This document shows, piece after piece, positions 1 to 48,952 of a stretch of 48,952 nt of DNA. The stretch's first letter is position 1, and every line of letters begins with the position of its first letter. The DNA comes from a virus: positions 1 through 48,952 of the IMG/VR virus record IMGVR_UViG_3300025151_000058. One strand, given 5' to 3'. Both the position numbers and the translations under genes were made by a program. A model generated the notes under the pieces. The model was given only the letters and a program-made list of their open reading frames with translations. It was not told the DNA's origin and ran no database searches.

Positions 1-71
1 TCCCGGTAAACCGTGGCTATAACTTTCTGGGGGTTGCCGTCAGAATCAATTACCGTGATGGGCATTTTCAT
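1..71 (-). CDS. Partial small phage protein, cut by the left edge
   Basis: The start ATG is at 69-71 on the minus strand with a GGAG Shine-Dalgarno (79-82) seven bases upstream. The visible protein begins MKMPITVIDSDGNPQKV and runs off the window. The start lies inside the end of the zinc-protein gene 46-279 (26-base overlap), as expected for a translationally coupled last gene. No family is recognised from 23 residues. Confidence 0.5.
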   Translation of the reverse strand, partial: MKMPITVIDSDGNPQKVIATVYR

Positions 72-279
72 TTGTCATCTCCACAATTTTTTGAGCATCG
101 GGGTGGTCCTCACGGACTTCCTCTTCCGTCTCGTAACCCCACTCACGAAAAACTTGCTGACCCTCGCCGCAACACTCGGGACACGGTCTAGGTATCTCAA
201 GCGTTTCGCTAGCTCTTCGGTAGAGCTTACCGTATCCGTCGCACTCGCGGCAGGGCAGTGTCACTTCGAACGTAGGCAT
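46..279 (-). CDS. DnaJ-type zinc-finger small protein
   Basis: A 77-residue protein with two CxxCxGxG-like knuckles: C10-x2-C13-x-G-x-G at residues 10-17, and C33-x2-C36 followed by GEG. This is the cysteine-rich repeat of the DnaJ central domain without a J-domain or substrate-binding domain. The rest is acidic (EEEVREDHPDA). The start overlaps the stop of the upstream 18-codon frame (TAATG). Free-standing DnaJ zinc modules occur in phages, and some marine phage polymerases carry one as an insertion. The polymerase in this window has none. A zinc-stabilised protein-protein or nucleic-acid adaptor is the most that can be inferred. Confidence 0.75.
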   Translation of the reverse strand: MPTFEVTLPCRECDGYGKLYRRASETLEIPRPCPECCGEGQQVFREWGYETEEEVREDHPDAQKIVEMTNENAHHGN

Positions 280-335
280 TAGAGAAACAGGGTTCGAATC
301 AGGTTTTCGAGAAAAATAGTGATTAGCTGTTCCAT
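279..335 (-). CDS. Possible 18-residue peptide with strong RBS
   Basis: The short frame MEQLITIFLENLIRTLFL starts at 335, behind AGGAGAAAGAC, and its TAA overlaps the ATG of the DnaJ-type zinc protein (TAATG). The peptide is amphipathic and hydrophobic. It could be a real micro-protein or a leader whose translation delivers ribosomes to the next gene. Evidence is only the RBS and the overlap. Confidence 0.4.
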   Translation of the reverse strand: MEQLITIFLENLIRTLFL

Positions 336-344
336 GTCTTTCTC

Positions 345-1460
345 CTATTTAAATGCAGGCCCGGTCACCCACCCGACGAGCGAGTGCCGTGTGCCTTTTG
401 TTACGGGAGTTACTTCATGCAGCGCATAGCTTGGAAAGAAAGTGATAGCGCCTTGGTCGCGGTCTGCGGGCTTTGGGTCGCTGTCGAGATGAACGATCAG
501 GTCACCACCCTCGTACGAGTCCGGCGGAGATAGCTGAACACTGAAGCTTAGCTTCCGGTGATCCAGCGTCTCGTTATCAGGTACGCCCGCATCAACGTGC
601 CGCCCGTAGAAGCCCTTGTCGCCGTTTTGGTATGTTCCGAACTGAAGGTTCTGGATGCTTCTAAGATCGAACTGGAACCCGCTTTCGTTAGCAGCCACTA
701 CCTCACCGCAAAGCGTTTCAAATATCCAGCGGTTTTCAGGCACATCGGAGTAAAGAAACTGAACGTCGGTCACGCGTACCTCGTCATTAACAACCCCGGA
801 TCCAACCTCCGCTGGTTTCTGTTCAGAAGCGCGGCCTTTCTGTTCTCGGCAAGCCGACACTATCTCAGCGCACTGACTGACGCTGAACACGCCCCGTTTA
901 TGAAAGGTTTGAAAGTTGGGGATTTGGTACAGGCCCCACTGAAACGTGTGAGGCTTTTCAACAGGAGGCGGTGCCTCTACGGCCTTTCCTTCTTCGAAGT
1001 ATACTCTCCATTCGATATGCCATTTTTGCTCGAAAGGCTCTCTTTCGAAAACAACATCCTCGTCATAAAAAACGGCCACGCCCGGGCGCATGTTTATCTC
1101 TTTGCCTGCCGCAGTCGTAAGGCCCCAGTCCTTCCATACGCCGTCGCAGTGTGAAGACAGGCAGAGCTTTAACCAGTACCTTCGAGAGGTCGCCTTGGGC
1201 GCTTTTTCACGAATACCTCCCGAATCGGGGGGTTTTATCAAAACGCATTCTTGTGAGGTAACGACGAGGCTTTTCCCGATGGAGTCTCCCAGCTTTTTTG
1301 CAGCCTGCTCCGCGTAGGCTTGCAGTATGGACGGTTCCTTCGCCTCCGGCTTTGGCTCAATAGAGCCGCCAGACTTCACGTCAAAAAGGGCCTTAACGAT
1401 TTCTCCCCGCTCAGCGCTGGAGATAAAGTCGTTCATTTCAATCAAAAGGGGCTCGCTCAT
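345..1460 (-). CDS. 2OG-Fe(II) oxygenase, PKHD/PiuC-like, with extra N-terminal domain
   Basis: A 371-residue protein. The C-terminal half has the complete iron and 2-oxoglutarate set of the prolyl-4-hydroxylase-like oxygenases: H288-x-D290 in YGRHVDAG, distal H348 in YALHEV, and R358 ten residues later in GTRHSLVGW. Residues 305-325 (SFSVQLSPPDSYEGGDL) match the family core strand. The N-terminal 160 residues look like a second, degenerate copy of the fold: DFISSAERGEIV start, a YWLKLCLS strand, and a closing KWHIEWRVYF strand without a clear HxD. The family uses O2 and 2-oxoglutarate to hydroxylate protein, nucleic acid or small substrates, and these enzymes are frequent in marine phages. 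The substrate is unknown. The start overlaps the previous stop by ATGA. It belongs to the short operon driven from 1849-1877. Confidence 0.85.
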   Translation of the reverse strand: MSEPLLIEMNDFISSAERGEIVKALFDVKSGGSIEPKPEAKEPSILQAYAEQAAKKLGDSIGKSLVVTSQECVLIKPPDSGGIREKAPKATSRRYWLKLCLSSHCDGVWKDWGLTTAAGKEINMRPGVAVFYDEDVVFEREPFEQKWHIEWRVYFEEGKAVEAPPPVEKPHTFQWGLYQIPNFQTFHKRGVFSVSQCAEIVSACREQKGRASEQKPAEVGSGVVNDEVRVTDVQFLYSDVPENRWIFETLCGEVVAANESGFQFDLRSIQNLQFGTYQNGDKGFYGRHVDAGVPDNETLDHRKLSFSVQLSPPDSYEGGDLIVHLDSDPKPADRDQGAITFFPSYALHEVTPVTKGTRHSLVGWVTGPAFK

Positions 1461-1639
1461 TCGTCTGGCTTTCCCTCTTCGATAGTCTCGCCCATTTGCG
1501 TTAGCTTCGAAGCCATCCGTCCGTGGTCCAGAATTATTTTGCGGACCATCTTACGCGGAACAGCGACGTTTTTTGAACGGCCTTTCTGCGTGATAGCAGC
1601 AAGCTCGTGGTATTCGTCCTCGGGAGTGTAAAGTTTCAT
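1457..1639 (-). CDS. Small protein, unknown function
   Basis: Sixty residues starting MKLYTPEDEYHEL. The ATG at 1637-1639 was chosen because it overlaps the upstream stop as ATGA, whereas the more upstream ATG at 1660 has no ribosome site. The protein has a basic central stretch (KNVAVPRKMVRKIILDH) and an acidic tail. No recognised family. It is second in a three-to-six-gene operon leading into the 2OG oxygenase. Confidence 0.6.
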   Translation of the reverse strand: MKLYTPEDEYHELAAITQKGRSKNVAVPRKMVRKIILDHGRMASKLTQMGETIEEGKPDE

Positions 1640-1821
1640 CCTCTTTGCACCCGCTTCCATGCGGCACGAAGAGCCTCGGCCTTTAAAAAACCTTCGGGGT
1701 CTTTTAGGCCCCCACTTTCCTGCAAGCGCTCGGCTTCCATCCTTACGGCTTTATCCACCCACTTCACCGCCTGAGCCCAGTTCTGGACCTCTTCGACGGC
1801 GTTCATATACTTGCTTTCCAT
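1636..1821 (-). CDS. Small helical protein, unknown function
   Basis: The start is placed at 1821 (MESKYMNAVEEVQNW), where AAGGAGATGACC precedes the ATG. The longer open frame would start at 1863, which lies upstream of the predicted transcription start (about 1842) and inside the promoter spacer. The 61-residue product is alpha-helical, with mixed charge and Trp residues. First gene of the leftmost operon. Unknown function. Confidence 0.65.
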   Translation of the reverse strand: MESKYMNAVEEVQNWAQAVKWVDKAVRMEAERLQESGGLKDPEGFLKAEALRAAWKRVQRG

Positions 1822-1848
1822 GGTCATCTCCTTGGTTAAAGACAACCC

Positions 1849-1877
1849 CTTATAATCTCCCATACTTACAGCGTCAA
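1849..1877 (-). promoter_or_regulatory. Sigma-70 promoter for the leftmost operon
   Basis: On the minus strand, TTGACG (1872-1877), 17 bases, then TATAAG (1849-1854). Both boxes match the bacterial consensus in five of six bases. It lies immediately after the terminator at 1879-1920, so it restarts transcription for the genes 1821 to 1. Best sigma-70-like promoter seen in the window. Confidence 0.8.
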
Positions 1878-1878
1878 C

Positions 1879-1920
1879 AAAAAAAACGCCCCCGCACTGA
1901 TGGGTAAGTGCGAGGGCGTT
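1879..1920 (-). terminator. Intrinsic terminator after the SleB/zinc-ribbon operon
   Basis: Inverted repeat of 14 bases per arm (1885-1898 with 1907-1920; one mismatch, eight-base loop), followed on the minus strand by an eight-T run (1879-1886). The plus strand also ends in GTTTT, so weak bidirectional use is possible, although no plus-strand gene approaches it. Confidence 0.85.
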
Positions 1921-1939
1921 TTACAACCACGGAGAAAAC

Positions 1940-2000
1940 CGGTTCACGTATGAACCGATAGAAAACCTATGCGATACGCTTCGCTAGGTCAACCACCTAG
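1940..2000. repeat. Two small perfect inverted repeats before the terminator
   Basis: CGGTTCA-CGTA-TGAACCG at 1940-1957, and CTAGGT-CAACC-ACCTAG at 1984-2000. The second spans the stop codon of the zinc-ribbon gene. Neither has a T-tract. They may be 3' mRNA-stabilising hairpins or protein-binding sites near the 1849-1877 promoter. Confidence 0.4.
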
Positions 2001-2156
2001 TCCACTAAATATCCCAGAATTTTTACATTCGTCGCAGATAAACATGCCCTTCTCGACAAGCTTTACCTTTTGGCAGGTCAGGCATTTTTTTCGTACGTGA
2101 GTGCCGCGCTCTATTCTACGATCTTCAATCTTTTTTTGTTCTTTGGAAGAGACCAT
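1989..2156 (-). CDS. Zinc-ribbon small protein
   Basis: A 55-residue protein starting MVSSKEQKK. It carries a CLTC motif, about 14 residues, then CDEC, which makes a classical four-Cys ribbon. The frame stays open further upstream, but that part lies inside the SleB gene in another frame and has no coding character, so the internal ATG is preferred. It overlaps SleB by 46 bases and lacks a strong Shine-Dalgarno, suggesting coupled translation. Similar tiny zinc ribbons are common in marine phages. A DNA- or RNA-polymerase-interacting role is possible but unproven. Confidence 0.6.
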   Translation of the reverse strand: MVSSKEQKKIEDRRIERGTHVRKKCLTCQKVKLVEKGMFICDECKNSGIFSGLGG

Positions 2157-2560
2157 CGGTAGAACACATGCTTGTTTATCTGGACGACGCGGTGCTTCGT
2201 TGCTGCCCAGCTTGGTAGCACATAGTCGGCGTGATAGAAAGTCGAACCCTCGGTTGGGTCCATTATCGTCCGTGACAGTACAAGTTCCGAGATCCGTGTT
2301 GCGCGGAGCTTGGCCGCCTTGTCCCGCATCTTGTCGCTCTTGCCGTCGCAATAAAAAGAGAACTGACATTTGTGGCGGACAGGCGCACCTGACCGATAGA
2401 CAGGCCCCTGCTTTACGACACTGCAAACGTCGTTCGGAAACCGCCGGTCTTCTACGCGGTTCATTATCACGGTGGCGACGGCCACCTGACCGACCATGGG
2501 CTCCCCTCTCGCCTCGAAATACACGGCGGTGGCGAGGCAGAGGAGTGCGGCGGCAACCAT
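2111..2560 (-). CDS. Cell wall hydrolase, SleB family
   Basis: A 149-residue protein matching the SleB/Hydrolase_2 fold. The hallmark YFEARGEP (residues 14-21) holds the catalytic glutamate and is followed by GQVAVATVIMNRV, then RFPNDVCSVV and CQFSFYCDGKSD, then GSTFYHADYV. The family cleaves peptidoglycan glycan strands as a lytic transglycosylase. A short hydrophobic N-terminus (VAAALLCLATAV) could serve as an uncleaved signal, but it overlaps the start of the domain. The start overlaps the upstream stop (TAATG). It sits in a small operon next to replication genes, far from the holin and the M15 peptidase. That placement leaves open a role in lysis or an earlier role. Confidence 0.85.
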   Translation of the reverse strand: MVAAALLCLATAVYFEARGEPMVGQVAVATVIMNRVEDRRFPNDVCSVVKQGPVYRSGAPVRHKCQFSFYCDGKSDKMRDKAAKLRATRISELVLSRTIMDPTEGSTFYHADYVLPSWAATKHRVVQINKHVFYRWSLPKNKKRLKIVE

Positions 2561-2694
2561 TACCGGCCCTGCCCGCGATACTTCTTAAAATTGCGACGCT
2601 TATGCTTGTTCTTGGGCCGCGACAGGTGGCTTGCGCCTATCGACGTGCGCTTCTTGACAGGCTTCTCACGAAACTGAGCAACTACCTTAGCCAT
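2560..2694 (-). CDS. Small very basic protein (44 aa)
   Basis: The frame begins MAKVVAQFREKPVKKRTS and ends in a Lys/Arg-rich tail (KNKHKRRNFKKYRGQGR). It sits between the ribbon-helix-helix gene (8-base overlap) and SleB (TAATG overlap). Length, charge and tight packing argue that it is real. Nucleic-acid binding is plausible. No family recognised. Confidence 0.6.
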   Translation of the reverse strand: MAKVVAQFREKPVKKRTSIGASHLSRPKNKHKRRNFKKYRGQGR

Positions 2695-2881
2695 CGGCAG
2701 AGTCGGTCGATAGAGTTACCTTCGAAGCTTCAATCGGATGGCTCTGACGAAAAACCTCAGATTCGGCAATATGGATCTGAAGCATGCCGCTGATGCTGCG
2801 CCCCTCTTTCTGAGAGCGCTGCTTTACCTCGTGGTAGGTCTGGATCGGCACCAAAATGCTTTTCCACTTGGTTGTGTCCAT
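2687..2881 (-). CDS. Ribbon-helix-helix (Arc/CopG-like) protein
   Basis: Sixty-four residues. The N-terminus WKSILVPIQTYHEVK followed by SQKEGRSISGMLQIHI fits the pattern of one beta strand plus two helices of ribbon-helix-helix DNA-binding dimers. A polar tail of about 20 residues follows. An AAGGAG site precedes the ATG. As first gene after a terminator and a candidate promoter (2909-2937), it could autoregulate this operon. The fold is inferred from pattern only. Confidence 0.6.
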   Translation of the reverse strand: MDTTKWKSILVPIQTYHEVKQRSQKEGRSISGMLQIHIAESEVFRQSHPIEASKVTLSTDSADG

Positions 2882-2908
2882 GTCTGGTCTCCTTGTTGAA
2901 TGTACGCG

Positions 2909-2937
2909 AACATATAGGAGTTCCTGCGGTCCTGCAA
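2909..2937 (-). promoter_or_regulatory. Candidate promoter for the RHH/SleB operon
   Basis: TTGCAG (2932-2937), 17 bases, TATGTT (2909-2914) on the minus strand. TATATG overlaps at 15-base spacing. It lies directly after the polymerase terminator and 28 bases before the RHH start codon. Sequence match is moderate and position is good. Confidence 0.45.
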
Positions 2938-2962
2938 GAAAAAACCCCGCCCGAAGGCGGGG
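2938..2962 (-). terminator. Intrinsic terminator of the replication operon
   Basis: Seven-base-pair GC stem (2945-2951 with 2956-2962) closed by a TTCG tetraloop on the minus strand and followed by seven T (2938-2944). It lies 32 bases after the DNA polymerase stop codon. Confidence 0.9.
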
Positions 2963-2994
2963 TAAGTTTAGGGAGGTAATTGCGGAGGAAGGGA

Positions 2995-4887
2995 CTACTC
3001 CGCGTCGCCCCAGCTAGCGCCAATCTCTATGTCGCAACGACTGGGGACATCTAATTCTATCGCATCTGTCATTATATTTGCAATAGAAAGCGCCTCTTCT
3101 TTTCCGGTGACAGAAACCGCTAATTCATCGTGTATTTGAATCAGAGGAATCTTTCCAGTTTGGTACACGTCCACCATGGCCTGCTTTGTCATATCCGCGG
3201 CAGACGCCTGAATAAGCCGGTTTAAAGCCTTATAGGTGTAGGCCCGCTTCAGCCGAGTCGTCTGACCGTATTGGCGCACGGCTTCGTGATACGGCAGGGC
3301 CTTGTTCATTTCGAACGTATCGGGCTCCCAGAGGTCAAACCGGCACTTGCGGCCTTTTAGGGATCGGATAGACCCGCCACTGTCTTTGTCGTTGAGCCTG
3401 TCGGTTACGCCGCGCATCAGCATCTTCACGAAGGGAACGCGCTCGTGATACTGATTGACCAGTTCCTTCGACTCTTCGATAGGGATGTCCAACTGCTCGG
3501 CCATCTTCTTGGCCCCCATCCCGTACATCATACCGAGATTGATGGTCTTTGCCTGCTTGCGGCTGATCTGAGCCATCTCAGCGACCATCGTGTGGAAGTC
3601 CATCTTCGGATCTTCCCGATATCCGGTAACGAACTCTTCGACGCCGCGCAGCGGAACGCTACGAGCCTTGCCGAAGACCGAGGCGTAATGGACCAAGATC
3701 CGTGGTTCCTGTTGCGAGAAGTCAATACTCGCCCACTCCTCCCCCTCTTCCGGCAGGAACAGCCTCCGGATCATCGGACCGAGTTCCGGGTCTCGTGCAG
3801 GGATTTGCTGGAGGTTCGGGTTATTCATCGATATCCGACCCGAGACGGTGCCTCCATCGTCAGACCTAATCTGGTTTATATGCCCGTGAATGCGCCCGTC
3901 GTCGCCGACGTGCTTCATAATGCTGCTAATGAACGTGCCCTGAATTTTGTTCAGCGCCCGGGCTTCGACCACCATCTTCGCCAGCGGGTGTTCGTGACTC
4001 GACAGGAACGCTTTCGTAAAACTGGGAGCGCCCGCCGCGGTCCTTGGGTAGGACACCGAGAGCTTATCGAACGCGTCCGCCAGACTTTTGGCGGCCCAGA
4101 TCTCGACGTGGTTGCCGACCAGCTTTTTGATTTCCGCCAGTGTGTTCTTCTCGCGACGTATCAGCGAGTCCCGTGCCTTATCTGCCTCGTCTAAATCTAC
4201 CCGAACGCCGCGAGAGGTCATGTCAACCAGACACGGCAGGAGATTATGCTCTAGGTCCACGATCTCCTGAAGGCCTTCTTGCCCGACCTTTACTTTGAAA
4301 AAGTTCCAAAGCTCCAAGGTCAATTCAGCGTCAGTCTGGGCGTAAGGCCCGACGTGCATGGCGGGGAGCTTCCACATCTCAGCCTTCGGGTCTAACCCAA
4401 ACTCTCTCGCCGCAGCGATTAGCTCCTTCTCAGACTTAACCTTGTCCAGATAGTCATAGGCTACGGAGTTAAGCGCGAACGACCGACGGTTTTCATCCAA
4501 CAGACTGGCGACGACCATGGTGTCGATAATGCGCCCGTTAACCTCTATGCCGTGAGCCCGAAGCCAACCGACATCGTATTGCGCGTTGTGAAAGATCTTA
4601 TCGGCGTCCGTGGCGCAGACGCGCTTCATCCAGTTTTCGACCAGCCGACGGTCTAGGTTACCGCCGCCCATATGCCCTACCGGGTAGTAAGCGCACCACC
4701 CGTCCACGGCGACGGCGTACCCGACAACCTCACCGTTTTTGACGGGCCAACCCGGACCCCGCTGCATGAGGTCCGGGTCGCGTGTTTCAAGGTCGATTGC
4801 AATTTGCTTTGCGCTAGACAGGTCCGGAAAGTCAGAGGGCGGAACCCACTCGCTTTTCGGCGCAAACATAGCCATTTGAAGGCTCAT
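2995..4887 (-). CDS. polA: DNA polymerase I, family A
   Basis: A 630-residue replicative polymerase with a 3'-5' exonuclease domain (DxE at residues 32-34 in IDLETRDPDL; later FHNAQYDVGWL) and a polymerase domain. Motif A is SIDFSQQEPRIL. The O-helix motif RKQAKTINLGMMYGMG contains the conserved Arg, Lys and Tyr. Motif C is QIHDE at about 584-588. There is no 5'-nuclease domain, as in T7-type phage polymerases, and no DnaJ insertion between exonuclease and palm. The start overlaps the upstream small gene by ATGA. It is last in the replication operon and is followed by a strong terminator. Confidence 0.95.
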   Translation of the reverse strand: MSLQMAMFAPKSEWVPPSDFPDLSSAKQIAIDLETRDPDLMQRGPGWPVKNGEVVGYAVAVDGWCAYYPVGHMGGGNLDRRLVENWMKRVCATDADKIFHNAQYDVGWLRAHGIEVNGRIIDTMVVASLLDENRRSFALNSVAYDYLDKVKSEKELIAAAREFGLDPKAEMWKLPAMHVGPYAQTDAELTLELWNFFKVKVGQEGLQEIVDLEHNLLPCLVDMTSRGVRVDLDEADKARDSLIRREKNTLAEIKKLVGNHVEIWAAKSLADAFDKLSVSYPRTAAGAPSFTKAFLSSHEHPLAKMVVEARALNKIQGTFISSIMKHVGDDGRIHGHINQIRSDDGGTVSGRISMNNPNLQQIPARDPELGPMIRRLFLPEEGEEWASIDFSQQEPRILVHYASVFGKARSVPLRGVEEFVTGYREDPKMDFHTMVAEMAQISRKQAKTINLGMMYGMGAKKMAEQLDIPIEESKELVNQYHERVPFVKMLMRGVTDRLNDKDSGGSIRSLKGRKCRFDLWEPDTFEMNKALPYHEAVRQYGQTTRLKRAYTYKALNRLIQASAADMTKQAMVDVYQTGKIPLIQIHDELAVSVTGKEEALSIANIMTDAIELDVPSRCDIEIGASWGDAE

Positions 4888-5129
4888 TTTTTCTTCCTCG
4901 CTCGTCGCGCCGCGGGACGGGGCCTGCCCCGGCGTACGCGAGCCTTCGCTACCGCAGTTTTTTCCTCGTTAGGCATTCGCCTCCGAACTGACCGAAGAAG
5001 GTCTTCGGAGATGTTCATTGCCGTGGCCGTTGAGATAGGCACCATGAAATCGAGGCCTTTTTGCTTGTCCACGATGCGGAACTTTATGGGCTCGTCAGGG
5101 CCCTCGTCGTACGGAATAATTAGTGGCAA
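4884..5129 (-). CDS. Small protein with very basic tail, replication operon
   Basis: Eighty-one residues: an N-terminal half of strands and helix (FRIVDKQKGLDFMVPISTAT), then a C-terminal tail composed almost only of Arg, Lys, Pro and Ala (residues 66-81). It overlaps the helicase stop and the polymerase start. Position between helicase and polymerase suggests a DNA-binding accessory factor. No family recognised. Confidence 0.6.
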   Translation of the reverse strand: MPLIIPYDEGPDEPIKFRIVDKQKGLDFMVPISTATAMNISEDLLRSVRRRMPNEEKTAVAKARVRRGRPRPAARRARKKK

Positions 5130-6685
5130 AACTGATAAGCCTCCCTAGATGATTCGGGCTCGACAAGGAAAAGGTTTTCCTTTGCGCGAGTTATCCCAAC
5201 ATAAAACGTCCGGTGAAGGTCGTTACTGCCCGCAGTATCTTTCTCCGCCTCCCGTAAAGCAGCATAGCTACAGTCGGTATAAAGAACGACGTTTCGGGCC
5301 TCGCCCCCTTTTGCTCCGTGAATCGTGGAGACCGTGATTCGAGGCTTGTGAGCCAGTTCTTCACCCCGCCTTTCCGCCGCCTGAATGTAGGCAATCTGCC
5401 CCTCCGGAGCTTTCGTCAGAACCGTGGGCCATGGGGCGTCTTGCAAAACCAAAAGACCTTCGGACTCGGCCAGTACATCATACCCGATTTCTTCCTCGTC
5501 ATCGACATTTGGTAGGGCTTTGTATCCACGTCGAACGCCTACCCCAACTTCCAGAAAAGAGTACATGTTTCGAGCTTTTGCTCCAGTTACCTTTTCGCCT
5601 GCCTGCAAAGCCTTCCAGCAAACCACGGCGTCTATCAGCTTCTGGCTGCCCTTTTTCCGACCGTGCTTAGTTTCGAAAAGATATCCGGCTTGCGATAGCA
5701 GAATTTCAGCGTCTTCCAGCATGTAGTTGCACTGCCCTAGCACAAGCCAGTCGCTCTCCGCCATTTCGGGTAGTATCGACTCGATACCCCTGATGTACTG
5801 GACGGAGCCGTCGATACCCTGTGGCTCATACTTTTTAGGCAGCCGCCCTTCGACGCGAGAGACCACGCTTTCGGCTAGTTCGTGAACCCTTCTAGGAACA
5901 CGCCAGCTTGTTGCTAGAATTTCCGAGGCCCCTTCTAGGCCCAAAAACTGTTCAACGTCTGCCCCGGCCCACCGGAATATGGCTTGGTCGTCGTCTCCGG
6001 CCACGATTACGCGGTTAGCGGTTTTTTCAGCGATTTTATGAACGACGTGCCATTGAAGCTTCGACAAGTCCTGCGCCTCGTCAACGAAAACCGTATCAAA
6101 AGTCGGACAGGTACTGTCCGCCAGTTCAATAAAGAGGAGGAGCATGTCGGTAAAGTCATAACGACGCTCACCCGACTTGTAGTCCTCATACACCCGGCTC
6201 AGGTAATCGACCAAGGGCCAAGACTGGTTGTTAGTGACGCCCCACTCCTCGTAAGCTTGCCGCAGAGGGATCTCTTTGACCTTCGCCATGTTTATAAGAC
6301 CCATGACCGTTTCCTTGTTGGGAAGAGCAAGGCCAAAGTTTTCAGCGTCCGGGTTAGTCGCGGTCGCTTCAAACTCAAAGCCGGTCAGGTCAGTCATGTC
6401 CCTCCAGTTTTCTTTATCCATCAACTGGTCGAACTTTATGCCGCTGTGCATAAAACAAAAACTGTGCAGCGTCCGAAAGTAGGGCAGATCATCAGGGCCC
6501 ATGTTGAGCCGTTCCAATGCTCGGTCACGCGCTTCGTAGGCCGCCTTCTTTGTAAATCCGAAGTAACCGATTCGTCCGGGAGCGACGCCACTGTCGATCA
6601 GGTCAGCGACCATGTTAATAAGGTGCGTTGTTTTGCCGGTGCCGGGCGGACCGAAAACGCGCAAAAATTTAGAATGGGATGTCAT
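5120..6685 (-). CDS. UvrD/Rep-like superfamily 1 DNA helicase
   Basis: A 521-residue protein with Walker A GPPGTGKT (12-19), motif Ia GFTKKAA, Walker B DEAQD (202-206), motif III GDDDQAIFRWAGAD (230-243), and motif V/VI region TIHGAKGGEARNVV and FYVGITRAK near the C-terminus. These define UvrD/Rep-type 3'-5' helicases. It is somewhat shorter than host UvrD (about 720 residues), with reduced 1B/2B insertions. It overlaps the primase stop by 17 bases. Likely the replicative or recombination helicase, because no DnaB-type helicase is seen in the window. Confidence 0.9.
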   Translation of the reverse strand: MTSHSKFLRVFGPPGTGKTTHLINMVADLIDSGVAPGRIGYFGFTKKAAYEARDRALERLNMGPDDLPYFRTLHSFCFMHSGIKFDQLMDKENWRDMTDLTGFEFEATATNPDAENFGLALPNKETVMGLINMAKVKEIPLRQAYEEWGVTNNQSWPLVDYLSRVYEDYKSGERRYDFTDMLLLFIELADSTCPTFDTVFVDEAQDLSKLQWHVVHKIAEKTANRVIVAGDDDQAIFRWAGADVEQFLGLEGASEILATSWRVPRRVHELAESVVSRVEGRLPKKYEPQGIDGSVQYIRGIESILPEMAESDWLVLGQCNYMLEDAEILLSQAGYLFETKHGRKKGSQKLIDAVVCWKALQAGEKVTGAKARNMYSFLEVGVGVRRGYKALPNVDDEEEIGYDVLAESEGLLVLQDAPWPTVLTKAPEGQIAYIQAAERRGEELAHKPRITVSTIHGAKGGEARNVVLYTDCSYAALREAEKDTAGSNDLHRTFYVGITRAKENLFLVEPESSREAYQFCH

Positions 6686-8201
6686 CCATCTCTCCGGTGG
6701 TTATGGGTGACGCAACCTCGGCAGATTTTGCTAAGAATGCGGGGATTTTATAGACGCTGACTGTTTCAGTACCTACGCGAAGTTTTGAAGCTTCCCCACC
6801 AATTTCGCGAAGTCTCTGAGCCAGCTTGTGGCGCTTATACTCGAAGAATTTGTTTCGTTGCAAGAAACTTTCGAGATCTCGAAGCCGAAGGTACGTAACC
6901 GAACTGGTTTCGTCCGTCCACGGCTTGCCAAGATGTATCTCGTCACGAGACTGCGCCGTCTGGTGATTGACGCAGAAATCGCGGAGATATTCATAGAAGA
7001 TGCCCCGAGTAGATTCCTCCTCGGCCACCGGAATAACTGCGGCGCTGTTGTCCCGCAACTCCCCTAGCAGAGCGGCAATACGGTTCTCCCAGTTGTTTTT
7101 GGTGGACGACGGCGGCAAGAAGTTTATCTGCTCCATGCAAGCCTTCTGAAAGGCGGGCTGCGATAACAGCCCTTCACTGTCCAACTCAATAGGCACACCG
7201 TTTACGTCCAAGAACCAGACCGGGGGCTGGCTGTCGTACTTCCGAAGATTCGCCATCGCTGCCGATGCCGCCCCGCCGACGCCAAACTTTCGGGTAAGGC
7301 AGGTGGGCCGGTCGCAGTAGGCATTTATCGGTGCGTCGTTGCACCTATAAGCGTAGTCTTTCTTCTTCAACTGGTTGACGACTACGCCCATCTCGTTCAG
7401 TCCGAGTGGCGGGTTTAGGTAGGACATGTTCCACTGCATTAGCTCGGTTTCCCAACTATCGGGGTAAGCTTTTTGCAAGTACACGCCGATGTTAAAAAGG
7501 CCGTTGTTACGGCCACCCTCGGCTATTTTTTGAGGCAGAAGCACCTGAAGGCACGGCGGACCGTCCACCATAAAGTCGTTTTTCTTGGTCACCGACAGGG
7601 CCGCTATTTGCTCCGGAGTTTGAGCCCTGTCCGCGCAAAGTTCTAGAAACTCCTCCAGCGTCGCCGCGCTGCCGTCAACATTGAAGGCGTGTCTCAGGCT
7701 GTCTTCGTGACCGAAATACGGCAGGTTTATCGCGGAGCCCACGTCGCCGCGCTCCACGTTAATTACTTCTTGCTTTGGGAATATCTCGGCCTCACCCAGA
7801 CCCATTGCCGAAGCAATCTTACGCAGCGCCTCTCGCATCTTTGCGGCGGGCATCCAGTCGGTGCAGAAAAGATAGCAGTGAGCGCCGCCGCTCTTACTGC
7901 GGTCTACGATCAGCGGCAGCTTCTTCTCTTCGAAAAAGTCAATCAGCTTCTTGTGGTCTAACGGATACCTGTCGATATCGATGCACCCAAAGCGCACATT
8001 CGAGTCCGCATTCAACAAGAAGATGCCGATGCTTGTTTCCCCATCCAGATGACCGCGGTAGTGACCCTCGGTCAGCGGCTCCCTTTTTGTTTGATATGTT
8101 GCCTCGTTCTTTCCCGAACCATTGACGGCTTTGGGCACCATTTCCAAATACACGGAATCGAGACCCTGAAAGAACGACGCAAATTTCTTTACGTGTTCCA
8201 T
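6669..8201 (-). CDS. Archaeo-eukaryotic-type primase (TOTE/AEP-like) with SSB-like tip
   Basis: A 510-residue protein. The catalytic D75-x-D77 (FGCIDIDRYP) and the SKSGGAHCYLF motif (102-112) are the metal and nucleotide sites of AEP primases. EIFPKQ follows as in the TOTE-associated branch. A Cys cluster further on (YRCNDAPINAYCDRPTC, then RKFG) looks like the zinc element found after many AEP catalytic cores. The C-terminus is MDDIPF, the same tip as the SSB-like protein encoded upstream. The predicted role is synthesis of primers for the family A polymerase. It lies in the operon between SSB-like and helicase genes, behind a possible attenuator at 8212-8237. Confidence 0.85.
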   Translation of the reverse strand: MEHVKKFASFFQGLDSVYLEMVPKAVNGSGKNEATYQTKREPLTEGHYRGHLDGETSIGIFLLNADSNVRFGCIDIDRYPLDHKKLIDFFEEKKLPLIVDRSKSGGAHCYLFCTDWMPAAKMREALRKIASAMGLGEAEIFPKQEVINVERGDVGSAINLPYFGHEDSLRHAFNVDGSAATLEEFLELCADRAQTPEQIAALSVTKKNDFMVDGPPCLQVLLPQKIAEGGRNNGLFNIGVYLQKAYPDSWETELMQWNMSYLNPPLGLNEMGVVVNQLKKKDYAYRCNDAPINAYCDRPTCLTRKFGVGGAASAAMANLRKYDSQPPVWFLDVNGVPIELDSEGLLSQPAFQKACMEQINFLPPSSTKNNWENRIAALLGELRDNSAAVIPVAEEESTRGIFYEYLRDFCVNHQTAQSRDEIHLGKPWTDETSSVTYLRLRDLESFLQRNKFFEYKRHKLAQRLREIGGEASKLRVGTETVSVYKIPAFLAKSAEVASPITTGEMDDIPF

Positions 8202-8211
8202 GGCTATCCTG

Positions 8212-8237
8212 AAAAGGGGCGACCCGAGGGCCGCCCC
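8212..8237 (-). terminator. Attenuator-like hairpin between SSB-like and primase genes
   Basis: Nine-base-pair GC-rich stem with one G-T wobble (8216-8224 with 8229-8237) and a CTCG loop, followed on the minus strand by TTTT only. It lies entirely between the SSB-like stop (8244) and the primase ATG (8201). The short U-tract suggests partial termination, which would give more SSB-like than primase mRNA. Confidence 0.55.
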
Positions 8238-8243
8238 ATATGG

Positions 8244-9023
8244 TTAAAAGGGAATGTCGTCTGACCCCGCGGGGGCTTCACCCTCGTGCTTAACGACTAC
8301 GTCGCCGCTAGACACTGTCTCGGCAAAGTCTTTTGCGCGAGTGAAGAGCGCCTGCGAGTCGATCAGCCCTTCTCGGCTGATTTCCCAGCCGTGCCACGAA
8401 CCCTTGCTGTTCTCTTCCGAGACCGTCTTGAGGTCGTACACGTAAGCGTAACGAGGCGGAGAGAAGACGTTACCGTTTGCCCCCTTCTCCTGCGCTGCGG
8501 CAGCCATGGAGTTCCACTTGCGGGACTTCTTCAACTGCGTTGATTTCATCGCAATCAGTGCAGTCTCGGCAGTGCCGTCATCGTTAACGACCAGAACAAA
8601 ATGCTGGTGCGTTTCTTCGATGTAGTCACCATCGCCGCCGACGACGTAGTCCTTATTATCTTCTGACGACCTCTCGGTCTTGGGCATAGCTTCGCCCGGA
8701 GAGAAGATGTTAAGGGGTGCGCCGGAGCCTTGGCCCCGCGGAGCCCACTGGATAAAGCGCTTCTGAAAAGCACACGAAACAACCCGGATACCGTCTTTGC
8801 CTTTGTAGACCTGCCCGGTTACCGTGTTGTAGATGTCACCCTTTCGGGCATCCTCGCGCTCGTCCAGAATGGGGTCCAGCCCGCTCAGGATTTTGATAAA
8901 CGGAAGAGCAAGATCGTCCTGCGTCAGGTTTTCAAGCCCTGCGCCGGACTGCTCCTCGAACATCGACATGAGATCAGCGGGTGCGACCTCTTGCTTCTTC
9001 TTAGTAGCAACTGCGTTCGCCAT
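8244..9023 (-). CDS. Single-stranded DNA-binding protein-like
   Basis: A 259-residue protein with a beta-rich central region (GIRVVSCAFQKRFIQWAPRG; HFVLVVNDDGTAETALIAM) and an acidic, flexible C-terminus ending DDIPF (255-259). That tip is the signature by which bacterial and phage SSBs recruit partner proteins. It does not look like a canonical OB-fold E. coli SSB and is longer. It resembles divergent phage ssDNA-binding proteins. Its position directly before primase, helicase and polymerase supports this call. Alternative: another replication protein carrying an SSB-type tip. Confidence 0.65.
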   Translation of the reverse strand: MANAVATKKKQEVAPADLMSMFEEQSGAGLENLTQDDLALPFIKILSGLDPILDEREDARKGDIYNTVTGQVYKGKDGIRVVSCAFQKRFIQWAPRGQGSGAPLNIFSPGEAMPKTERSSEDNKDYVVGGDGDYIEETHQHFVLVVNDDGTAETALIAMKSTQLKKSRKWNSMAAAAQEKGANGNVFSPPRYAYVYDLKTVSEENSKGSWHGWEISREGLIDSQALFTRAKDFAETVSSGDVVVKHEGEAPAGSDDIPF

Positions 9024-9025
9024 GG

Positions 9026-9613
9026 TTATTTACCTCCTTTAATGACGGCACGTTGTCCGACCCACGCTCCGAAGAGATCTGTGGGAAATTCATCACCGTT
9101 CTCGACGCGCTCCTTAACGAAAGCCCGTAGTGTCGAGGGGTGAACTTCAGTCTTGGCTTCAGCGACATAGCCTTTTTCTTCAGCCATATCAAAAAACGCC
9201 TGCGCCTTGCTGTCTTCGTTTTGTCCGAAGCTGCATGACACAGTGTTCTTGATAATGTCGCCGTAGCCGTTTTGCCTCAACCACTCGTAGACCTGCGGGC
9301 GGTCGTCTTTCTTCGGTGCGGCAGAATAAGTCTGCTTCACCGAGATTTCGGAACCGTCGTCAAGCTTGAATGATTGAAGTCCGAGTTCTGAAAACAAACC
9401 GGGCATCGCTTCGTCGGTAAGCCGTCGAAGTTCAGCCTTCTGGTCCTTCAGCTTTTGCTCGGTGGCTTCAATTTCCTGTTCTTGAAGCCGGATCTGGCGG
9501 GCGCAATTCGATACGCTAGCCAGTGCGTTTTGCCCTAAGCGTTCAGCGTTTGAAGAAGCTTCCGCTTCATGCTGCTCTTCGAGGGCGTTCAAAATGTCAA
9601 ATTGATCGTTCAC
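9026..9613 (-). CDS. Coiled-coil replication-region protein
   Basis: 195 residues. Starts with GTG at 9611-9613 behind AAAGGAG. Residues about 35-70 form a charged coiled coil (QEQEIEATEQKLKDQKAELRRL), followed by a compact C-terminal domain with YEWLRQNGYGDIIK. The overall shape resembles Gp157-like or other small phage replication/recombination proteins, but no motif decides. First gene of the replication operon, three bases from the SSB-like gene. Confidence 0.6.
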   Translation of the reverse strand: MNDQFDILNALEEQHEAEASSNAERLGQNALASVSNCARQIRLQEQEIEATEQKLKDQKAELRRLTDEAMPGLFSELGLQSFKLDDGSEISVKQTYSAAPKKDDRPQVYEWLRQNGYGDIIKNTVSCSFGQNEDSKAQAFFDMAEEKGYVAEAKTEVHPSTLRAFVKERVENGDEFPTDLFGAWVGQRAVIKGGK

Positions 9614-9641
9614 TTTTTCTCCTTTCGTGTTTCGTGAAGCG

Positions 9642-9657
9642 ACCCCGTTTCCGGGGT
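9642..9657. repeat. Inverted repeat at the divergent promoter
   Basis: ACCCCG-TTTC-CGGGGT. The right arm touches the -35 box of the plus-strand promoter. It could be an operator for the divergent pair or a 5' leader hairpin of the minus-strand operon. Confidence 0.4.
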
Positions 9658-9685
9658 TGACGGGTCTTACCTACTCGCTTAATTT
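9657..9685 (+). promoter_or_regulatory. Promoter of the SNF2-like helicase gene
   Basis: TTGACG (9657-9662), 17 bases, TAATTT (9680-9685). The predicted start is about 15 bases before the ATG at 9708, with AGGA at 9698-9701 as ribosome site. The only promoter seen facing right. Confidence 0.7.
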
Positions 9686-9696
9686 CGCATAGTCAA
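9668..9696 (-). promoter_or_regulatory. Candidate promoter of the replication operon
   Basis: TTGACT (9691-9696), 17 bases, TAGGTA (9668-9673) on the minus strand. It interleaves with the rightward promoter, so polymerases on the two would exclude each other. The -10 match is weak. Position before the first replication gene is the main support. Confidence 0.4.
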
Positions 9697-9707
9697 CAGG
9701 AAAAAGC

Positions 9708-11156
9708 ATGGCCTATAATTTTCAGACAGAACCTTTCGCCCACCAGCTTACGGCTCTCCAAGATTCGTGGGCCGCGGACTATCACGCGCTCTTCATGGAA
9801 ATGGGAACGGGTAAGTCCAAGGTGATTGTCGATACCATGGGCAAGCTTTACGAGTCCGGCAAAATAAATGCGGCGCTGGTCGTAGCACCAAAAGGTGTCT
9901 ATGACAACTGGGTTCAGAAAGAGATCCCGGTTCATCTGCCCGAACGCATCGCTCGAAAGGTTGTGCGCTGGCGTCCCGCTAAGACAAAAGCTTTTGAAGA
10001 AGAGCTTTACGATCTGGTGATGAACCCGTTCGACGGGCTGAAAGTTTTTGTGGTGAACATCGAAGCGTTCAGCACGGGCCGTGGTGCCGAGGCGGCGTAC
10101 GTGTTTCTGGAACAAAACCCGGATAACCTGATGGTCGTAGACGAATCGACCACCATCAAAAACCGCAAGGCCATGCGAACGAAGAACGTCGTCAAGGCTC
10201 GACAGATATCCAAATACCGTCGTATCCTAACCGGCTCACCCATTACAAAAAGCCCGATGGACTTGTTCTCGCAGTGCGATTTTCTGGACCCGGGGGCACT
10301 GGGCATCCGCTCGTACTACGCCTTTCAAAACCGATACGCGCTCGTTCAGCGTCGCCAGATGGGGCACAAGTCTTTTCAGGAAATTGTCGGCTACCGTCGG
10401 TTGGACGAACTGACAGAAAAGCTGGACAGCTTTGCGACCCGGACGCTGAAGGAAGACTGTCTCGACCTGCCGGACAAGCTTTACATTCGTCGTCAGGTTC
10501 CGCTGACCAAGGAGCAGCAAAAGCTCTACGACCAGATGAAAAAGCTGGCGCTCGCTGCGTTGAACGATAAGTCAATAGCCACCACGCAGAGCGTCCTCAC
10601 TCAGATCATGCGGTTACAGCAAATTTGTTGCGGGTTCTTTCAGCCCGACGACAAGCCTATCGAAGACTTAGAAAACGGCAGGCTTCAAGAACTTCTCGAC
10701 GTGTTAGAAGACGCGCAGGGCAAGGTCATTATCTGGGCGACGTTTACGCATAGCCTTCGCAAGATCCGAGATGCGATAGCCGAGGCCCACGGTCCGCGTT
10801 CCGTGGCTACCTATTATGGAGAGACGCCGCAAGACGAAAGACAAGAGATCGTCAATCAGTTTCAGGATCCGGACAGCGAGTTGCGCTTCTTCGTCGGCCA
10901 GCCCCGGACCGGGGGCTACGGGATTACGCTGACGGAAGCGACCACCGTAGTTTACTTCTCTAATAGCTACGACTTGGAGATCCGCCTACAGTCCGAGGAC
11001 CGCGCACATCGGATCGGCCAGAGGAAGCCGGTGACCTATATCGACCTCGTGTCGCCCGGCACTGTGGACGAAAAAATCCTACAGGCGCTAGAAGAGAAAA
11101 ACATACTCGCCGGTCAGGTTCTTGGAGAAGAAGTCAGGGGCTGGCTAAGCGTTTAG
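9708..11156 (+). CDS. SNF2/SWI2-type DEAD-box helicase-translocase
   Basis: A 482-residue two-RecA-domain ATPase: Walker A MGTGKS (32-37), motif II DEST (in place of DEAH), motif III LTGSP, and motif VI QSEDRAHRIGQ, diagnostic for the SNF2 group. Length is about that of the bare motor, without accessory DNA-recognition domains. Such proteins translocate on duplex DNA and can remodel protein-DNA complexes or replication forks. It is the only rightward gene, with its own promoter. Its end overlaps the convergent M15 peptidase gene by 12 bases, with no terminator between them. Confidence 0.9.
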   Translation: MAYNFQTEPFAHQLTALQDSWAADYHALFMEMGTGKSKVIVDTMGKLYESGKINAALVVAPKGVYDNWVQKEIPVHLPERIARKVVRWRPAKTKAFEEELYDLVMNPFDGLKVFVVNIEAFSTGRGAEAAYVFLEQNPDNLMVVDESTTIKNRKAMRTKNVVKARQISKYRRILTGSPITKSPMDLFSQCDFLDPGALGIRSYYAFQNRYALVQRRQMGHKSFQEIVGYRRLDELTEKLDSFATRTLKEDCLDLPDKLYIRRQVPLTKEQQKLYDQMKKLALAALNDKSIATTQSVLTQIMRLQQICCGFFQPDDKPIEDLENGRLQELLDVLEDAQGKVIIWATFTHSLRKIRDAIAEAHGPRSVATYYGETPQDERQEIVNQFQDPDSELRFFVGQPRTGGYGITLTEATTVVYFSNSYDLEIRLQSEDRAHRIGQRKPVTYIDLVSPGTVDEKILQALEEKNILAGQVLGEEVRGWLSV

Positions 11157-11597
11157 GCCCTTGCTGTAGCCGACGCCTTTGACGTAGGTCAAAACCTCGC
11201 CCCGCGTCTTGTCAGCTATGCTGCAATGCACCCAACCAGAGTTTGGATTTCCGGGCATGTAGCATTCCAAGATAAGCTGGTCAAAATCAAGGTTATCTTG
11301 GACCCACTCGGCCAGTTCCAAGTTGTCGATGCCCGGCACTTCGAAGTCTGCCGCCTGCCCTTTTGCGTGTTGAGACTTGCGGCTACTGCCGATTGCTTCG
11401 CAAAGTTCCGGTGACCGGTATCCGGACGACGGTGAGAATGGAATGCCGTAGTGTTCTCTTACGGGCTCCAATATGTCCCGGCAAAGCCGTTCCATGTAAG
11501 CTACCGCGAACGAGTCGGGGGTATTGTCGATGCCCATGCGCGTTGCGGTCTGGCTTTTAACAAGTTCCCGCAACGTGAAGTGTTCTGACAGGTTCAT
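11145..11597 (-). CDS. Peptidase M15 (D-Ala-D-Ala carboxypeptidase-like), probable endolysin
   Basis: 150 residues of the compact M15_3 type: zinc ligands H77 and D84 (SQHAKGQAADF) and H124 (GWVHCS), with the family motif SGYRSPELCEAIGSS preceding. It cleaves peptidoglycan peptide bonds. No signal peptide is seen, consistent with a holin-dependent endolysin. A role in virion entry is also possible, because it follows the ejection-protein genes (TAATG overlap with the 277-aa gene). Confidence 0.85.
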   Translation of the reverse strand: MNLSEHFTLRELVKSQTATRMGIDNTPDSFAVAYMERLCRDILEPVREHYGIPFSPSSGYRSPELCEAIGSSRKSQHAKGQAADFEVPGIDNLELAEWVQDNLDFDQLILECYMPGNPNSGWVHCSIADKTRGEVLTYVKGVGYSKGLNA

Positions 11598-12430
11598 TAT
11601 CTTTTTCCGTAAAGGGAGCCTATACCGCTTTGTAGTCGCACTACGCCGCCTTCAGCCATCTGCGCGTTGAAAGCGTCTTGAGCTTCTTGCTCCGCGGCAA
11701 GATCTGCTTCCGTCATGGTGTTAGTGAAGCTTGAAAAAAGTCCGGTGGGGGCTTCATAGTCAAGGGCACCTGTTTGCTTACCAAGTCCCGTACTAAGGTT
11801 GTTTAGGCCTAACTGATCTGCGGCGGTATTAAGAGCGAAACCAAGACCCGGCACCGCCACGTCCAGTGTTCTTTGAGCGAGAAGAGAAGCTAGGTCAATA
11901 GGACTTAAATCTAGGGCGGAAAGGGCGAGACCTTTTGCGTCGGCGGCGGACATAGTCGGGCCCCGTTGTTCGACGGTGGGAAAGGCTGGATCCTCTACGT
12001 TTAGCGACAAACCCAGCTTGTCTAGTCCAAACTCATCAATGACGCCCATGTCAAACGCGTCTTGAGCGGCGCTGGTAAGACCTGCTTGCTCAGCCGCCTC
12101 CTGTTCAGAAGTCTGAGCGCCTCCAAACGCGGAGAACCCGGCCACTGAAGCGGCTTCCGCTGCCGCGTTGGCCGCCGCTGCATTAGCGGCCATGGCGCTT
12201 GCATCAAACCCGGAGGCATCGGCTGCCGCCGCATCGGCTGCCGCCGCAGATGCCGCCTGATCGGTTGCGGACATGCCCACGTCATATCCGGCTTCTTGGC
12301 CTTCGCCTCCGCCGCCTCCGCCGCCTCCGCCGTCGCCCCCAAAGCACCAACGAAACTTATCCTGCCATTCGCCGTCTACTGCGTGGCGGCTCTTCCGGTA
12401 AGATCTTTCAAGTAGCGTGAGCGAATCCAT
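11597..12430 (-). CDS. Ala/Gly-rich structural-type protein
   Basis: 277 residues. A run of nine Gly near residue 35 is followed by an Ala-rich low-complexity stretch (about 50-100). The C-terminus MAEGGVVRLQSGIGSLYGKR contains an EGGVVR box of a type that recurs in virion proteins of this window (1008-aa and 183-aa proteins). It overlaps the acyltransferase gene by 23 bases. Probably a minor virion component. Function unknown. Confidence 0.6.
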   Translation of the reverse strand: MDSLTLLERSYRKSRHAVDGEWQDKFRWCFGGDGGGGGGGGGEGQEAGYDVGMSATDQAASAAAADAAAADASGFDASAMAANAAAANAAAEAASVAGFSAFGGAQTSEQEAAEQAGLTSAAQDAFDMGVIDEFGLDKLGLSLNVEDPAFPTVEQRGPTMSAADAKGLALSALDLSPIDLASLLAQRTLDVAVPGLGFALNTAADQLGLNNLSTGLGKQTGALDYEAPTGLFSSFTNTMTEADLAAEQEAQDAFNAQMAEGGVVRLQSGIGSLYGKR

Positions 12431-12887
12431 CTTTCTTTCTCTTATCTATTAGCTTGAAGACGCCCGGCGTCCAACGAGCGTGTCCGCCTTTAGCAGGCCG
12501 CCGCCACAAAGCGCCGTCCTTCGGATAAACATACAAGTATTTTTCAGTCAGATCATTCTGAACTTTACGTGCAATCTTTGCGGCGTTCTGGTAGGGCGCG
12601 ATAAAGTCGATGACCCAAAGTGTTCCCTGCTTGTGGTCCGTGGCCCAATCTTCGGGCTGAAGTTTCCGCGTTCCTTTCATGTAGCCCTCGGATGCGACGT
12701 TCGTTAGAAAGGCGTGAGAGTACATCCCCTCTGGCACCCCTACGTCGTTGTAGAAGATAACCAGACGCTCGTTCCTCATCGCCGGAAAGATCAGTCGCTC
12801 AAGATCCTTGATGTAGAAGTCCCGATGCAACTCAGATAGAAGCATCAGGTCAATCACATCACGGAAGGCTTTCCGGTCGCTAAACAT
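12408..12887 (-). CDS. HlyC/RTX-type toxin-activating lysine acyltransferase homologue
   Basis: 159 residues aligning with the whole catalytic core of the HlyC/ApxC family. SELHRDFYIKDLERLIFPAM places the catalytic histidine at H21 (H23 in HlyC). KLQPEDWAT matches the family LTPEEW block, and LWVIDFIAPYQ places the catalytic aspartate at D94 (D92 in HlyC). In RTX systems the enzyme transfers a fatty acyl chain from acyl-ACP to internal lysines of a pore-forming protoxin. Here no RTX toxin is present. The start codon overlaps the stop of the 1472-residue virion-type gene (TGATG), making that protein or its neighbours the likeliest substrate (inference). A C-terminal tail of basic residues extends beyond the core. 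Confidence 0.8.
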   Translation of the reverse strand: MFSDRKAFRDVIDLMLLSELHRDFYIKDLERLIFPAMRNERLVIFYNDVGVPEGMYSHAFLTNVASEGYMKGTRKLQPEDWATDHKQGTLWVIDFIAPYQNAAKIARKVQNDLTEKYLYVYPKDGALWRRPAKGGHARWTPGVFKLIDKRKKDGFAHAT

Positions 12888-15800
12888 CAGCCGATGTTAA
12901 GTATCGAGTCGTTCGGGAACAACGTAGCCAGCCCGGCCCGCTGTTGCGGATTAGCTTGGCCCGTGAGCCGCGAACCGGAAGCCGCCGGTTGTTCTGCGGC
13001 GACGCGCTCTGCAAAAGTCCTAAACTGCGGAACTTGGACCGAGGACTGATCCCCTATGGGAGGCTTTTCTCCTCGGGGGTCAATTATTTCTCTCATTCGT
13101 TCAGAGGGCTCATAGGATTGTCTCTCTCTCACACCCCTTGTCGGCTCCTCTTCTCCTATCCGAATAGCGGTTGTTCTTGGAATGCTTATAACTTGCATCT
13201 GAGCCAATACGGCCAGCAAGTTTTGTACATCTCCTTTTGTTACCACTGCCTTGGGATTGGACCCTTTTTGAGCAAGGGCCAATAGTCGAGCTATTTCTTG
13301 CGGCCTGTCCTGCATAAGGCTAATTAAACCGTCGGACACCTGTCCGGCCCTTGCATTTATGAGAATATTTCTTGCAGTTTGAGCGCCTAGGCCAGTGGCG
13401 GTTATACTACCGCTTCCTCCAAGAAGGCCCCCGGTCGCTCTTGAAATAAGACGGTACGTTCCTCCTCCTACGGCGGAGCCAAACACGGAAACAAGGGCTT
13501 TAACGACGGGGTCAGTTTCGTCCAAGTCAACGCCCGCTAGTTGTTTTGAAATAGAATCATCTAAGGCCTTGTAGCGACTCAAGCTGTTTTTTAAGTTTTG
13601 AGCTTGGTCGGATGTCATTAAATCATTTTGCTTCATCCAATCTACAAGAGAGGGCATGCGGACGCGCTGTCCGGGCCTTGTCGGAGGAGGGTTGAAAAGG
13701 ATGTCGTCTAGTTTAGCAAAACTTCTTGGGCTTTGCTGCCCTGCGGTTCTTGCTGCGTCAAACCCTGAAGCGGACTGCGCGTATCCAATTATTATGCTCT
13801 TCAGGCCCTCTTGGGCGGTCCTTTTCATCTCACCGACGTAGCGCTCAACGTCTTGCGGGTCGAGCGCATCTACATCAACATTTTGTAGGCCAGAAACTTT
13901 TACCTCATCTCGTAAAGCTTTTAAAAGCGCTACAGGGTCTTTTTTTGCCCGTTCCTCAATTTGTTGTATTGGAGCAAGAAGATTGTTGTAGATCGGGCCT
14001 ATTCCCACGGTTGCTTTGTTATTTAAACCATATGCCCTGCTCATAATCACGTTAAAGTCTGCGTCCGGTCCTCCTTTGGACATCGCATACCAAAGATTTT
14101 GAGCCTCAAATTTTTTTGTCTCGTCGGCCACGGTTTTTGGAAAAGAAACAAAATCAGCGCCTGAATCTCTCAAAGAAGTTAATCTCTGTTTTAAATCTGG
14201 AAGGAGATCAAGGCCGTTGTTTTGAGAATTTTCTAAAGCCTTGGTTATCGCGCTAACCTCGGCTCCTTTTAAACCCAGTTTTTTTACTTCATCAGGGTCC
14301 GAAAGATCCATACCTTCCGGATCTACAACATCTCGCTTAACACCCTCTGCTTTTCTATTTGCAACAATGTTGGCTTCAATATCATTTAATATCTGCCTTT
14401 CAAGTGCCGCGGCGCTAGGCACCCCTTTATTAGGTTTTTCTAAGCCGTCCATAATTTCGTCTCTATATTGGCTTAGATCAGGCGCGTCCTGTGCCTCTAA
14501 AGCTCCGGGCCGAAGGCTTGGAGTTTCTATCGGATCAAAACTAAAACGAACTGCTCTTTGAATGTCTTCTATTCGAGAATGCAGAGGCTTTCCGAAAGTC
14601 TCCATTTTGTCTCTTAAAACTTCAACAGATTGATCTGCACCTTGAGATGTCCGCTTTGCCATTTCTTTAAAGACGCCGTCATTAAAGACGTTCTGTCTCG
14701 CCCTGTAGTAGGCGTTGGCCGACATTCTTTTAGCAATAAACTCCGCCGCTTCAGCAGCAGGAACATCCCTAACTACTTCTTCGTCAAGTAACTGTTTTTC
14801 GAAAAACTCAGACATCTCAAGAGCCATTCTTCGGTCGTCTCTATCCACGTCCGGCTTTCTGGCAAAGGCCAAAAGTCTTTTACGGATGTCTCGTAAATCA
14901 TCTATTCCAAAACCGTTGTCTGGCCCCACTGTTGCGCTTGCCGCGTCGCGAGCGCGTTCCGTTGCCGCAGCTTTTTCAAGAAGCAGGTCTCTTTGTGCCT
15001 CTAACAAAGCTTTGGTTCGGTTAGCTACCGGACCTTTTGCTCCGTACCTTCCCCCATAGTTACTACTAATAAAATCATTGAGTTGTTGAAGAGAGGCATC
15101 TGCGCCATAGTTTTTGTAATAGCGATCAAAACTTTTTTTGTATTGCTCTATAGAAGCTTCGCCAGATTTATCTAAGAGGTCGTCGAACTTTTTAGTTGCT
15201 TTTTGAAGCTGGGCATCGTTTTTCAAAAGAGTTTCAAGTGAGGGGACGCCTTGCTTAAAGGCCGCGTGATTTGCTTTTATTTCCTCCACAGTATCAATGG
15301 CGACACGAAGTTCCTGTGGAAGAAGACCCCTAACTTTTGGGCCTGTCGGTAGGCCGTCTATTTCATCCAAAGCTCTAACTATCTGGGGAGCTTCGTCTGC
15401 GTTAAAAAGTATCTTATGGCTTGGGAAACCACTGTAAAGCTTTCCAGCGGTTTCTCTGGTGGCTTCTATAACGGGGTCTAAAGCTCGGTATAAAGCCGCC
15501 GCTGCGTCATCCGCGCCCATGTTCTCGCCGAGAACATTTTGGTATGCAGCAAAAACTTTTCCTGCTCTTTCAGTAAGGGTGGTTTGAATAGAGGCTTCAT
15601 AAACATTCCTTGACAGATCTGAGGCGATTAAATAACCGTCTTCTGTGCCTGAAAGAAGCGCAAGTTCCACGACATCAGCTAAGCTATCAACTGACTCATC
15701 GTTCTTTTCTGTTAAAGCCTGACCAACTCGGGAAGCCACATCTTCTTTGGCCTGCTTTCCCTGCTCGTCAAAAACTTGTCCTGAACGACGAAGCATTTGT

Positions 15801-17305
15801 CGAACCGCGTTAAAAGAATCGTTGTTAAAGAGTTCTATATTTTCGCCGCTTCTGAAGCTTTGTATGATTCTTTGGATTTCAGCTTCAATCTCAGGAGCCT
15901 CCAACCCTTGCTCAGACAACCTTCGACGCATGTCGTCAATTATAAACTGAGCGCCCTTTGCTTTACGACCTTCTCGGTACGTGCGGGCCGTGTCCAAAAG
16001 ATTGATTCCGGTCCTTTTTACAATGCCGGGTATTTTTTCCAGTTCGTATTCACCGTCCCCTTTAACTTTTAAGTTAAAATCCGCAGGGTCTACTAAGGGA
16101 TTTTGCTGTTTAGCTGCCTCAAACAAAGGGACTTGTTTAGCCAGCTCTGATTGAACAAAGCTCTCTTTGCTAATTGCTCCCTTTGCCACGCGGAATGTAT
16201 TACTGAGAATGAACCTAATCGGACTAAGGGTGTACAGGGTGGTGCCCGCTAAAGGCACCGCCGTTTGCCCTATAATCCTACTGGTAGGGCTTCCCGGATC
16301 AAACGATTCTGCCGCTCCAGCACCCAACACGCTCAATCCGCCTATGCTCGTCTCGGCAACCGCAGTTTTTCCCGGATTGGTGGCAGCCAAGACGGCAGGC
16401 TTACCTATAAGTTGTTCTGCCCCACGTAAGAATCTAGCAGACTTTGGAATGTCGCTATCTTTAGCCAGATCAGAAAAACCTTTTAACATGGCGAGACCGT
16501 CGTACCCAAGGTCTGGCTTTCCAGCTTTTTTAAGAGAAGCTGCTAGTAGGCTTAATCCACCTATGCCTTCAAGAGCGTCAGCGGTCGCTTGCCCTAAAAC
16601 AACATTCATACGGGAGCGTGGAGTATACGGAGAAATATCCCCAAAAAACTGTTGCTTAACAAGATCCTCTAAAAAAGTAGGACCAAGGTAAGTTCCTGCA
16701 ATGGTAAAACCTCCAACAACAAATGGTGAAGCAATACGGCCCGGACGGCCTAGTTTTGACACTTCTCTAGCAACCTTAGCACCAGTCTTAGCACCTGCGA
16801 CGCCGCCGGAAAGAGCTAAAAATAATCTTGGAGACTCTAAAGCAAGCTGCTCAAAAAACCCTCGGTCGTCCGCGTTTGAAAACTCTTTAACGATATCGCT
16901 AATTTCTAAGCGCCTATCTGCGGGCGCAAGATTTTTTGTCTCAGGATTAAGGTCAAAGTAACGAGCCGTGCCGTCCCGCAAAGTTTCTAAAGTCATTAAA
17001 TCTTCAGCGCCGGGCTGAGAAGTAATTTCATCAACTACCTTCGAAGCTAAAACTGCGGGAGCAGCTTTACCCCATCGATTGAAGGTATCTTCTATTTGGT
17101 TCTCTTCCAGCGTAACCGGTTTTATTCCAGTTCCCAGCACCCCGCCGCTAAAATCTGCAACAGAGGTTTCAAGCGAAATCCCCGAATCACCCTCTTCTGT
17201 TTCGGATTCTGCCGCTATAGGGCTTTCTTGCCTGTCCTCTTCCGGCGCGACCGAAGACCGCTCTAAAGAAGGAACCAACTGAATAGGGTTTACCACGGTC
17301 ATCAC
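12887..17305 (-). CDS. Very large internal/ejection-type virion protein (1472 aa)
   Basis: Largest gene in the window. Acidic N-terminus (1-60), then several Gly/Ala-rich, hydrophobic, potentially membrane-active segments in the first third (LFLALSGGVAGAKTG, FVVGGFTIAGTYLGP, IGGLSVLGAGAAE) and another near residue 1310 (SVFGSAVGGGTYRL). Long charged helical stretches lie between. No lysozyme or transglycosylase motif was found. Size, position after tail genes and composition fit podoviral ejection proteins that form a channel across the host envelope. It is AT-richer than its neighbours in the middle. Its stop overlaps the acyltransferase start and its ATG overlaps the previous stop. Confidence 0.6.
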   Translation of the reverse strand: MMTVVNPIQLVPSLERSSVAPEEDRQESPIAAESETEEGDSGISLETSVADFSGGVLGTGIKPVTLEENQIEDTFNRWGKAAPAVLASKVVDEITSQPGAEDLMTLETLRDGTARYFDLNPETKNLAPADRRLEISDIVKEFSNADDRGFFEQLALESPRLFLALSGGVAGAKTGAKVAREVSKLGRPGRIASPFVVGGFTIAGTYLGPTFLEDLVKQQFFGDISPYTPRSRMNVVLGQATADALEGIGGLSLLAASLKKAGKPDLGYDGLAMLKGFSDLAKDSDIPKSARFLRGAEQLIGKPAVLAATNPGKTAVAETSIGGLSVLGAGAAESFDPGSPTSRIIGQTAVPLAGTTLYTLSPIRFILSNTFRVAKGAISKESFVQSELAKQVPLFEAAKQQNPLVDPADFNLKVKGDGEYELEKIPGIVKRTGINLLDTARTYREGRKAKGAQFIIDDMRRRLSEQGLEAPEIEAEIQRIIQSFRSGENIELFNNDSFNAVRQMLRRSGQVFDEQGKQAKEDVASRVGQALTEKNDESVDSLADVVELALLSGTEDGYLIASDLSRNVYEASIQTTLTERAGKVFAAYQNVLGENMGADDAAAALYRALDPVIEATRETAGKLYSGFPSHKILFNADEAPQIVRALDEIDGLPTGPKVRGLLPQELRVAIDTVEEIKANHAAFKQGVPSLETLLKNDAQLQKATKKFDDLLDKSGEASIEQYKKSFDRYYKNYGADASLQQLNDFISSNYGGRYGAKGPVANRTKALLEAQRDLLLEKAAATERARDAASATVGPDNGFGIDDLRDIRKRLLAFARKPDVDRDDRRMALEMSEFFEKQLLDEEVVRDVPAAEAAEFIAKRMSANAYYRARQNVFNDGVFKEMAKRTSQGADQSVEVLRDKMETFGKPLHSRIEDIQRAVRFSFDPIETPSLRPGALEAQDAPDLSQYRDEIMDGLEKPNKGVPSAAALERQILNDIEANIVANRKAEGVKRDVVDPEGMDLSDPDEVKKLGLKGAEVSAITKALENSQNNGLDLLPDLKQRLTSLRDSGADFVSFPKTVADETKKFEAQNLWYAMSKGGPDADFNVIMSRAYGLNNKATVGIGPIYNNLLAPIQQIEERAKKDPVALLKALRDEVKVSGLQNVDVDALDPQDVERYVGEMKRTAQEGLKSIIIGYAQSASGFDAARTAGQQSPRSFAKLDDILFNPPPTRPGQRVRMPSLVDWMKQNDLMTSDQAQNLKNSLSRYKALDDSISKQLAGVDLDETDPVVKALVSVFGSAVGGGTYRLISRATGGLLGGSGSITATGLGAQTARNILINARAGQVSDGLISLMQDRPQEIARLLALAQKGSNPKAVVTKGDVQNLLAVLAQMQVISIPRTTAIRIGEEEPTRGVRERQSYEPSERMREIIDPRGEKPPIGDQSSVQVPQFRTFAERVAAEQPAASGSRLTGQANPQQRAGLATLFPNDSILNIG

Positions 17306-20300
17306 TCCGTAAGATTTTGCTGAAGCTTCAAAGCATTTAAGAACTCTGCCATCCCGTTATAGGACGCATAGAGGTTGGTCAGTGCTTTAAGACGCTCTTG
17401 TGAGGCTTTAGCAGTGACACCCGGTGCAAAAACAGAGTTTTCAAGCCTGCTTATTTCCGAAGCAACGCTACCTAAATAAGGCTTAGCTTTGTCGTAAAAC
17501 CCCTGTGGGCTGCTAACGACAAGAAAGTTTCCGGGAACAACTTTAGCGAGCCTTTCCTGAATAAGCACGTTTTCCCTGCCCGGAAGAGCCTGCATCGCCG
17601 CGGTAAGTCCGTCTACAAAAAGTCTTTGAACAACGGCGGCGCCTCTATCTGCGGCCCCAGTAATTTCTGCGCCTACGGACGCGCGACCAGCCGCGTTTAA
17701 TGCTCGGGACGCAAACCCTTTCAGGCCAAAAGCCTCTGCCGCGTCGCGGGCAGCCTGTGAGACGGCTCTTGATCTAGCTGCTTCAGCCTGTGCCTGTTCC
17801 TCTGCACTAACGACACCGTCTTCGTTAAGGTCTCTTCCGCTCAGGGCGTTAGCGCCCTTATATAGGAAGCCCATACCCTCAAATATAGAGATAGAACTCT
17901 CTCTTATTTGTTTCAGCTTCTGTCTTTGCGCGGCGGGATCTTTGCTCATAAGTTGAAGTTCTACGAGGGCTCCTACGCGAGTGCTAATGTCTGTATTAGG
18001 TCGCCTAAAGCGGTTTAGCGTTGCTTGCGCTAATTCCGGAGAAAGAATGTTTTCTTTTTTCGGAACCATTTCTCCGTCTTTGAAAACAAATTCTGGAGTG
18101 AAAAAGTTTTCAAGAAGCTGTGCAACTTTTTTCGCCTCGGGGTTATCGTTTGAAACGGTCTCTTGTCCACTTGGACTTCCCCAAACCTCAAAAAACGGTT
18201 TTTTAATTTTAGTGCCGTCAGCCCTTGTAATATCGGTTTGTTTTAGCAGAGCGGTAGGCAAAGCACCCTCCGGGTTTTTAAATTGCTCGCGAGTGTCTTT
18301 TAGTTTTTTCAACCCAGCCGCGTGTTCTTTAAGAACCGTTTCTCGTTGTTTAAGTTCAAACAAACGATCTTTGTCTGCCTTATCTCGTTTGGCGATTTCT
18401 TTCTCAAGTTCGAGCTTGTTTTCCGCAAGAAGTTTTTTAAGTTTTCTTTCCTCTTCCGCCATCCGGTACTGAGAGCCCAACTGCGTGGTAAGTTTTTCCA
18501 TTTCAAAAAGCTGCACCATGTCCAGCTTGTCGATTGCGAACTGTTGTGCTTGTATCCGCTCATTCTTTGCAAAGGCGTTATCTAATTCTTTTTGTTTTTT
18601 ATTTATAGCCGCTTGTTGCTTAAGGATTTCAGCCTGACTCATAAAAGAACGGCCAGCCGTAAGACGGTTTCGTAAATCAGTTAAGGCGCTGTTTAGTTTA
18701 GTTAGCTCAACCTGTTGTACATTTGCGTTTTTAATTTTTCCAACATCTTGAAGCCTTTCTGTGTAAGCCGCCACGCCTTGGTCAAAGATGCTCTTTTGGG
18801 CAAGCTCACTTGTACGTCGAGCGGCCTCCTCCGCGGCAAGTTCTTTTTCAGCGCCCTCAAAAGCTTTTAGTTTGAGCGCTTTTTCAGTCGCGTCTCGACT
18901 CGCTGCAAGCTTCGCAGCGTTTTCAGCTATGCCTGAATCGGATATTGAAGAAGCAAGCTGAGAAAGAACGGACTGGCCGGGTTTGCCCGGTTGCGCGAAG
19001 GCGGCACCCGCTTTTGCAAGGTCCGCAAAAAATTGTATTTGAGCGGCATCTTTACCGCCGTCACCGGTTATTTGCTGGAGAAGCGGCAGCCGTTGCTCAT
19101 ACGCCTGTTCTAGGGTGCGCTTAGGCTTATAAATCGGCGCAAAATCACTCAGAGCAGGGGCAGAGACCGCCTCTAAAGAAGGAGGCGTAACGGTTGGCAA
19201 CTTGTCTATATCCGGCTGCTTTAAGTTCATTATATTTTGAACTGGTCCCGGAACTACCGTACCTTTGTTAAAGCGGAGAACTTCTCCGCCTTGGCTAAAA
19301 TTTACAGGGGGCACTCCCCCTTCCGGGGGTGGCGCTGCCGCCATCTGCATTATGCCACCGGCCATGTCTCCCGATACTGGCACGTCCATAGCGCCCTGCG
19401 CCATCGGGCCAATACCGCCGGTATCGACCTCGGTCGCCTCTTCGGCCCCCAGAACAAGCATCATCGGTTGCACCAAAGCCAGAACCGAATCCGGCGTCTG
19501 TTGCGCGTCTTCCGGCCCAACCACGCCCGCAAGTTCTTCTCGGCGCTCTTGTTCGGTCGCCGGTACGCCACGAACCATGTTCATCATTTCTTCGAAGTTT
19601 TCCGCAGTTTCCGGATCTCCAAAGTTGCGGGCCATGCCCTGCATTATGGCTACCACGTTCGGGTCCATCTGCGAGGCAATCCCCTCCGCGCCCGCAGGTC
19701 CAAGGTCCGCGGGCATCGGTTCGGCCATCGCGGGCATCGGTTCGGCAGGCATGGCACCCGCTTCCATGGCCGCGGCCATCGGCTCACCGCCCATCTGCAT
19801 CGGCACGAACGGCGGGGGCGAAGGCATTTCTTCCATAACGCCGGGCGGAGGCTGGGGAATCAGCATCTCGTCGCCCTGCTCAAGATTTTCGAATCGACGC
19901 ATCTGATTCATAGCGTCGTCCATTTCTTCGCGGCTCGTATCCCTCTCCGGCTGTATCGGAGGAAGGCTTTCCGGGTTTTCGCCATATCCCGGCGGGAAGT
20001 ATTCCTGCATCGGGACTTCTGACGTAACCTTAAAGCCCTCGTTAATCATCGCGGCCATGTTCGGGTACATCTGTGCGATGTCGGAAAGGTCTCGGCTGTT
20101 GTTCCGAACGTAAGCGGCTACGTCCGACTTGGAACCGCGCATCGCATCAACAAGACCTTGGAAGATGGCTCGTACATCACCCGGTACATCACCACCCTCG
20201 GCCATCGGCAGGACGCCGCGACCCATCAGAATATCTTTCTGCGTGACTTTACCGTCGCCGCTGAGATCGGGGAATGCCGCTCCGCCTTTGGCAAACATCT

Positions 20301-20328
20301 GACGGCTCATTACATTTCTATTCATCAT
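17302..20328 (-). CDS. Large virion-type protein with two EF-hand loops (1008 aa)
   Basis: Residues 21-32 (DLSGDGKVTQKD) form a dockerin-like calcium loop, and a second canonical loop, DLNEDGVVSAEE, lies in the C-terminal third. The first 370 residues are rich in Met, Pro, Gly and Glu (low complexity) and include SQGGEVLRF. The middle is a long charged coiled coil (about 470-680, many Lys/Glu/Gln). The shape suggests an internal or tail protein made of a flexible head, a coiled-coil rod and a C-terminal domain. The calcium loops are visible. The function is inferred. Confidence 0.6.
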   Translation of the reverse strand: MMNRNVMSRQMFAKGGAAFPDLSGDGKVTQKDILMGRGVLPMAEGGDVPGDVRAIFQGLVDAMRGSKSDVAAYVRNNSRDLSDIAQMYPNMAAMINEGFKVTSEVPMQEYFPPGYGENPESLPPIQPERDTSREEMDDAMNQMRRFENLEQGDEMLIPQPPPGVMEEMPSPPPFVPMQMGGEPMAAAMEAGAMPAEPMPAMAEPMPADLGPAGAEGIASQMDPNVVAIMQGMARNFGDPETAENFEEMMNMVRGVPATEQERREELAGVVGPEDAQQTPDSVLALVQPMMLVLGAEEATEVDTGGIGPMAQGAMDVPVSGDMAGGIMQMAAAPPPEGGVPPVNFSQGGEVLRFNKGTVVPGPVQNIMNLKQPDIDKLPTVTPPSLEAVSAPALSDFAPIYKPKRTLEQAYEQRLPLLQQITGDGGKDAAQIQFFADLAKAGAAFAQPGKPGQSVLSQLASSISDSGIAENAAKLAASRDATEKALKLKAFEGAEKELAAEEAARRTSELAQKSIFDQGVAAYTERLQDVGKIKNANVQQVELTKLNSALTDLRNRLTAGRSFMSQAEILKQQAAINKKQKELDNAFAKNERIQAQQFAIDKLDMVQLFEMEKLTTQLGSQYRMAEEERKLKKLLAENKLELEKEIAKRDKADKDRLFELKQRETVLKEHAAGLKKLKDTREQFKNPEGALPTALLKQTDITRADGTKIKKPFFEVWGSPSGQETVSNDNPEAKKVAQLLENFFTPEFVFKDGEMVPKKENILSPELAQATLNRFRRPNTDISTRVGALVELQLMSKDPAAQRQKLKQIRESSISIFEGMGFLYKGANALSGRDLNEDGVVSAEEQAQAEAARSRAVSQAARDAAEAFGLKGFASRALNAAGRASVGAEITGAADRGAAVVQRLFVDGLTAAMQALPGRENVLIQERLAKVVPGNFLVVSSPQGFYDKAKPYLGSVASEISRLENSVFAPGVTAKASQERLKALTNLYASYNGMAEFLNALKLQQNLTE

Positions 20329-21326
20329 CCGAATAATCCTGCTTTATTGGCTCCCGCAAGTGTACTGCCGACTGCCGTCAACCCGCCAACAACTTGCTGG
20401 AAGGGTGACGCCTGCGGTACGGAAGCGCCGGTAAGCGACATCTGCGTTGTCGGTGCGCCTTTGTATATGTCGCTCAAGAAGCCAAGCCGTTGGAAGGGCT
20501 CGTACGCCTGTTCTACTTCGCTCTTGCGGGCCGCGTCCAGTGTCATTTGATCCAGAAGCCGCTGGCGTTCGCCAAGGTCGAACCCGAAGCTCGCTTCTTT
20601 CTGGCCCAGACCCTGAAGCGCTTCGCCGATGCCAGCCTGACGGATACCGAGGTTGCTGAGAGCTTCGCCCGATGCCAAACCAACTTGTGCAAGTGTTTGA
20701 CCACCGCTCACGCCAAGGCTACCAATTCCCTGACCGGCAGCCATCTGCCGCTGACGTTCTGCCGCCGCTTGGTTTTGTGCGTTGAGAAAAGCCTGCGCTT
20801 GCGCTTGTGCAAGGGCCGAGGCCCGATTGCGGTTAATCTCTTGCTGCGCTATCTGACTGCGAGATCCGCCAAAGGCTCCCGAACCAATAGCCTGCGCCGC
20901 CGCTTGGTTTTGTGCAATGTCGTAAGAGCGGTTGATTTCGTCGGAGATAGCCTGTTGAAACGGGTTCATGTAACCCTGAATCATCTCCGGCGTCAGGCCC
21001 TGAGCGCCTTGCTGCATTAGCGCCTGACCGCCTTCAATCCCACCGGCTATGAAAGGAGAAGCTGCCCCGAACGCGGCCCGAGTGGGCGTTGCTGCCTCAT
21101 CAAGAAGACCTGCGCCGGTTTGAATAAAAGGCTCGAACGAACCAATGCCCGCTTCTCCGCGAGACAATGCCGTCCTTTGAAGGTCCGAGAGCCCCGCTAC
21201 CTGATAATCGGAAAGAGTAACCGGCTGCTTGGAAAGTTCTTGAGCGTCTTTAAGAAGCGCAATCTTAATCGCTTCAATATCCGGGGCTTCCCGGACAATT
21301 TGTTCAGTGATTTGCGGTTCCGCCAT
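20325..21326 (-). CDS. Ala/Gln-rich internal virion protein
   Basis: 333 residues. An N-terminal helical part is followed by a Gln/Ala-rich block (AQNQAAAQAIGSGAFGGSR; ALAQAQAQAFLNAQNQAAAE) and a GxGSLG repeat region, like small ejection proteins of podoviruses. It lies in a tight chain with the 634- and 1008-aa genes (one- and four-base overlaps). No catalytic motif. Some DNA of the Gln/Ala block is repeated within the gene (GCCGCCGCTTGGTTTTGTGC occurs twice on the plus strand). Confidence 0.6.
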   Translation of the reverse strand: MAEPQITEQIVREAPDIEAIKIALLKDAQELSKQPVTLSDYQVAGLSDLQRTALSRGEAGIGSFEPFIQTGAGLLDEAATPTRAAFGAASPFIAGGIEGGQALMQQGAQGLTPEMIQGYMNPFQQAISDEINRSYDIAQNQAAAQAIGSGAFGGSRSQIAQQEINRNRASALAQAQAQAFLNAQNQAAAERQRQMAAGQGIGSLGVSGGQTLAQVGLASGEALSNLGIRQAGIGEALQGLGQKEASFGFDLGERQRLLDQMTLDAARKSEVEQAYEPFQRLGFLSDIYKGAPTTQMSLTGASVPQASPFQQVVGGLTAVGSTLAGANKAGLFG

Positions 21327-23230
21327 TACGCCATCCTCTCGCCGCGGGCCTCAAGGTTCCGCATGACGCTGTACATGTTGTTAATGCCCTGTTGTAAGTT
21401 GCCGTTACCGGCACCCTTAACGGCCTTCGTCGTAAAGATAAACTCGCCCGGCATGACCATGGCTTTTACGCTGTCCTTACCGGGTATGCCTTCATCCGGC
21501 ATTATGCCGCCCGTTCGGCGGGGGAACACTCCACCACCGTCGGCAGCGAAAAGTTGAGGGAACTGGCGGCGCAAGCTTTCTGAAAAACCAAAGGACGAAG
21601 CAGTTGGAGCAACAAGCGTCTGGCGCTCAGCGGCAGGTGTAACACCCGGGAACAAGGATTCTGTGCCAAGCCGATACTGGTTGATAAGTTCCTCGGACGG
21701 TCCTTCACGCATCGCGGCCCTTTGCTCGTCAGAAAGCACGTCGGGCTTCTCCGACTCCGGGACTTCCATCAAGGAGTCCATAACAAACGGGGCCGCTGCA
21801 AGAGGGGCCGTAAGGAGATACGGATTGCGAGCAAGGAAGCTGGGCTGGTTTGCAAGCGCGGCTTTTTCTGCCGCGGCTGCCGCGTTCTTGCCTAGACTCT
21901 CTAGCGCCATAGCGTCTTGATAAGTCTTAGGCTGACCGTATTGTTCAACAAACTTTGCTTTTGCCGCGCTAGAAGCAGCTTCTCCGGCTTTGACAACGCT
22001 CGGAGACGCTGCGGTCAAGCTTTCTTTCCCGGTAATAAAGGTCTCTACGGGGCTTTCAAAAGCTTCAGTTACCGACCTAAGGGTCTCAGGAAAGCGTTCT
22101 TCAAAGAAATTGGTGGTTTTGGGAGGGCTGTAAGTATTTCCAAAGTCAACACCTTCAAAGTCAGCCCCCAGCCCACCGGGGGTTAAGTCTGTAGTCGGCA
22201 CGGGCGTAGAAGCGCCGACGCCAAAAGGCTGCCCGTCCACGGTCCCACCTTCGACACGGAAGCCGCCGCCGCCCATGTCGCTCATGGTGTCTACCTTAAC
22301 GCGACCAAAATCTACGTCGCCGCCAGACACCCGTATTGGAGCAAGGTTTTCTGAAGGAGCGGGAGTCGTAGTGTCGATACCCATTCCAGCGCCAGTGCCA
22401 GAAGTCGCCGCGTCGGTGATGCCGAAAAACTCTCCGGTTTTTGACAGGTCTTCGCTGAGAGACGTGCCGGGCTTCATGCCGATTGCGCGGCCAAACGCGC
22501 TGTTGCTAATCGTGGGTGCCAGAAGTTTGCCCGCTGCGGCACCACCGCCCCCAAAGGCTGCGCCCTTCAAAATGTCGCCAGCGTCGCCTCCGGCGGCTGC
22601 CGCTTGTGCCGCACCTCCAAGAGCGCCCGCCGCAACTTCGCCGATTTGACCGCCCAAATAACCCGTAGCGCCGCCAATAGCCGCACTAAGCAAAGCGTCT
22701 TTAAAGCCGCCACCACCAACTAAGGTTCCGATACCGCTTGAAATCGCCGCAGCAAGGGGAAGCCCTACCCCCGTGCTTGCAAGAAGCGCCGTGCCTGCAA
22801 CTTTGATAAGTGTGGGGGCGGCCTTCTTTACAACCTTAGCGACGCTCTTAACGGCAGACTTTACCGCCCGGAAAACCTTTTTGAAGAAAAACTCTGGCGA
22901 CCCCGTTACTGGGTTGATGGAGTTGTCTATGCTGCCAACAATATACCGTTCCGGGTCTTCAACGCCCATGTCCCGCAAGTGACCAAGGATAGACTCCTTG
23001 AGTTCCGGCATCTTGTCGAGAAGGGGCTTCGGTACAATTAGTTCACCTGTCTCAACGTGTGCTAGGGTGTCGTCTCCAAACCGGCCCAGCTTCTCCATGC
23101 GCTCACGAATAGCGCCGAGGTCCGCGATTCCCCCCGCGTCGCCAACGGACTTCTCGTACTCATAGATGTCGTTTTCATCAAGAGCTAGACTTTGGAGGCC
23201 CGAAGACTGATATGCTGGATTAGCTGACAT
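21326..23230 (-). CDS. Large virion-type protein with MPGEF-like motifs (634 aa)
   Basis: N-terminal AHVETGELIVP (57-67) and C-terminal VMPGEFIFTTKAV are copies of the short (T/P)GE-(F/L)-(I/V) boxes common in phage tape-measure and internal proteins. Residues about 115-240 are Gly/Ala-rich with hydrophobic stretches (ALLASTGVGLPLAAAISSGIG), plausible membrane-interacting segments. A basic helix (VKSAVKSVAKVVKKAA) precedes them. A second hydrophobic patch (LTAPLAAAPFVMDSL) lies near 485. Probably an ejection or tail-interior protein. Confidence 0.6.
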   Translation of the reverse strand: MSANPAYQSSGLQSLALDENDIYEYEKSVGDAGGIADLGAIRERMEKLGRFGDDTLAHVETGELIVPKPLLDKMPELKESILGHLRDMGVEDPERYIVGSIDNSINPVTGSPEFFFKKVFRAVKSAVKSVAKVVKKAAPTLIKVAGTALLASTGVGLPLAAAISSGIGTLVGGGGFKDALLSAAIGGATGYLGGQIGEVAAGALGGAAQAAAAGGDAGDILKGAAFGGGGAAAGKLLAPTISNSAFGRAIGMKPGTSLSEDLSKTGEFFGITDAATSGTGAGMGIDTTTPAPSENLAPIRVSGGDVDFGRVKVDTMSDMGGGGFRVEGGTVDGQPFGVGASTPVPTTDLTPGGLGADFEGVDFGNTYSPPKTTNFFEERFPETLRSVTEAFESPVETFITGKESLTAASPSVVKAGEAASSAAKAKFVEQYGQPKTYQDAMALESLGKNAAAAAEKAALANQPSFLARNPYLLTAPLAAAPFVMDSLMEVPESEKPDVLSDEQRAAMREGPSEELINQYRLGTESLFPGVTPAAERQTLVAPTASSFGFSESLRRQFPQLFAADGGGVFPRRTGGIMPDEGIPGKDSVKAMVMPGEFIFTTKAVKGAGNGNLQQGINNMYSVMRNLEARGERMA

Positions 23231-23239
23231 GTCTTTTTC

Positions 23240-23461
23240 TCATGCTTCGCCGCTAATAGCTTGCGGCATTGTCACACATATTACCGCATCCTTTCTCTCC
23301 TTGCCAGTCCAAGGATTGCCGCATTCCGGGCAGTTTCCGTCAGGATACGAAGCCTTTTCATCAACCGTATCTACGACGTTATCGCAGGAGGCGCACTTAA
23401 TTGTTTCGGTGCTAGTGGACGGAAGCCACCGACCACCGTCAGGCATAACAATAATACTCAT
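23240..23461 (-). CDS. Small rubredoxin-like zinc protein
   Basis: 73 residues with C23-x2-C26 (KCASC) and C44-x2-C47 (CPECGNPW), the four-Cys spacing of a zinc ribbon. It lies between tail structural genes, overlapping the previous gene by four bases. Unknown role. Possibly a virion assembly factor. Confidence 0.65.
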   Translation of the reverse strand: MSIIVMPDGGRWLPSTSTETIKCASCDNVVDTVDEKASYPDGNCPECGNPWTGKERKDAVICVTMPQAISGEA

Positions 23462-23757
23462 GGGGTTAACACCGTAACAGAACCAACAGAAGCCGTTCCA
23501 GCGACGCCAGCCGGGTGAGGGTTGAATGCGCGGGTAATCTTGACAAAACCGTCAGATTGAAAGAGGCCGCCTACCTCCAACCCGCTGTCGTTGTCGGGTA
23601 AGTTCGTCATCACGAAGGTCGTTGCACGGCCCTCGCCCGGCTGTTGCGTCTGGTCTACAAAAACACCGAAAGCGCGTATAACGTCCGCGAAATACGTCTG
23701 TCGGTACTCTGTTGGCGGAATTGCAAATTGCGGCGGGACAAGAGAGCGGCCTGTCAT
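23458..23757 (-). CDS. Small tail-region protein
   Basis: 99 residues, beta-rich, without recognised motifs. The ending (AGVAGTASVGSVTVL) shares the VAGTxxVGxxTV pattern of the repeat protein at 29533-30321. Overlaps both neighbours by four bases. Structural role inferred from position. Confidence 0.6.
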   Translation of the reverse strand: MTGRSLVPPQFAIPPTEYRQTYFADVIRAFGVFVDQTQQPGEGRATTFVMTNLPDNDSGLEVGGLFQSDGFVKITRAFNPHPAGVAGTASVGSVTVLTP

Positions 23758-25574
23758 CGCCTGCCGTCCTGTCGTATATCAACACGAGGCGACCCTAACC
23801 GCCACGTTACGCCTTGGTTGGCGGACTCTATCCTAAGACCTAAGCCACGCCCGCGTATACGAACATGGTTTTGCGTTTCGTCTGCCGTGACCGTTGACGC
23901 GTAATTCTGAGTAAAGCCGGTCCCCGGAAAGTCCTCGGCCTTCAAAGTAAACGTAACCTCTTTAGAGGCCGTGTCCGGCGTCGTAAGAAAACTGATGTCG
24001 GGCACAAGGCGGCGAATAAACCCGAACTTTTCACCGTCAGATATGTCTATGGGGCTGGACTCTATGTGCGCCGCTAAAGCGGAGCCGTCGTCATCTGCGC
24101 CAATCTCATGGTTAAACAGATACTGACTGTTTGAGCTAGCAGCAATCGGGTTGGACTTCAAACCGCGGTCTAGCCACGCTGACCGTTGCAGGTTGCCGAA
24201 GTACCAGACTTTTTCGTCATAGTTGTAGATGACGTACTTGTCGTTGTTCTCTGATCCGGCGGAAGAATAGAACCAGATAACTTCTCCAAACTCTGAGTTT
24301 ACCCCCGCAAAAACCTTGTCCGACTGCGTTTCGTTAAAGTCGTCAAACACGGTGTCCCGAACAGTGCAGGGAAGATCCTGCACCTGCCCGTCGTAAACAT
24401 AGAACCTGTTTTTGCCCATCCAAAATACGGAGTCATTTACCGCAACGGCGGAGTTGGCTCCCATTATAGTGGTGTTAGCGGCAAGCTGGTTGATACCAAA
24501 AGTAAACGGCGGACCTATAAACTGCATAGAGTGAGTGGACGCGTCGGTAAAGACTACAATCTCGCGACGTGTCTCAACCGCTTGAACTATCTCAGAGCCC
24601 GACCCTACGACCAGATCTCCCGCAGTGTTTGTGGCAGTAGGCTCCCACGTTGTCGCGCTTTCTTGGTCTGAAAACCGTACTAAAAGCTTGTCCTGATCCG
24701 CACCTCCCAGTGCGTTACAGCCAAAAGCAATGACGTGCCGGTCTCTGTCGGAAACAATAATCTGCCTAGCTACGGTGGGCGCGTTTGCGTCTAGCGTGGT
24801 TATATCCACCGCTCTTGCGCCTGTGCCTAGAGTTTTGTCCCAATAATAAATTCTAGAGTCTCTAAGATTTATAATGAGATCTTCGCCAAAATTATCTTGG
24901 CTCCATACTCGAAGGGATTCGCCCCCTGCGGTCGTTGTCGCTGCCGAGCCCCACGTACCGCGTCCCCAAGTCCCTGCGCCCCAGCCGGTTCCGGGAACCA
25001 CCGCGTTAGTCCCGACGTTTATCTGATACTTGGAAGTTACCGAACCCCCGCCGTTACCGGTGTCAGACGAGTTTGCAGTCGCCGTCGCCGTAATCGTATA
25101 GGTGTCTGTGCTTGGAACGGTCTGTATTTCATATTCTTGGTTCAGCACCGCCGCCGTTATATTACCCCCAAGAGAAGCAGCGCCACTGAAAGTAACAAAG
25201 TCGCCGACGATTGATCCATGACCAGCGTCCGTAACGGTTATAGTGGCAGATCCGTTTGACGCTGAAAACGTAGTGGAGTTTGTCGTAGTTTTTCTGAGCG
25301 GAGTTACATCAAAAAAAGTTTCGCCTTCTTCGATGTAAAACTTGACGTTTGTTCCTACGCCTAAATACCTAGAGTTGTCGATAGCCCGCCAAGCATGAAG
25401 AGACCGGCAGGTGCCTAAGATTGTATTTTGAGAGTACTTTTCCCAGCCCCCAATTTTTTCAGGAAAACCAAAACGAAAGCGAACCTTGTCGCAGTCGTTC
25501 CAGCCCCCCTCGTTGGTGTAAGCCGTAACCTCAGTATTAATACCGGGCTTAAACTGAAGTTTATTTAAAGGCAT
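23754..25574 (-). CDS. Tail stabilisation (P22 gp10-like) protein
   Basis: 606 residues. The start (LQFKPGINTEVTAYTNEGGW, then KVRFRFGFPEKIGGWEKY) is the pattern of phage packaged-DNA stabilisation proteins that plug the podovirus tail. The mid-part has beta-propeller-like strands (FWMGKNRFYVYDGQVQDLPC; VWYFGNLQRSAWLDRG). An Ig-like or low-complexity insertion around 100-215 carries a WG repeat (GWGAGTWGRGTWG) shared with the fibre-region protein at 29533-30321. Role: connects tail adaptor and needle or fibres and retains DNA. Confidence 0.65.
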   Translation of the reverse strand: MPLNKLQFKPGINTEVTAYTNEGGWNDCDKVRFRFGFPEKIGGWEKYSQNTILGTCRSLHAWRAIDNSRYLGVGTNVKFYIEEGETFFDVTPLRKTTTNSTTFSASNGSATITVTDAGHGSIVGDFVTFSGAASLGGNITAAVLNQEYEIQTVPSTDTYTITATATANSSDTGNGGGSVTSKYQINVGTNAVVPGTGWGAGTWGRGTWGSAATTTAGGESLRVWSQDNFGEDLIINLRDSRIYYWDKTLGTGARAVDITTLDANAPTVARQIIVSDRDRHVIAFGCNALGGADQDKLLVRFSDQESATTWEPTATNTAGDLVVGSGSEIVQAVETRREIVVFTDASTHSMQFIGPPFTFGINQLAANTTIMGANSAVAVNDSVFWMGKNRFYVYDGQVQDLPCTVRDTVFDDFNETQSDKVFAGVNSEFGEVIWFYSSAGSENNDKYVIYNYDEKVWYFGNLQRSAWLDRGLKSNPIAASSNSQYLFNHEIGADDDGSALAAHIESSPIDISDGEKFGFIRRLVPDISFLTTPDTASKEVTFTLKAEDFPGTGFTQNYASTVTADETQNHVRIRGRGLGLRIESANQGVTWRLGSPRVDIRQDGRR

Positions 25575-25863
25575 TCTCTAACTCTTCACTGCGAACCTCG
25601 ACGGTGGTTCCCACAAACACCTCGTTAGTGCAAAAACCAGAACCGTCAGGACTGAAAAACAAGGTAAAGGTTTCTGCCCCCACAAAAAAGTACAAAACCT
25701 GACCTACCGCGTTTACTCCTACAAAATTAAGTTTTTCCCCTTGCGCCGCAGTAGCGCGTTTTACAGCGTCTAAAGAGGGCAAGCATATCATCTGAGCCGC
25801 AGCGGGTTTTAGCGGCGACCAAACCAAAGCTAATGCTAAAAGCAAAAGAAAAGGTTTAGCCAT
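25561..25863 (-). CDS. Small secreted protein
   Basis: 100 residues with a clear signal peptide (KPFLLLLALALVWSPLKPAAA, predicted cleavage before QMICLP). The mature part of about 75 residues has two Cys, which could form a disulphide in the periplasm. It overlaps the stabilisation protein by 14 bases and follows the TctC-like gene by 11 bases. Function unknown. The two secreted products may act together. Confidence 0.65.
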   Translation of the reverse strand: MAKPFLLLLALALVWSPLKPAAAQMICLPSLDAVKRATAAQGEKLNFVGVNAVGQVLYFFVGAETFTLFFSPDGSGFCTNEVFVGTTVEVRSEELENAFK

Positions 25864-25874
25864 TGCCTACACCG

Positions 25875-26900
25875 TTACTTTTTCTGAGAGGGGCGAGTCA
25901 CCTCCCAGACCTTTTCCACCACCGCTTTAGGCGTCTTGACCATCTTTTCCATAACGGACTGAACTTCCGCGCCGCTTGAAGGGTCCGGGTCAATGCCAAA
26001 GCGCTTTTTCATGTCTAGGCGCAAAGCGGGGTCGTTCATGGTATCCATGAACGCTTTTCGAACTACCGCCACTTGAGAAGGACTTAAAACAGGAGACGCC
26101 AAAACAGGCCTAGTTAGCCGATCAACCCCGAAGACAAAATCCGCCATGGCCCGCTGCTCTTTTGTTTTCAAGAGGGAGTACAGAGACGTAGCTTTGTTAA
26201 AAAACTTGGACTTACGGAAAGCGTCTATTTGAACGACAGGGTTCAGGTTACCCTTTTTCCAATCGTCAAGAAAACTGGTTCGAATGGACGACTCATAAAA
26301 TCCACAAGCGCCATGTATTTCACCACGCCGCATGGCATTGAGCGCCCTTCGGGTGCCTCTGTAGCCCTGTATGACTTTTACATTCACGCCAAACACGTTT
26401 TTAAAAAACAGCGGATAAATAGACATGGTGGTGCTGGGGTGCGCTGAACCAAAAATAACGGGATGCTTAACTTTTTGTAAGTCTTCTAAAGTAGCAATTC
26501 CTCGGCCCGCGCCTTTCCAAACGGCACAAGAGTTTACGTCAGAGTACATGTTTCCGACGTAGTTAAATTCCAGAGGCGAAAACCTCATTTTTCTTTTGCC
26601 AAAAACAGCGGCCTGCATGATGTTCGACATAAAAAATCCGACATCATATGGCGAAGTGCCCGCCTGTTTATACAAAAAGCCAAGAAGCTTAGCGCTGCCT
26701 GAGCCTTGTTTATTTCGAACTACGACACTGGGATTTCCGGGAAGATGCTTTGAATAGTGCTGAGCAAAAACTCTAGCACTGGCGTCGTACCCTCCTCCTG
26801 CGCTAAACCCTACCCAAACAGTTGTTTCGGCTTTTGCCGGAAACAATGTCGCCAAGCTCAAAAGCCCGAACAAGCCTACGCAAAAACTAACTTTTTTCAT
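25875..26900 (-). CDS. TctC-type periplasmic solute-binding protein
   Basis: The start at 26900 was chosen because GAAGGG lies six bases upstream and the product then begins with a textbook signal peptide (MKKVSFCVGLFGLLSLATLF, cut after AKA-24). The 341-residue protein carries the TctC pocket loop SAGGGYDASARVFAQHY (33-49), VVVRNKQGSGS and the family C-terminus. Cellular homologues deliver di- or tricarboxylates or aromatic acids to a TctAB permease. No permease genes are present, so it would have to feed a host permease, or the fold is used otherwise, for example on the virion. It lies inside the tail module, 13 bases after the PP-loop gene. Confidence 0.85.
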   Translation of the reverse strand: MKKVSFCVGLFGLLSLATLFPAKAETTVWVGFSAGGGYDASARVFAQHYSKHLPGNPSVVVRNKQGSGSAKLLGFLYKQAGTSPYDVGFFMSNIMQAAVFGKRKMRFSPLEFNYVGNMYSDVNSCAVWKGAGRGIATLEDLQKVKHPVIFGSAHPSTTMSIYPLFFKNVFGVNVKVIQGYRGTRRALNAMRRGEIHGACGFYESSIRTSFLDDWKKGNLNPVVQIDAFRKSKFFNKATSLYSLLKTKEQRAMADFVFGVDRLTRPVLASPVLSPSQVAVVRKAFMDTMNDPALRLDMKKRFGIDPDPSSGAEVQSVMEKMVKTPKAVVEKVWEVTRPSQKK

Positions 26901-26913
26901 TTTTAACCCTTCG

Positions 26914-27744
26914 TTAAGTAATGTAACCATCAAGAAGCTCAAGCATGGCAACGACTCTTGCCGAATACGGGTCAAAAGATGCCGGATCTGCCTCGTCTTC
27001 ATTTCCAAAATGCTTAGCTAAAGAGGCTATTTGTTGGTCTTTTTCTCTACCCGTCAAGTCTGTGCGATACTGCAAAATGTCCGTTTCTAAGCATTCCGGG
27101 CAAATATGTCCGCCTTCACGCGGGTGATACTCGTCACAGGGAGTTTCATATAAATCCCTTAAACCCGAAGGAAGGAACTCTAGCTGCTCAAATCGGCCCG
27201 ACATGTTTAACATAAGAGGCCGCCAGACCTCCCTCATCCATTGCGCGGGATCAGAGGGGTTCATAAAATCAATCGGCGTATTTAACTCGCGTTGACCCGA
27301 ACAATAACCGTCCACCCCGTTATTAAACAACTTCTCTCGCCAAGAACTCAGGCGAACCGTGATGAGATCATGGTTGCCCATTTCTAGGGCATATCCCCGC
27401 ACAATCGCATCCGGAGCAATTCGCTCTATAATCTCAGACTGCCTCTGCCATCTAGGCATTAGCTTCCCAAAATTAAATAGCGCGTGGTCTTCAAAGCCAA
27501 TTCGTTGACTATAAAACTCGTCTTCGCCGGACGGCAGGTTCTCCTCTTCCCAAAAAGTGAAGTCTCGGACATTAGACTTCAACCAAGCAACCATGCTGCG
27601 GGCTCCTGAAGCCTTTCTATCCTGAGCCTCAAAAGGCTCTACGTGTCGGTAAGCATGAATATCATGCTCCGTTTCGTTGAGATAACGGTACAAAGAGTAC
27701 GCAGAGTTTATTCCCCCGGAAAAGGGTATCAAAACTTTTGCCAT
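26914..27744 (-). CDS. PP-loop ATP pyrophosphatase (QueC-like superfamily)
   Basis: 276 residues. The N-terminal SGGINSAYS (9-17) is the PP-loop of adenine-nucleotide alpha hydrolases, with Asn where Asp is usual. A C-terminal Cys set, C203 with C215-x2-C218 (HICPEC), resembles the zinc site of QueC. In that family ATP activates a carboxylate or similar group, in QueC to make 7-cyano-7-deazaguanine. FolE, QueD, QueE and a DNA transglycosylase are not in the window, so DNA deazaguanylation is not established. Amide ligation or thiolation are alternatives. It sits between the adhesin and TctC-like genes. Confidence 0.75.
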   Translation of the reverse strand: MAKVLIPFSGGINSAYSLYRYLNETEHDIHAYRHVEPFEAQDRKASGARSMVAWLKSNVRDFTFWEEENLPSGEDEFYSQRIGFEDHALFNFGKLMPRWQRQSEIIERIAPDAIVRGYALEMGNHDLITVRLSSWREKLFNNGVDGYCSGQRELNTPIDFMNPSDPAQWMREVWRPLMLNMSGRFEQLEFLPSGLRDLYETPCDEYHPREGGHICPECLETDILQYRTDLTGREKDQQIASLAKHFGNEDEADPASFDPYSARVVAMLELLDGYIT

Positions 27745-27747
27745 GGT

Positions 27748-28461
<714 letters not shown>

Positions 28462-28473
28462 TACGCATCTCCT

Positions 28474-29520
28474 TTATTGTAGCGCTTTCACGGTCAGAAG
28501 TGAGAAGGTGGAGGAACCGTCATTTACTCTTGTGATATAAAAGAAGAACTCATGTCCGTCGGTAGTCGTAATAGTGTCGCCATCAACTAAAGTGTATCCG
28601 GAGGTTGTAACCGTTCCGGCGGAGGCGTTATTCTTGTACAAGATAACCATCGTGCAGTTTTTTGAGGGCACCGCTAAAGTGTGAGCGCCTCCGTTGACCG
28701 CTTGCTGAAAGTTTCCGTCGTCCACATCAGGAGTGTATGTCCCGGAGCTTTTTGTTCCCGCATCGTGAATGGCAGCGCTAAACCCTGCGGTCAATTCGTC
28801 GGCGGTATCGGCTTTTAGGGTATCGGCGTCGAACGCTTGAACATCACTTCCAATCGCCACACCCATTGAAGCTCTGGCGGTTGCGCCAGACTCAGCAACG
28901 AAGTTTGTGCCATCGCCTACAATAAAGTTACCGTTGGTTACAGCAAGACCTGCAACATCAGCCAACTGTGCGTCGAACGCCTGAACGTCGCTTCCAATAG
29001 CTAGCCCGAGGTTTGTACGAGCCGCGGATGCCGTGGAGGCCCCAGTTCCACCGTCTGCGACCGCAAGGTCAGTAATACCGGTTATCGTGCCACCTGTTAT
29101 TGACACGGAATCGAACAAATCTGAAACGGCTGCGCCGGATCCCGCTCCGTCAGCGTAAATAATCTTTGTAGCCCCGTTTGGCACCGTCGCATTGGACCCC
29201 GTGCCTTGGCTAAAGACCGCGCTTTGGCCGCTGCCGTTTCGAACAAAATAAAGCTTGTCCGCGTCATTGGGAGTGATCGTAATAGTGTTTGTTCCCGTCG
29301 GAGAACCTCCCAAGACCAAGACCTTAAACATACCGTCCGAAAGAGTGCCGTCGGTGGTCGCAAGGGTATGGCTTGTTCCGCTAAGCGTGATTGCCCCTAC
29401 ACCGTTGAGCGTCCGGTCAACAATGTCAAAATTGAGGTTTGTGGTGTCGCCCCACGTACCGGACTGGTCACCAGTAGCCGGTTTTTCTATGCCGGTATTT
29501 GCTGTATAACTAGATACCAT
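28474..29520 (-). CDS. Tail fibre protein
   Basis: 348 residues. The start (SYTANTGIEKPATGDQSGTWGDTTN) is a typical phage fibre N-terminus. The centre has repeats VADGGTGASTASAARTNLGLA and two exact copies of AIGSDVQAFDA, common in fibre shafts. The C-terminal 90 residues form a beta-rich head. Likely trimeric. Confidence 0.8.
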   Translation of the reverse strand: MVSSYTANTGIEKPATGDQSGTWGDTTNLNFDIVDRTLNGVGAITLSGTSHTLATTDGTLSDGMFKVLVLGGSPTGTNTITITPNDADKLYFVRNGSGQSAVFSQGTGSNATVPNGATKIIYADGAGSGAAVSDLFDSVSITGGTITGITDLAVADGGTGASTASAARTNLGLAIGSDVQAFDAQLADVAGLAVTNGNFIVGDGTNFVAESGATARASMGVAIGSDVQAFDADTLKADTADELTAGFSAAIHDAGTKSSGTYTPDVDDGNFQQAVNGGAHTLAVPSKNCTMVILYKNNASAGTVTTSGYTLVDGDTITTTDGHEFFFYITRVNDGSSTFSLLTVKALQ

Positions 29521-29532
29521 TCTTCTATCCTC

Positions 29533-30321
29533 TTACGCGGCCAATTCTTCCCACGTAGCTGTCTGATCCGGTGTTATAGCGCTATAAGAAGCTGTCTGAT
29601 CCGGTGCTATTATACTCCAAACAGTTACAATTCCAACAGCGCTTGTTGCTTCGTTACCCGTTAGTGAAATAAGGGCGGTTCCGGTAGCGGTTACAGTTCC
29701 TACGCCGCCAGTCGCAGATATCCCTGTTTCGGGAACTTCCGCGTTACCGGTAGCGGTAGCCGTTCCAAGTCCGCTCGTCCCGGCAACCCCCGTGACATCC
29801 ACGGTTCTGCCAAAGACAACAAGGGGACTACCTACGCCGCCTGTTCCGGCAACCCCTGAGACAGATACGGTAAAGTCAAAGTTTATGGTGGGGCTGCCTA
29901 CCGCGCCCGTGCCCGCAGAGCCGGTAGCTGCCACAACAAAATCAGTTGTGACAGTTTCATCGCCAACCGCAGTGGTCGCGGAGAGCCCGCTTAGAAGTAC
30001 GGTGTTTGCGTCGCCCCAAGGACCGGATCCCCATGTTCCGCGGCCCCAGCCCTGTAAAGCTTCCGTCGCCACCACGGTTTCATCGCCAACCGCGGTGGTT
30101 CCCGCTACCCCAGAAACACTGGTTACAAACTGTGTGGCAACAGTTGCACTGCCAACCGCAGTGGTTCCCGCTACCCCAGAAACAGAAATTAACTGATCGG
30201 TAACAACAGTCTCATTACCGACCGCAGCGGTCCCCTCTACCCCGCTAACAACTACGGGGGAGGGTTGGCCCCACGGGCCCTCTCCCCAGCCTGCCCGACC
30301 CCAACCTGCAAGTGCAGACAT
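29533..30321 (-). CDS. Repeat-rich tail/fibre-region protein
   Basis: 262 residues built of about nine units of 20-25 residues around V-x-G-V-A-G-T-x-A-V-G, separated by WG blocks (GWGRAGWGEGPWG at the start; GWGRGTWGSGPWG in the middle). The C-terminus has two APDQTA-like copies. The DNA repeats are near-identical (for example about 31 bases around 30088 and 30152). Probably a fibrous or bead-on-string tail appendage. Confidence 0.65.
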   Translation of the reverse strand: MSALAGWGRAGWGEGPWGQPSPVVVSGVEGTAAVGNETVVTDQLISVSGVAGTTAVGSATVATQFVTSVSGVAGTTAVGDETVVATEALQGWGRGTWGSGPWGDANTVLLSGLSATTAVGDETVTTDFVVAATGSAGTGAVGSPTINFDFTVSVSGVAGTGGVGSPLVVFGRTVDVTGVAGTSGLGTATATGNAEVPETGISATGGVGTVTATGTALISLTGNEATSAVGIVTVWSIIAPDQTASYSAITPDQTATWEELAA

Positions 30322-30334
30322 GTCGGGTCTGCCG

Positions 30335-30766
30335 CTAGGCTATACGAATAATGGCGTCAGTAGCGTTCGCCGTAGGAAACTGAATCGTAAAGTCTCCGGC
30401 AGAAGAGCTTTTATCTCCGCCAAAAGCCAAAATGAGGACGGAAGGGTCGCCCGTGGCAGTTTCGTTAAAAATCATAGCCCCGTTTGCGGTGATGGTGGCA
30501 GAGCTAAACGTAAGATCAGAAAAATCACCAATCGCCGTCGTTCCACTTGTCGTCGGGGTAACCGAAGTCAAAGTGCCACCTTTCGCCGTGTAGCCCGTTC
30601 CGCTTACCTCGTTTGAGGTCGTATATGCGGTGGTTCCCGCGCCTAAAGATGCCGAGCTAGTGTAAAGCGCCAGCTTAAAGGTGTTTCCGGTAGACGCCGT
30701 AAAATCATGCACACCTTTCAAAATCTCCGCCTTGAAAGACGTACACATTGCCTGTGAGATTGCCAT
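30335..30766 (-). CDS. Beta-rich virion structural protein
   Basis: 143 residues, Thr/Ser/Ala/Gly-rich with a typical small jelly-roll-like composition (FKLALYTSSASLGAGTTAY). No catalytic features. Similar proteins accompany fibres and connectors in marine phages. Separated by one base from the next gene. Confidence 0.6.
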   Translation of the reverse strand: MAISQAMCTSFKAEILKGVHDFTASTGNTFKLALYTSSASLGAGTTAYTTSNEVSGTGYTAKGGTLTSVTPTTSGTTAIGDFSDLTFSSATITANGAMIFNETATGDPSVLILAFGGDKSSSAGDFTIQFPTANATDAIIRIA

Positions 30767-30767
30767 C

Positions 30768-31061
30768 TCAAAGTCTCCTTATTAACTCAGCCAGTTCAGG
30801 GTGGCCTGCATCGTTCAAAGCGTTAAAAACTGTCGTCCTGTCACTATTTATAGCCTCCCGCATATAAAAACTCAATATCTTCTCTAGCTGCTCCTTAAAA
30901 GCAAAGGCTTGGTCTCTTATAACAGGAGGCGCGTCCATGGAAACACGCATGATCTTGTCAGCGCACCGAGAGGCTACTTCCTCCGGAGTGTGGCCCCTGA
31001 ATTGCGTGGTATGAACAGACACTTTGTAGTCCGGTGCAATATCCAGATTAGCTTGGAACAT
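30768..31061 (-). CDS. Small helical protein of the tail-connector region
   Basis: 97 residues, mostly helical (EEVASRCADKIMRVS; FKEQLEKILSFYMREAIN). Start overlaps the previous stop. No known motif. Position suggests an assembly chaperone or minor tail component. Confidence 0.55.
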   Translation of the reverse strand: MFQANLDIAPDYKVSVHTTQFRGHTPEEVASRCADKIMRVSMDAPPVIRDQAFAFKEQLEKILSFYMREAINSDRTTVFNALNDAGHPELAELIRRL

Positions 31062-31708
31062 TACGTTCTTTCCCTAGTAGGCAGGCCTTTACGGTATGCG
31101 TCGTTGTTTTCCCTTGCTTCAGCAAGGTCTTTGAGGCGCATGAGGGCTTCTTCAAACCGCTTTTCATACATGGCAAGAACGTCCTGCTCTCCCTTCATGT
31201 ATATGTAGGCCTCGACAAGAGAGCCAAAAAGCATCGCGTTGGGGGCGTTGACGCTCAAGAACGTCGTCCCCGAATCTGCCCCGTCTGTCAAACTTGCGGG
31301 GCGATAATAATAATGAAGCTCCACCGAGTATCCCGAATCGGGCGTTGGGGCTATCAAAAAGTTTGAGTCGTCAAACAGTGCGTAAAACTCAGGCTCCCCA
31401 GTCGAAGACTGGTTGGGCCAATACTCCTGCAAGAAATTCACATCCTTTTGCAAAAGGAATTTTTTCGAACTAGAGACTTCAATAGATAACGAAAACGACG
31501 CTAAAAAGTCCGTCGGTGCCTGCAAAAACCGATTTGATGCGGTCATGGACGCCGTTACGTTTTTTCTAAAGTTTTCAAGATCAACGAGCTTAAAAATACG
31601 TTCTTCTGCCGCCCGGATAAAGACGGGCAGGTTTGTTACAAAACTCGTCTCTGTGTTTTCCGCAAAATCTTGTATTGCTGTTTTTAACTGTGCATATGTA
31701 AAACTCAT
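31061..31708 (-). CDS. Head-tail adaptor protein
   Basis: 215 residues. The start (TYAQLKTAIQDFAENTETSFVTNLPVFIRAAEERI) and the pattern of a beta-rich middle with C-terminal helices match podoviral adaptor proteins such as T7 gp11 (tail tubular A) and relatives. It attaches below the portal. It lies two genes from the second connector (32010-32912). Confidence 0.7.
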   Translation of the reverse strand: MSFTYAQLKTAIQDFAENTETSFVTNLPVFIRAAEERIFKLVDLENFRKNVTASMTASNRFLQAPTDFLASFSLSIEVSSSKKFLLQKDVNFLQEYWPNQSSTGEPEFYALFDDSNFLIAPTPDSGYSVELHYYYRPASLTDGADSGTTFLSVNAPNAMLFGSLVEAYIYMKGEQDVLAMYEKRFEEALMRLKDLAEARENNDAYRKGLPTRERT

Positions 31709-32007
31709 GCCGTCACCACCGTCACTATGCCGACGGAAGCCACCGCCTTAGTGTCCCTGAGCCCCTGCGGAAAAGAAGTGCCCCCGACAAAAACAGTTTG
31801 AGGTTCAACGCGGTCTGGGCGCGGATTATACAAAGCCTCTGCATCAGCCACTTCTTTAAAAGGGCCTAGTTGAGGATGCTTAGGCTCATACTCGTCTTTG
31901 CCGACAAGCAAGCCCGTCCACTCTCTCCGCATGTCCTGATACCGATACCGGAACCCCGAGCGGTCTGATATGGCGTAAGAGTCTTTTCCGGTCGCAAACC
32001 TCGCCAT
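31705..32007 (-). CDS. Small structural protein between connectors
   Basis: 100 residues, beginning ARFATGKDSYAISDRSGFRYRY. Many Arg and Tyr, with a DYEPKHPQ-like element. It has the appearance of a phage virion protein inserted between connector genes. No recognised domain. Confidence 0.55.
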   Translation of the reverse strand: MARFATGKDSYAISDRSGFRYRYQDMRREWTGLLVGKDEYEPKHPQLGPFKEVADAEALYNPRPDRVEPQTVFVGGTSFPQGLRDTKAVASVGIVTVVTA

Positions 32008-32009
32008 AA

Positions 32010-32912
32010 CTACCTACCGAAATAGTTATGGCTTGGAGATATTTGAAGAGACGACCGGTCTCGGTCTTCCTGCATCGCCCTCTGCATCTCCTCTTCGTAC
32101 ACCGCCTTCAAAAGGTTTGTTCTATCCGGAGAAAACTTGATGGAGAGGTAATAAGAAAGACCCGCAGAAACGCACGGATAAAACCTAAAAGGTACATCTA
32201 AAGTGTTGGTCTGCGTGTCCGCGTCGTCCAACCGGGTTAGCCTATCAAAAACCAGTTCATACGAAGAACTGGAGTCGGGTGTCGGCCAAAGCCTAACCTG
32301 CGGAGTAATCTGCCTATCAACGTAGAACTGCACCGGACGACCGGTTGAGCGCTTACTAGTAAGGCCTAAGTAAGCGTCGCGTCCTATACGAGTAATCTGC
32401 AAGTCAGACTGATTGCTAGCACCACTGTTCTGCCGAACCACTGCCGACAAAATGTCTATTGAAGACTGAACATCTTCCAAAGATACGGCAGAAGAAACCG
32501 TTGCCGTCGTACCAGACGTGCCACCGGTTATAGTTTCGCTAGCCGAAAAAGTCCCTGACGGCACGTTTATCGCAAGAACCGTCGAAGAGTTGACATTAGT
32601 AATTGACGCCGTCGCTGAACTGGTGCCGCCGGTTATAGTTTCCCCGTCCTGAAAACCCGTTGTGCTATTGACCGTCATGGTCAACGTGCCCACCGGGTAA
32701 TCAGCTACGTCATTAGCGAGCGCTATCGTTTTCTGCTCTATCGTCCACCGGTTGATGCCGCGGTTAGCCCACTCGGCAAACAAAAGGTTTAAAGATCTTT
32801 TTGCAGTGCGCAGGTCGTAGCCCGTTCGGGCTTCTAAGCCGCACCGTTCAAAAGCCTCTTCGATATGCTCGTTAACGTCTAGCTCGAAATTCTTGCTAGA
32901 GGAAACAGTCAC
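32010..32912 (-). CDS. Head-tail connector (gp4-like) with inserted Ig-like repeats
   Basis: 300 residues, GTG start at 32912. N-terminal helical part (EEAFERCGLEARTGYDLRTAKRSLN) and C-terminal part (LSYYLSIKFSPDRTNLLKAVYEEEMQRAM) match P22 gp4-type connectors. Residues about 85-150 hold two tandem copies of an ETITGGTS-x-(T/S)AT module, a beta-sandwich insertion exposed on the virion. The insertion could bind cell or environmental surfaces (inference). Confidence 0.7.
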   Translation of the reverse strand: MTVSSSKNFELDVNEHIEEAFERCGLEARTGYDLRTAKRSLNLLFAEWANRGINRWTIEQKTIALANDVADYPVGTLTMTVNSTTGFQDGETITGGTSSATASITNVNSSTVLAINVPSGTFSASETITGGTSGTTATVSSAVSLEDVQSSIDILSAVVRQNSGASNQSDLQITRIGRDAYLGLTSKRSTGRPVQFYVDRQITPQVRLWPTPDSSSSYELVFDRLTRLDDADTQTNTLDVPFRFYPCVSAGLSYYLSIKFSPDRTNLLKAVYEEEMQRAMQEDRDRSSLQISPSHNYFGR

Positions 32913-32916
32913 TTAA

Positions 32917-33057
32917 TTACTTTCTTTTTCGAACCATGCCGCCGCCGCGCATCTTCTTAACCATGCCGCCGCCGCGCATCTTCTTGGGGCCTTTTTTAAC
33001 CATGCCGCCGCCGCGCATCTTGCGAACGGGCTTTTTCTTACGAGGCTTCATCGCCAT
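32917..33057 (-). CDS. Small basic protein with three MRGGGMV repeats
   Basis: 46 residues starting MAMKPRKKKPVRK and made of three copies of K-x-MRGGGMV-(K/R)-K separated by basic linkers. It has AGGAG eight bases before its ATG and overlaps the upstream stop by 20 bases. Net charge is strongly positive. Likely a nucleic-acid- or membrane-binding virion peptide. The encoding DNA forms a 27-base tandem repeat. Confidence 0.65.
   Translation of the reverse strand: MAMKPRKKKPVRKMRGGGMVKKGPKKMRGGGMVKKMRGGGMVRKRK
32932..33021. repeat. 27-base coding tandem repeat
   Basis: Two identical 27-base units (32932-32958 and 32959-32985), a 12-base spacer, then a third copy (32998-33021) differing at its end. 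The repeat lies wholly inside the 46-residue gene and encodes its MRGGGMV blocks. Copy number could change by slippage or recombination without breaking frame. Confidence 0.9.
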
Positions 33058-33604
33058 TTGTCAGTCTCCTGTGTAAAGTTTCTCTTTGGTCGTAAAGCGT
33101 TCGGTTTTCCGGAACTTTGAAGGCTTGGTCATAATAACCCTTGTCCTTCAACTGATCCGCGCTGTGCTGAAGCTTTCGGAGCCGTTGAATAAAAATAATA
33201 GCATACTTTTCTCCTACAACAGGAGAAAAAGAGCCGTCATCAAGCAACGCGTCTTCATCATCGTCTGGGTGGAAGCCCATCAGCCAAAGATCCTTCTGAC
33301 CAAAAATACCCTCGGCAATAGCGTCGTTGAGGTCTGAAACAAATTCCTCAAAGACTTGTGGGTCTTTTTTGTACGAAAAGTCTATCAGAAGGATTACGTC
33401 AAACGTGTCATCAAATCCGGCCATGGTTTGATAGAGAGGCAAATTGTCGTCTTCAGTCTTAAAAACGTATCCAACCTTATTCTCTTCAAAGGCCTTCTTC
33501 GCATACGGACACGCCGGTAGTCCGTTGAAAAACTCACTAGGTTTTTCTAAAGCGTGTCGAGACCATTCTCGCAAATCTTTTTGAACATCAAGCTCAAGGC
33601 TCAT
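33038..33604 (-). CDS. Conserved-looking acidic protein, unknown function
   Basis: 188 residues. The N-terminus has LEKPSEFFNGLPACPYAKKAF. The middle has alternating hydrophobic strands (FDVILLIDFS; KYAIIFIQRLRKL) and an acidic loop (FHPDDDEDALLDD). The shape is a compact alpha/beta enzyme-like fold. ATGA overlap with the gene upstream. No family identified. Confidence 0.6.
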   Translation of the reverse strand: MSLELDVQKDLREWSRHALEKPSEFFNGLPACPYAKKAFEENKVGYVFKTEDDNLPLYQTMAGFDDTFDVILLIDFSYKKDPQVFEEFVSDLNDAIAEGIFGQKDLWLMGFHPDDDEDALLDDGSFSPVVGEKYAIIFIQRLRKLQHSADQLKDKGYYDQAFKVPENRTLYDQRETLHRRLTNGDEAS

Positions 33605-33939
33605 GTGTACAGTGTCCGTTTTCTTCTGTTTGAAAGAACAGCGCCGCAGCCCTTATTCAGCTTACGATAAGGAGCCCCGACAACTACTCCTCCGTTTTTC
33701 GCTTTAGCAACTTTTGCAGCCTTCGTATTGGCGACAACAGTTTTTCCTTTAGAGCCTTCGCGCTTCTTTTTACGCGCTGTAGAAGCTCTTTGGCCTTTTG
33801 AAAGACTTTGCGCTTTGCTCCGAGGAAGGCATCTATCGGGATTCTTTTTATCCTTTGAACTTCCGCACGGCCCCGCGATATTACCGCTGCTATCGATCCT
33901 AACCCAGTCTTCATCTAACCATTCCTTTAACTTGCCCAT
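33601..33939 (-). CDS. Basic small protein with GPCG motif
   Basis: 112 residues. The N-terminus MGKLKEWLDEDWVRIDSSG is followed by IAGPCGSSKDKKNPDRCLP and a Lys/Arg/Ala-rich region (ARKKKREGSKGKT; AAKVAKAKNGG), with a final Cys in LNKGCGA. The GPCG...RCLP arrangement recurs in marine phages as I recall. One of four adjacent basic proteins, suggesting packaging or condensation of DNA. Confidence 0.65.
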   Translation of the reverse strand: MGKLKEWLDEDWVRIDSSGNIAGPCGSSKDKKNPDRCLPRSKAQSLSKGQRASTARKKKREGSKGKTVVANTKAAKVAKAKNGGVVVGAPYRKLNKGCGAVLSNRRKRTLYT

Positions 33940-34176
33940 TTAACGGCCCTTTCTTTTGCCGCCCTTTGACTTTTTAGCATAGTTGGGGTCTTTGCAATAT
34001 TTCGATGCTGCCAAATTTGCGTAGGCCGAGGGGTAGGTGTCAAAGGTTCTCTTTGCCCAAGCCTTGCCCTCGGGGCAAATCTTGCTTCCCTTGCTTTTAG
34101 AAGAGACTTTTCCGCCTTTTCTAAAATAAGTAAGCTTAGGCTTACGGGGCTTAGGGCCGGTCCGAACTTTCGCCAT
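33940..34176 (-). CDS. Basic small protein with CPEGKAWAKRTF motif
   Basis: 78 residues. Lys-rich ends flank a conserved-looking core: CPEGKAWAKRTFDTYPSAYA and ASKYCKDPNYAKK. Two Cys sit 27 residues apart. Like its neighbours it is small and highly basic, so DNA binding inside the virion is plausible. Zinc binding would need more ligands than are visible. Confidence 0.65.
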   Translation of the reverse strand: MAKVRTGPKPRKPKLTYFRKGGKVSSKSKGSKICPEGKAWAKRTFDTYPSAYANLAASKYCKDPNYAKKSKGGKRKGR

Positions 34177-34372
34177 GCGTCCTCACAATCTTGCGGGATT
34201 GAATAAACTGCTCCCACATGGGTTTTATCATCTGGTGATTTTGATCGACTTTAAGAGCCGTTCTTTCGGTCCGCTTATCTACATCTATCAATGTAGATGA
34301 CTGCCAACCAAGCAAGCCCAAAAAAGCCGTTACAACTCCTGCAACAAGGATGCCTATGATAGTCTTTTCCAT
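34151..34372 (-). CDS. Small single-pass membrane protein
   Basis: 73 residues with the start at the ATG 34370-34372, coupled to the previous stop as TGATG. The longer frame would need a TTG start. A transmembrane segment (IIGILVAGVVTAFLGLLGW, about 4-22) is followed by a polar helix. The layout resembles small holin or antiholin-like and i-spanin-like proteins. No decisive motif. Confidence 0.6.
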   Translation of the reverse strand: MEKTIIGILVAGVVTAFLGLLGWQSSTLIDVDKRTERTALKVDQNHQMIKPMWEQFIQSRKIVRTHGESSDRP

Positions 34373-34674
34373 CAGCACTTCCAACGACGACGCGCCTGAC
34401 GAATGCGCGAGTTAGGGTTGTTACGTGTCTTAGCCGAGCTTCTTTTTAGCTGACCAAGAGATCTAGCGCAGTAACTTTTCCGTCGTTTGGCGGCGGCGCT
34501 GCCTTTTTTGACTTTACCCGTAACTGCGGTTTTTAGCTTAGATCCGGGATTTGCTTTACGATATGCCTTAACCCCAGCACGAGTCATCCCCGCACCTTTT
34601 TTCGTCTTCCGATAATTGGGGTTTTTACCGGCAGTAGTGCGTGGAATTGACTTTTGTCGTTTCTTCGTAGCCAT
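34372..34674 (-). CDS. Basic small protein, DUF6321-type
   Basis: 100 residues. Contains KKGAGMTRAGVKAYRKANPG and KRRKSYCARSLGQLKRSSAK, and ends RQARRRWKC. This layout matches the DUF6321-type family common in phages (recognised from memory, not searched). Roughly one third of residues are Lys or Arg. Probably a DNA-binding, DNA-packaged or capsid-interior protein. Confidence 0.7.
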   Translation of the reverse strand: MATKKRQKSIPRTTAGKNPNYRKTKKGAGMTRAGVKAYRKANPGSKLKTAVTGKVKKGSAAAKRRKSYCARSLGQLKRSSAKTRNNPNSRIRQARRRWKC

Positions 34675-34871
34675 CAGTGAAGTGTCCGGTCTTCAAAAAA
34701 AGGCTCTAATGGTTCAGACAGAAGCTCTTCTAAGGCTTGAATAAAGATGTCAACCTGAACCGGAGATTCAAAGCCGGTAAACTTTACAAAAACCTCTGGG
34801 GTGGGGGAATCCTCGACAGCAATGTAGTAGCTGCCCGAAAAATTAAACTCCCCCACCCTAAATCCGGCCAC
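34674..34871 (-). CDS. Small acidic protein
   Basis: 65 residues, beta-rich N-terminus (RVGEFNFSGSYYIAVEDS) and an acidic helical C-terminus (FIQALEELLSEPLEPFFED). Overlaps the next gene by one base. Unknown. It lies at the beginning of the basic-protein cluster and has opposite charge. Confidence 0.5.
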   Translation of the reverse strand: MAGFRVGEFNFSGSYYIAVEDSPTPEVFVKFTGFESPVQVDIFIQALEELLSEPLEPFFEDRTLH

Positions 34872-34882
34872 CGTAAGCCTCC

Positions 34883-35284
34883 TTAGTACTCTTTCCGCAA
34901 GTACAAAATAACCGTGTATGTATCTGCGGAAGTATGACCTACCGTGGTGAACTTGAGATCTCCAGTCTTGCCGGATCCTGCGTTATTAGTCAGGCCGCCA
35001 AAAACGGTGTAATCGTGGTTCCCGCTCTGGTTTTCGCCAAGTTCGATACAGAATTGGTTGGACGTAGCCTCCCAAAGTATCTGTAGCTTCATGCCGATGC
35101 ACTGCCACCAGATACGCTCAATGACGACACCCGTGCAGGTGTCGCCGTCAGCACTGGTGTTAAGGCCAGAAACGTCTACCTTGGTGACCGCATCTTCGCC
35201 CGAGCCGTCCGAGATATTGGTAAACTTCATTACCGCATATTTCGGTCCGTCAGAGAGTGTTTGAGAAGTTACTGCGTCAGCCAT
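34883..35284 (-). CDS. Virion structural protein
   Basis: 133 residues, beta-rich with many Thr/Gly, no catalytic residues recognised. Located between capsid and connector genes. Probable decoration or minor capsid protein by position. Confidence 0.55.
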   Translation of the reverse strand: MADAVTSQTLSDGPKYAVMKFTNISDGSGEDAVTKVDVSGLNTSADGDTCTGVVIERIWWQCIGMKLQILWEATSNQFCIELGENQSGNHDYTVFGGLTNNAGSGKTGDLKFTTVGHTSADTYTVILYLRKEY

Positions 35285-35295
35285 TTTCTAGCACC

Positions 35296-36012
35296 TTATC
35301 TGGATTGAGCCGCAAGCAGGTAATCAACGCTCATCGACTTGGTGCCCGTAGCGGAACCTGAAAGTTCCATCGCACCTATGGCAAGGTTTTCATCATCCGG
35401 AATATTGTCGGTGTGTGTTGCAACCAAGTTGCGGTTCACAAAAAACTCAACGGATCCGGTGCTTTTTACGTGAAAACCGAGCGTCACATACGTTCCAGAG
35501 GAAATGTCAACACCTGAGTCCGTTGTCGTAGCCGTGCCGTCTTTTTCGGTGACGCAATCGATGTTGCTGTCTCCGTCATCGATCTGGAAAACAATTCGGT
35601 CTGCGGCGGTAAGCATTGCTTCCGGGTTGGTCGCAAAGTTTACGGTAAGTCCGACACACACGTCCATGGCGTCGCCTTCTGCATCCGTCACAAAAAGCTT
35701 TGTTTCAAACCAAATATCACGGCCCGAGGATACCGCAAAAATTTCATTGCCTTGAATAGATGCGCCGTCGTTGTCTGTCGTCGCTTGACTACTTAGAACA
35801 ACAACGCCGTTTTCTACATCCGCGCCGAGTGCGGCAGAGGCGCTAGAATCTTTTACAACGGTCCAGTCGTTGGTGCTGTCAAGAGTAACGCCAGTGAAGT
35901 CGTCCATGTACAGGACATAGTCCGGGTTACAGGACATTGGGAGGTTTTCGAACCACTTGCGTGGAGAGTCCTTTCCTGCATAAAGGATAGGACCAGTAAA
36001 GTGAACAGCCAT
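35296..36012 (-). CDS. Beta-sandwich (LamG-like) structural protein
   Basis: 238 residues. The N-terminus has KDSPRKWFENLPM. The body is alternating strands with FQIDDGDSNIDCV and a C-terminal VEFFVNRNLVATHTD, the pattern of concanavalin/LamG-like carbohydrate-binding sandwiches. ACAGGAG precedes the ATG. First gene after the capsid terminator. May decorate the capsid and bind surface glycans (inference). Confidence 0.6.
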   Translation of the reverse strand: MAVHFTGPILYAGKDSPRKWFENLPMSCNPDYVLYMDDFTGVTLDSTNDWTVVKDSSASAALGADVENGVVVLSSQATTDNDGASIQGNEIFAVSSGRDIWFETKLFVTDAEGDAMDVCVGLTVNFATNPEAMLTAADRIVFQIDDGDSNIDCVTEKDGTATTTDSGVDISSGTYVTLGFHVKSTGSVEFFVNRNLVATHTDNIPDDENLAIGAMELSGSATGTKSMSVDYLLAAQSR

Positions 36013-36076
36013 TTTGTACTCCTGTCGTGGCTAATGTCGGCACGTTATGCGCCGTCAGGGACAAAGAAAATATAAA

Positions 36077-36109
36077 CCAAAACAAAAGGGGCGGCAATAG
36101 CCGCCCCTT
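36077..36109 (-). terminator. Intrinsic terminator after the major capsid gene
   Basis: Ten-base-pair stem (36086-36095 with 36100-36109) with a four-base loop, followed on the minus strand by TTTTGTTTTGG. It lies 25 bases after the major capsid stop. It would lower expression of genes to the left, or mark the end of the capsid transcript. Confidence 0.8.
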
Positions 36110-36133
36110 CCGTTGTACAAAGAACTTCTGAGC

Positions 36134-37042
36134 TTATGCAGCGCCAGCCGTTCCAAATACGCAGCGCCAGTCGGAAACACCGAACGAATAACGCTCACGC
36201 GCCTTGAAGCGCATGTTACCCGTATCGAAGTCGCCTTCCATGGCGGTTTTCAGCGGCGAACGGTTAAAGAACTTAAAGCCGTTCGGCGCGTCCGTCTTAA
36301 CAAAGAACGCGTCCGTGTCGGTGAGGAAGTGGTTAACCACCGCACCTTCCGGAAGCATGCCCATGGAACGGACCGCGTTGATGTCGTTATCAGCCGTCCC
36401 GCTACGCAGGTTGCTGTTAATGACACGCTCTGCAACGAACTGAAGCTCTTTCGGAATGATGAGCTTCTGTCCACGCACCGCAATCTTCAGACCACGCTCG
36501 TCGGTCAGACCCGCGATATCAATCAGCATCTGCTCCAGCGAGGTCTCGTTGAGATCCGACGCCGTAGAAAGCTGGTTGCGCTGGTTGCCCGAAATCGACG
36601 GGTGAGCGGAAGAGCAAAGGGCTGCCCCGTCACCAATCGGGTTGGACGTGGAGAAGGCATTGTTAAGAATGCCTGCGGCCTTGATCTGCTTGGTCTGAGC
36701 CATCGAACGAGCCAAAGCCTTTGTGTAACGGCTTGCAAGCCGGTCATAAAGGTTGTCTTCGATAGCCTCTTCCGTGATCGAAAAGGCCAGAGCGATTGTC
36801 TCGTGCGTGTAACGGGCAGTGTATGTTTCCTGCGCGTCATCGAACGAGATAGCTCCACCCTCGTTTTTCACGGGAGCAGTCGAGAAGCCGCCGAGCATTA
36901 CCTCTTCTTCGAAGGCGCGGTCCGAGGACTCTTCTTCAAAGATTTCAGCATGCTCGTTCTCGTAACGGTCATATTCAAGACCAAAAAGAGCATTAAGGCC
37001 GGGCTCAAGCTCTTTAGCCAGTTGGGCTCTAGAAATAGCCAT
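36134..37042 (-). CDS. Major capsid protein
   Basis: 302 residues. N-terminus AISRAQLAKELEPGLNALFGLEY, followed by an acidic helix and YTARYTHETIALAFSITEEAIEDNLYDRLASRY, a pattern typical of HK97-fold shell proteins in marine phages (Mu gpT-like branch). It follows scaffold and decoration-like genes and is followed by a terminator, as expected for the most abundant virion protein. Confidence 0.85.
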   Translation of the reverse strand: MAISRAQLAKELEPGLNALFGLEYDRYENEHAEIFEEESSDRAFEEEVMLGGFSTAPVKNEGGAISFDDAQETYTARYTHETIALAFSITEEAIEDNLYDRLASRYTKALARSMAQTKQIKAAGILNNAFSTSNPIGDGAALCSSAHPSISGNQRNQLSTASDLNETSLEQMLIDIAGLTDERGLKIAVRGQKLIIPKELQFVAERVINSNLRSGTADNDINAVRSMGMLPEGAVVNHFLTDTDAFFVKTDAPNGFKFFNRSPLKTAMEGDFDTGNMRFKARERYSFGVSDWRCVFGTAGAA

Positions 37043-37055
37043 TAATCAGCCCTCC

Positions 37056-37706
37056 TTAAATGCCCGTCGAATCGGCGGTGGTTTGAGAATCAAACCGCCG
37101 AGTCGGCGAATTAAAGTGAGCGTTCAGGCGCACGATCAACGGGATACCTGCCGCGGTGAAATCGCTGTTGGCTTCATCGTCCATGATGCCAACAATACGA
37201 AGCGGAAGGGTCGCCGTCGTAGCAATCGAGCTAACGCTGAGCGCACTATTCGACCGACCGGTATCGTCTGAACCGGTACGAGCCGAGGTTCCGAGAGAAG
37301 CGTTCGCGAAAACACCAGCCAGTGCCGTAGCACGGTCAGTGAGGGACGCGTCACTTGCAACCTTAAACAACTGGTTCGGGTTGTCGGCAACCAGCGCTTT
37401 GACAGGATGATTCGTGTCAACGCTGACCGAGTTAGAACCGGGCCAGTGATTAAGGAAGGTAGTCTTCTTCGTCACCGAGTCCACGTACTCACACCCCATC
37501 ATCACGCCAAGCGCCTGAGTGGTTCCACCACTCGTAGCACCAGCTTGATCGATAACGCCAGCCGCAAGCGGAACGACAATCGCCCCGTTGTAAATAGCGT
37601 TGGTGTTGTCTGACGCAATTTCATAGGTCGTAAGACCCGTTGAGTTCGCGCCGGAGCCGACTAGACCGATAGGACGAAGACCGTAGGCAGTTTCCTGATT
37701 TGCCAT
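37056..37706 (-). CDS. Capsid-associated structural (decoration-type) protein
   Basis: 216 residues, Ala/Thr/Gly-rich, beginning ANQETAYGLRPIGLVGSG. It lies directly before the capsid gene in transcription order, as head-decoration or head-stabilising proteins often do. A strong AAGGAGTAATTCC lies before the ATG. Confidence 0.65.
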   Translation of the reverse strand: MANQETAYGLRPIGLVGSGANSTGLTTYEIASDNTNAIYNGAIVVPLAAGVIDQAGATSGGTTQALGVMMGCEYVDSVTKKTTFLNHWPGSNSVSVDTNHPVKALVADNPNQLFKVASDASLTDRATALAGVFANASLGTSARTGSDDTGRSNSALSVSSIATTATLPLRIVGIMDDEANSDFTAAGIPLIVRLNAHFNSPTRRFDSQTTADSTGI

Positions 37707-37731
37707 TTGGAATTACTCCTAAAGGAGGTGG

Positions 37732-38220
37732 TTACTCTTTCTTTGAACCACCAAAGGTTACACGAGATTGACGATCAGGTTGATTGATCGTCATCGTTGA
37801 ATGTGCGTTCTCGCGCATCATATCGTGGTCAACCGCTTGCATCTGATCGAAATTCCGTTTCTGGAAGTATTCGGTTCTTTCTGCAACAGTCTCTTCCGGT
37901 ATGCGGGCGAGAAGCAAACCACCAACGCCAAAAACGCCTTCGTATTTACCCGAGTCAATAGTCGGCGCTTCAAAATCTGGATACTCTTCCTGACGGACAA
38001 GTTCCCAGCCTTCACGCAGCTTAGCGCTGATGTTTTTGCGGTCATCAAAACCACGAACCTCAGACCTAATCCACCTGTGTTTGAAGCCGTCCGGTGCGGG
38101 CGGCGCGTCTAGCATGGAGGGTGGAGCCCACGGCTTACGCCTAGCCTTTGAACTCCGGCTGTTGTTGGCGCGAGAAGTCCGGTTAACCGAAGCACCTTTT
38201 TCAATCTGTTCTTCGCTCAT
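37732..38220 (-). CDS. Small protein of the scaffold-capsid region
   Basis: 162 residues with a basic N-terminus (SKARRKPWAPP) and a central domain FKHRWIRSEVRGFDDRKNISAKLREGWELV. C-terminus rich in Met, His and Gln. Common layout next to phage scaffold genes. Possible assembly factor. No catalytic motif. Confidence 0.6.
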   Translation of the reverse strand: MSEEQIEKGASVNRTSRANNSRSSKARRKPWAPPSMLDAPPAPDGFKHRWIRSEVRGFDDRKNISAKLREGWELVRQEEYPDFEAPTIDSGKYEGVFGVGGLLLARIPEETVAERTEYFQKRNFDQMQAVDHDMMRENAHSTMTINQPDRQSRVTFGGSKKE

Positions 38221-38223
38221 GTC

Positions 38224-39114
38224 CTACTCCTTCACGTATTTCGCGTATTCTTCTAGCGGCACACCCAACTTTTTAGCCATCGTAACTTGGGTAGGGGTGA
38301 GAGTTACCCGTTTCTTGCTGCGCCCAGACGCGGACCTGTTAACAGAGGCAACCGTCTGAGCGGGTCGTTTACCTCTGGTTCCGTTATCAAACTTATGGGG
38401 AAAAGCTTCCGCCATACGTTTATCTAGTTCACTATAGTAATCATCGCTGGCGGGGTCAAACCCCTCGTCTTCGATGAGTTGCTTGTGTATTCCGAAAGCA
38501 GCGTACGTCATGGTCTCGTCAGAGCCGAACCATTCTCTTTCAGAAGCCCACGCCTCTGCCTTGGGATCCGGTCGCCGCGGAGCCTGTTGGGGCTGAGCCT
38601 GTTGGGGCTGAGCCTGCGAAGCTTCCATCGCCGCTTTCTGAGCCTCGGCGTTCCGCTGAGCCTGCGCGGCACGATCCGCCTGAATGGCAAGAGCAGTAAT
38701 TTTTCGCTGAGACTCAACGATCTGATTGCTATCGCCAATCTCAATGGCGTTTTTAAGGTCGCTCTCCGCAGCCTGTAGCTCACTTTGAACGCGGCCACTA
38801 AACTCATTTACGTAGCCGCTGTCTAAGGCATCTACCCGCTGCTTTAGAGTTTGAGCCTCTGCCTGAACTTGCTGAGCAAACCGAAACGCTTCCTCTTTCT
38901 CGCGCTCCGCCTGACGCATCTTCTTGGTAAGCTGGTTAATTCGTTTTTGAGTCGCGTTGTGCGCCTTATCGAATTGATCGTCATCGGCGGCTTCCTCTGA
39001 CGTATCGCTTACTTCGATGCCGGAAGCCTCGGACGCAGGCTCTTCCACCTCCACCGTAAGCTCTTCGTTTTCGTTTTCGGTCTCTTCGACCATGTCAAGT
39101 TGTTCTTCTGCCAT
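38224..39114 (-). CDS. Scaffolding-type protein
   Basis: 296 residues. Very acidic N-terminal 50 residues, then a long coiled coil (ATQKRINQLTKKMRQAEREKEE and onward to about 180), a QPQQAQPQQA linker, and a basic C-terminal domain (SKKRVTLTPTQVTMAKKLGV). This layout is the signature of phage head scaffolds, whose basic tail docks on the capsid protein. It lies two genes upstream of the capsid gene. Confidence 0.75.
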   Translation of the reverse strand: MAEEQLDMVEETENENEELTVEVEEPASEASGIEVSDTSEEAADDDQFDKAHNATQKRINQLTKKMRQAEREKEEAFRFAQQVQAEAQTLKQRVDALDSGYVNEFSGRVQSELQAAESDLKNAIEIGDSNQIVESQRKITALAIQADRAAQAQRNAEAQKAAMEASQAQPQQAQPQQAPRRPDPKAEAWASEREWFGSDETMTYAAFGIHKQLIEDEGFDPASDDYYSELDKRMAEAFPHKFDNGTRGKRPAQTVASVNRSASGRSKKRVTLTPTQVTMAKKLGVPLEEYAKYVKE

Positions 39115-39123
39115 AACGGCCTC

Positions 39124-39573
39124 CTACATGTGTAAAACGTCTTCAGGATCAGAAATCGTGGCTAGCACTTCGTCATCGTTTAAAATGCGAACCTCTCCGC
39201 CATCGATCTTGAACCGAGAACCGGCATACCGGGCAAACATCACCCAGTCTTTTTCCTTGCACCACGGACCGTCGAACTTGTCCGGATCTTTGTAGGCCAA
39301 TGGTCCTACCTTTAAGACGTATCCGACTTGTGTGGCTACCTGATTCTCTTCTACAACCTGATCCGGAAGCAGTATCCCGCCCTCTGTTTTGCCTTTCCCC
39401 CGGTAGGGAAGCACAATAAGTCTCCAACCTGTTGGAGTCGGAATCCGCTCTAAAAGAGACTTAGATATGAGATCGGGATCCAGAACACGGTCTTCTGGTT
39501 TTACATATGCAGAGGCTATTTTTTCAGCCTCTTCGCCAACCTTTTCAAGGTCAGCAATCGCTGGGCTAGTCAT
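39124..39573 (-). CDS. Phage GroES-like co-chaperonin
   Basis: The start at 39573 is preferred because AGGAG lies at proper distance there, while the upstream ATG (39579) is only one base from it. The 149-residue protein has the Cpn10 pattern: PTGWRLIVLPYRGKGKTEGGILLPDQ (first strand plus mobile loop with GGILL, compare GGIVL in GroES), then GYVLKVGP and DWVMFARYAGSRFKIDGGEVRILNDDEVLATI. It is longer than GroES (97) by an N-terminal extension of about 45 residues. It probably partners with host GroEL to fold the capsid protein, as T4 gp31 does. Confidence 0.8.
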   Translation of the reverse strand: MTSPAIADLEKVGEEAEKIASAYVKPEDRVLDPDLISKSLLERIPTPTGWRLIVLPYRGKGKTEGGILLPDQVVEENQVATQVGYVLKVGPLAYKDPDKFDGPWCKEKDWVMFARYAGSRFKIDGGEVRILNDDEVLATISDPEDVLHM

Positions 39574-39763
39574 CAACATGCTCCTGTTTTTCTAGCAGGC
39601 TCTTGAGTTCCTGTTCAATGAACGCAAGGGCTCTAAGCCAGCCCATGAGTTCGCGATACTGTTCCATGTCTTTGACCTCTCCAAACTCCAGAGTGTCTAC
39701 GACAACAGAACGCTTTTCTTTTAACAGACGGAGTATTGCCTCTGCAAGAAATATCTCATTCAT
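39566..39763 (-). CDS. Small helical protein
   Basis: 65 residues, entirely helical and charged (EIFLAEAILRLLKEKRSVVVDTLEFGE ... EQELKSLLEKQEHVDD). It overlaps the co-chaperonin start. Unknown. Possibly a regulatory peptide or minor assembly protein. Confidence 0.5.
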   Translation of the reverse strand: MNEIFLAEAILRLLKEKRSVVVDTLEFGEVKDMEQYRELMGWLRALAFIEQELKSLLEKQEHVDD

Positions 39764-39771
39764 TCCTATAA

Positions 39772-40248
39772 TTATCCGTTTTTAGAAGATATACGAGCGT
39801 GAGCCTTGCTCATTGCCCGATTGCCAAACCAAAAAGCGATAATCGCGGAGAAGATTGCTTGCGTTTCGTCGTCCCACGCCGACTCAACGGCGGTGACCCA
39901 GTCAATGTTTTGGTTTTCTATCATGGCGTAAATCATCACGCCTTTGACTGACGCAAACGCTATGAAGAAAAGGTAAGTAAGAATAGGGCGCACACTGCCG
40001 CGCAGAGCGTTGACAAATCCCCCAGCGTCGATAGATCGATCATGTTCGTAAAGTCCCTTGGTTTCTTCTATTTCGGCCTGAGCATCTAGCTCTTTGACCT
40101 TGAGTTCAGAAAGCTGTGCAGCGTATTTAGCTTTCGCCTCCAGCATTGCCAACTCTTGTTTGTTGGCTTGTTGCTGTTTGAAGTAGCCTAGAACCTCCGG
40201 CACGATGGACGTGCCGAAGCCGAGCAGAGTTCCGAGTAAGCTAATCAT
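39772..40248 (-). CDS. Holin of three-transmembrane GTA type
   Basis: The ATG at 40248 has GGAGG five bases upstream (the longer frame would need TTG). 158 residues: an N-terminal hydrophobic segment (SLLGTLLGFGTSIVPEVLGYF), an amphipathic coiled region, then two membrane spans (PILTYLFFIAFASVKGVMIY and AIFSAIIAFWFGNRA). The motif GGFVNALRGSVRPILTY matches the GTA_holin_3TM family. It would open the inner membrane at lysis. Confidence 0.75.
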   Translation of the reverse strand: MISLLGTLLGFGTSIVPEVLGYFKQQQANKQELAMLEAKAKYAAQLSELKVKELDAQAEIEETKGLYEHDRSIDAGGFVNALRGSVRPILTYLFFIAFASVKGVMIYAMIENQNIDWVTAVESAWDDETQAIFSAIIAFWFGNRAMSKAHARISSKNG

Positions 40249-40296
40249 TCTCGCCTCCAAAAGATGCGAGGTTATACGACATACTGAATCGTAAAG

Positions 40297-40605
40297 CTAG
40301 TCTTCTAGTGCAGGGACTATATGAACTTCATTAGCGGCTTGATCCACGTATGCCGTTCGCACCCCCATGCTTTTTTGAAGCTTGCTTCTTACGCGATGGA
40401 TGCGGTCTTTGTTTTTTCTGCCCGGGTTTATTCGTTTGGCCTCTTTTTTCGCATCAAACAAATATGCTTTTCCTGCGGCGTCTATAGCAACAACATCGAC
40501 CGGTGAATGCGGCGAGAGGGGCGTGAAGACGTAAAAGCCCCTCTCCGTCAGAAAGTTCATCAGGTAAAGTTCGCAAGAAAGACCGTCCTTGTGCCGGGGG
40601 TCCAA
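40297..40605 (-). CDS. Small PD-(D/E)XK nuclease
   Basis: 102 residues: E12 in the first helix, D37 in SPVDVVAI, and D51-x-K53 in YLFDAKKE, the complete restriction-like catalytic triad. A basic helix follows (KRINPGRKNKDRIHRVRSK). Size and simplicity fit Holliday-junction-resolvase-like or packaging-associated nucleases. It lies in the late gene block and may resolve DNA branches before or during packaging. Confidence 0.75.
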   Translation of the reverse strand: MDPRHKDGLSCELYLMNFLTERGFYVFTPLSPHSPVDVVAIDAAGKAYLFDAKKEAKRINPGRKNKDRIHRVRSKLQKSMGVRTAYVDQAANEVHIVPALED

Positions 40606-40608
40606 CGG

Positions 40609-40899
40609 TCACTTCTTTTTAGCTATGAACGCTGCCGCCCCGAAGTACGCACTGACCACCCCAGCCATGCCTATGTAAAAAAGACTAAAAAGATCCGCCA
40701 AAGCTTTTATCCGAGAGTCCGGAAAGATTGGCAAAAACACCAGCGCTGTAAACACCAGCATGGCAATCAAAGCAATCCACGCCATCTGCCGCTGCGAATC
40801 CTGCTTATCTATGTTGCTGGCAGCGTTAGCCGCGGCAACCTCCTGTTCAGACAGAACACCGTCGCCGTCGGTGTCTATCTTACGCTTCGCGGGTGCCAT
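40609..40899 (-). CDS. Membrane protein with N-terminal EF-hand
   Basis: 96 residues. DTDGDGVLSEQE (9-20) is a canonical 12-residue calcium loop. Two transmembrane segments follow (MAWIALIAMLVFTALVFLPIF and FYIGMAGVVSAYFGAAAFIA), and the protein ends in KKK. It sits next to holin and portal genes. May act as a calcium-sensitive holin or membrane adaptor (inference). Confidence 0.7.
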   Translation of the reverse strand: MAPAKRKIDTDGDGVLSEQEVAAANAASNIDKQDSQRQMAWIALIAMLVFTALVFLPIFPDSRIKALADLFSLFYIGMAGVVSAYFGAAAFIAKKK

Positions 40900-41091
40900 T
40901 TAGCAGGACAGATAGCTGCCGCCTCGCTTCGCTGCGCCCATGCCGCGAACCGTGGCTTTTTTCATGGATGTCGGAACCTTCACGTCCTGACTTTTGCCAT
41001 AAGGAATACGACCCTGACCTTGAATGTCGGCGTACTCTACAGCTTTCGGGGCAGCGCCCGGCTTGTTCGTTACGATTTTTACGGCAGCCAT
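40900..41091 (-). CDS. Small protein after portal
   Basis: 63 residues with basic middle (KSQDVKVPTSMKKATVRGMG) and C-terminal Cys (SYLSC). Coupled to the portal stop by a TAATG overlap. Unknown. Possibly a portal- or DNA-associated peptide. Confidence 0.55.
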   Translation of the reverse strand: MAAVKIVTNKPGAAPKAVEYADIQGQGRIPYGKSQDVKVPTSMKKATVRGMGAAKRGGSYLSC

Positions 41092-43547
41092 TACTGTCTC
41101 CTGTTTTGGCGTTGTTTAAGAATTTCACGTTCCATAGCGGAATTGATTCGAGCCGCAGTCTGCGCTTCTTGGCTCTGAAGCCTCTGGTTGAATTGCTGGT
41201 TCCGCATCTCCATGCCCGCCTGTTCGAGGTCGAGCTTGGCCTTGTCGAGAGCGGCGTCGTTCTGTTCTGATTGAGCCCGAATCTGTAGCTCCTGCTCCTT
41301 GAGTTGAACAAGCGGATCTGGGCCCTGACCTTCGGACGCAACCTGTTGGCTAAGTTGTTTCAACGCCTGCATGCCCTGCGCGATAAGCTGGGCCGTCAAC
41401 GCTTCCACTTGCAGCATTTGTTCTTCGCTCAAGGGTTGACCCTGTTGCGCGTTCACCTGTTGCAGGTACTGCACCATTGCCTGCTCCGACGCCTCTATCT
41501 TCACATGCTCCATGATATGCTTTTGAAGAGTTACTGCGATAGTCGGAGCAGCGGCAACCATCGGTGTCGATCCGAACACCATGTGCGCCATGATATGCGC
41601 CTGATGGTCCTGACCCTCGAACGCTTTGAGAGGCATCATGTCCAGCGAGTTGATGTTTTCTTGCGCCGGGTCTATCGGCATCTGCTCGTCTTCCGGAATG
41701 CGTCTAAGGATCTTATCTGTATCCTTCACGCCAAGCGCGTCGTACATGTCCCGAAGAACTTCGTACATGTTGTGCATTTCGGGAGCGGCCTGAGCAAGCT
41801 GAAGCTTGGTCTGGGCCAAAGCAATACGCTGCGCCTGACTGAACACGTTCGGATCAGATACCGGAAGAACGTCTACGCGCTCATCAAAGTCACTTGCCAT
41901 GATGGTCGAGTCTTCGCCCTCAACCGCAAACGGGTAACGCTGCGGAAGGTAGTCGGACATGACGCGGGCAAGTATCTTGAACTCCTGCCGCATGGCGTAG
42001 TGCAGCCTCTTGTGGACTGCCGACATGACGCGGGAGCCCTGCTCCAAAAGTGCAATGGTTGTTCCGACCGCAGCTTGCTGATTGCCATCACCGACCTTCA
42101 TGTCTGTAATGGTTGCAAACCGACGACCGGCGTCTACGACAAAGCCCAGCAACTGAAACAGTGTTGTGTCTGGTCCCTTGAAGGGCAGCGGCATAAGACT
42201 GTCGGAAAGTCGGCCACCGGGCGCGTCAACGTCACGAAACTCACCGGGCTGGAGCGGGTCGTCATCGTCCCTGATCCTCATACCGCGGGCCTTGAAACCA
42301 GCGGGAAGATTAGAGAGAGTACCAGCATCGATAAGCTGGCGGAGCGCCGCGGTGGCCGTTCTTGACAGTCCCCCTATGGTGTGGATTAAACCAAGACCAT
42401 AGAAGCCGAAGCCGGGAAGAAACTTGTAATGAACGAAGTACTGAATTTTCTGACGGAGTTCGTCGTTCTCACGGTAGTTGCGACGGATGGAGAGGATTTG
42501 ACCATTGTCTATGGAGATCGTGACGACGTAAGGGACTTTAATTCCCGTGGCTTCGCCGTCGTCGTCAAGATCCTCGTAGCCTTCTAGGTCCAGATCAACA
42601 TGACACTCTAGGATGGTGCAGTCGTAATCGTTGTTTGATGGCGACATGCCATCGATACGATTAACCTCGTCCTGTACGCTGTTATCCTCCGGCTGTCCCG
42701 GAATAACTGGAATGTCTCTGTAGAAGCCCGCGACCTGCAACTTACGCAAATCGTTGAGGGGCATCTTTACGACTTGGCTGATGTTGGGACACGTCTGCAA
42801 GTCCGAAGTGTCGTACGGAACAACAAGGTTCTCCGCAGGCACAAAACGGCTTACCGCTCGTCCCAGCATCTCGTCGTAATAAACTTTCTTGAACGTCGAT
42901 CCAGCCAGCGGCAGATAGAACAGCATCTGGTCTAGTTCCGGCGTGTACTCCTCCATCACGTTCGTGATGTAGTAATTCATAAACTGCTCGACACGATGCG
43001 CCTGACGCACCGTCTCGCCGCTCTCTCGTCCTACGACTGCGGACCGGACCGGTCCCCTTGCCGGGAGAAGCTCGTTAAAAGCTTGCGCCTGAAACTGTGT
43101 AGCCGCCTCCGCCAGTAACGGGTGCGTAACCCCGGTCGCACCGCGAAACGGCTGGGTTCGCTCCTCATATGAGAACCCCAGAAGTTCCAAACCATCAGCA
43201 TAAGCATCTTCCCACTCCTGCCTACCGGCGCGGTTGCCTTCGTACTCGTCAAGCAGATTTCCGGACAACGCGCCAAGCTCTGAGTCCGACATGCCTTCGG
43301 CAAGATTGCCATAGAAGTCACCCAAGTCCATCTTGTCGTCCTGCGGGTCGAAGTCTACGACGGTGTTTTCGCCCTCTTCGTAGATTTCAATGTCCTCGGG
43401 TATCTCTTCCGAAACCATCTCCATCACGTCGTTGTCCATCGAACCCGGAAGCTCGACTTCTATCTCGGCGGCGAGGTCTTCTTCGTCTAGTTGCGACGGA
43501 ACATTGGTGTCCATAAGACCGGCCACGGGCCGCGGTTCTCTTGCCAT
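41091..43547 (-). CDS. Portal protein
   Basis: 818 residues. Acidic N-terminal 90 residues, then RQEWEDAYADGLELLGFSYEERTQPF and GVTHPLLAEAATQFQAQAFNELLP, a standard podoviral portal start. Crown-forming helices at the C-terminus are rich in Gln and Glu (LQQVNAQQGQPLSEEQMLQ; a long coiled coil to the end). The portal is the dodecameric DNA channel and motor dock. A 70-base gap upstream contains an imperfect inverted repeat (GTGTT...AACAC). Confidence 0.85.
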   Translation of the reverse strand: MAREPRPVAGLMDTNVPSQLDEEDLAAEIEVELPGSMDNDVMEMVSEEIPEDIEIYEEGENTVVDFDPQDDKMDLGDFYGNLAEGMSDSELGALSGNLLDEYEGNRAGRQEWEDAYADGLELLGFSYEERTQPFRGATGVTHPLLAEAATQFQAQAFNELLPARGPVRSAVVGRESGETVRQAHRVEQFMNYYITNVMEEYTPELDQMLFYLPLAGSTFKKVYYDEMLGRAVSRFVPAENLVVPYDTSDLQTCPNISQVVKMPLNDLRKLQVAGFYRDIPVIPGQPEDNSVQDEVNRIDGMSPSNNDYDCTILECHVDLDLEGYEDLDDDGEATGIKVPYVVTISIDNGQILSIRRNYRENDELRQKIQYFVHYKFLPGFGFYGLGLIHTIGGLSRTATAALRQLIDAGTLSNLPAGFKARGMRIRDDDDPLQPGEFRDVDAPGGRLSDSLMPLPFKGPDTTLFQLLGFVVDAGRRFATITDMKVGDGNQQAAVGTTIALLEQGSRVMSAVHKRLHYAMRQEFKILARVMSDYLPQRYPFAVEGEDSTIMASDFDERVDVLPVSDPNVFSQAQRIALAQTKLQLAQAAPEMHNMYEVLRDMYDALGVKDTDKILRRIPEDEQMPIDPAQENINSLDMMPLKAFEGQDHQAHIMAHMVFGSTPMVAAAPTIAVTLQKHIMEHVKIEASEQAMVQYLQQVNAQQGQPLSEEQMLQVEALTAQLIAQGMQALKQLSQQVASEGQGPDPLVQLKEQELQIRAQSEQNDAALDKAKLDLEQAGMEMRNQQFNQRLQSQEAQTAARINSAMEREILKQRQNRRQ

Positions 43548-43617
43548 GCTTCACGTACCTTTTGTAATTGCTTAATACTAGACGTGTTTTGTTAAAATAA
43601 CACCCTTTTTCGGGGCC

Positions 43618-44163
43618 CTACTTTTTCAAGAGCGGATTGTCAAGCGCTTGTTGTAGCACTTTTCTGATTCGACTTTCCAGTGCGTCAAGTTTCGTGTCAA
43701 TCGAACTGATCTTCGTGTCAAACCTTTCCTGCGCCGAAGCTATTATGTCACGGATTGTCTTTTCCGACTGACGCAAGGCTTTTCGCGTCTCTTGGTCCAA
43801 GGATCTGGACCGCTTGTCAACGTCGGACATGCTGGTGTGCAGTTCAGAAGCCTCGGTCCGGGTGTCAACCCGAACATCTCGCACAATCTCGTGCATTTCG
43901 TTGACGCGTTCCTTGAGAGCGGCCATTTCGTCTCGAAACAGTACTATTTCGTCGTTTATTTTGGTCTCAATCACCAAAAGCCGTTTATCAAAGCCAGAAA
44001 GGTCAGGTGCCTTGTACTTTTGTATCTGGGCTTTCATGTCCTCATAGTCTTTGTAGACCTCAAAAGCCCCGTATAAGCCGCCGATTAGCGTCGAAAGCCC
44101 CAAAGCCACGGCTACCATGCGCCCACCGCGGAATTTCACGCCTGCAAACTCTACTTCTGCCAT
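43618..44163 (-). CDS. Membrane-anchored coiled-coil protein
   Basis: 181 residues: an N-terminal transmembrane segment (MVAVALGLSTLIGGLYGAFEVY, about 15-36), then long heptad-like helices (LVIETKINDEIVLFRDEMAALKERVNE; ...IRDIIASAQERFDTKISSIDTKLDALESRIRKVL). A type II or III membrane-tethered rod. Could be part of lysis or of virion-membrane interaction. No recognised family. Confidence 0.6.
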   Translation of the reverse strand: MAEVEFAGVKFRGGRMVAVALGLSTLIGGLYGAFEVYKDYEDMKAQIQKYKAPDLSGFDKRLLVIETKINDEIVLFRDEMAALKERVNEMHEIVRDVRVDTRTEASELHTSMSDVDKRSRSLDQETRKALRQSEKTIRDIIASAQERFDTKISSIDTKLDALESRIRKVLQQALDNPLLKK

Positions 44164-45452
44164 TATTTACTCCACTGAAGCCGCACGAGAGCCTCGTGGG
44201 CCGCGTTAGATGCGCCAAAAACAACGTAGTCCTGCGCCGGATTGGACATCGGTGGCCCGTCCGGCACGGTTGCGCCCGTAAAAAACCCCTGAGTGTCGGG
44301 TATTTGAGCCCCTGTTATTAGTTTTGGCGAAATCATCCCCATCGCGACGATTGTGGTTGTTTGAGATGCAGCCGAATATCGTTGAGACGGCGCTATTTTT
44401 GCGACCGCTTTCTCCGCAGCCTCCTTCCGACGTTCTTGCTGCGTCTCTGGCTCGGCCTGTTCCTGCTCTTCGGGTTCCGGTTCCGGCTCTTGCTCCGGTT
44501 CTGGCTGAGATTCCGGTTCTGGCTCCTGAGTTTCAGGTTCAACCGGCTCCGGCTGGTCCTGCTCTTCGGATTCCTCCGGCTCTTGCTCTTGTGGTTCAGG
44601 CTCCGGTTCGGGTTCGGGCTCCATTTCAGCCTCAATTCGTGCCTCGGCCATCTGCTCCTCTTGCTGTTCCGGTTCAGGCGCGGAATCAACCGGCGCTATT
44701 TCGACAGGTTCGATGGCCTCAACCACTGGCTCAGGAGCAGAAGGGCCGAGGTCCGCGGCAACCGGTTCGGGTGCCACGTCTAATTCTATCTGCGGTATGT
44801 CTTCCACGAGTTCCGGTGGAGGCTCCGCGGCCAACGCATCGTTGAACGCTATCTGGTCCAGTATCTGTTGCTCGACCACCGTCTGAAACAGGAGACTGAC
44901 GCTCGGATCCGAAAACTTCGGACCAAACGCGCCGCTGTGAAAGCCAGCGTCGATTCCAAAAAGTTCCAACTGACCAGTCAGCGACGTGTAGTCGTTCTCC
45001 AGTATCTGGTCAGAAAACGTAAACTCCCGCGTTCCGCTAAAGTCCAGTTCGACCTGATGCTCAAACTTCTCGACAATGGAGCTACTCTCCAGAAAAGAAA
45101 GGGTTACCCTGAAGATGTCGCGGCAGTCGCTCCGCTGCGTCAGGCTTGTGCAAGTAGAGAGCGTTGCGTTTGACGGGTGGGATGTCACGTCAATCGACGT
45201 GTTCGCCGTAAACCCCGCCTGTACCTCTGCTTCGGTCAGCGGCACATCAAAGTTGCTGGTGTACGTCGTCCCACCGTTCGACGCATTGCCCGTGCAAAAC
45301 TCGCCAGTGCCGCAGCCTCGCTGGCTGGCCGTAGCTGTCCCACCCGTCACCGTAAACTCCGACATAGACGGCACCAGATTGCCTGTCGTTTCCTGACAAA
45401 AAGCGGGAGACGAAAGCGCACCGAGGGCAATCATTGCGGCAAGCCAGCGCAT
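44163..45452 (-). CDS. Exported protein with long Glu-Pro tract
   Basis: 429 residues. Signal peptide MRWLAAMIALGALSSPAFC. The N-terminal domain has Cys-containing beta structure (RGCGTGEFC; STCTSLTQRSDC). Residues about 240-345 are almost only E, P and Q (EPEPEPEPEPQEQEPEE...), similar to the periplasm-spanning arms of TonB. A C-terminal domain of about 80 residues follows. Role unknown. The arm could bridge periplasm or cell wall. Confidence 0.6.
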   Translation of the reverse strand: MRWLAAMIALGALSSPAFCQETTGNLVPSMSEFTVTGGTATASQRGCGTGEFCTGNASNGGTTYTSNFDVPLTEAEVQAGFTANTSIDVTSHPSNATLSTCTSLTQRSDCRDIFRVTLSFLESSSIVEKFEHQVELDFSGTREFTFSDQILENDYTSLTGQLELFGIDAGFHSGAFGPKFSDPSVSLLFQTVVEQQILDQIAFNDALAAEPPPELVEDIPQIELDVAPEPVAADLGPSAPEPVVEAIEPVEIAPVDSAPEPEQQEEQMAEARIEAEMEPEPEPEPEPQEQEPEESEEQDQPEPVEPETQEPEPESQPEPEQEPEPEPEEQEQAEPETQQERRKEAAEKAVAKIAPSQRYSAASQTTTIVAMGMISPKLITGAQIPDTQGFFTGATVPDGPPMSNPAQDYVVFGASNAAHEALVRLQWSK

Positions 45453-45988
45453 CAGTCCGAGTATTCTTCGAAGTCGTCGTTCTCTTCGACAACAGGGGCG
45501 GTCTTCTTAACCGACAATGCCGCAGCCTGCTTTGCCGCGACACGAATGAGCGAACCTTCCGGGGACTGCTCCGGGTTTTCGAGCCACGCTTCCTTGGCAG
45601 CGTCACCAATCTTGCCCATGTAAGGACACGGCGTCCCGGCCATCCACAAACCGTCAAACACCCGCACTTCCTGACACAAAATAGAAATGCCTGCCACCTT
45701 CAGCCCCATTCCAAAAACGCTACGCGCAAGCTTGATACGCTCACAGTTCAGATCGCGGACCGTGGTTCCACCAGAAAAGCCAACGAAACCTGTCTGAACG
45801 GCACCGCTCTGTCCTGTCTGGCACACGTCGGAATTGTTCACAACAATGGAAGGGCTCGACGCGGTAGGCGGCGTCTTGTCAATAACTGTCGAGCTACTGA
45901 CCGTGGCGCTCGTTACAGTGTCCGTGGCCCACGCGCCGGGAGAAAGAACAACCAGTAGCGCAGTCAGAACGAGCCCGCGCCGAAACAT
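45452..45988 (-). CDS. Exported Cys-containing protein
   Basis: 178 residues. Signal peptide MFRRGLVLTALLVVLSPGAWA, then a Ser/Thr/Val-rich mature part with four Cys (DVCQTG; LNCERIK; ILCQEV; TPCPYMG) suitable for two disulphides, and an acidic C-terminus. It lies directly before the EP-tract protein, suggesting that both work in the periplasm together. Confidence 0.6.
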   Translation of the reverse strand: MFRRGLVLTALLVVLSPGAWATDTVTSATVSSSTVIDKTPPTASSPSIVVNNSDVCQTGQSGAVQTGFVGFSGGTTVRDLNCERIKLARSVFGMGLKVAGISILCQEVRVFDGLWMAGTPCPYMGKIGDAAKEAWLENPEQSPEGSLIRVAAKQAAALSVKKTAPVVEENDDFEEYSD

Positions 45989-46540
45989 CTAACCCTGCTT
46001 CATCACGGACTGCATAAATACGCCAAGTCCGTTTGATGGAGATGAAATCTCGTTCGTAGGTCCGCGGGCCATGATCCGGTTTACCTGCGCCATGACCTTC
46101 GGGTCAGCCCGCTGCATCAGTGAAGAAAAGTCACCGGGTATGCCCGCCTGTTTCAAGAGCCGTGATCCGAGGGCCGCGGACCGTGGGTCTACGTACGGGA
46201 CGACTTTGCTGATTGTTACGCTTTCTCCGATACCTACACCACCGCCATCGGCATACCCCAGCCCCTCTTCAGACGGGGCCCCTGCGCCCAAGTCAACCTT
46301 TGACTCCTTTTCCTCGGGAAAATCCAGAGCAGATTTAGTTTGAACCGTGCCTCCTCCATAAGTCAGCGCTTTGGGGTTTCCGAGTTGATTTAGTAAGTCA
46401 AATCTTTCAGGGACAGGATCGGGATACCTTGTTCCAAACAGTCGCAGCAAGGCAGTGAAGGGACCGAATCGTTCAAACCCCTGTCCTATACCGGTTCTGT
46501 CTTCGTAGGGCAGGCTGCTTACTCTGGGTTCGTTTGGCAT
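45989..46540 (-). CDS. Structural-type protein after terminase
   Basis: 183 residues, with GLGYADGGGVGIGESVTI (an ADGG box as in other virion proteins here) and a C-terminal helical part. Not a recognised small terminase. Position immediately after terL would allow a head-completion or assembly role. Confidence 0.5.
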   Translation of the reverse strand: MPNEPRVSSLPYEDRTGIGQGFERFGPFTALLRLFGTRYPDPVPERFDLLNQLGNPKALTYGGGTVQTKSALDFPEEKESKVDLGAGAPSEEGLGYADGGGVGIGESVTISKVVPYVDPRSAALGSRLLKQAGIPGDFSSLMQRADPKVMAQVNRIMARGPTNEISSPSNGLGVFMQSVMKQG

Positions 46541-46550
46541 TTATTTACCT

Positions 46551-48011
46551 TTAGTAATACGCGTGGACACGTTGACCGGTTTCGGTGTCTTCCCAGTCGT
46601 CCGACGGCAACTGAATAAAGTTGCCCTGACGGTAACGCATCAACGCCTGTGTCATGCTATCAACCAAGTCATCATATTCGCCGTTAGGAAAAGCTGCAAC
46701 TTCTTCTATCATCTCGTCCGCGAACAACTCGTCGGGGGCCCACACCATTCCGGCCTCAAAAAGCGGCGACACGGAATGCACCCGCGTTACCTTGTCCGAT
46801 CCTTTCGACGGCGTGTAGTTGACAACAGGAATACCGATCTGACGTAGCTCGTGTGTCAGCGGCATACCGCTCGCCTTCGCCTCGACAATTACCGTATCCG
46901 GTTCCCAGTAGTTGTACTGGTCGTACGCCTGCTCCTTCAGTTCAGGAAAATCCCACCGACCCTTCTTACTGTCCAACAGGATAAGGTTCGGGGGGCCCCC
47001 TTCCTCCGGATAAAAAACACCCCACGTCGTTATCGCAGAGTAGTCCGCCGTCTCGCGTTTACTGAACGCCGTGTCATAACTCTGGATGACGTACTGCAAC
47101 TGGGGCACCACGTCTTTCTCCCACCGCTTCCACCACTCACGCGGAATAATCGCATTCTCTTCGCCCGTCGGGTTTTGCTGATACTGGGCATTCCACTTCG
47201 ACGGCGGGATAGATGCGCGGACCGCGGTCAGATCCTCAAGCGACCAGTACTGAGGCCAGCACGGTTCGCCGTTCTCGAATATCGCAGGTAGCTCCACAAC
47301 CTCCCACTGGTCAGCCAACGGATCTTTAGCCATGGACCGAAGTAACTGCCCGGTCATGTCCTTCTCCGACCACCGGGTCTGGACCAGCACAATCGACCCG
47401 CCCGGCTGGAGCCTCTGTCGGGGGCCCCCGGTGTACCACTCCCACGCATCGTCAAAACCACTGTTCGACATCGCCGTCTGTTCCGAGTGCGGGTCGTCAA
47501 TGACCACGAGATCGCCGCCACGTCCGGCCAAGTTCGATCCAACACCAACGGCGTAGTACATGCCGCCACGGTTCGTGTCCCAGCGACCCGACGCTTTACT
47601 GTCCGCAGCCAACGCGACCTCGGGAAAAACCTCCTTGTACTCGTCCGTCTCAATAAGGTTCTTGACCTTACGACCGAAGTTCACGGCAAGCTCTGTCGTA
47701 TGCGTCGCTTGAATGATCTTCATCCGCGGATCACGTCCCATCATCCACGCAGGGAACAAATAACTTGCGAACTCAGACTTCGTGTGACGCGGGGCCATGT
47801 TAATTATTAAACGCTTCAACTCGCCCGTTGCTACACGCTCAAACTTCTCTGCAATAATCTTGTGATGTCGCCCCGCAATGAAGTCGGGCCACATTGCTCG
47901 GACAAAAGTCAAAAAATCATTTTGACATTTTTCGTGCTTCTCAAGCTGCGCTAAACGCAGTTCAAGCTTCAGTCTTTTTGCTTCTGCTTCGGGCGTCATT
48001 TGGTTAGGCAT
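46551..48011 (-). CDS. terL: Large terminase subunit
   Basis: 486 residues. ATPase domain with APRHTKS (73-79, Walker A-like), LVVIDDPHS (Walker B plus catalytic acid) and VLVQTRWSEKD (coupling motif). RNase-H-like nuclease domain with SYDTAFSKRETADYSAITTWGV, VIVEAKASG and a final acidic motif near DDLVDSMTQALMRY. It drives DNA into the prohead and cuts the genome. Its 5' leader carries a promoter and a perfect parS-like site. No small subunit is recognised near it. Confidence 0.95.
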   Translation of the reverse strand: MPNQMTPEAEAKRLKLELRLAQLEKHEKCQNDFLTFVRAMWPDFIAGRHHKIIAEKFERVATGELKRLIINMAPRHTKSEFASYLFPAWMMGRDPRMKIIQATHTTELAVNFGRKVKNLIETDEYKEVFPEVALAADSKASGRWDTNRGGMYYAVGVGSNLAGRGGDLVVIDDPHSEQTAMSNSGFDDAWEWYTGGPRQRLQPGGSIVLVQTRWSEKDMTGQLLRSMAKDPLADQWEVVELPAIFENGEPCWPQYWSLEDLTAVRASIPPSKWNAQYQQNPTGEENAIIPREWWKRWEKDVVPQLQYVIQSYDTAFSKRETADYSAITTWGVFYPEEGGPPNLILLDSKKGRWDFPELKEQAYDQYNYWEPDTVIVEAKASGMPLTHELRQIGIPVVNYTPSKGSDKVTRVHSVSPLFEAGMVWAPDELFADEMIEEVAAFPNGEYDDLVDSMTQALMRYRQGNFIQLPSDDWEDTETGQRVHAYY

Positions 48012-48030
48012 CTTACGGGGCCCCTAGAGA

Positions 48031-48046
48031 TGTTTCACGTGAAACA
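48031..48046. promoter_or_regulatory. Perfect parS (ParB-binding) 16-mer
   Basis: TGTTTCACGTGAAACA is a perfect palindrome identical to the bacterial chromosomal parS consensus bound by ParB/Spo0J. An exact 16-mer would be expected about 1e-5 times by chance in a sequence of this length at equal base frequencies. It lies 19 bases before the terL start codon and just after the predicted -10 box (48075-48080). No parA or parB gene is present in the window, so host ParB would be the binder. Confidence 0.85.
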
Positions 48047-48074
48047 TATGGGATGGTTCTTATCCAATCAAGTC

Positions 48075-48103
48075 ATATCAAAATATCACATATCGTATGT
48101 CAA
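48075..48103 (-). promoter_or_regulatory. terL/late promoter
   Basis: Perfect TTGACA (48098-48103), 17 bases, TGATAT (48075-48080, three of six matches) on the minus strand. The surroundings are AT-rich, in contrast to the GC-rich DNA to the right. Predicted start near 48068, leaving a leader of about 57 bases containing parS. Confidence 0.6.
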
Positions 48104-48502
48104 AAACATGGTCTTACACCCGTGTCCCCCGGCGGCGCGGGCCGCGCTGGACGGGCGGCGGGCCGGGTGCCGAGACCGGCGGCGGATGACCCGATGCCAG
48201 CGGGCCCCGGCGCTTTTTCCGGCGTCCTATCTCGCATGTGCGAACGCGCTGGACCCTGCGGAAATATGGGATTTATCGCTGCCCAGGTCGCGGCGCTGCA
48301 CAACGGCCCGCGTTCGGCGGTGCAATATGCGGGAAATCCCGTCGCCGCTGGCCGGGGCGGCGGGCGTCGCCAGCGGGCCGGGTGCCGGGTGCCGGGTGCC
48401 GGGATCCGCGGCGGCGGGATCGCGGCCCACGGTCCGCGCTGGGCGCTTCCCGGTACGTTTCAGGCAGGGCGCGGGCGGCGGGCCGGGGCAAGCTTAACGC
48501 AC
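48104..48502. other. GC-rich stretch without convincing genes
   Basis: About 400 bases of very high GC with short repeats (for example GGGCGGCGGGCCGGG near both 48151 and 48471). Long open frames exist on both strands, but they overlap each other without ribosome sites and look like a by-product of base composition. No tRNA or clear RNA structure was recognised. Confidence 0.6.
48377..48404. repeat. Four tandem 7-base units
   Basis: Three consecutive GCCGGGT units, then a fourth ending GCCGGGA, within the GC-rich stretch. Short, slippage-prone. No coding context. Confidence 0.85.
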
Positions 48503-48531
48503 AAAAAAACCCCGGGGCGTTACCCCCGGGG
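48503..48531 (-). terminator. Intrinsic terminator of the right-edge operon
   Basis: Two CCCCGGGG arms (48510-48517 and 48524-48531) around a six-base loop, followed on the minus strand by seven T (48503-48509). It lies 25 bases after the stop of the 31-residue membrane peptide and isolates those genes from terL. Confidence 0.85.
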
Positions 48532-48555
48532 CGTCGTGTGCGGCGCTGGGCCGCT

Positions 48556-48651
48556 TTATTCGTCAGGCAGGTGCCGAACGATTTTCCACCAGAACAGCGT
48601 GAAGGCGAGCGTGAGACCAATCACGGTCGGCGGGTAGTACAGCCAATCCAT
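48556..48651 (-). CDS. 31-residue membrane peptide
   Basis: Reads MDWLYYPPTVIGLTLAFTLF followed by WWKIVRHLPDE, a single transmembrane segment with a charged end. The GGGGGG tract upstream can serve as ribosome site, and the start lies one base from the previous stop. Placed between the 70-residue zinc protein and a terminator, so it is probably a real last gene. Function unknown. Confidence 0.6.
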   Translation of the reverse strand: MDWLYYPPTVIGLTLAFTLFWWKIVRHLPDE

Positions 48652-48652
48652 T

Positions 48653-48865
48653 TTAGAATTCCCCCCAACCGGCGGACCGTGCCCACGCGTTATCGGCGGC
48701 GGTCAACCGGGCGCGGCGCTCGAGGTCGGCCCGGGCTCGAGGGTCGGCGGCGCAATCGTCGCAAACGGCCTCTTTGCCGTGTACGTCGGTATTGCCGCAT
48801 TTGGTTTGGACCTCGCGCACGTCGTACCCGCGCGGCACCCAGTAGCTCACAAGATTGTCGCACAT
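48653..48865 (-). CDS. Small Cys-rich phage protein
   Basis: 70 residues: MCDNLVSYWVPRGYDVREV, then KCGNTDVHGKEAVCDDC (Cys 23, His 29, Cys 35 and 38, a likely zinc site), and LTAADNAWARSAGWGEF at the C-terminus. I recall this N-C layout from small phage proteins, which supports a viral origin of the GC-rich end. Role unknown. Confidence 0.65.
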   Translation of the reverse strand: MCDNLVSYWVPRGYDVREVQTKCGNTDVHGKEAVCDDCAADPRARADLERRARLTAADNAWARSAGWGEF

Positions 48866-48867
48866 TA

Positions 48868-48952
48868 TCAGGACACCGACACGGTAGCGGACGCTTCAAC
48901 CGTGATATCGTCGATTTCTACCTCAACCGATAGCATGTCGGCGACGGCCCTC
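48868..48952 (-). CDS. Partial gene at right edge
   Basis: The open frame enters from the right edge and ends VEVEIDDITVEASATVSVS with TGA at 48868-48870, two bases before the next ATG. It may start at an internal ATG (MLSVEVEIDD, 19 residues) or continue outside. Unknown. Confidence 0.45.
   Translation of the reverse strand, partial: RAVADMLSVEVEIDDITVEASATVSVS

Follow-up and report, generated by a model that had tools for sequence, protein, structure and literature searches.

An orphan chromosomal-type parS site near terL in an aquatic podovirus and its relatives, probably read by host ParB

The parS Site and Its Setting

The window, by which we mean the whole stretch of DNA analyzed here, is a linear IMG/VR record of 48,952 bp with an overall GC content of 53%. 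Near-complete relatives measure about 54-62 kb, and because the genomes of the named phages related by TerL are 57.6-61.5 kb long, some 10 kb may be missing from the record. The features considered in this paper lie around the terminase large subunit gene:

46551..48011, minus strand: terL, terminase large subunit, 486 aa (PHROG_38, E=5e-110, PHROGs)
48017..48025, minus strand: leader motif AGGGGCCCC, between parS and terL and adjoining the terL start codon (motif conservation)
48031..48046, no strand: parS-type 16-bp palindrome TGTTTCACGTGAAACA (exact match and invariance in relatives)
48100..48500, no strand: GC-rich block (GC 0.64-0.86), apparently non-coding, upstream of the parS/terL leader (composition)
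48509..48532, minus strand: terminator-like hairpin upstream of the terL leader and reading towards terL, 9-bp stem and T run (consensus match only)

The initial annotation had described a perfect chromosomal-type parS at 48031-48046, and the scan of the full window bore this out. The palindrome TGTTTCACGTGAAACA agrees with the 16-bp consensus of bacterial chromosomal-type parS, TGTTNCACGTGNAACA, and is present as a single exact copy; no further copy was found in the window even when up to three mismatches were allowed. From the base composition, about 9e-6 exact copies are expected in a window of this kind. The 18-bp form of the palindrome, ATGTTTCACGTGAAACAT, spans 48030-48047. The site is located within the terL leader, about 20 bp upstream of the terL start codon.

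Of 80 relatives (L121-L200), 76 have the motif AGGG[GT]CCC ahead of terL, 10-15 nt before the ATG, with or without parS; this palindrome-like motif is probably a conserved leader element or ribosome-binding element. A GC-rich block similar to that of the window lies upstream of terL in the nearest relatives, and the one in the window contains a 7-bp tandem repeat (GCCGGGT x3.9, 48377-48403). The window TerL is 54-62% identical to its homologs in the closest named phages, HTVC027P, HTVC023P, DSL-LC04 and 023Pt_psg01, reaching 62% with 023Pt_psg01 and the Pelagibacter phage HTVC027P. Several 2OG-Fe(II) oxygenase-like genes were seen in the early region, at 345-1460 in the window and at 4579-10089 of L209 in the relative G003.

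Absence of Partition Genes

Phage and plasmid ParABS partition systems encode their own ParB together with a ParA-type ATPase; neither was found in the window phage. Domain searches for ParB_N, HTH_ParB, a ParA-type ATPase and a tyrosine integrase were empty in the window, as they were in the near-complete relatives G003 (58.1 kb), G004 (54.1 kb), G006 (58.5 kb), G009 (55.8 kb), G032 (61.5 kb) and G034 (55.4 kb) and in the GenBank genomes of HTVC027P, HTVC023P, DSL-LC04 and 023Pt_psg01. The ATPase family AAA_31 gave no match in 12 genomes. In control searches, ParB_N was detected in 11 of 14 well-known genomes. The earlier remark that neither par genes nor an integrase accompany the site therefore extends from the window to its near-complete relatives, and the empty searches of those relatives rule out that a ParABS system of the phage is hidden in the missing ~10 kb. 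Among the IMG/VR records with the exact 16-mer, only 5 of 99 have a ParB_N match, most of them long contigs; about 95% have none, although short fragments make up many of the 99, and absence from any single record is weak evidence.

Conservation Among Close Relatives

A TerL search yielded 80 loci, of which 46 contain the exact 16-mer and one more a form with one mismatch, whereas none of 60 composition-matched control palindromes occurred in the same 80 terL loci. Scanning relatives for the 16-mer at terL had been set beforehand as the test that could refute the site, and the 16-mer was present throughout the supported clade to which the window belongs (12 of 12 rows). When each dissimilar flank was represented once (n=17), all 16 positions were invariant and the flanking columns were near zero bits. 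Among close relatives, parS and terL lie between about 20 and 130 bp apart, and most genomes of the window clade have one site. In L177 and L179 there is a further copy, TGTTCCACGTGGAACA, which is altered on both sides at positions 5 and 12; these are the degenerate positions of bacterial parS. On the evidence of such comparisons, the site is under selection as DNA.

A chance match or contamination has next to no probability, given the expectation of 9e-6, the recovery of the site in 46 of 80 relatives from many metagenomes, the zero count for control palindromes and the codon-level conservation described below.

Retention is not universal. G010 (58.6 kb, with repeats at its ends) has no parS site, and several related subclades have none within two mismatches; some subclades have lost the site, and it is dispensable in some hosts. 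The GC content of terL in clade L121-L200 is higher in parS carriers (0.48-0.55) than in most non-carriers (0.37-0.54), a difference that could reflect different hosts. GC content was dropped as a host proxy, however, because the trend is reversed in the L055 clade.

The Palindrome Inside a Gene in the L055 Clade

The L055 clade, whose TerL is about 51% identical to that of the window, contains the site within one mismatch in 47 of 80 loci (controls 0). In most cases the gene that follows terL contains it, about 450-550 bp beyond the end of terL; the palindrome is in frame there and encodes V[SP]R[EG]T, part of a variable linker. A few members have it, in the form ATGTTCCACGTGAAACA, across the terL start codon, where it is read as MFHVKQ.

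The embedded copies allow selection on DNA to be separated from selection on protein. The codons of V[SP]R[EG]T are GTT [TC]CA CGT G[AG]A ACA in 51/51 peptides, apart from one serine written TCC, whereas the conserved peptide [EQ]RVKG[FL]LG, about ten codons upstream, is written with 17 codon strings. This codon identity rules out protein-level conservation of the embedded VSRET peptide as the cause. The site forms in the clade are 35 exact, 20 TGTTCCACGTGAAACA, 4 TGTTCCACGTGGAACA, 1 TGTTTCACGTGGAACA and 1 other; the recurrent changes, T to C at position 5 and A to G at position 12, are non-synonymous, and silent changes are almost absent. Substitutions thus fall mainly at positions 5 and 12, as in the degenerate consensus of bacterial parS. 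Because the parS codons are fixed while the recurrent changes are non-silent, selection acts on the DNA palindrome, and the tolerance is that expected for ParB recognition. In these HTVC023P-related aquatic podoviruses, the site seems to be kept so strictly that codon choice is overridden.

HTVC027P, Other Named Relatives and Host Clues

Pelagiphages of the HTVC023P type resemble the window phage in having no integrase or par genes and genomes of about 58-62 kb, but only HTVC027P among the four named phages has a site. In this phage, whose host is Pelagibacter HTCC1062, the sequence is CGTTTCACGTGAAACA, with one outer mismatch, and lies between genes some 4 kb upstream of terL. No site within two mismatches was found in HTVC023P, DSL-LC04 or 023Pt_psg01. 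Among 17 relatives of the HTVC027P clade with enough upstream DNA, five have CGTTTCACGTGAAACA and three a more decayed form; the site lies 3.5-5 kb upstream of terL, and GC is 0.33-0.39. In this low-GC clade the site looks ancestral but weakly kept. The genome paper on HTVC023P-type phages (PMC9599517) and the transcriptome paper on HTVC027P (PMC12753301) do not mention parS.

Clues to the host of the window phage are few. No tRNAs were found in it that could serve for this purpose, and nothing in the data on this phage points to a spore-forming host. One phage contig of the window type, L222 (JAURFH010000165.1), has the same site and was assigned to a Verrucomicrobiota MAG in which another contig contains TGTTCCACGTGAAACA. 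The assignment may be an error of binning or may hint weakly at the host; a Verrucomicrobiota host was set aside, since the case is a single phage contig and probably a binning accident. CtrA-based lytic deferment, the system whose CtrA sites are described in PMC9437464, was likewise discarded, as the window has only one TTAA-N7-TTAA, the number that chance predicts.

Site Relocation and the Role of terL

Across the clades the site has four placements, and its position shifts while its sequence stays, for which reason a relocatable element fits better than a fixed operator. A fixed terL operator is weakened by the relocation in other clades. The same comparison spoke against the idea, raised in the initial annotation, that the site shields the packaging end: in near-complete relatives it is away from the genome ends (at 46.1 of 58.5 kb in G006 and 22.9 of 55.8 kb in G009), and in other clades it is embedded in a gene or separated from terL by about 4 kb.

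A related proposal is that site-bound ParB serves the late (terL) operon as a switch or roadblock, coupling late transcription to host ParB or to the CTP state. In keeping with this, terL opens the structural block and the window clade has the site 20-130 bp upstream of it, and it was reported that phages of Alphaproteobacteria and phi29 use the host regulators CtrA and Spo0A to defer lysis (PMC9437464). However, the site is inside the following gene in the L055 clade and about 4 kb off in the intergenic gap of HTVC027P, relatives lacking parS retain the same terL leader motif, and a consensus scan found no strong promoter. We consider such a switch quite unlikely.

Occurrence in Other Phages

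The 16-mer is widespread beyond the window family. At least 119 IMG/VR stretches contain it, vs. 1 for a palindrome of the same composition, and among the matches listed a TerL homolog lies near the site in 33 of these stretches. A second lineage (L017, L044, L053, and L075), with TerL about 27% identical to that of the window, has 2-5 exact copies around terL, with 3-5 near terL in L017, L044 and L053. The nearest named phages to this lineage are Roseobacter CRP-901 and CRP-902 (TerL ~40%); CRP-901 has no parS within one mismatch.

In the GenBank phage collection, blastn found the exact 16-mer in 315 records (control palindrome 0), a figure that includes near-duplicates and short Listeria assemblies, maybe with host DNA, and is not a lineage count. 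Carriers include Ruegeria DSS3P8 (3 sites), Lactobacillus Lpa804 (3), Gordonia Kampe (2), Bacillus vB_BcoS-136 (4), the phi29-like B103, Arthrobacter GreenHearts, Listeria P100plus and Spiroplasma phage 4. The inovirus L239 (PQ006097.1, 6183 bp) has six exact sites, roughly one per kb. Among 12 sampled GenBank carriers only Microbacterium KaiHaiDragon has ParB_N above the cut-off; in this phage (L235) the parS lies inside a gene annotated as a DNA-binding protein, and the ParB_N protein is encoded about 7 kb away. A search of 28 Gb of E. coli, an organism without chromosomal ParABS, gave no copy of the 18-mer.

This breadth bears on the question of which protein reads the palindrome. It could be read by an unrecognized phage-encoded DNA-binding protein, with the match to parS being convergence, and the early region does hold many genes with no assigned function. 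On the other hand, the identity extends over all 16 bases, with tolerance at the known degenerate positions; unrelated phages with no such protein in common, among them podoviruses, Herelleviridae, phi29-like phages, microviruses and inoviruses, carry the identical 16-mer; and neither ParB_N nor HTH_ParB was found. A phage-encoded reader is thus very unlikely.

The copy number in some of these phages suggests another use. If the sites serve as a decoy, the many phage copies of parS would draw ParB (and ParA/SMC) away from the host origin, so that chromosome segregation and division are blocked and the cell is turned over to phage production. Dozens of phage copies with one site each would far outnumber the few chromosomal sites, and some phages are multi-site, with 3-5 in L017, L044 and L053, four in vB_BcoS-136 and six in the 6.2-kb inovirus. 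Yet the window clade has mostly a single site per genome, where a titration trap should favor clusters, and the effect would come only late, after replication. A decoy function is somewhat unlikely.

Comparison with Known Systems

The window site is identical to the 16-bp palindrome of bacterial chromosomal parS in ParABS systems, and the common phage variants TGTTCCACGTGAAACA and TGTTCCACGTGGAACA alter only positions 5 and 12. It differs from bacterial sites in that it lies on a phage genome with no parA or parB alongside, usually in one copy, and near terL rather than oriC. Phage-plasmids, such as P1, N15 and extrachromosomal mycobacteriophage prophages (PMC7157519), also carry a parS-type centromere on phage DNA, but they encode their own ParA and ParB and plasmid prophage functions, none of which was found in the window phage.

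The closest parallel is phi29, to our knowledge the only studied virulent example. Four one-mismatch parS sites were found in phi29, and one exact and one one-mismatch site in B103, which has no ParB_N match. Like these phages, the window phage and its relatives carry host-type parS but no par genes. According to PMC9437464, which cites Meijer 2005, the phi29 genome is trapped in spores through the host Spo0J (ParB). Phi29 and its relatives (B103, Goe1) resemble the window phage in being virulent and carrying host-type parS, and for phi29 the same paper implicates host ParB. The hosts of phi29-type phages form spores, and phi29 also uses Spo0A, whereas the window family consists of aquatic podoviruses with one site near terL and no implied sporulation. 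Use of host ParB by a virulent phage is therefore already known from phi29; what is new here is an aquatic lineage without implied sporulation, together with evidence for selection on the palindrome even over codons and for a wide spread of orphan parS in phages. No paper on orphan parS in phages of non-sporulating hosts was found in a literature search whose coverage left out bioRxiv and most subscription journals.

Proposed Role of the Site

We propose, with a probability of roughly 0.75, that the 16-mer is a working centromere-type parS, kept without par genes of its own and read by host ParB. Judged from the sequence comparisons, the binding of host ParB to the phage site is very probable in itself, while the purpose, positioning or segregation, is speculative and somewhat short of an even chance. 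Host ParB, the CTP-dependent clamp of bacterial ParABS, would recognize parS on the phage DNA, close on it and spread from the site. Incoming or replicating phage genomes would then be tied to the host origin and the segregation machinery and placed in the nucleoid or the replication zone, and if lysis is slow or deferred, they would be passed to both daughter cells. Positioning or segregation is favored as the purpose because the site moves between clades with its sequence fixed, because one copy suffices in most genomes of the window family, and because of the precedent of phi29.

A different consequence of ParB loading would be the recruitment of SMC/condensin, which could compact or resolve replicating concatemers or mark the DNA as self against SMC-like or nuclease defenses. 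ParB-parS is the loading platform of SMC-ScpAB in many bacteria (PMC10197239), a point in favor of this role, which we rate as unlikely.

Significance

If ParB loads on these genomes as proposed, the host segregation machinery could position, pass on or compact the genomes of phages that lack lysogeny genes, or such phages could sabotage segregation. That orphan parS sites recruit host ParB as a common, repeatedly evolved strategy of tailed, microviral and filamentous phages across ParABS-bearing hosts has about an even chance of being true. The question can be addressed now in model hosts, because the 315 GenBank records include laboratory phages: parS-bearing phages of Bacillus, Gordonia, Microbacterium, Arthrobacter, Lactobacillus and Ruegeria make it testable where ParB and parS are well studied. 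The sites suggest a general phage-host interface, the bacterial centromere protein.
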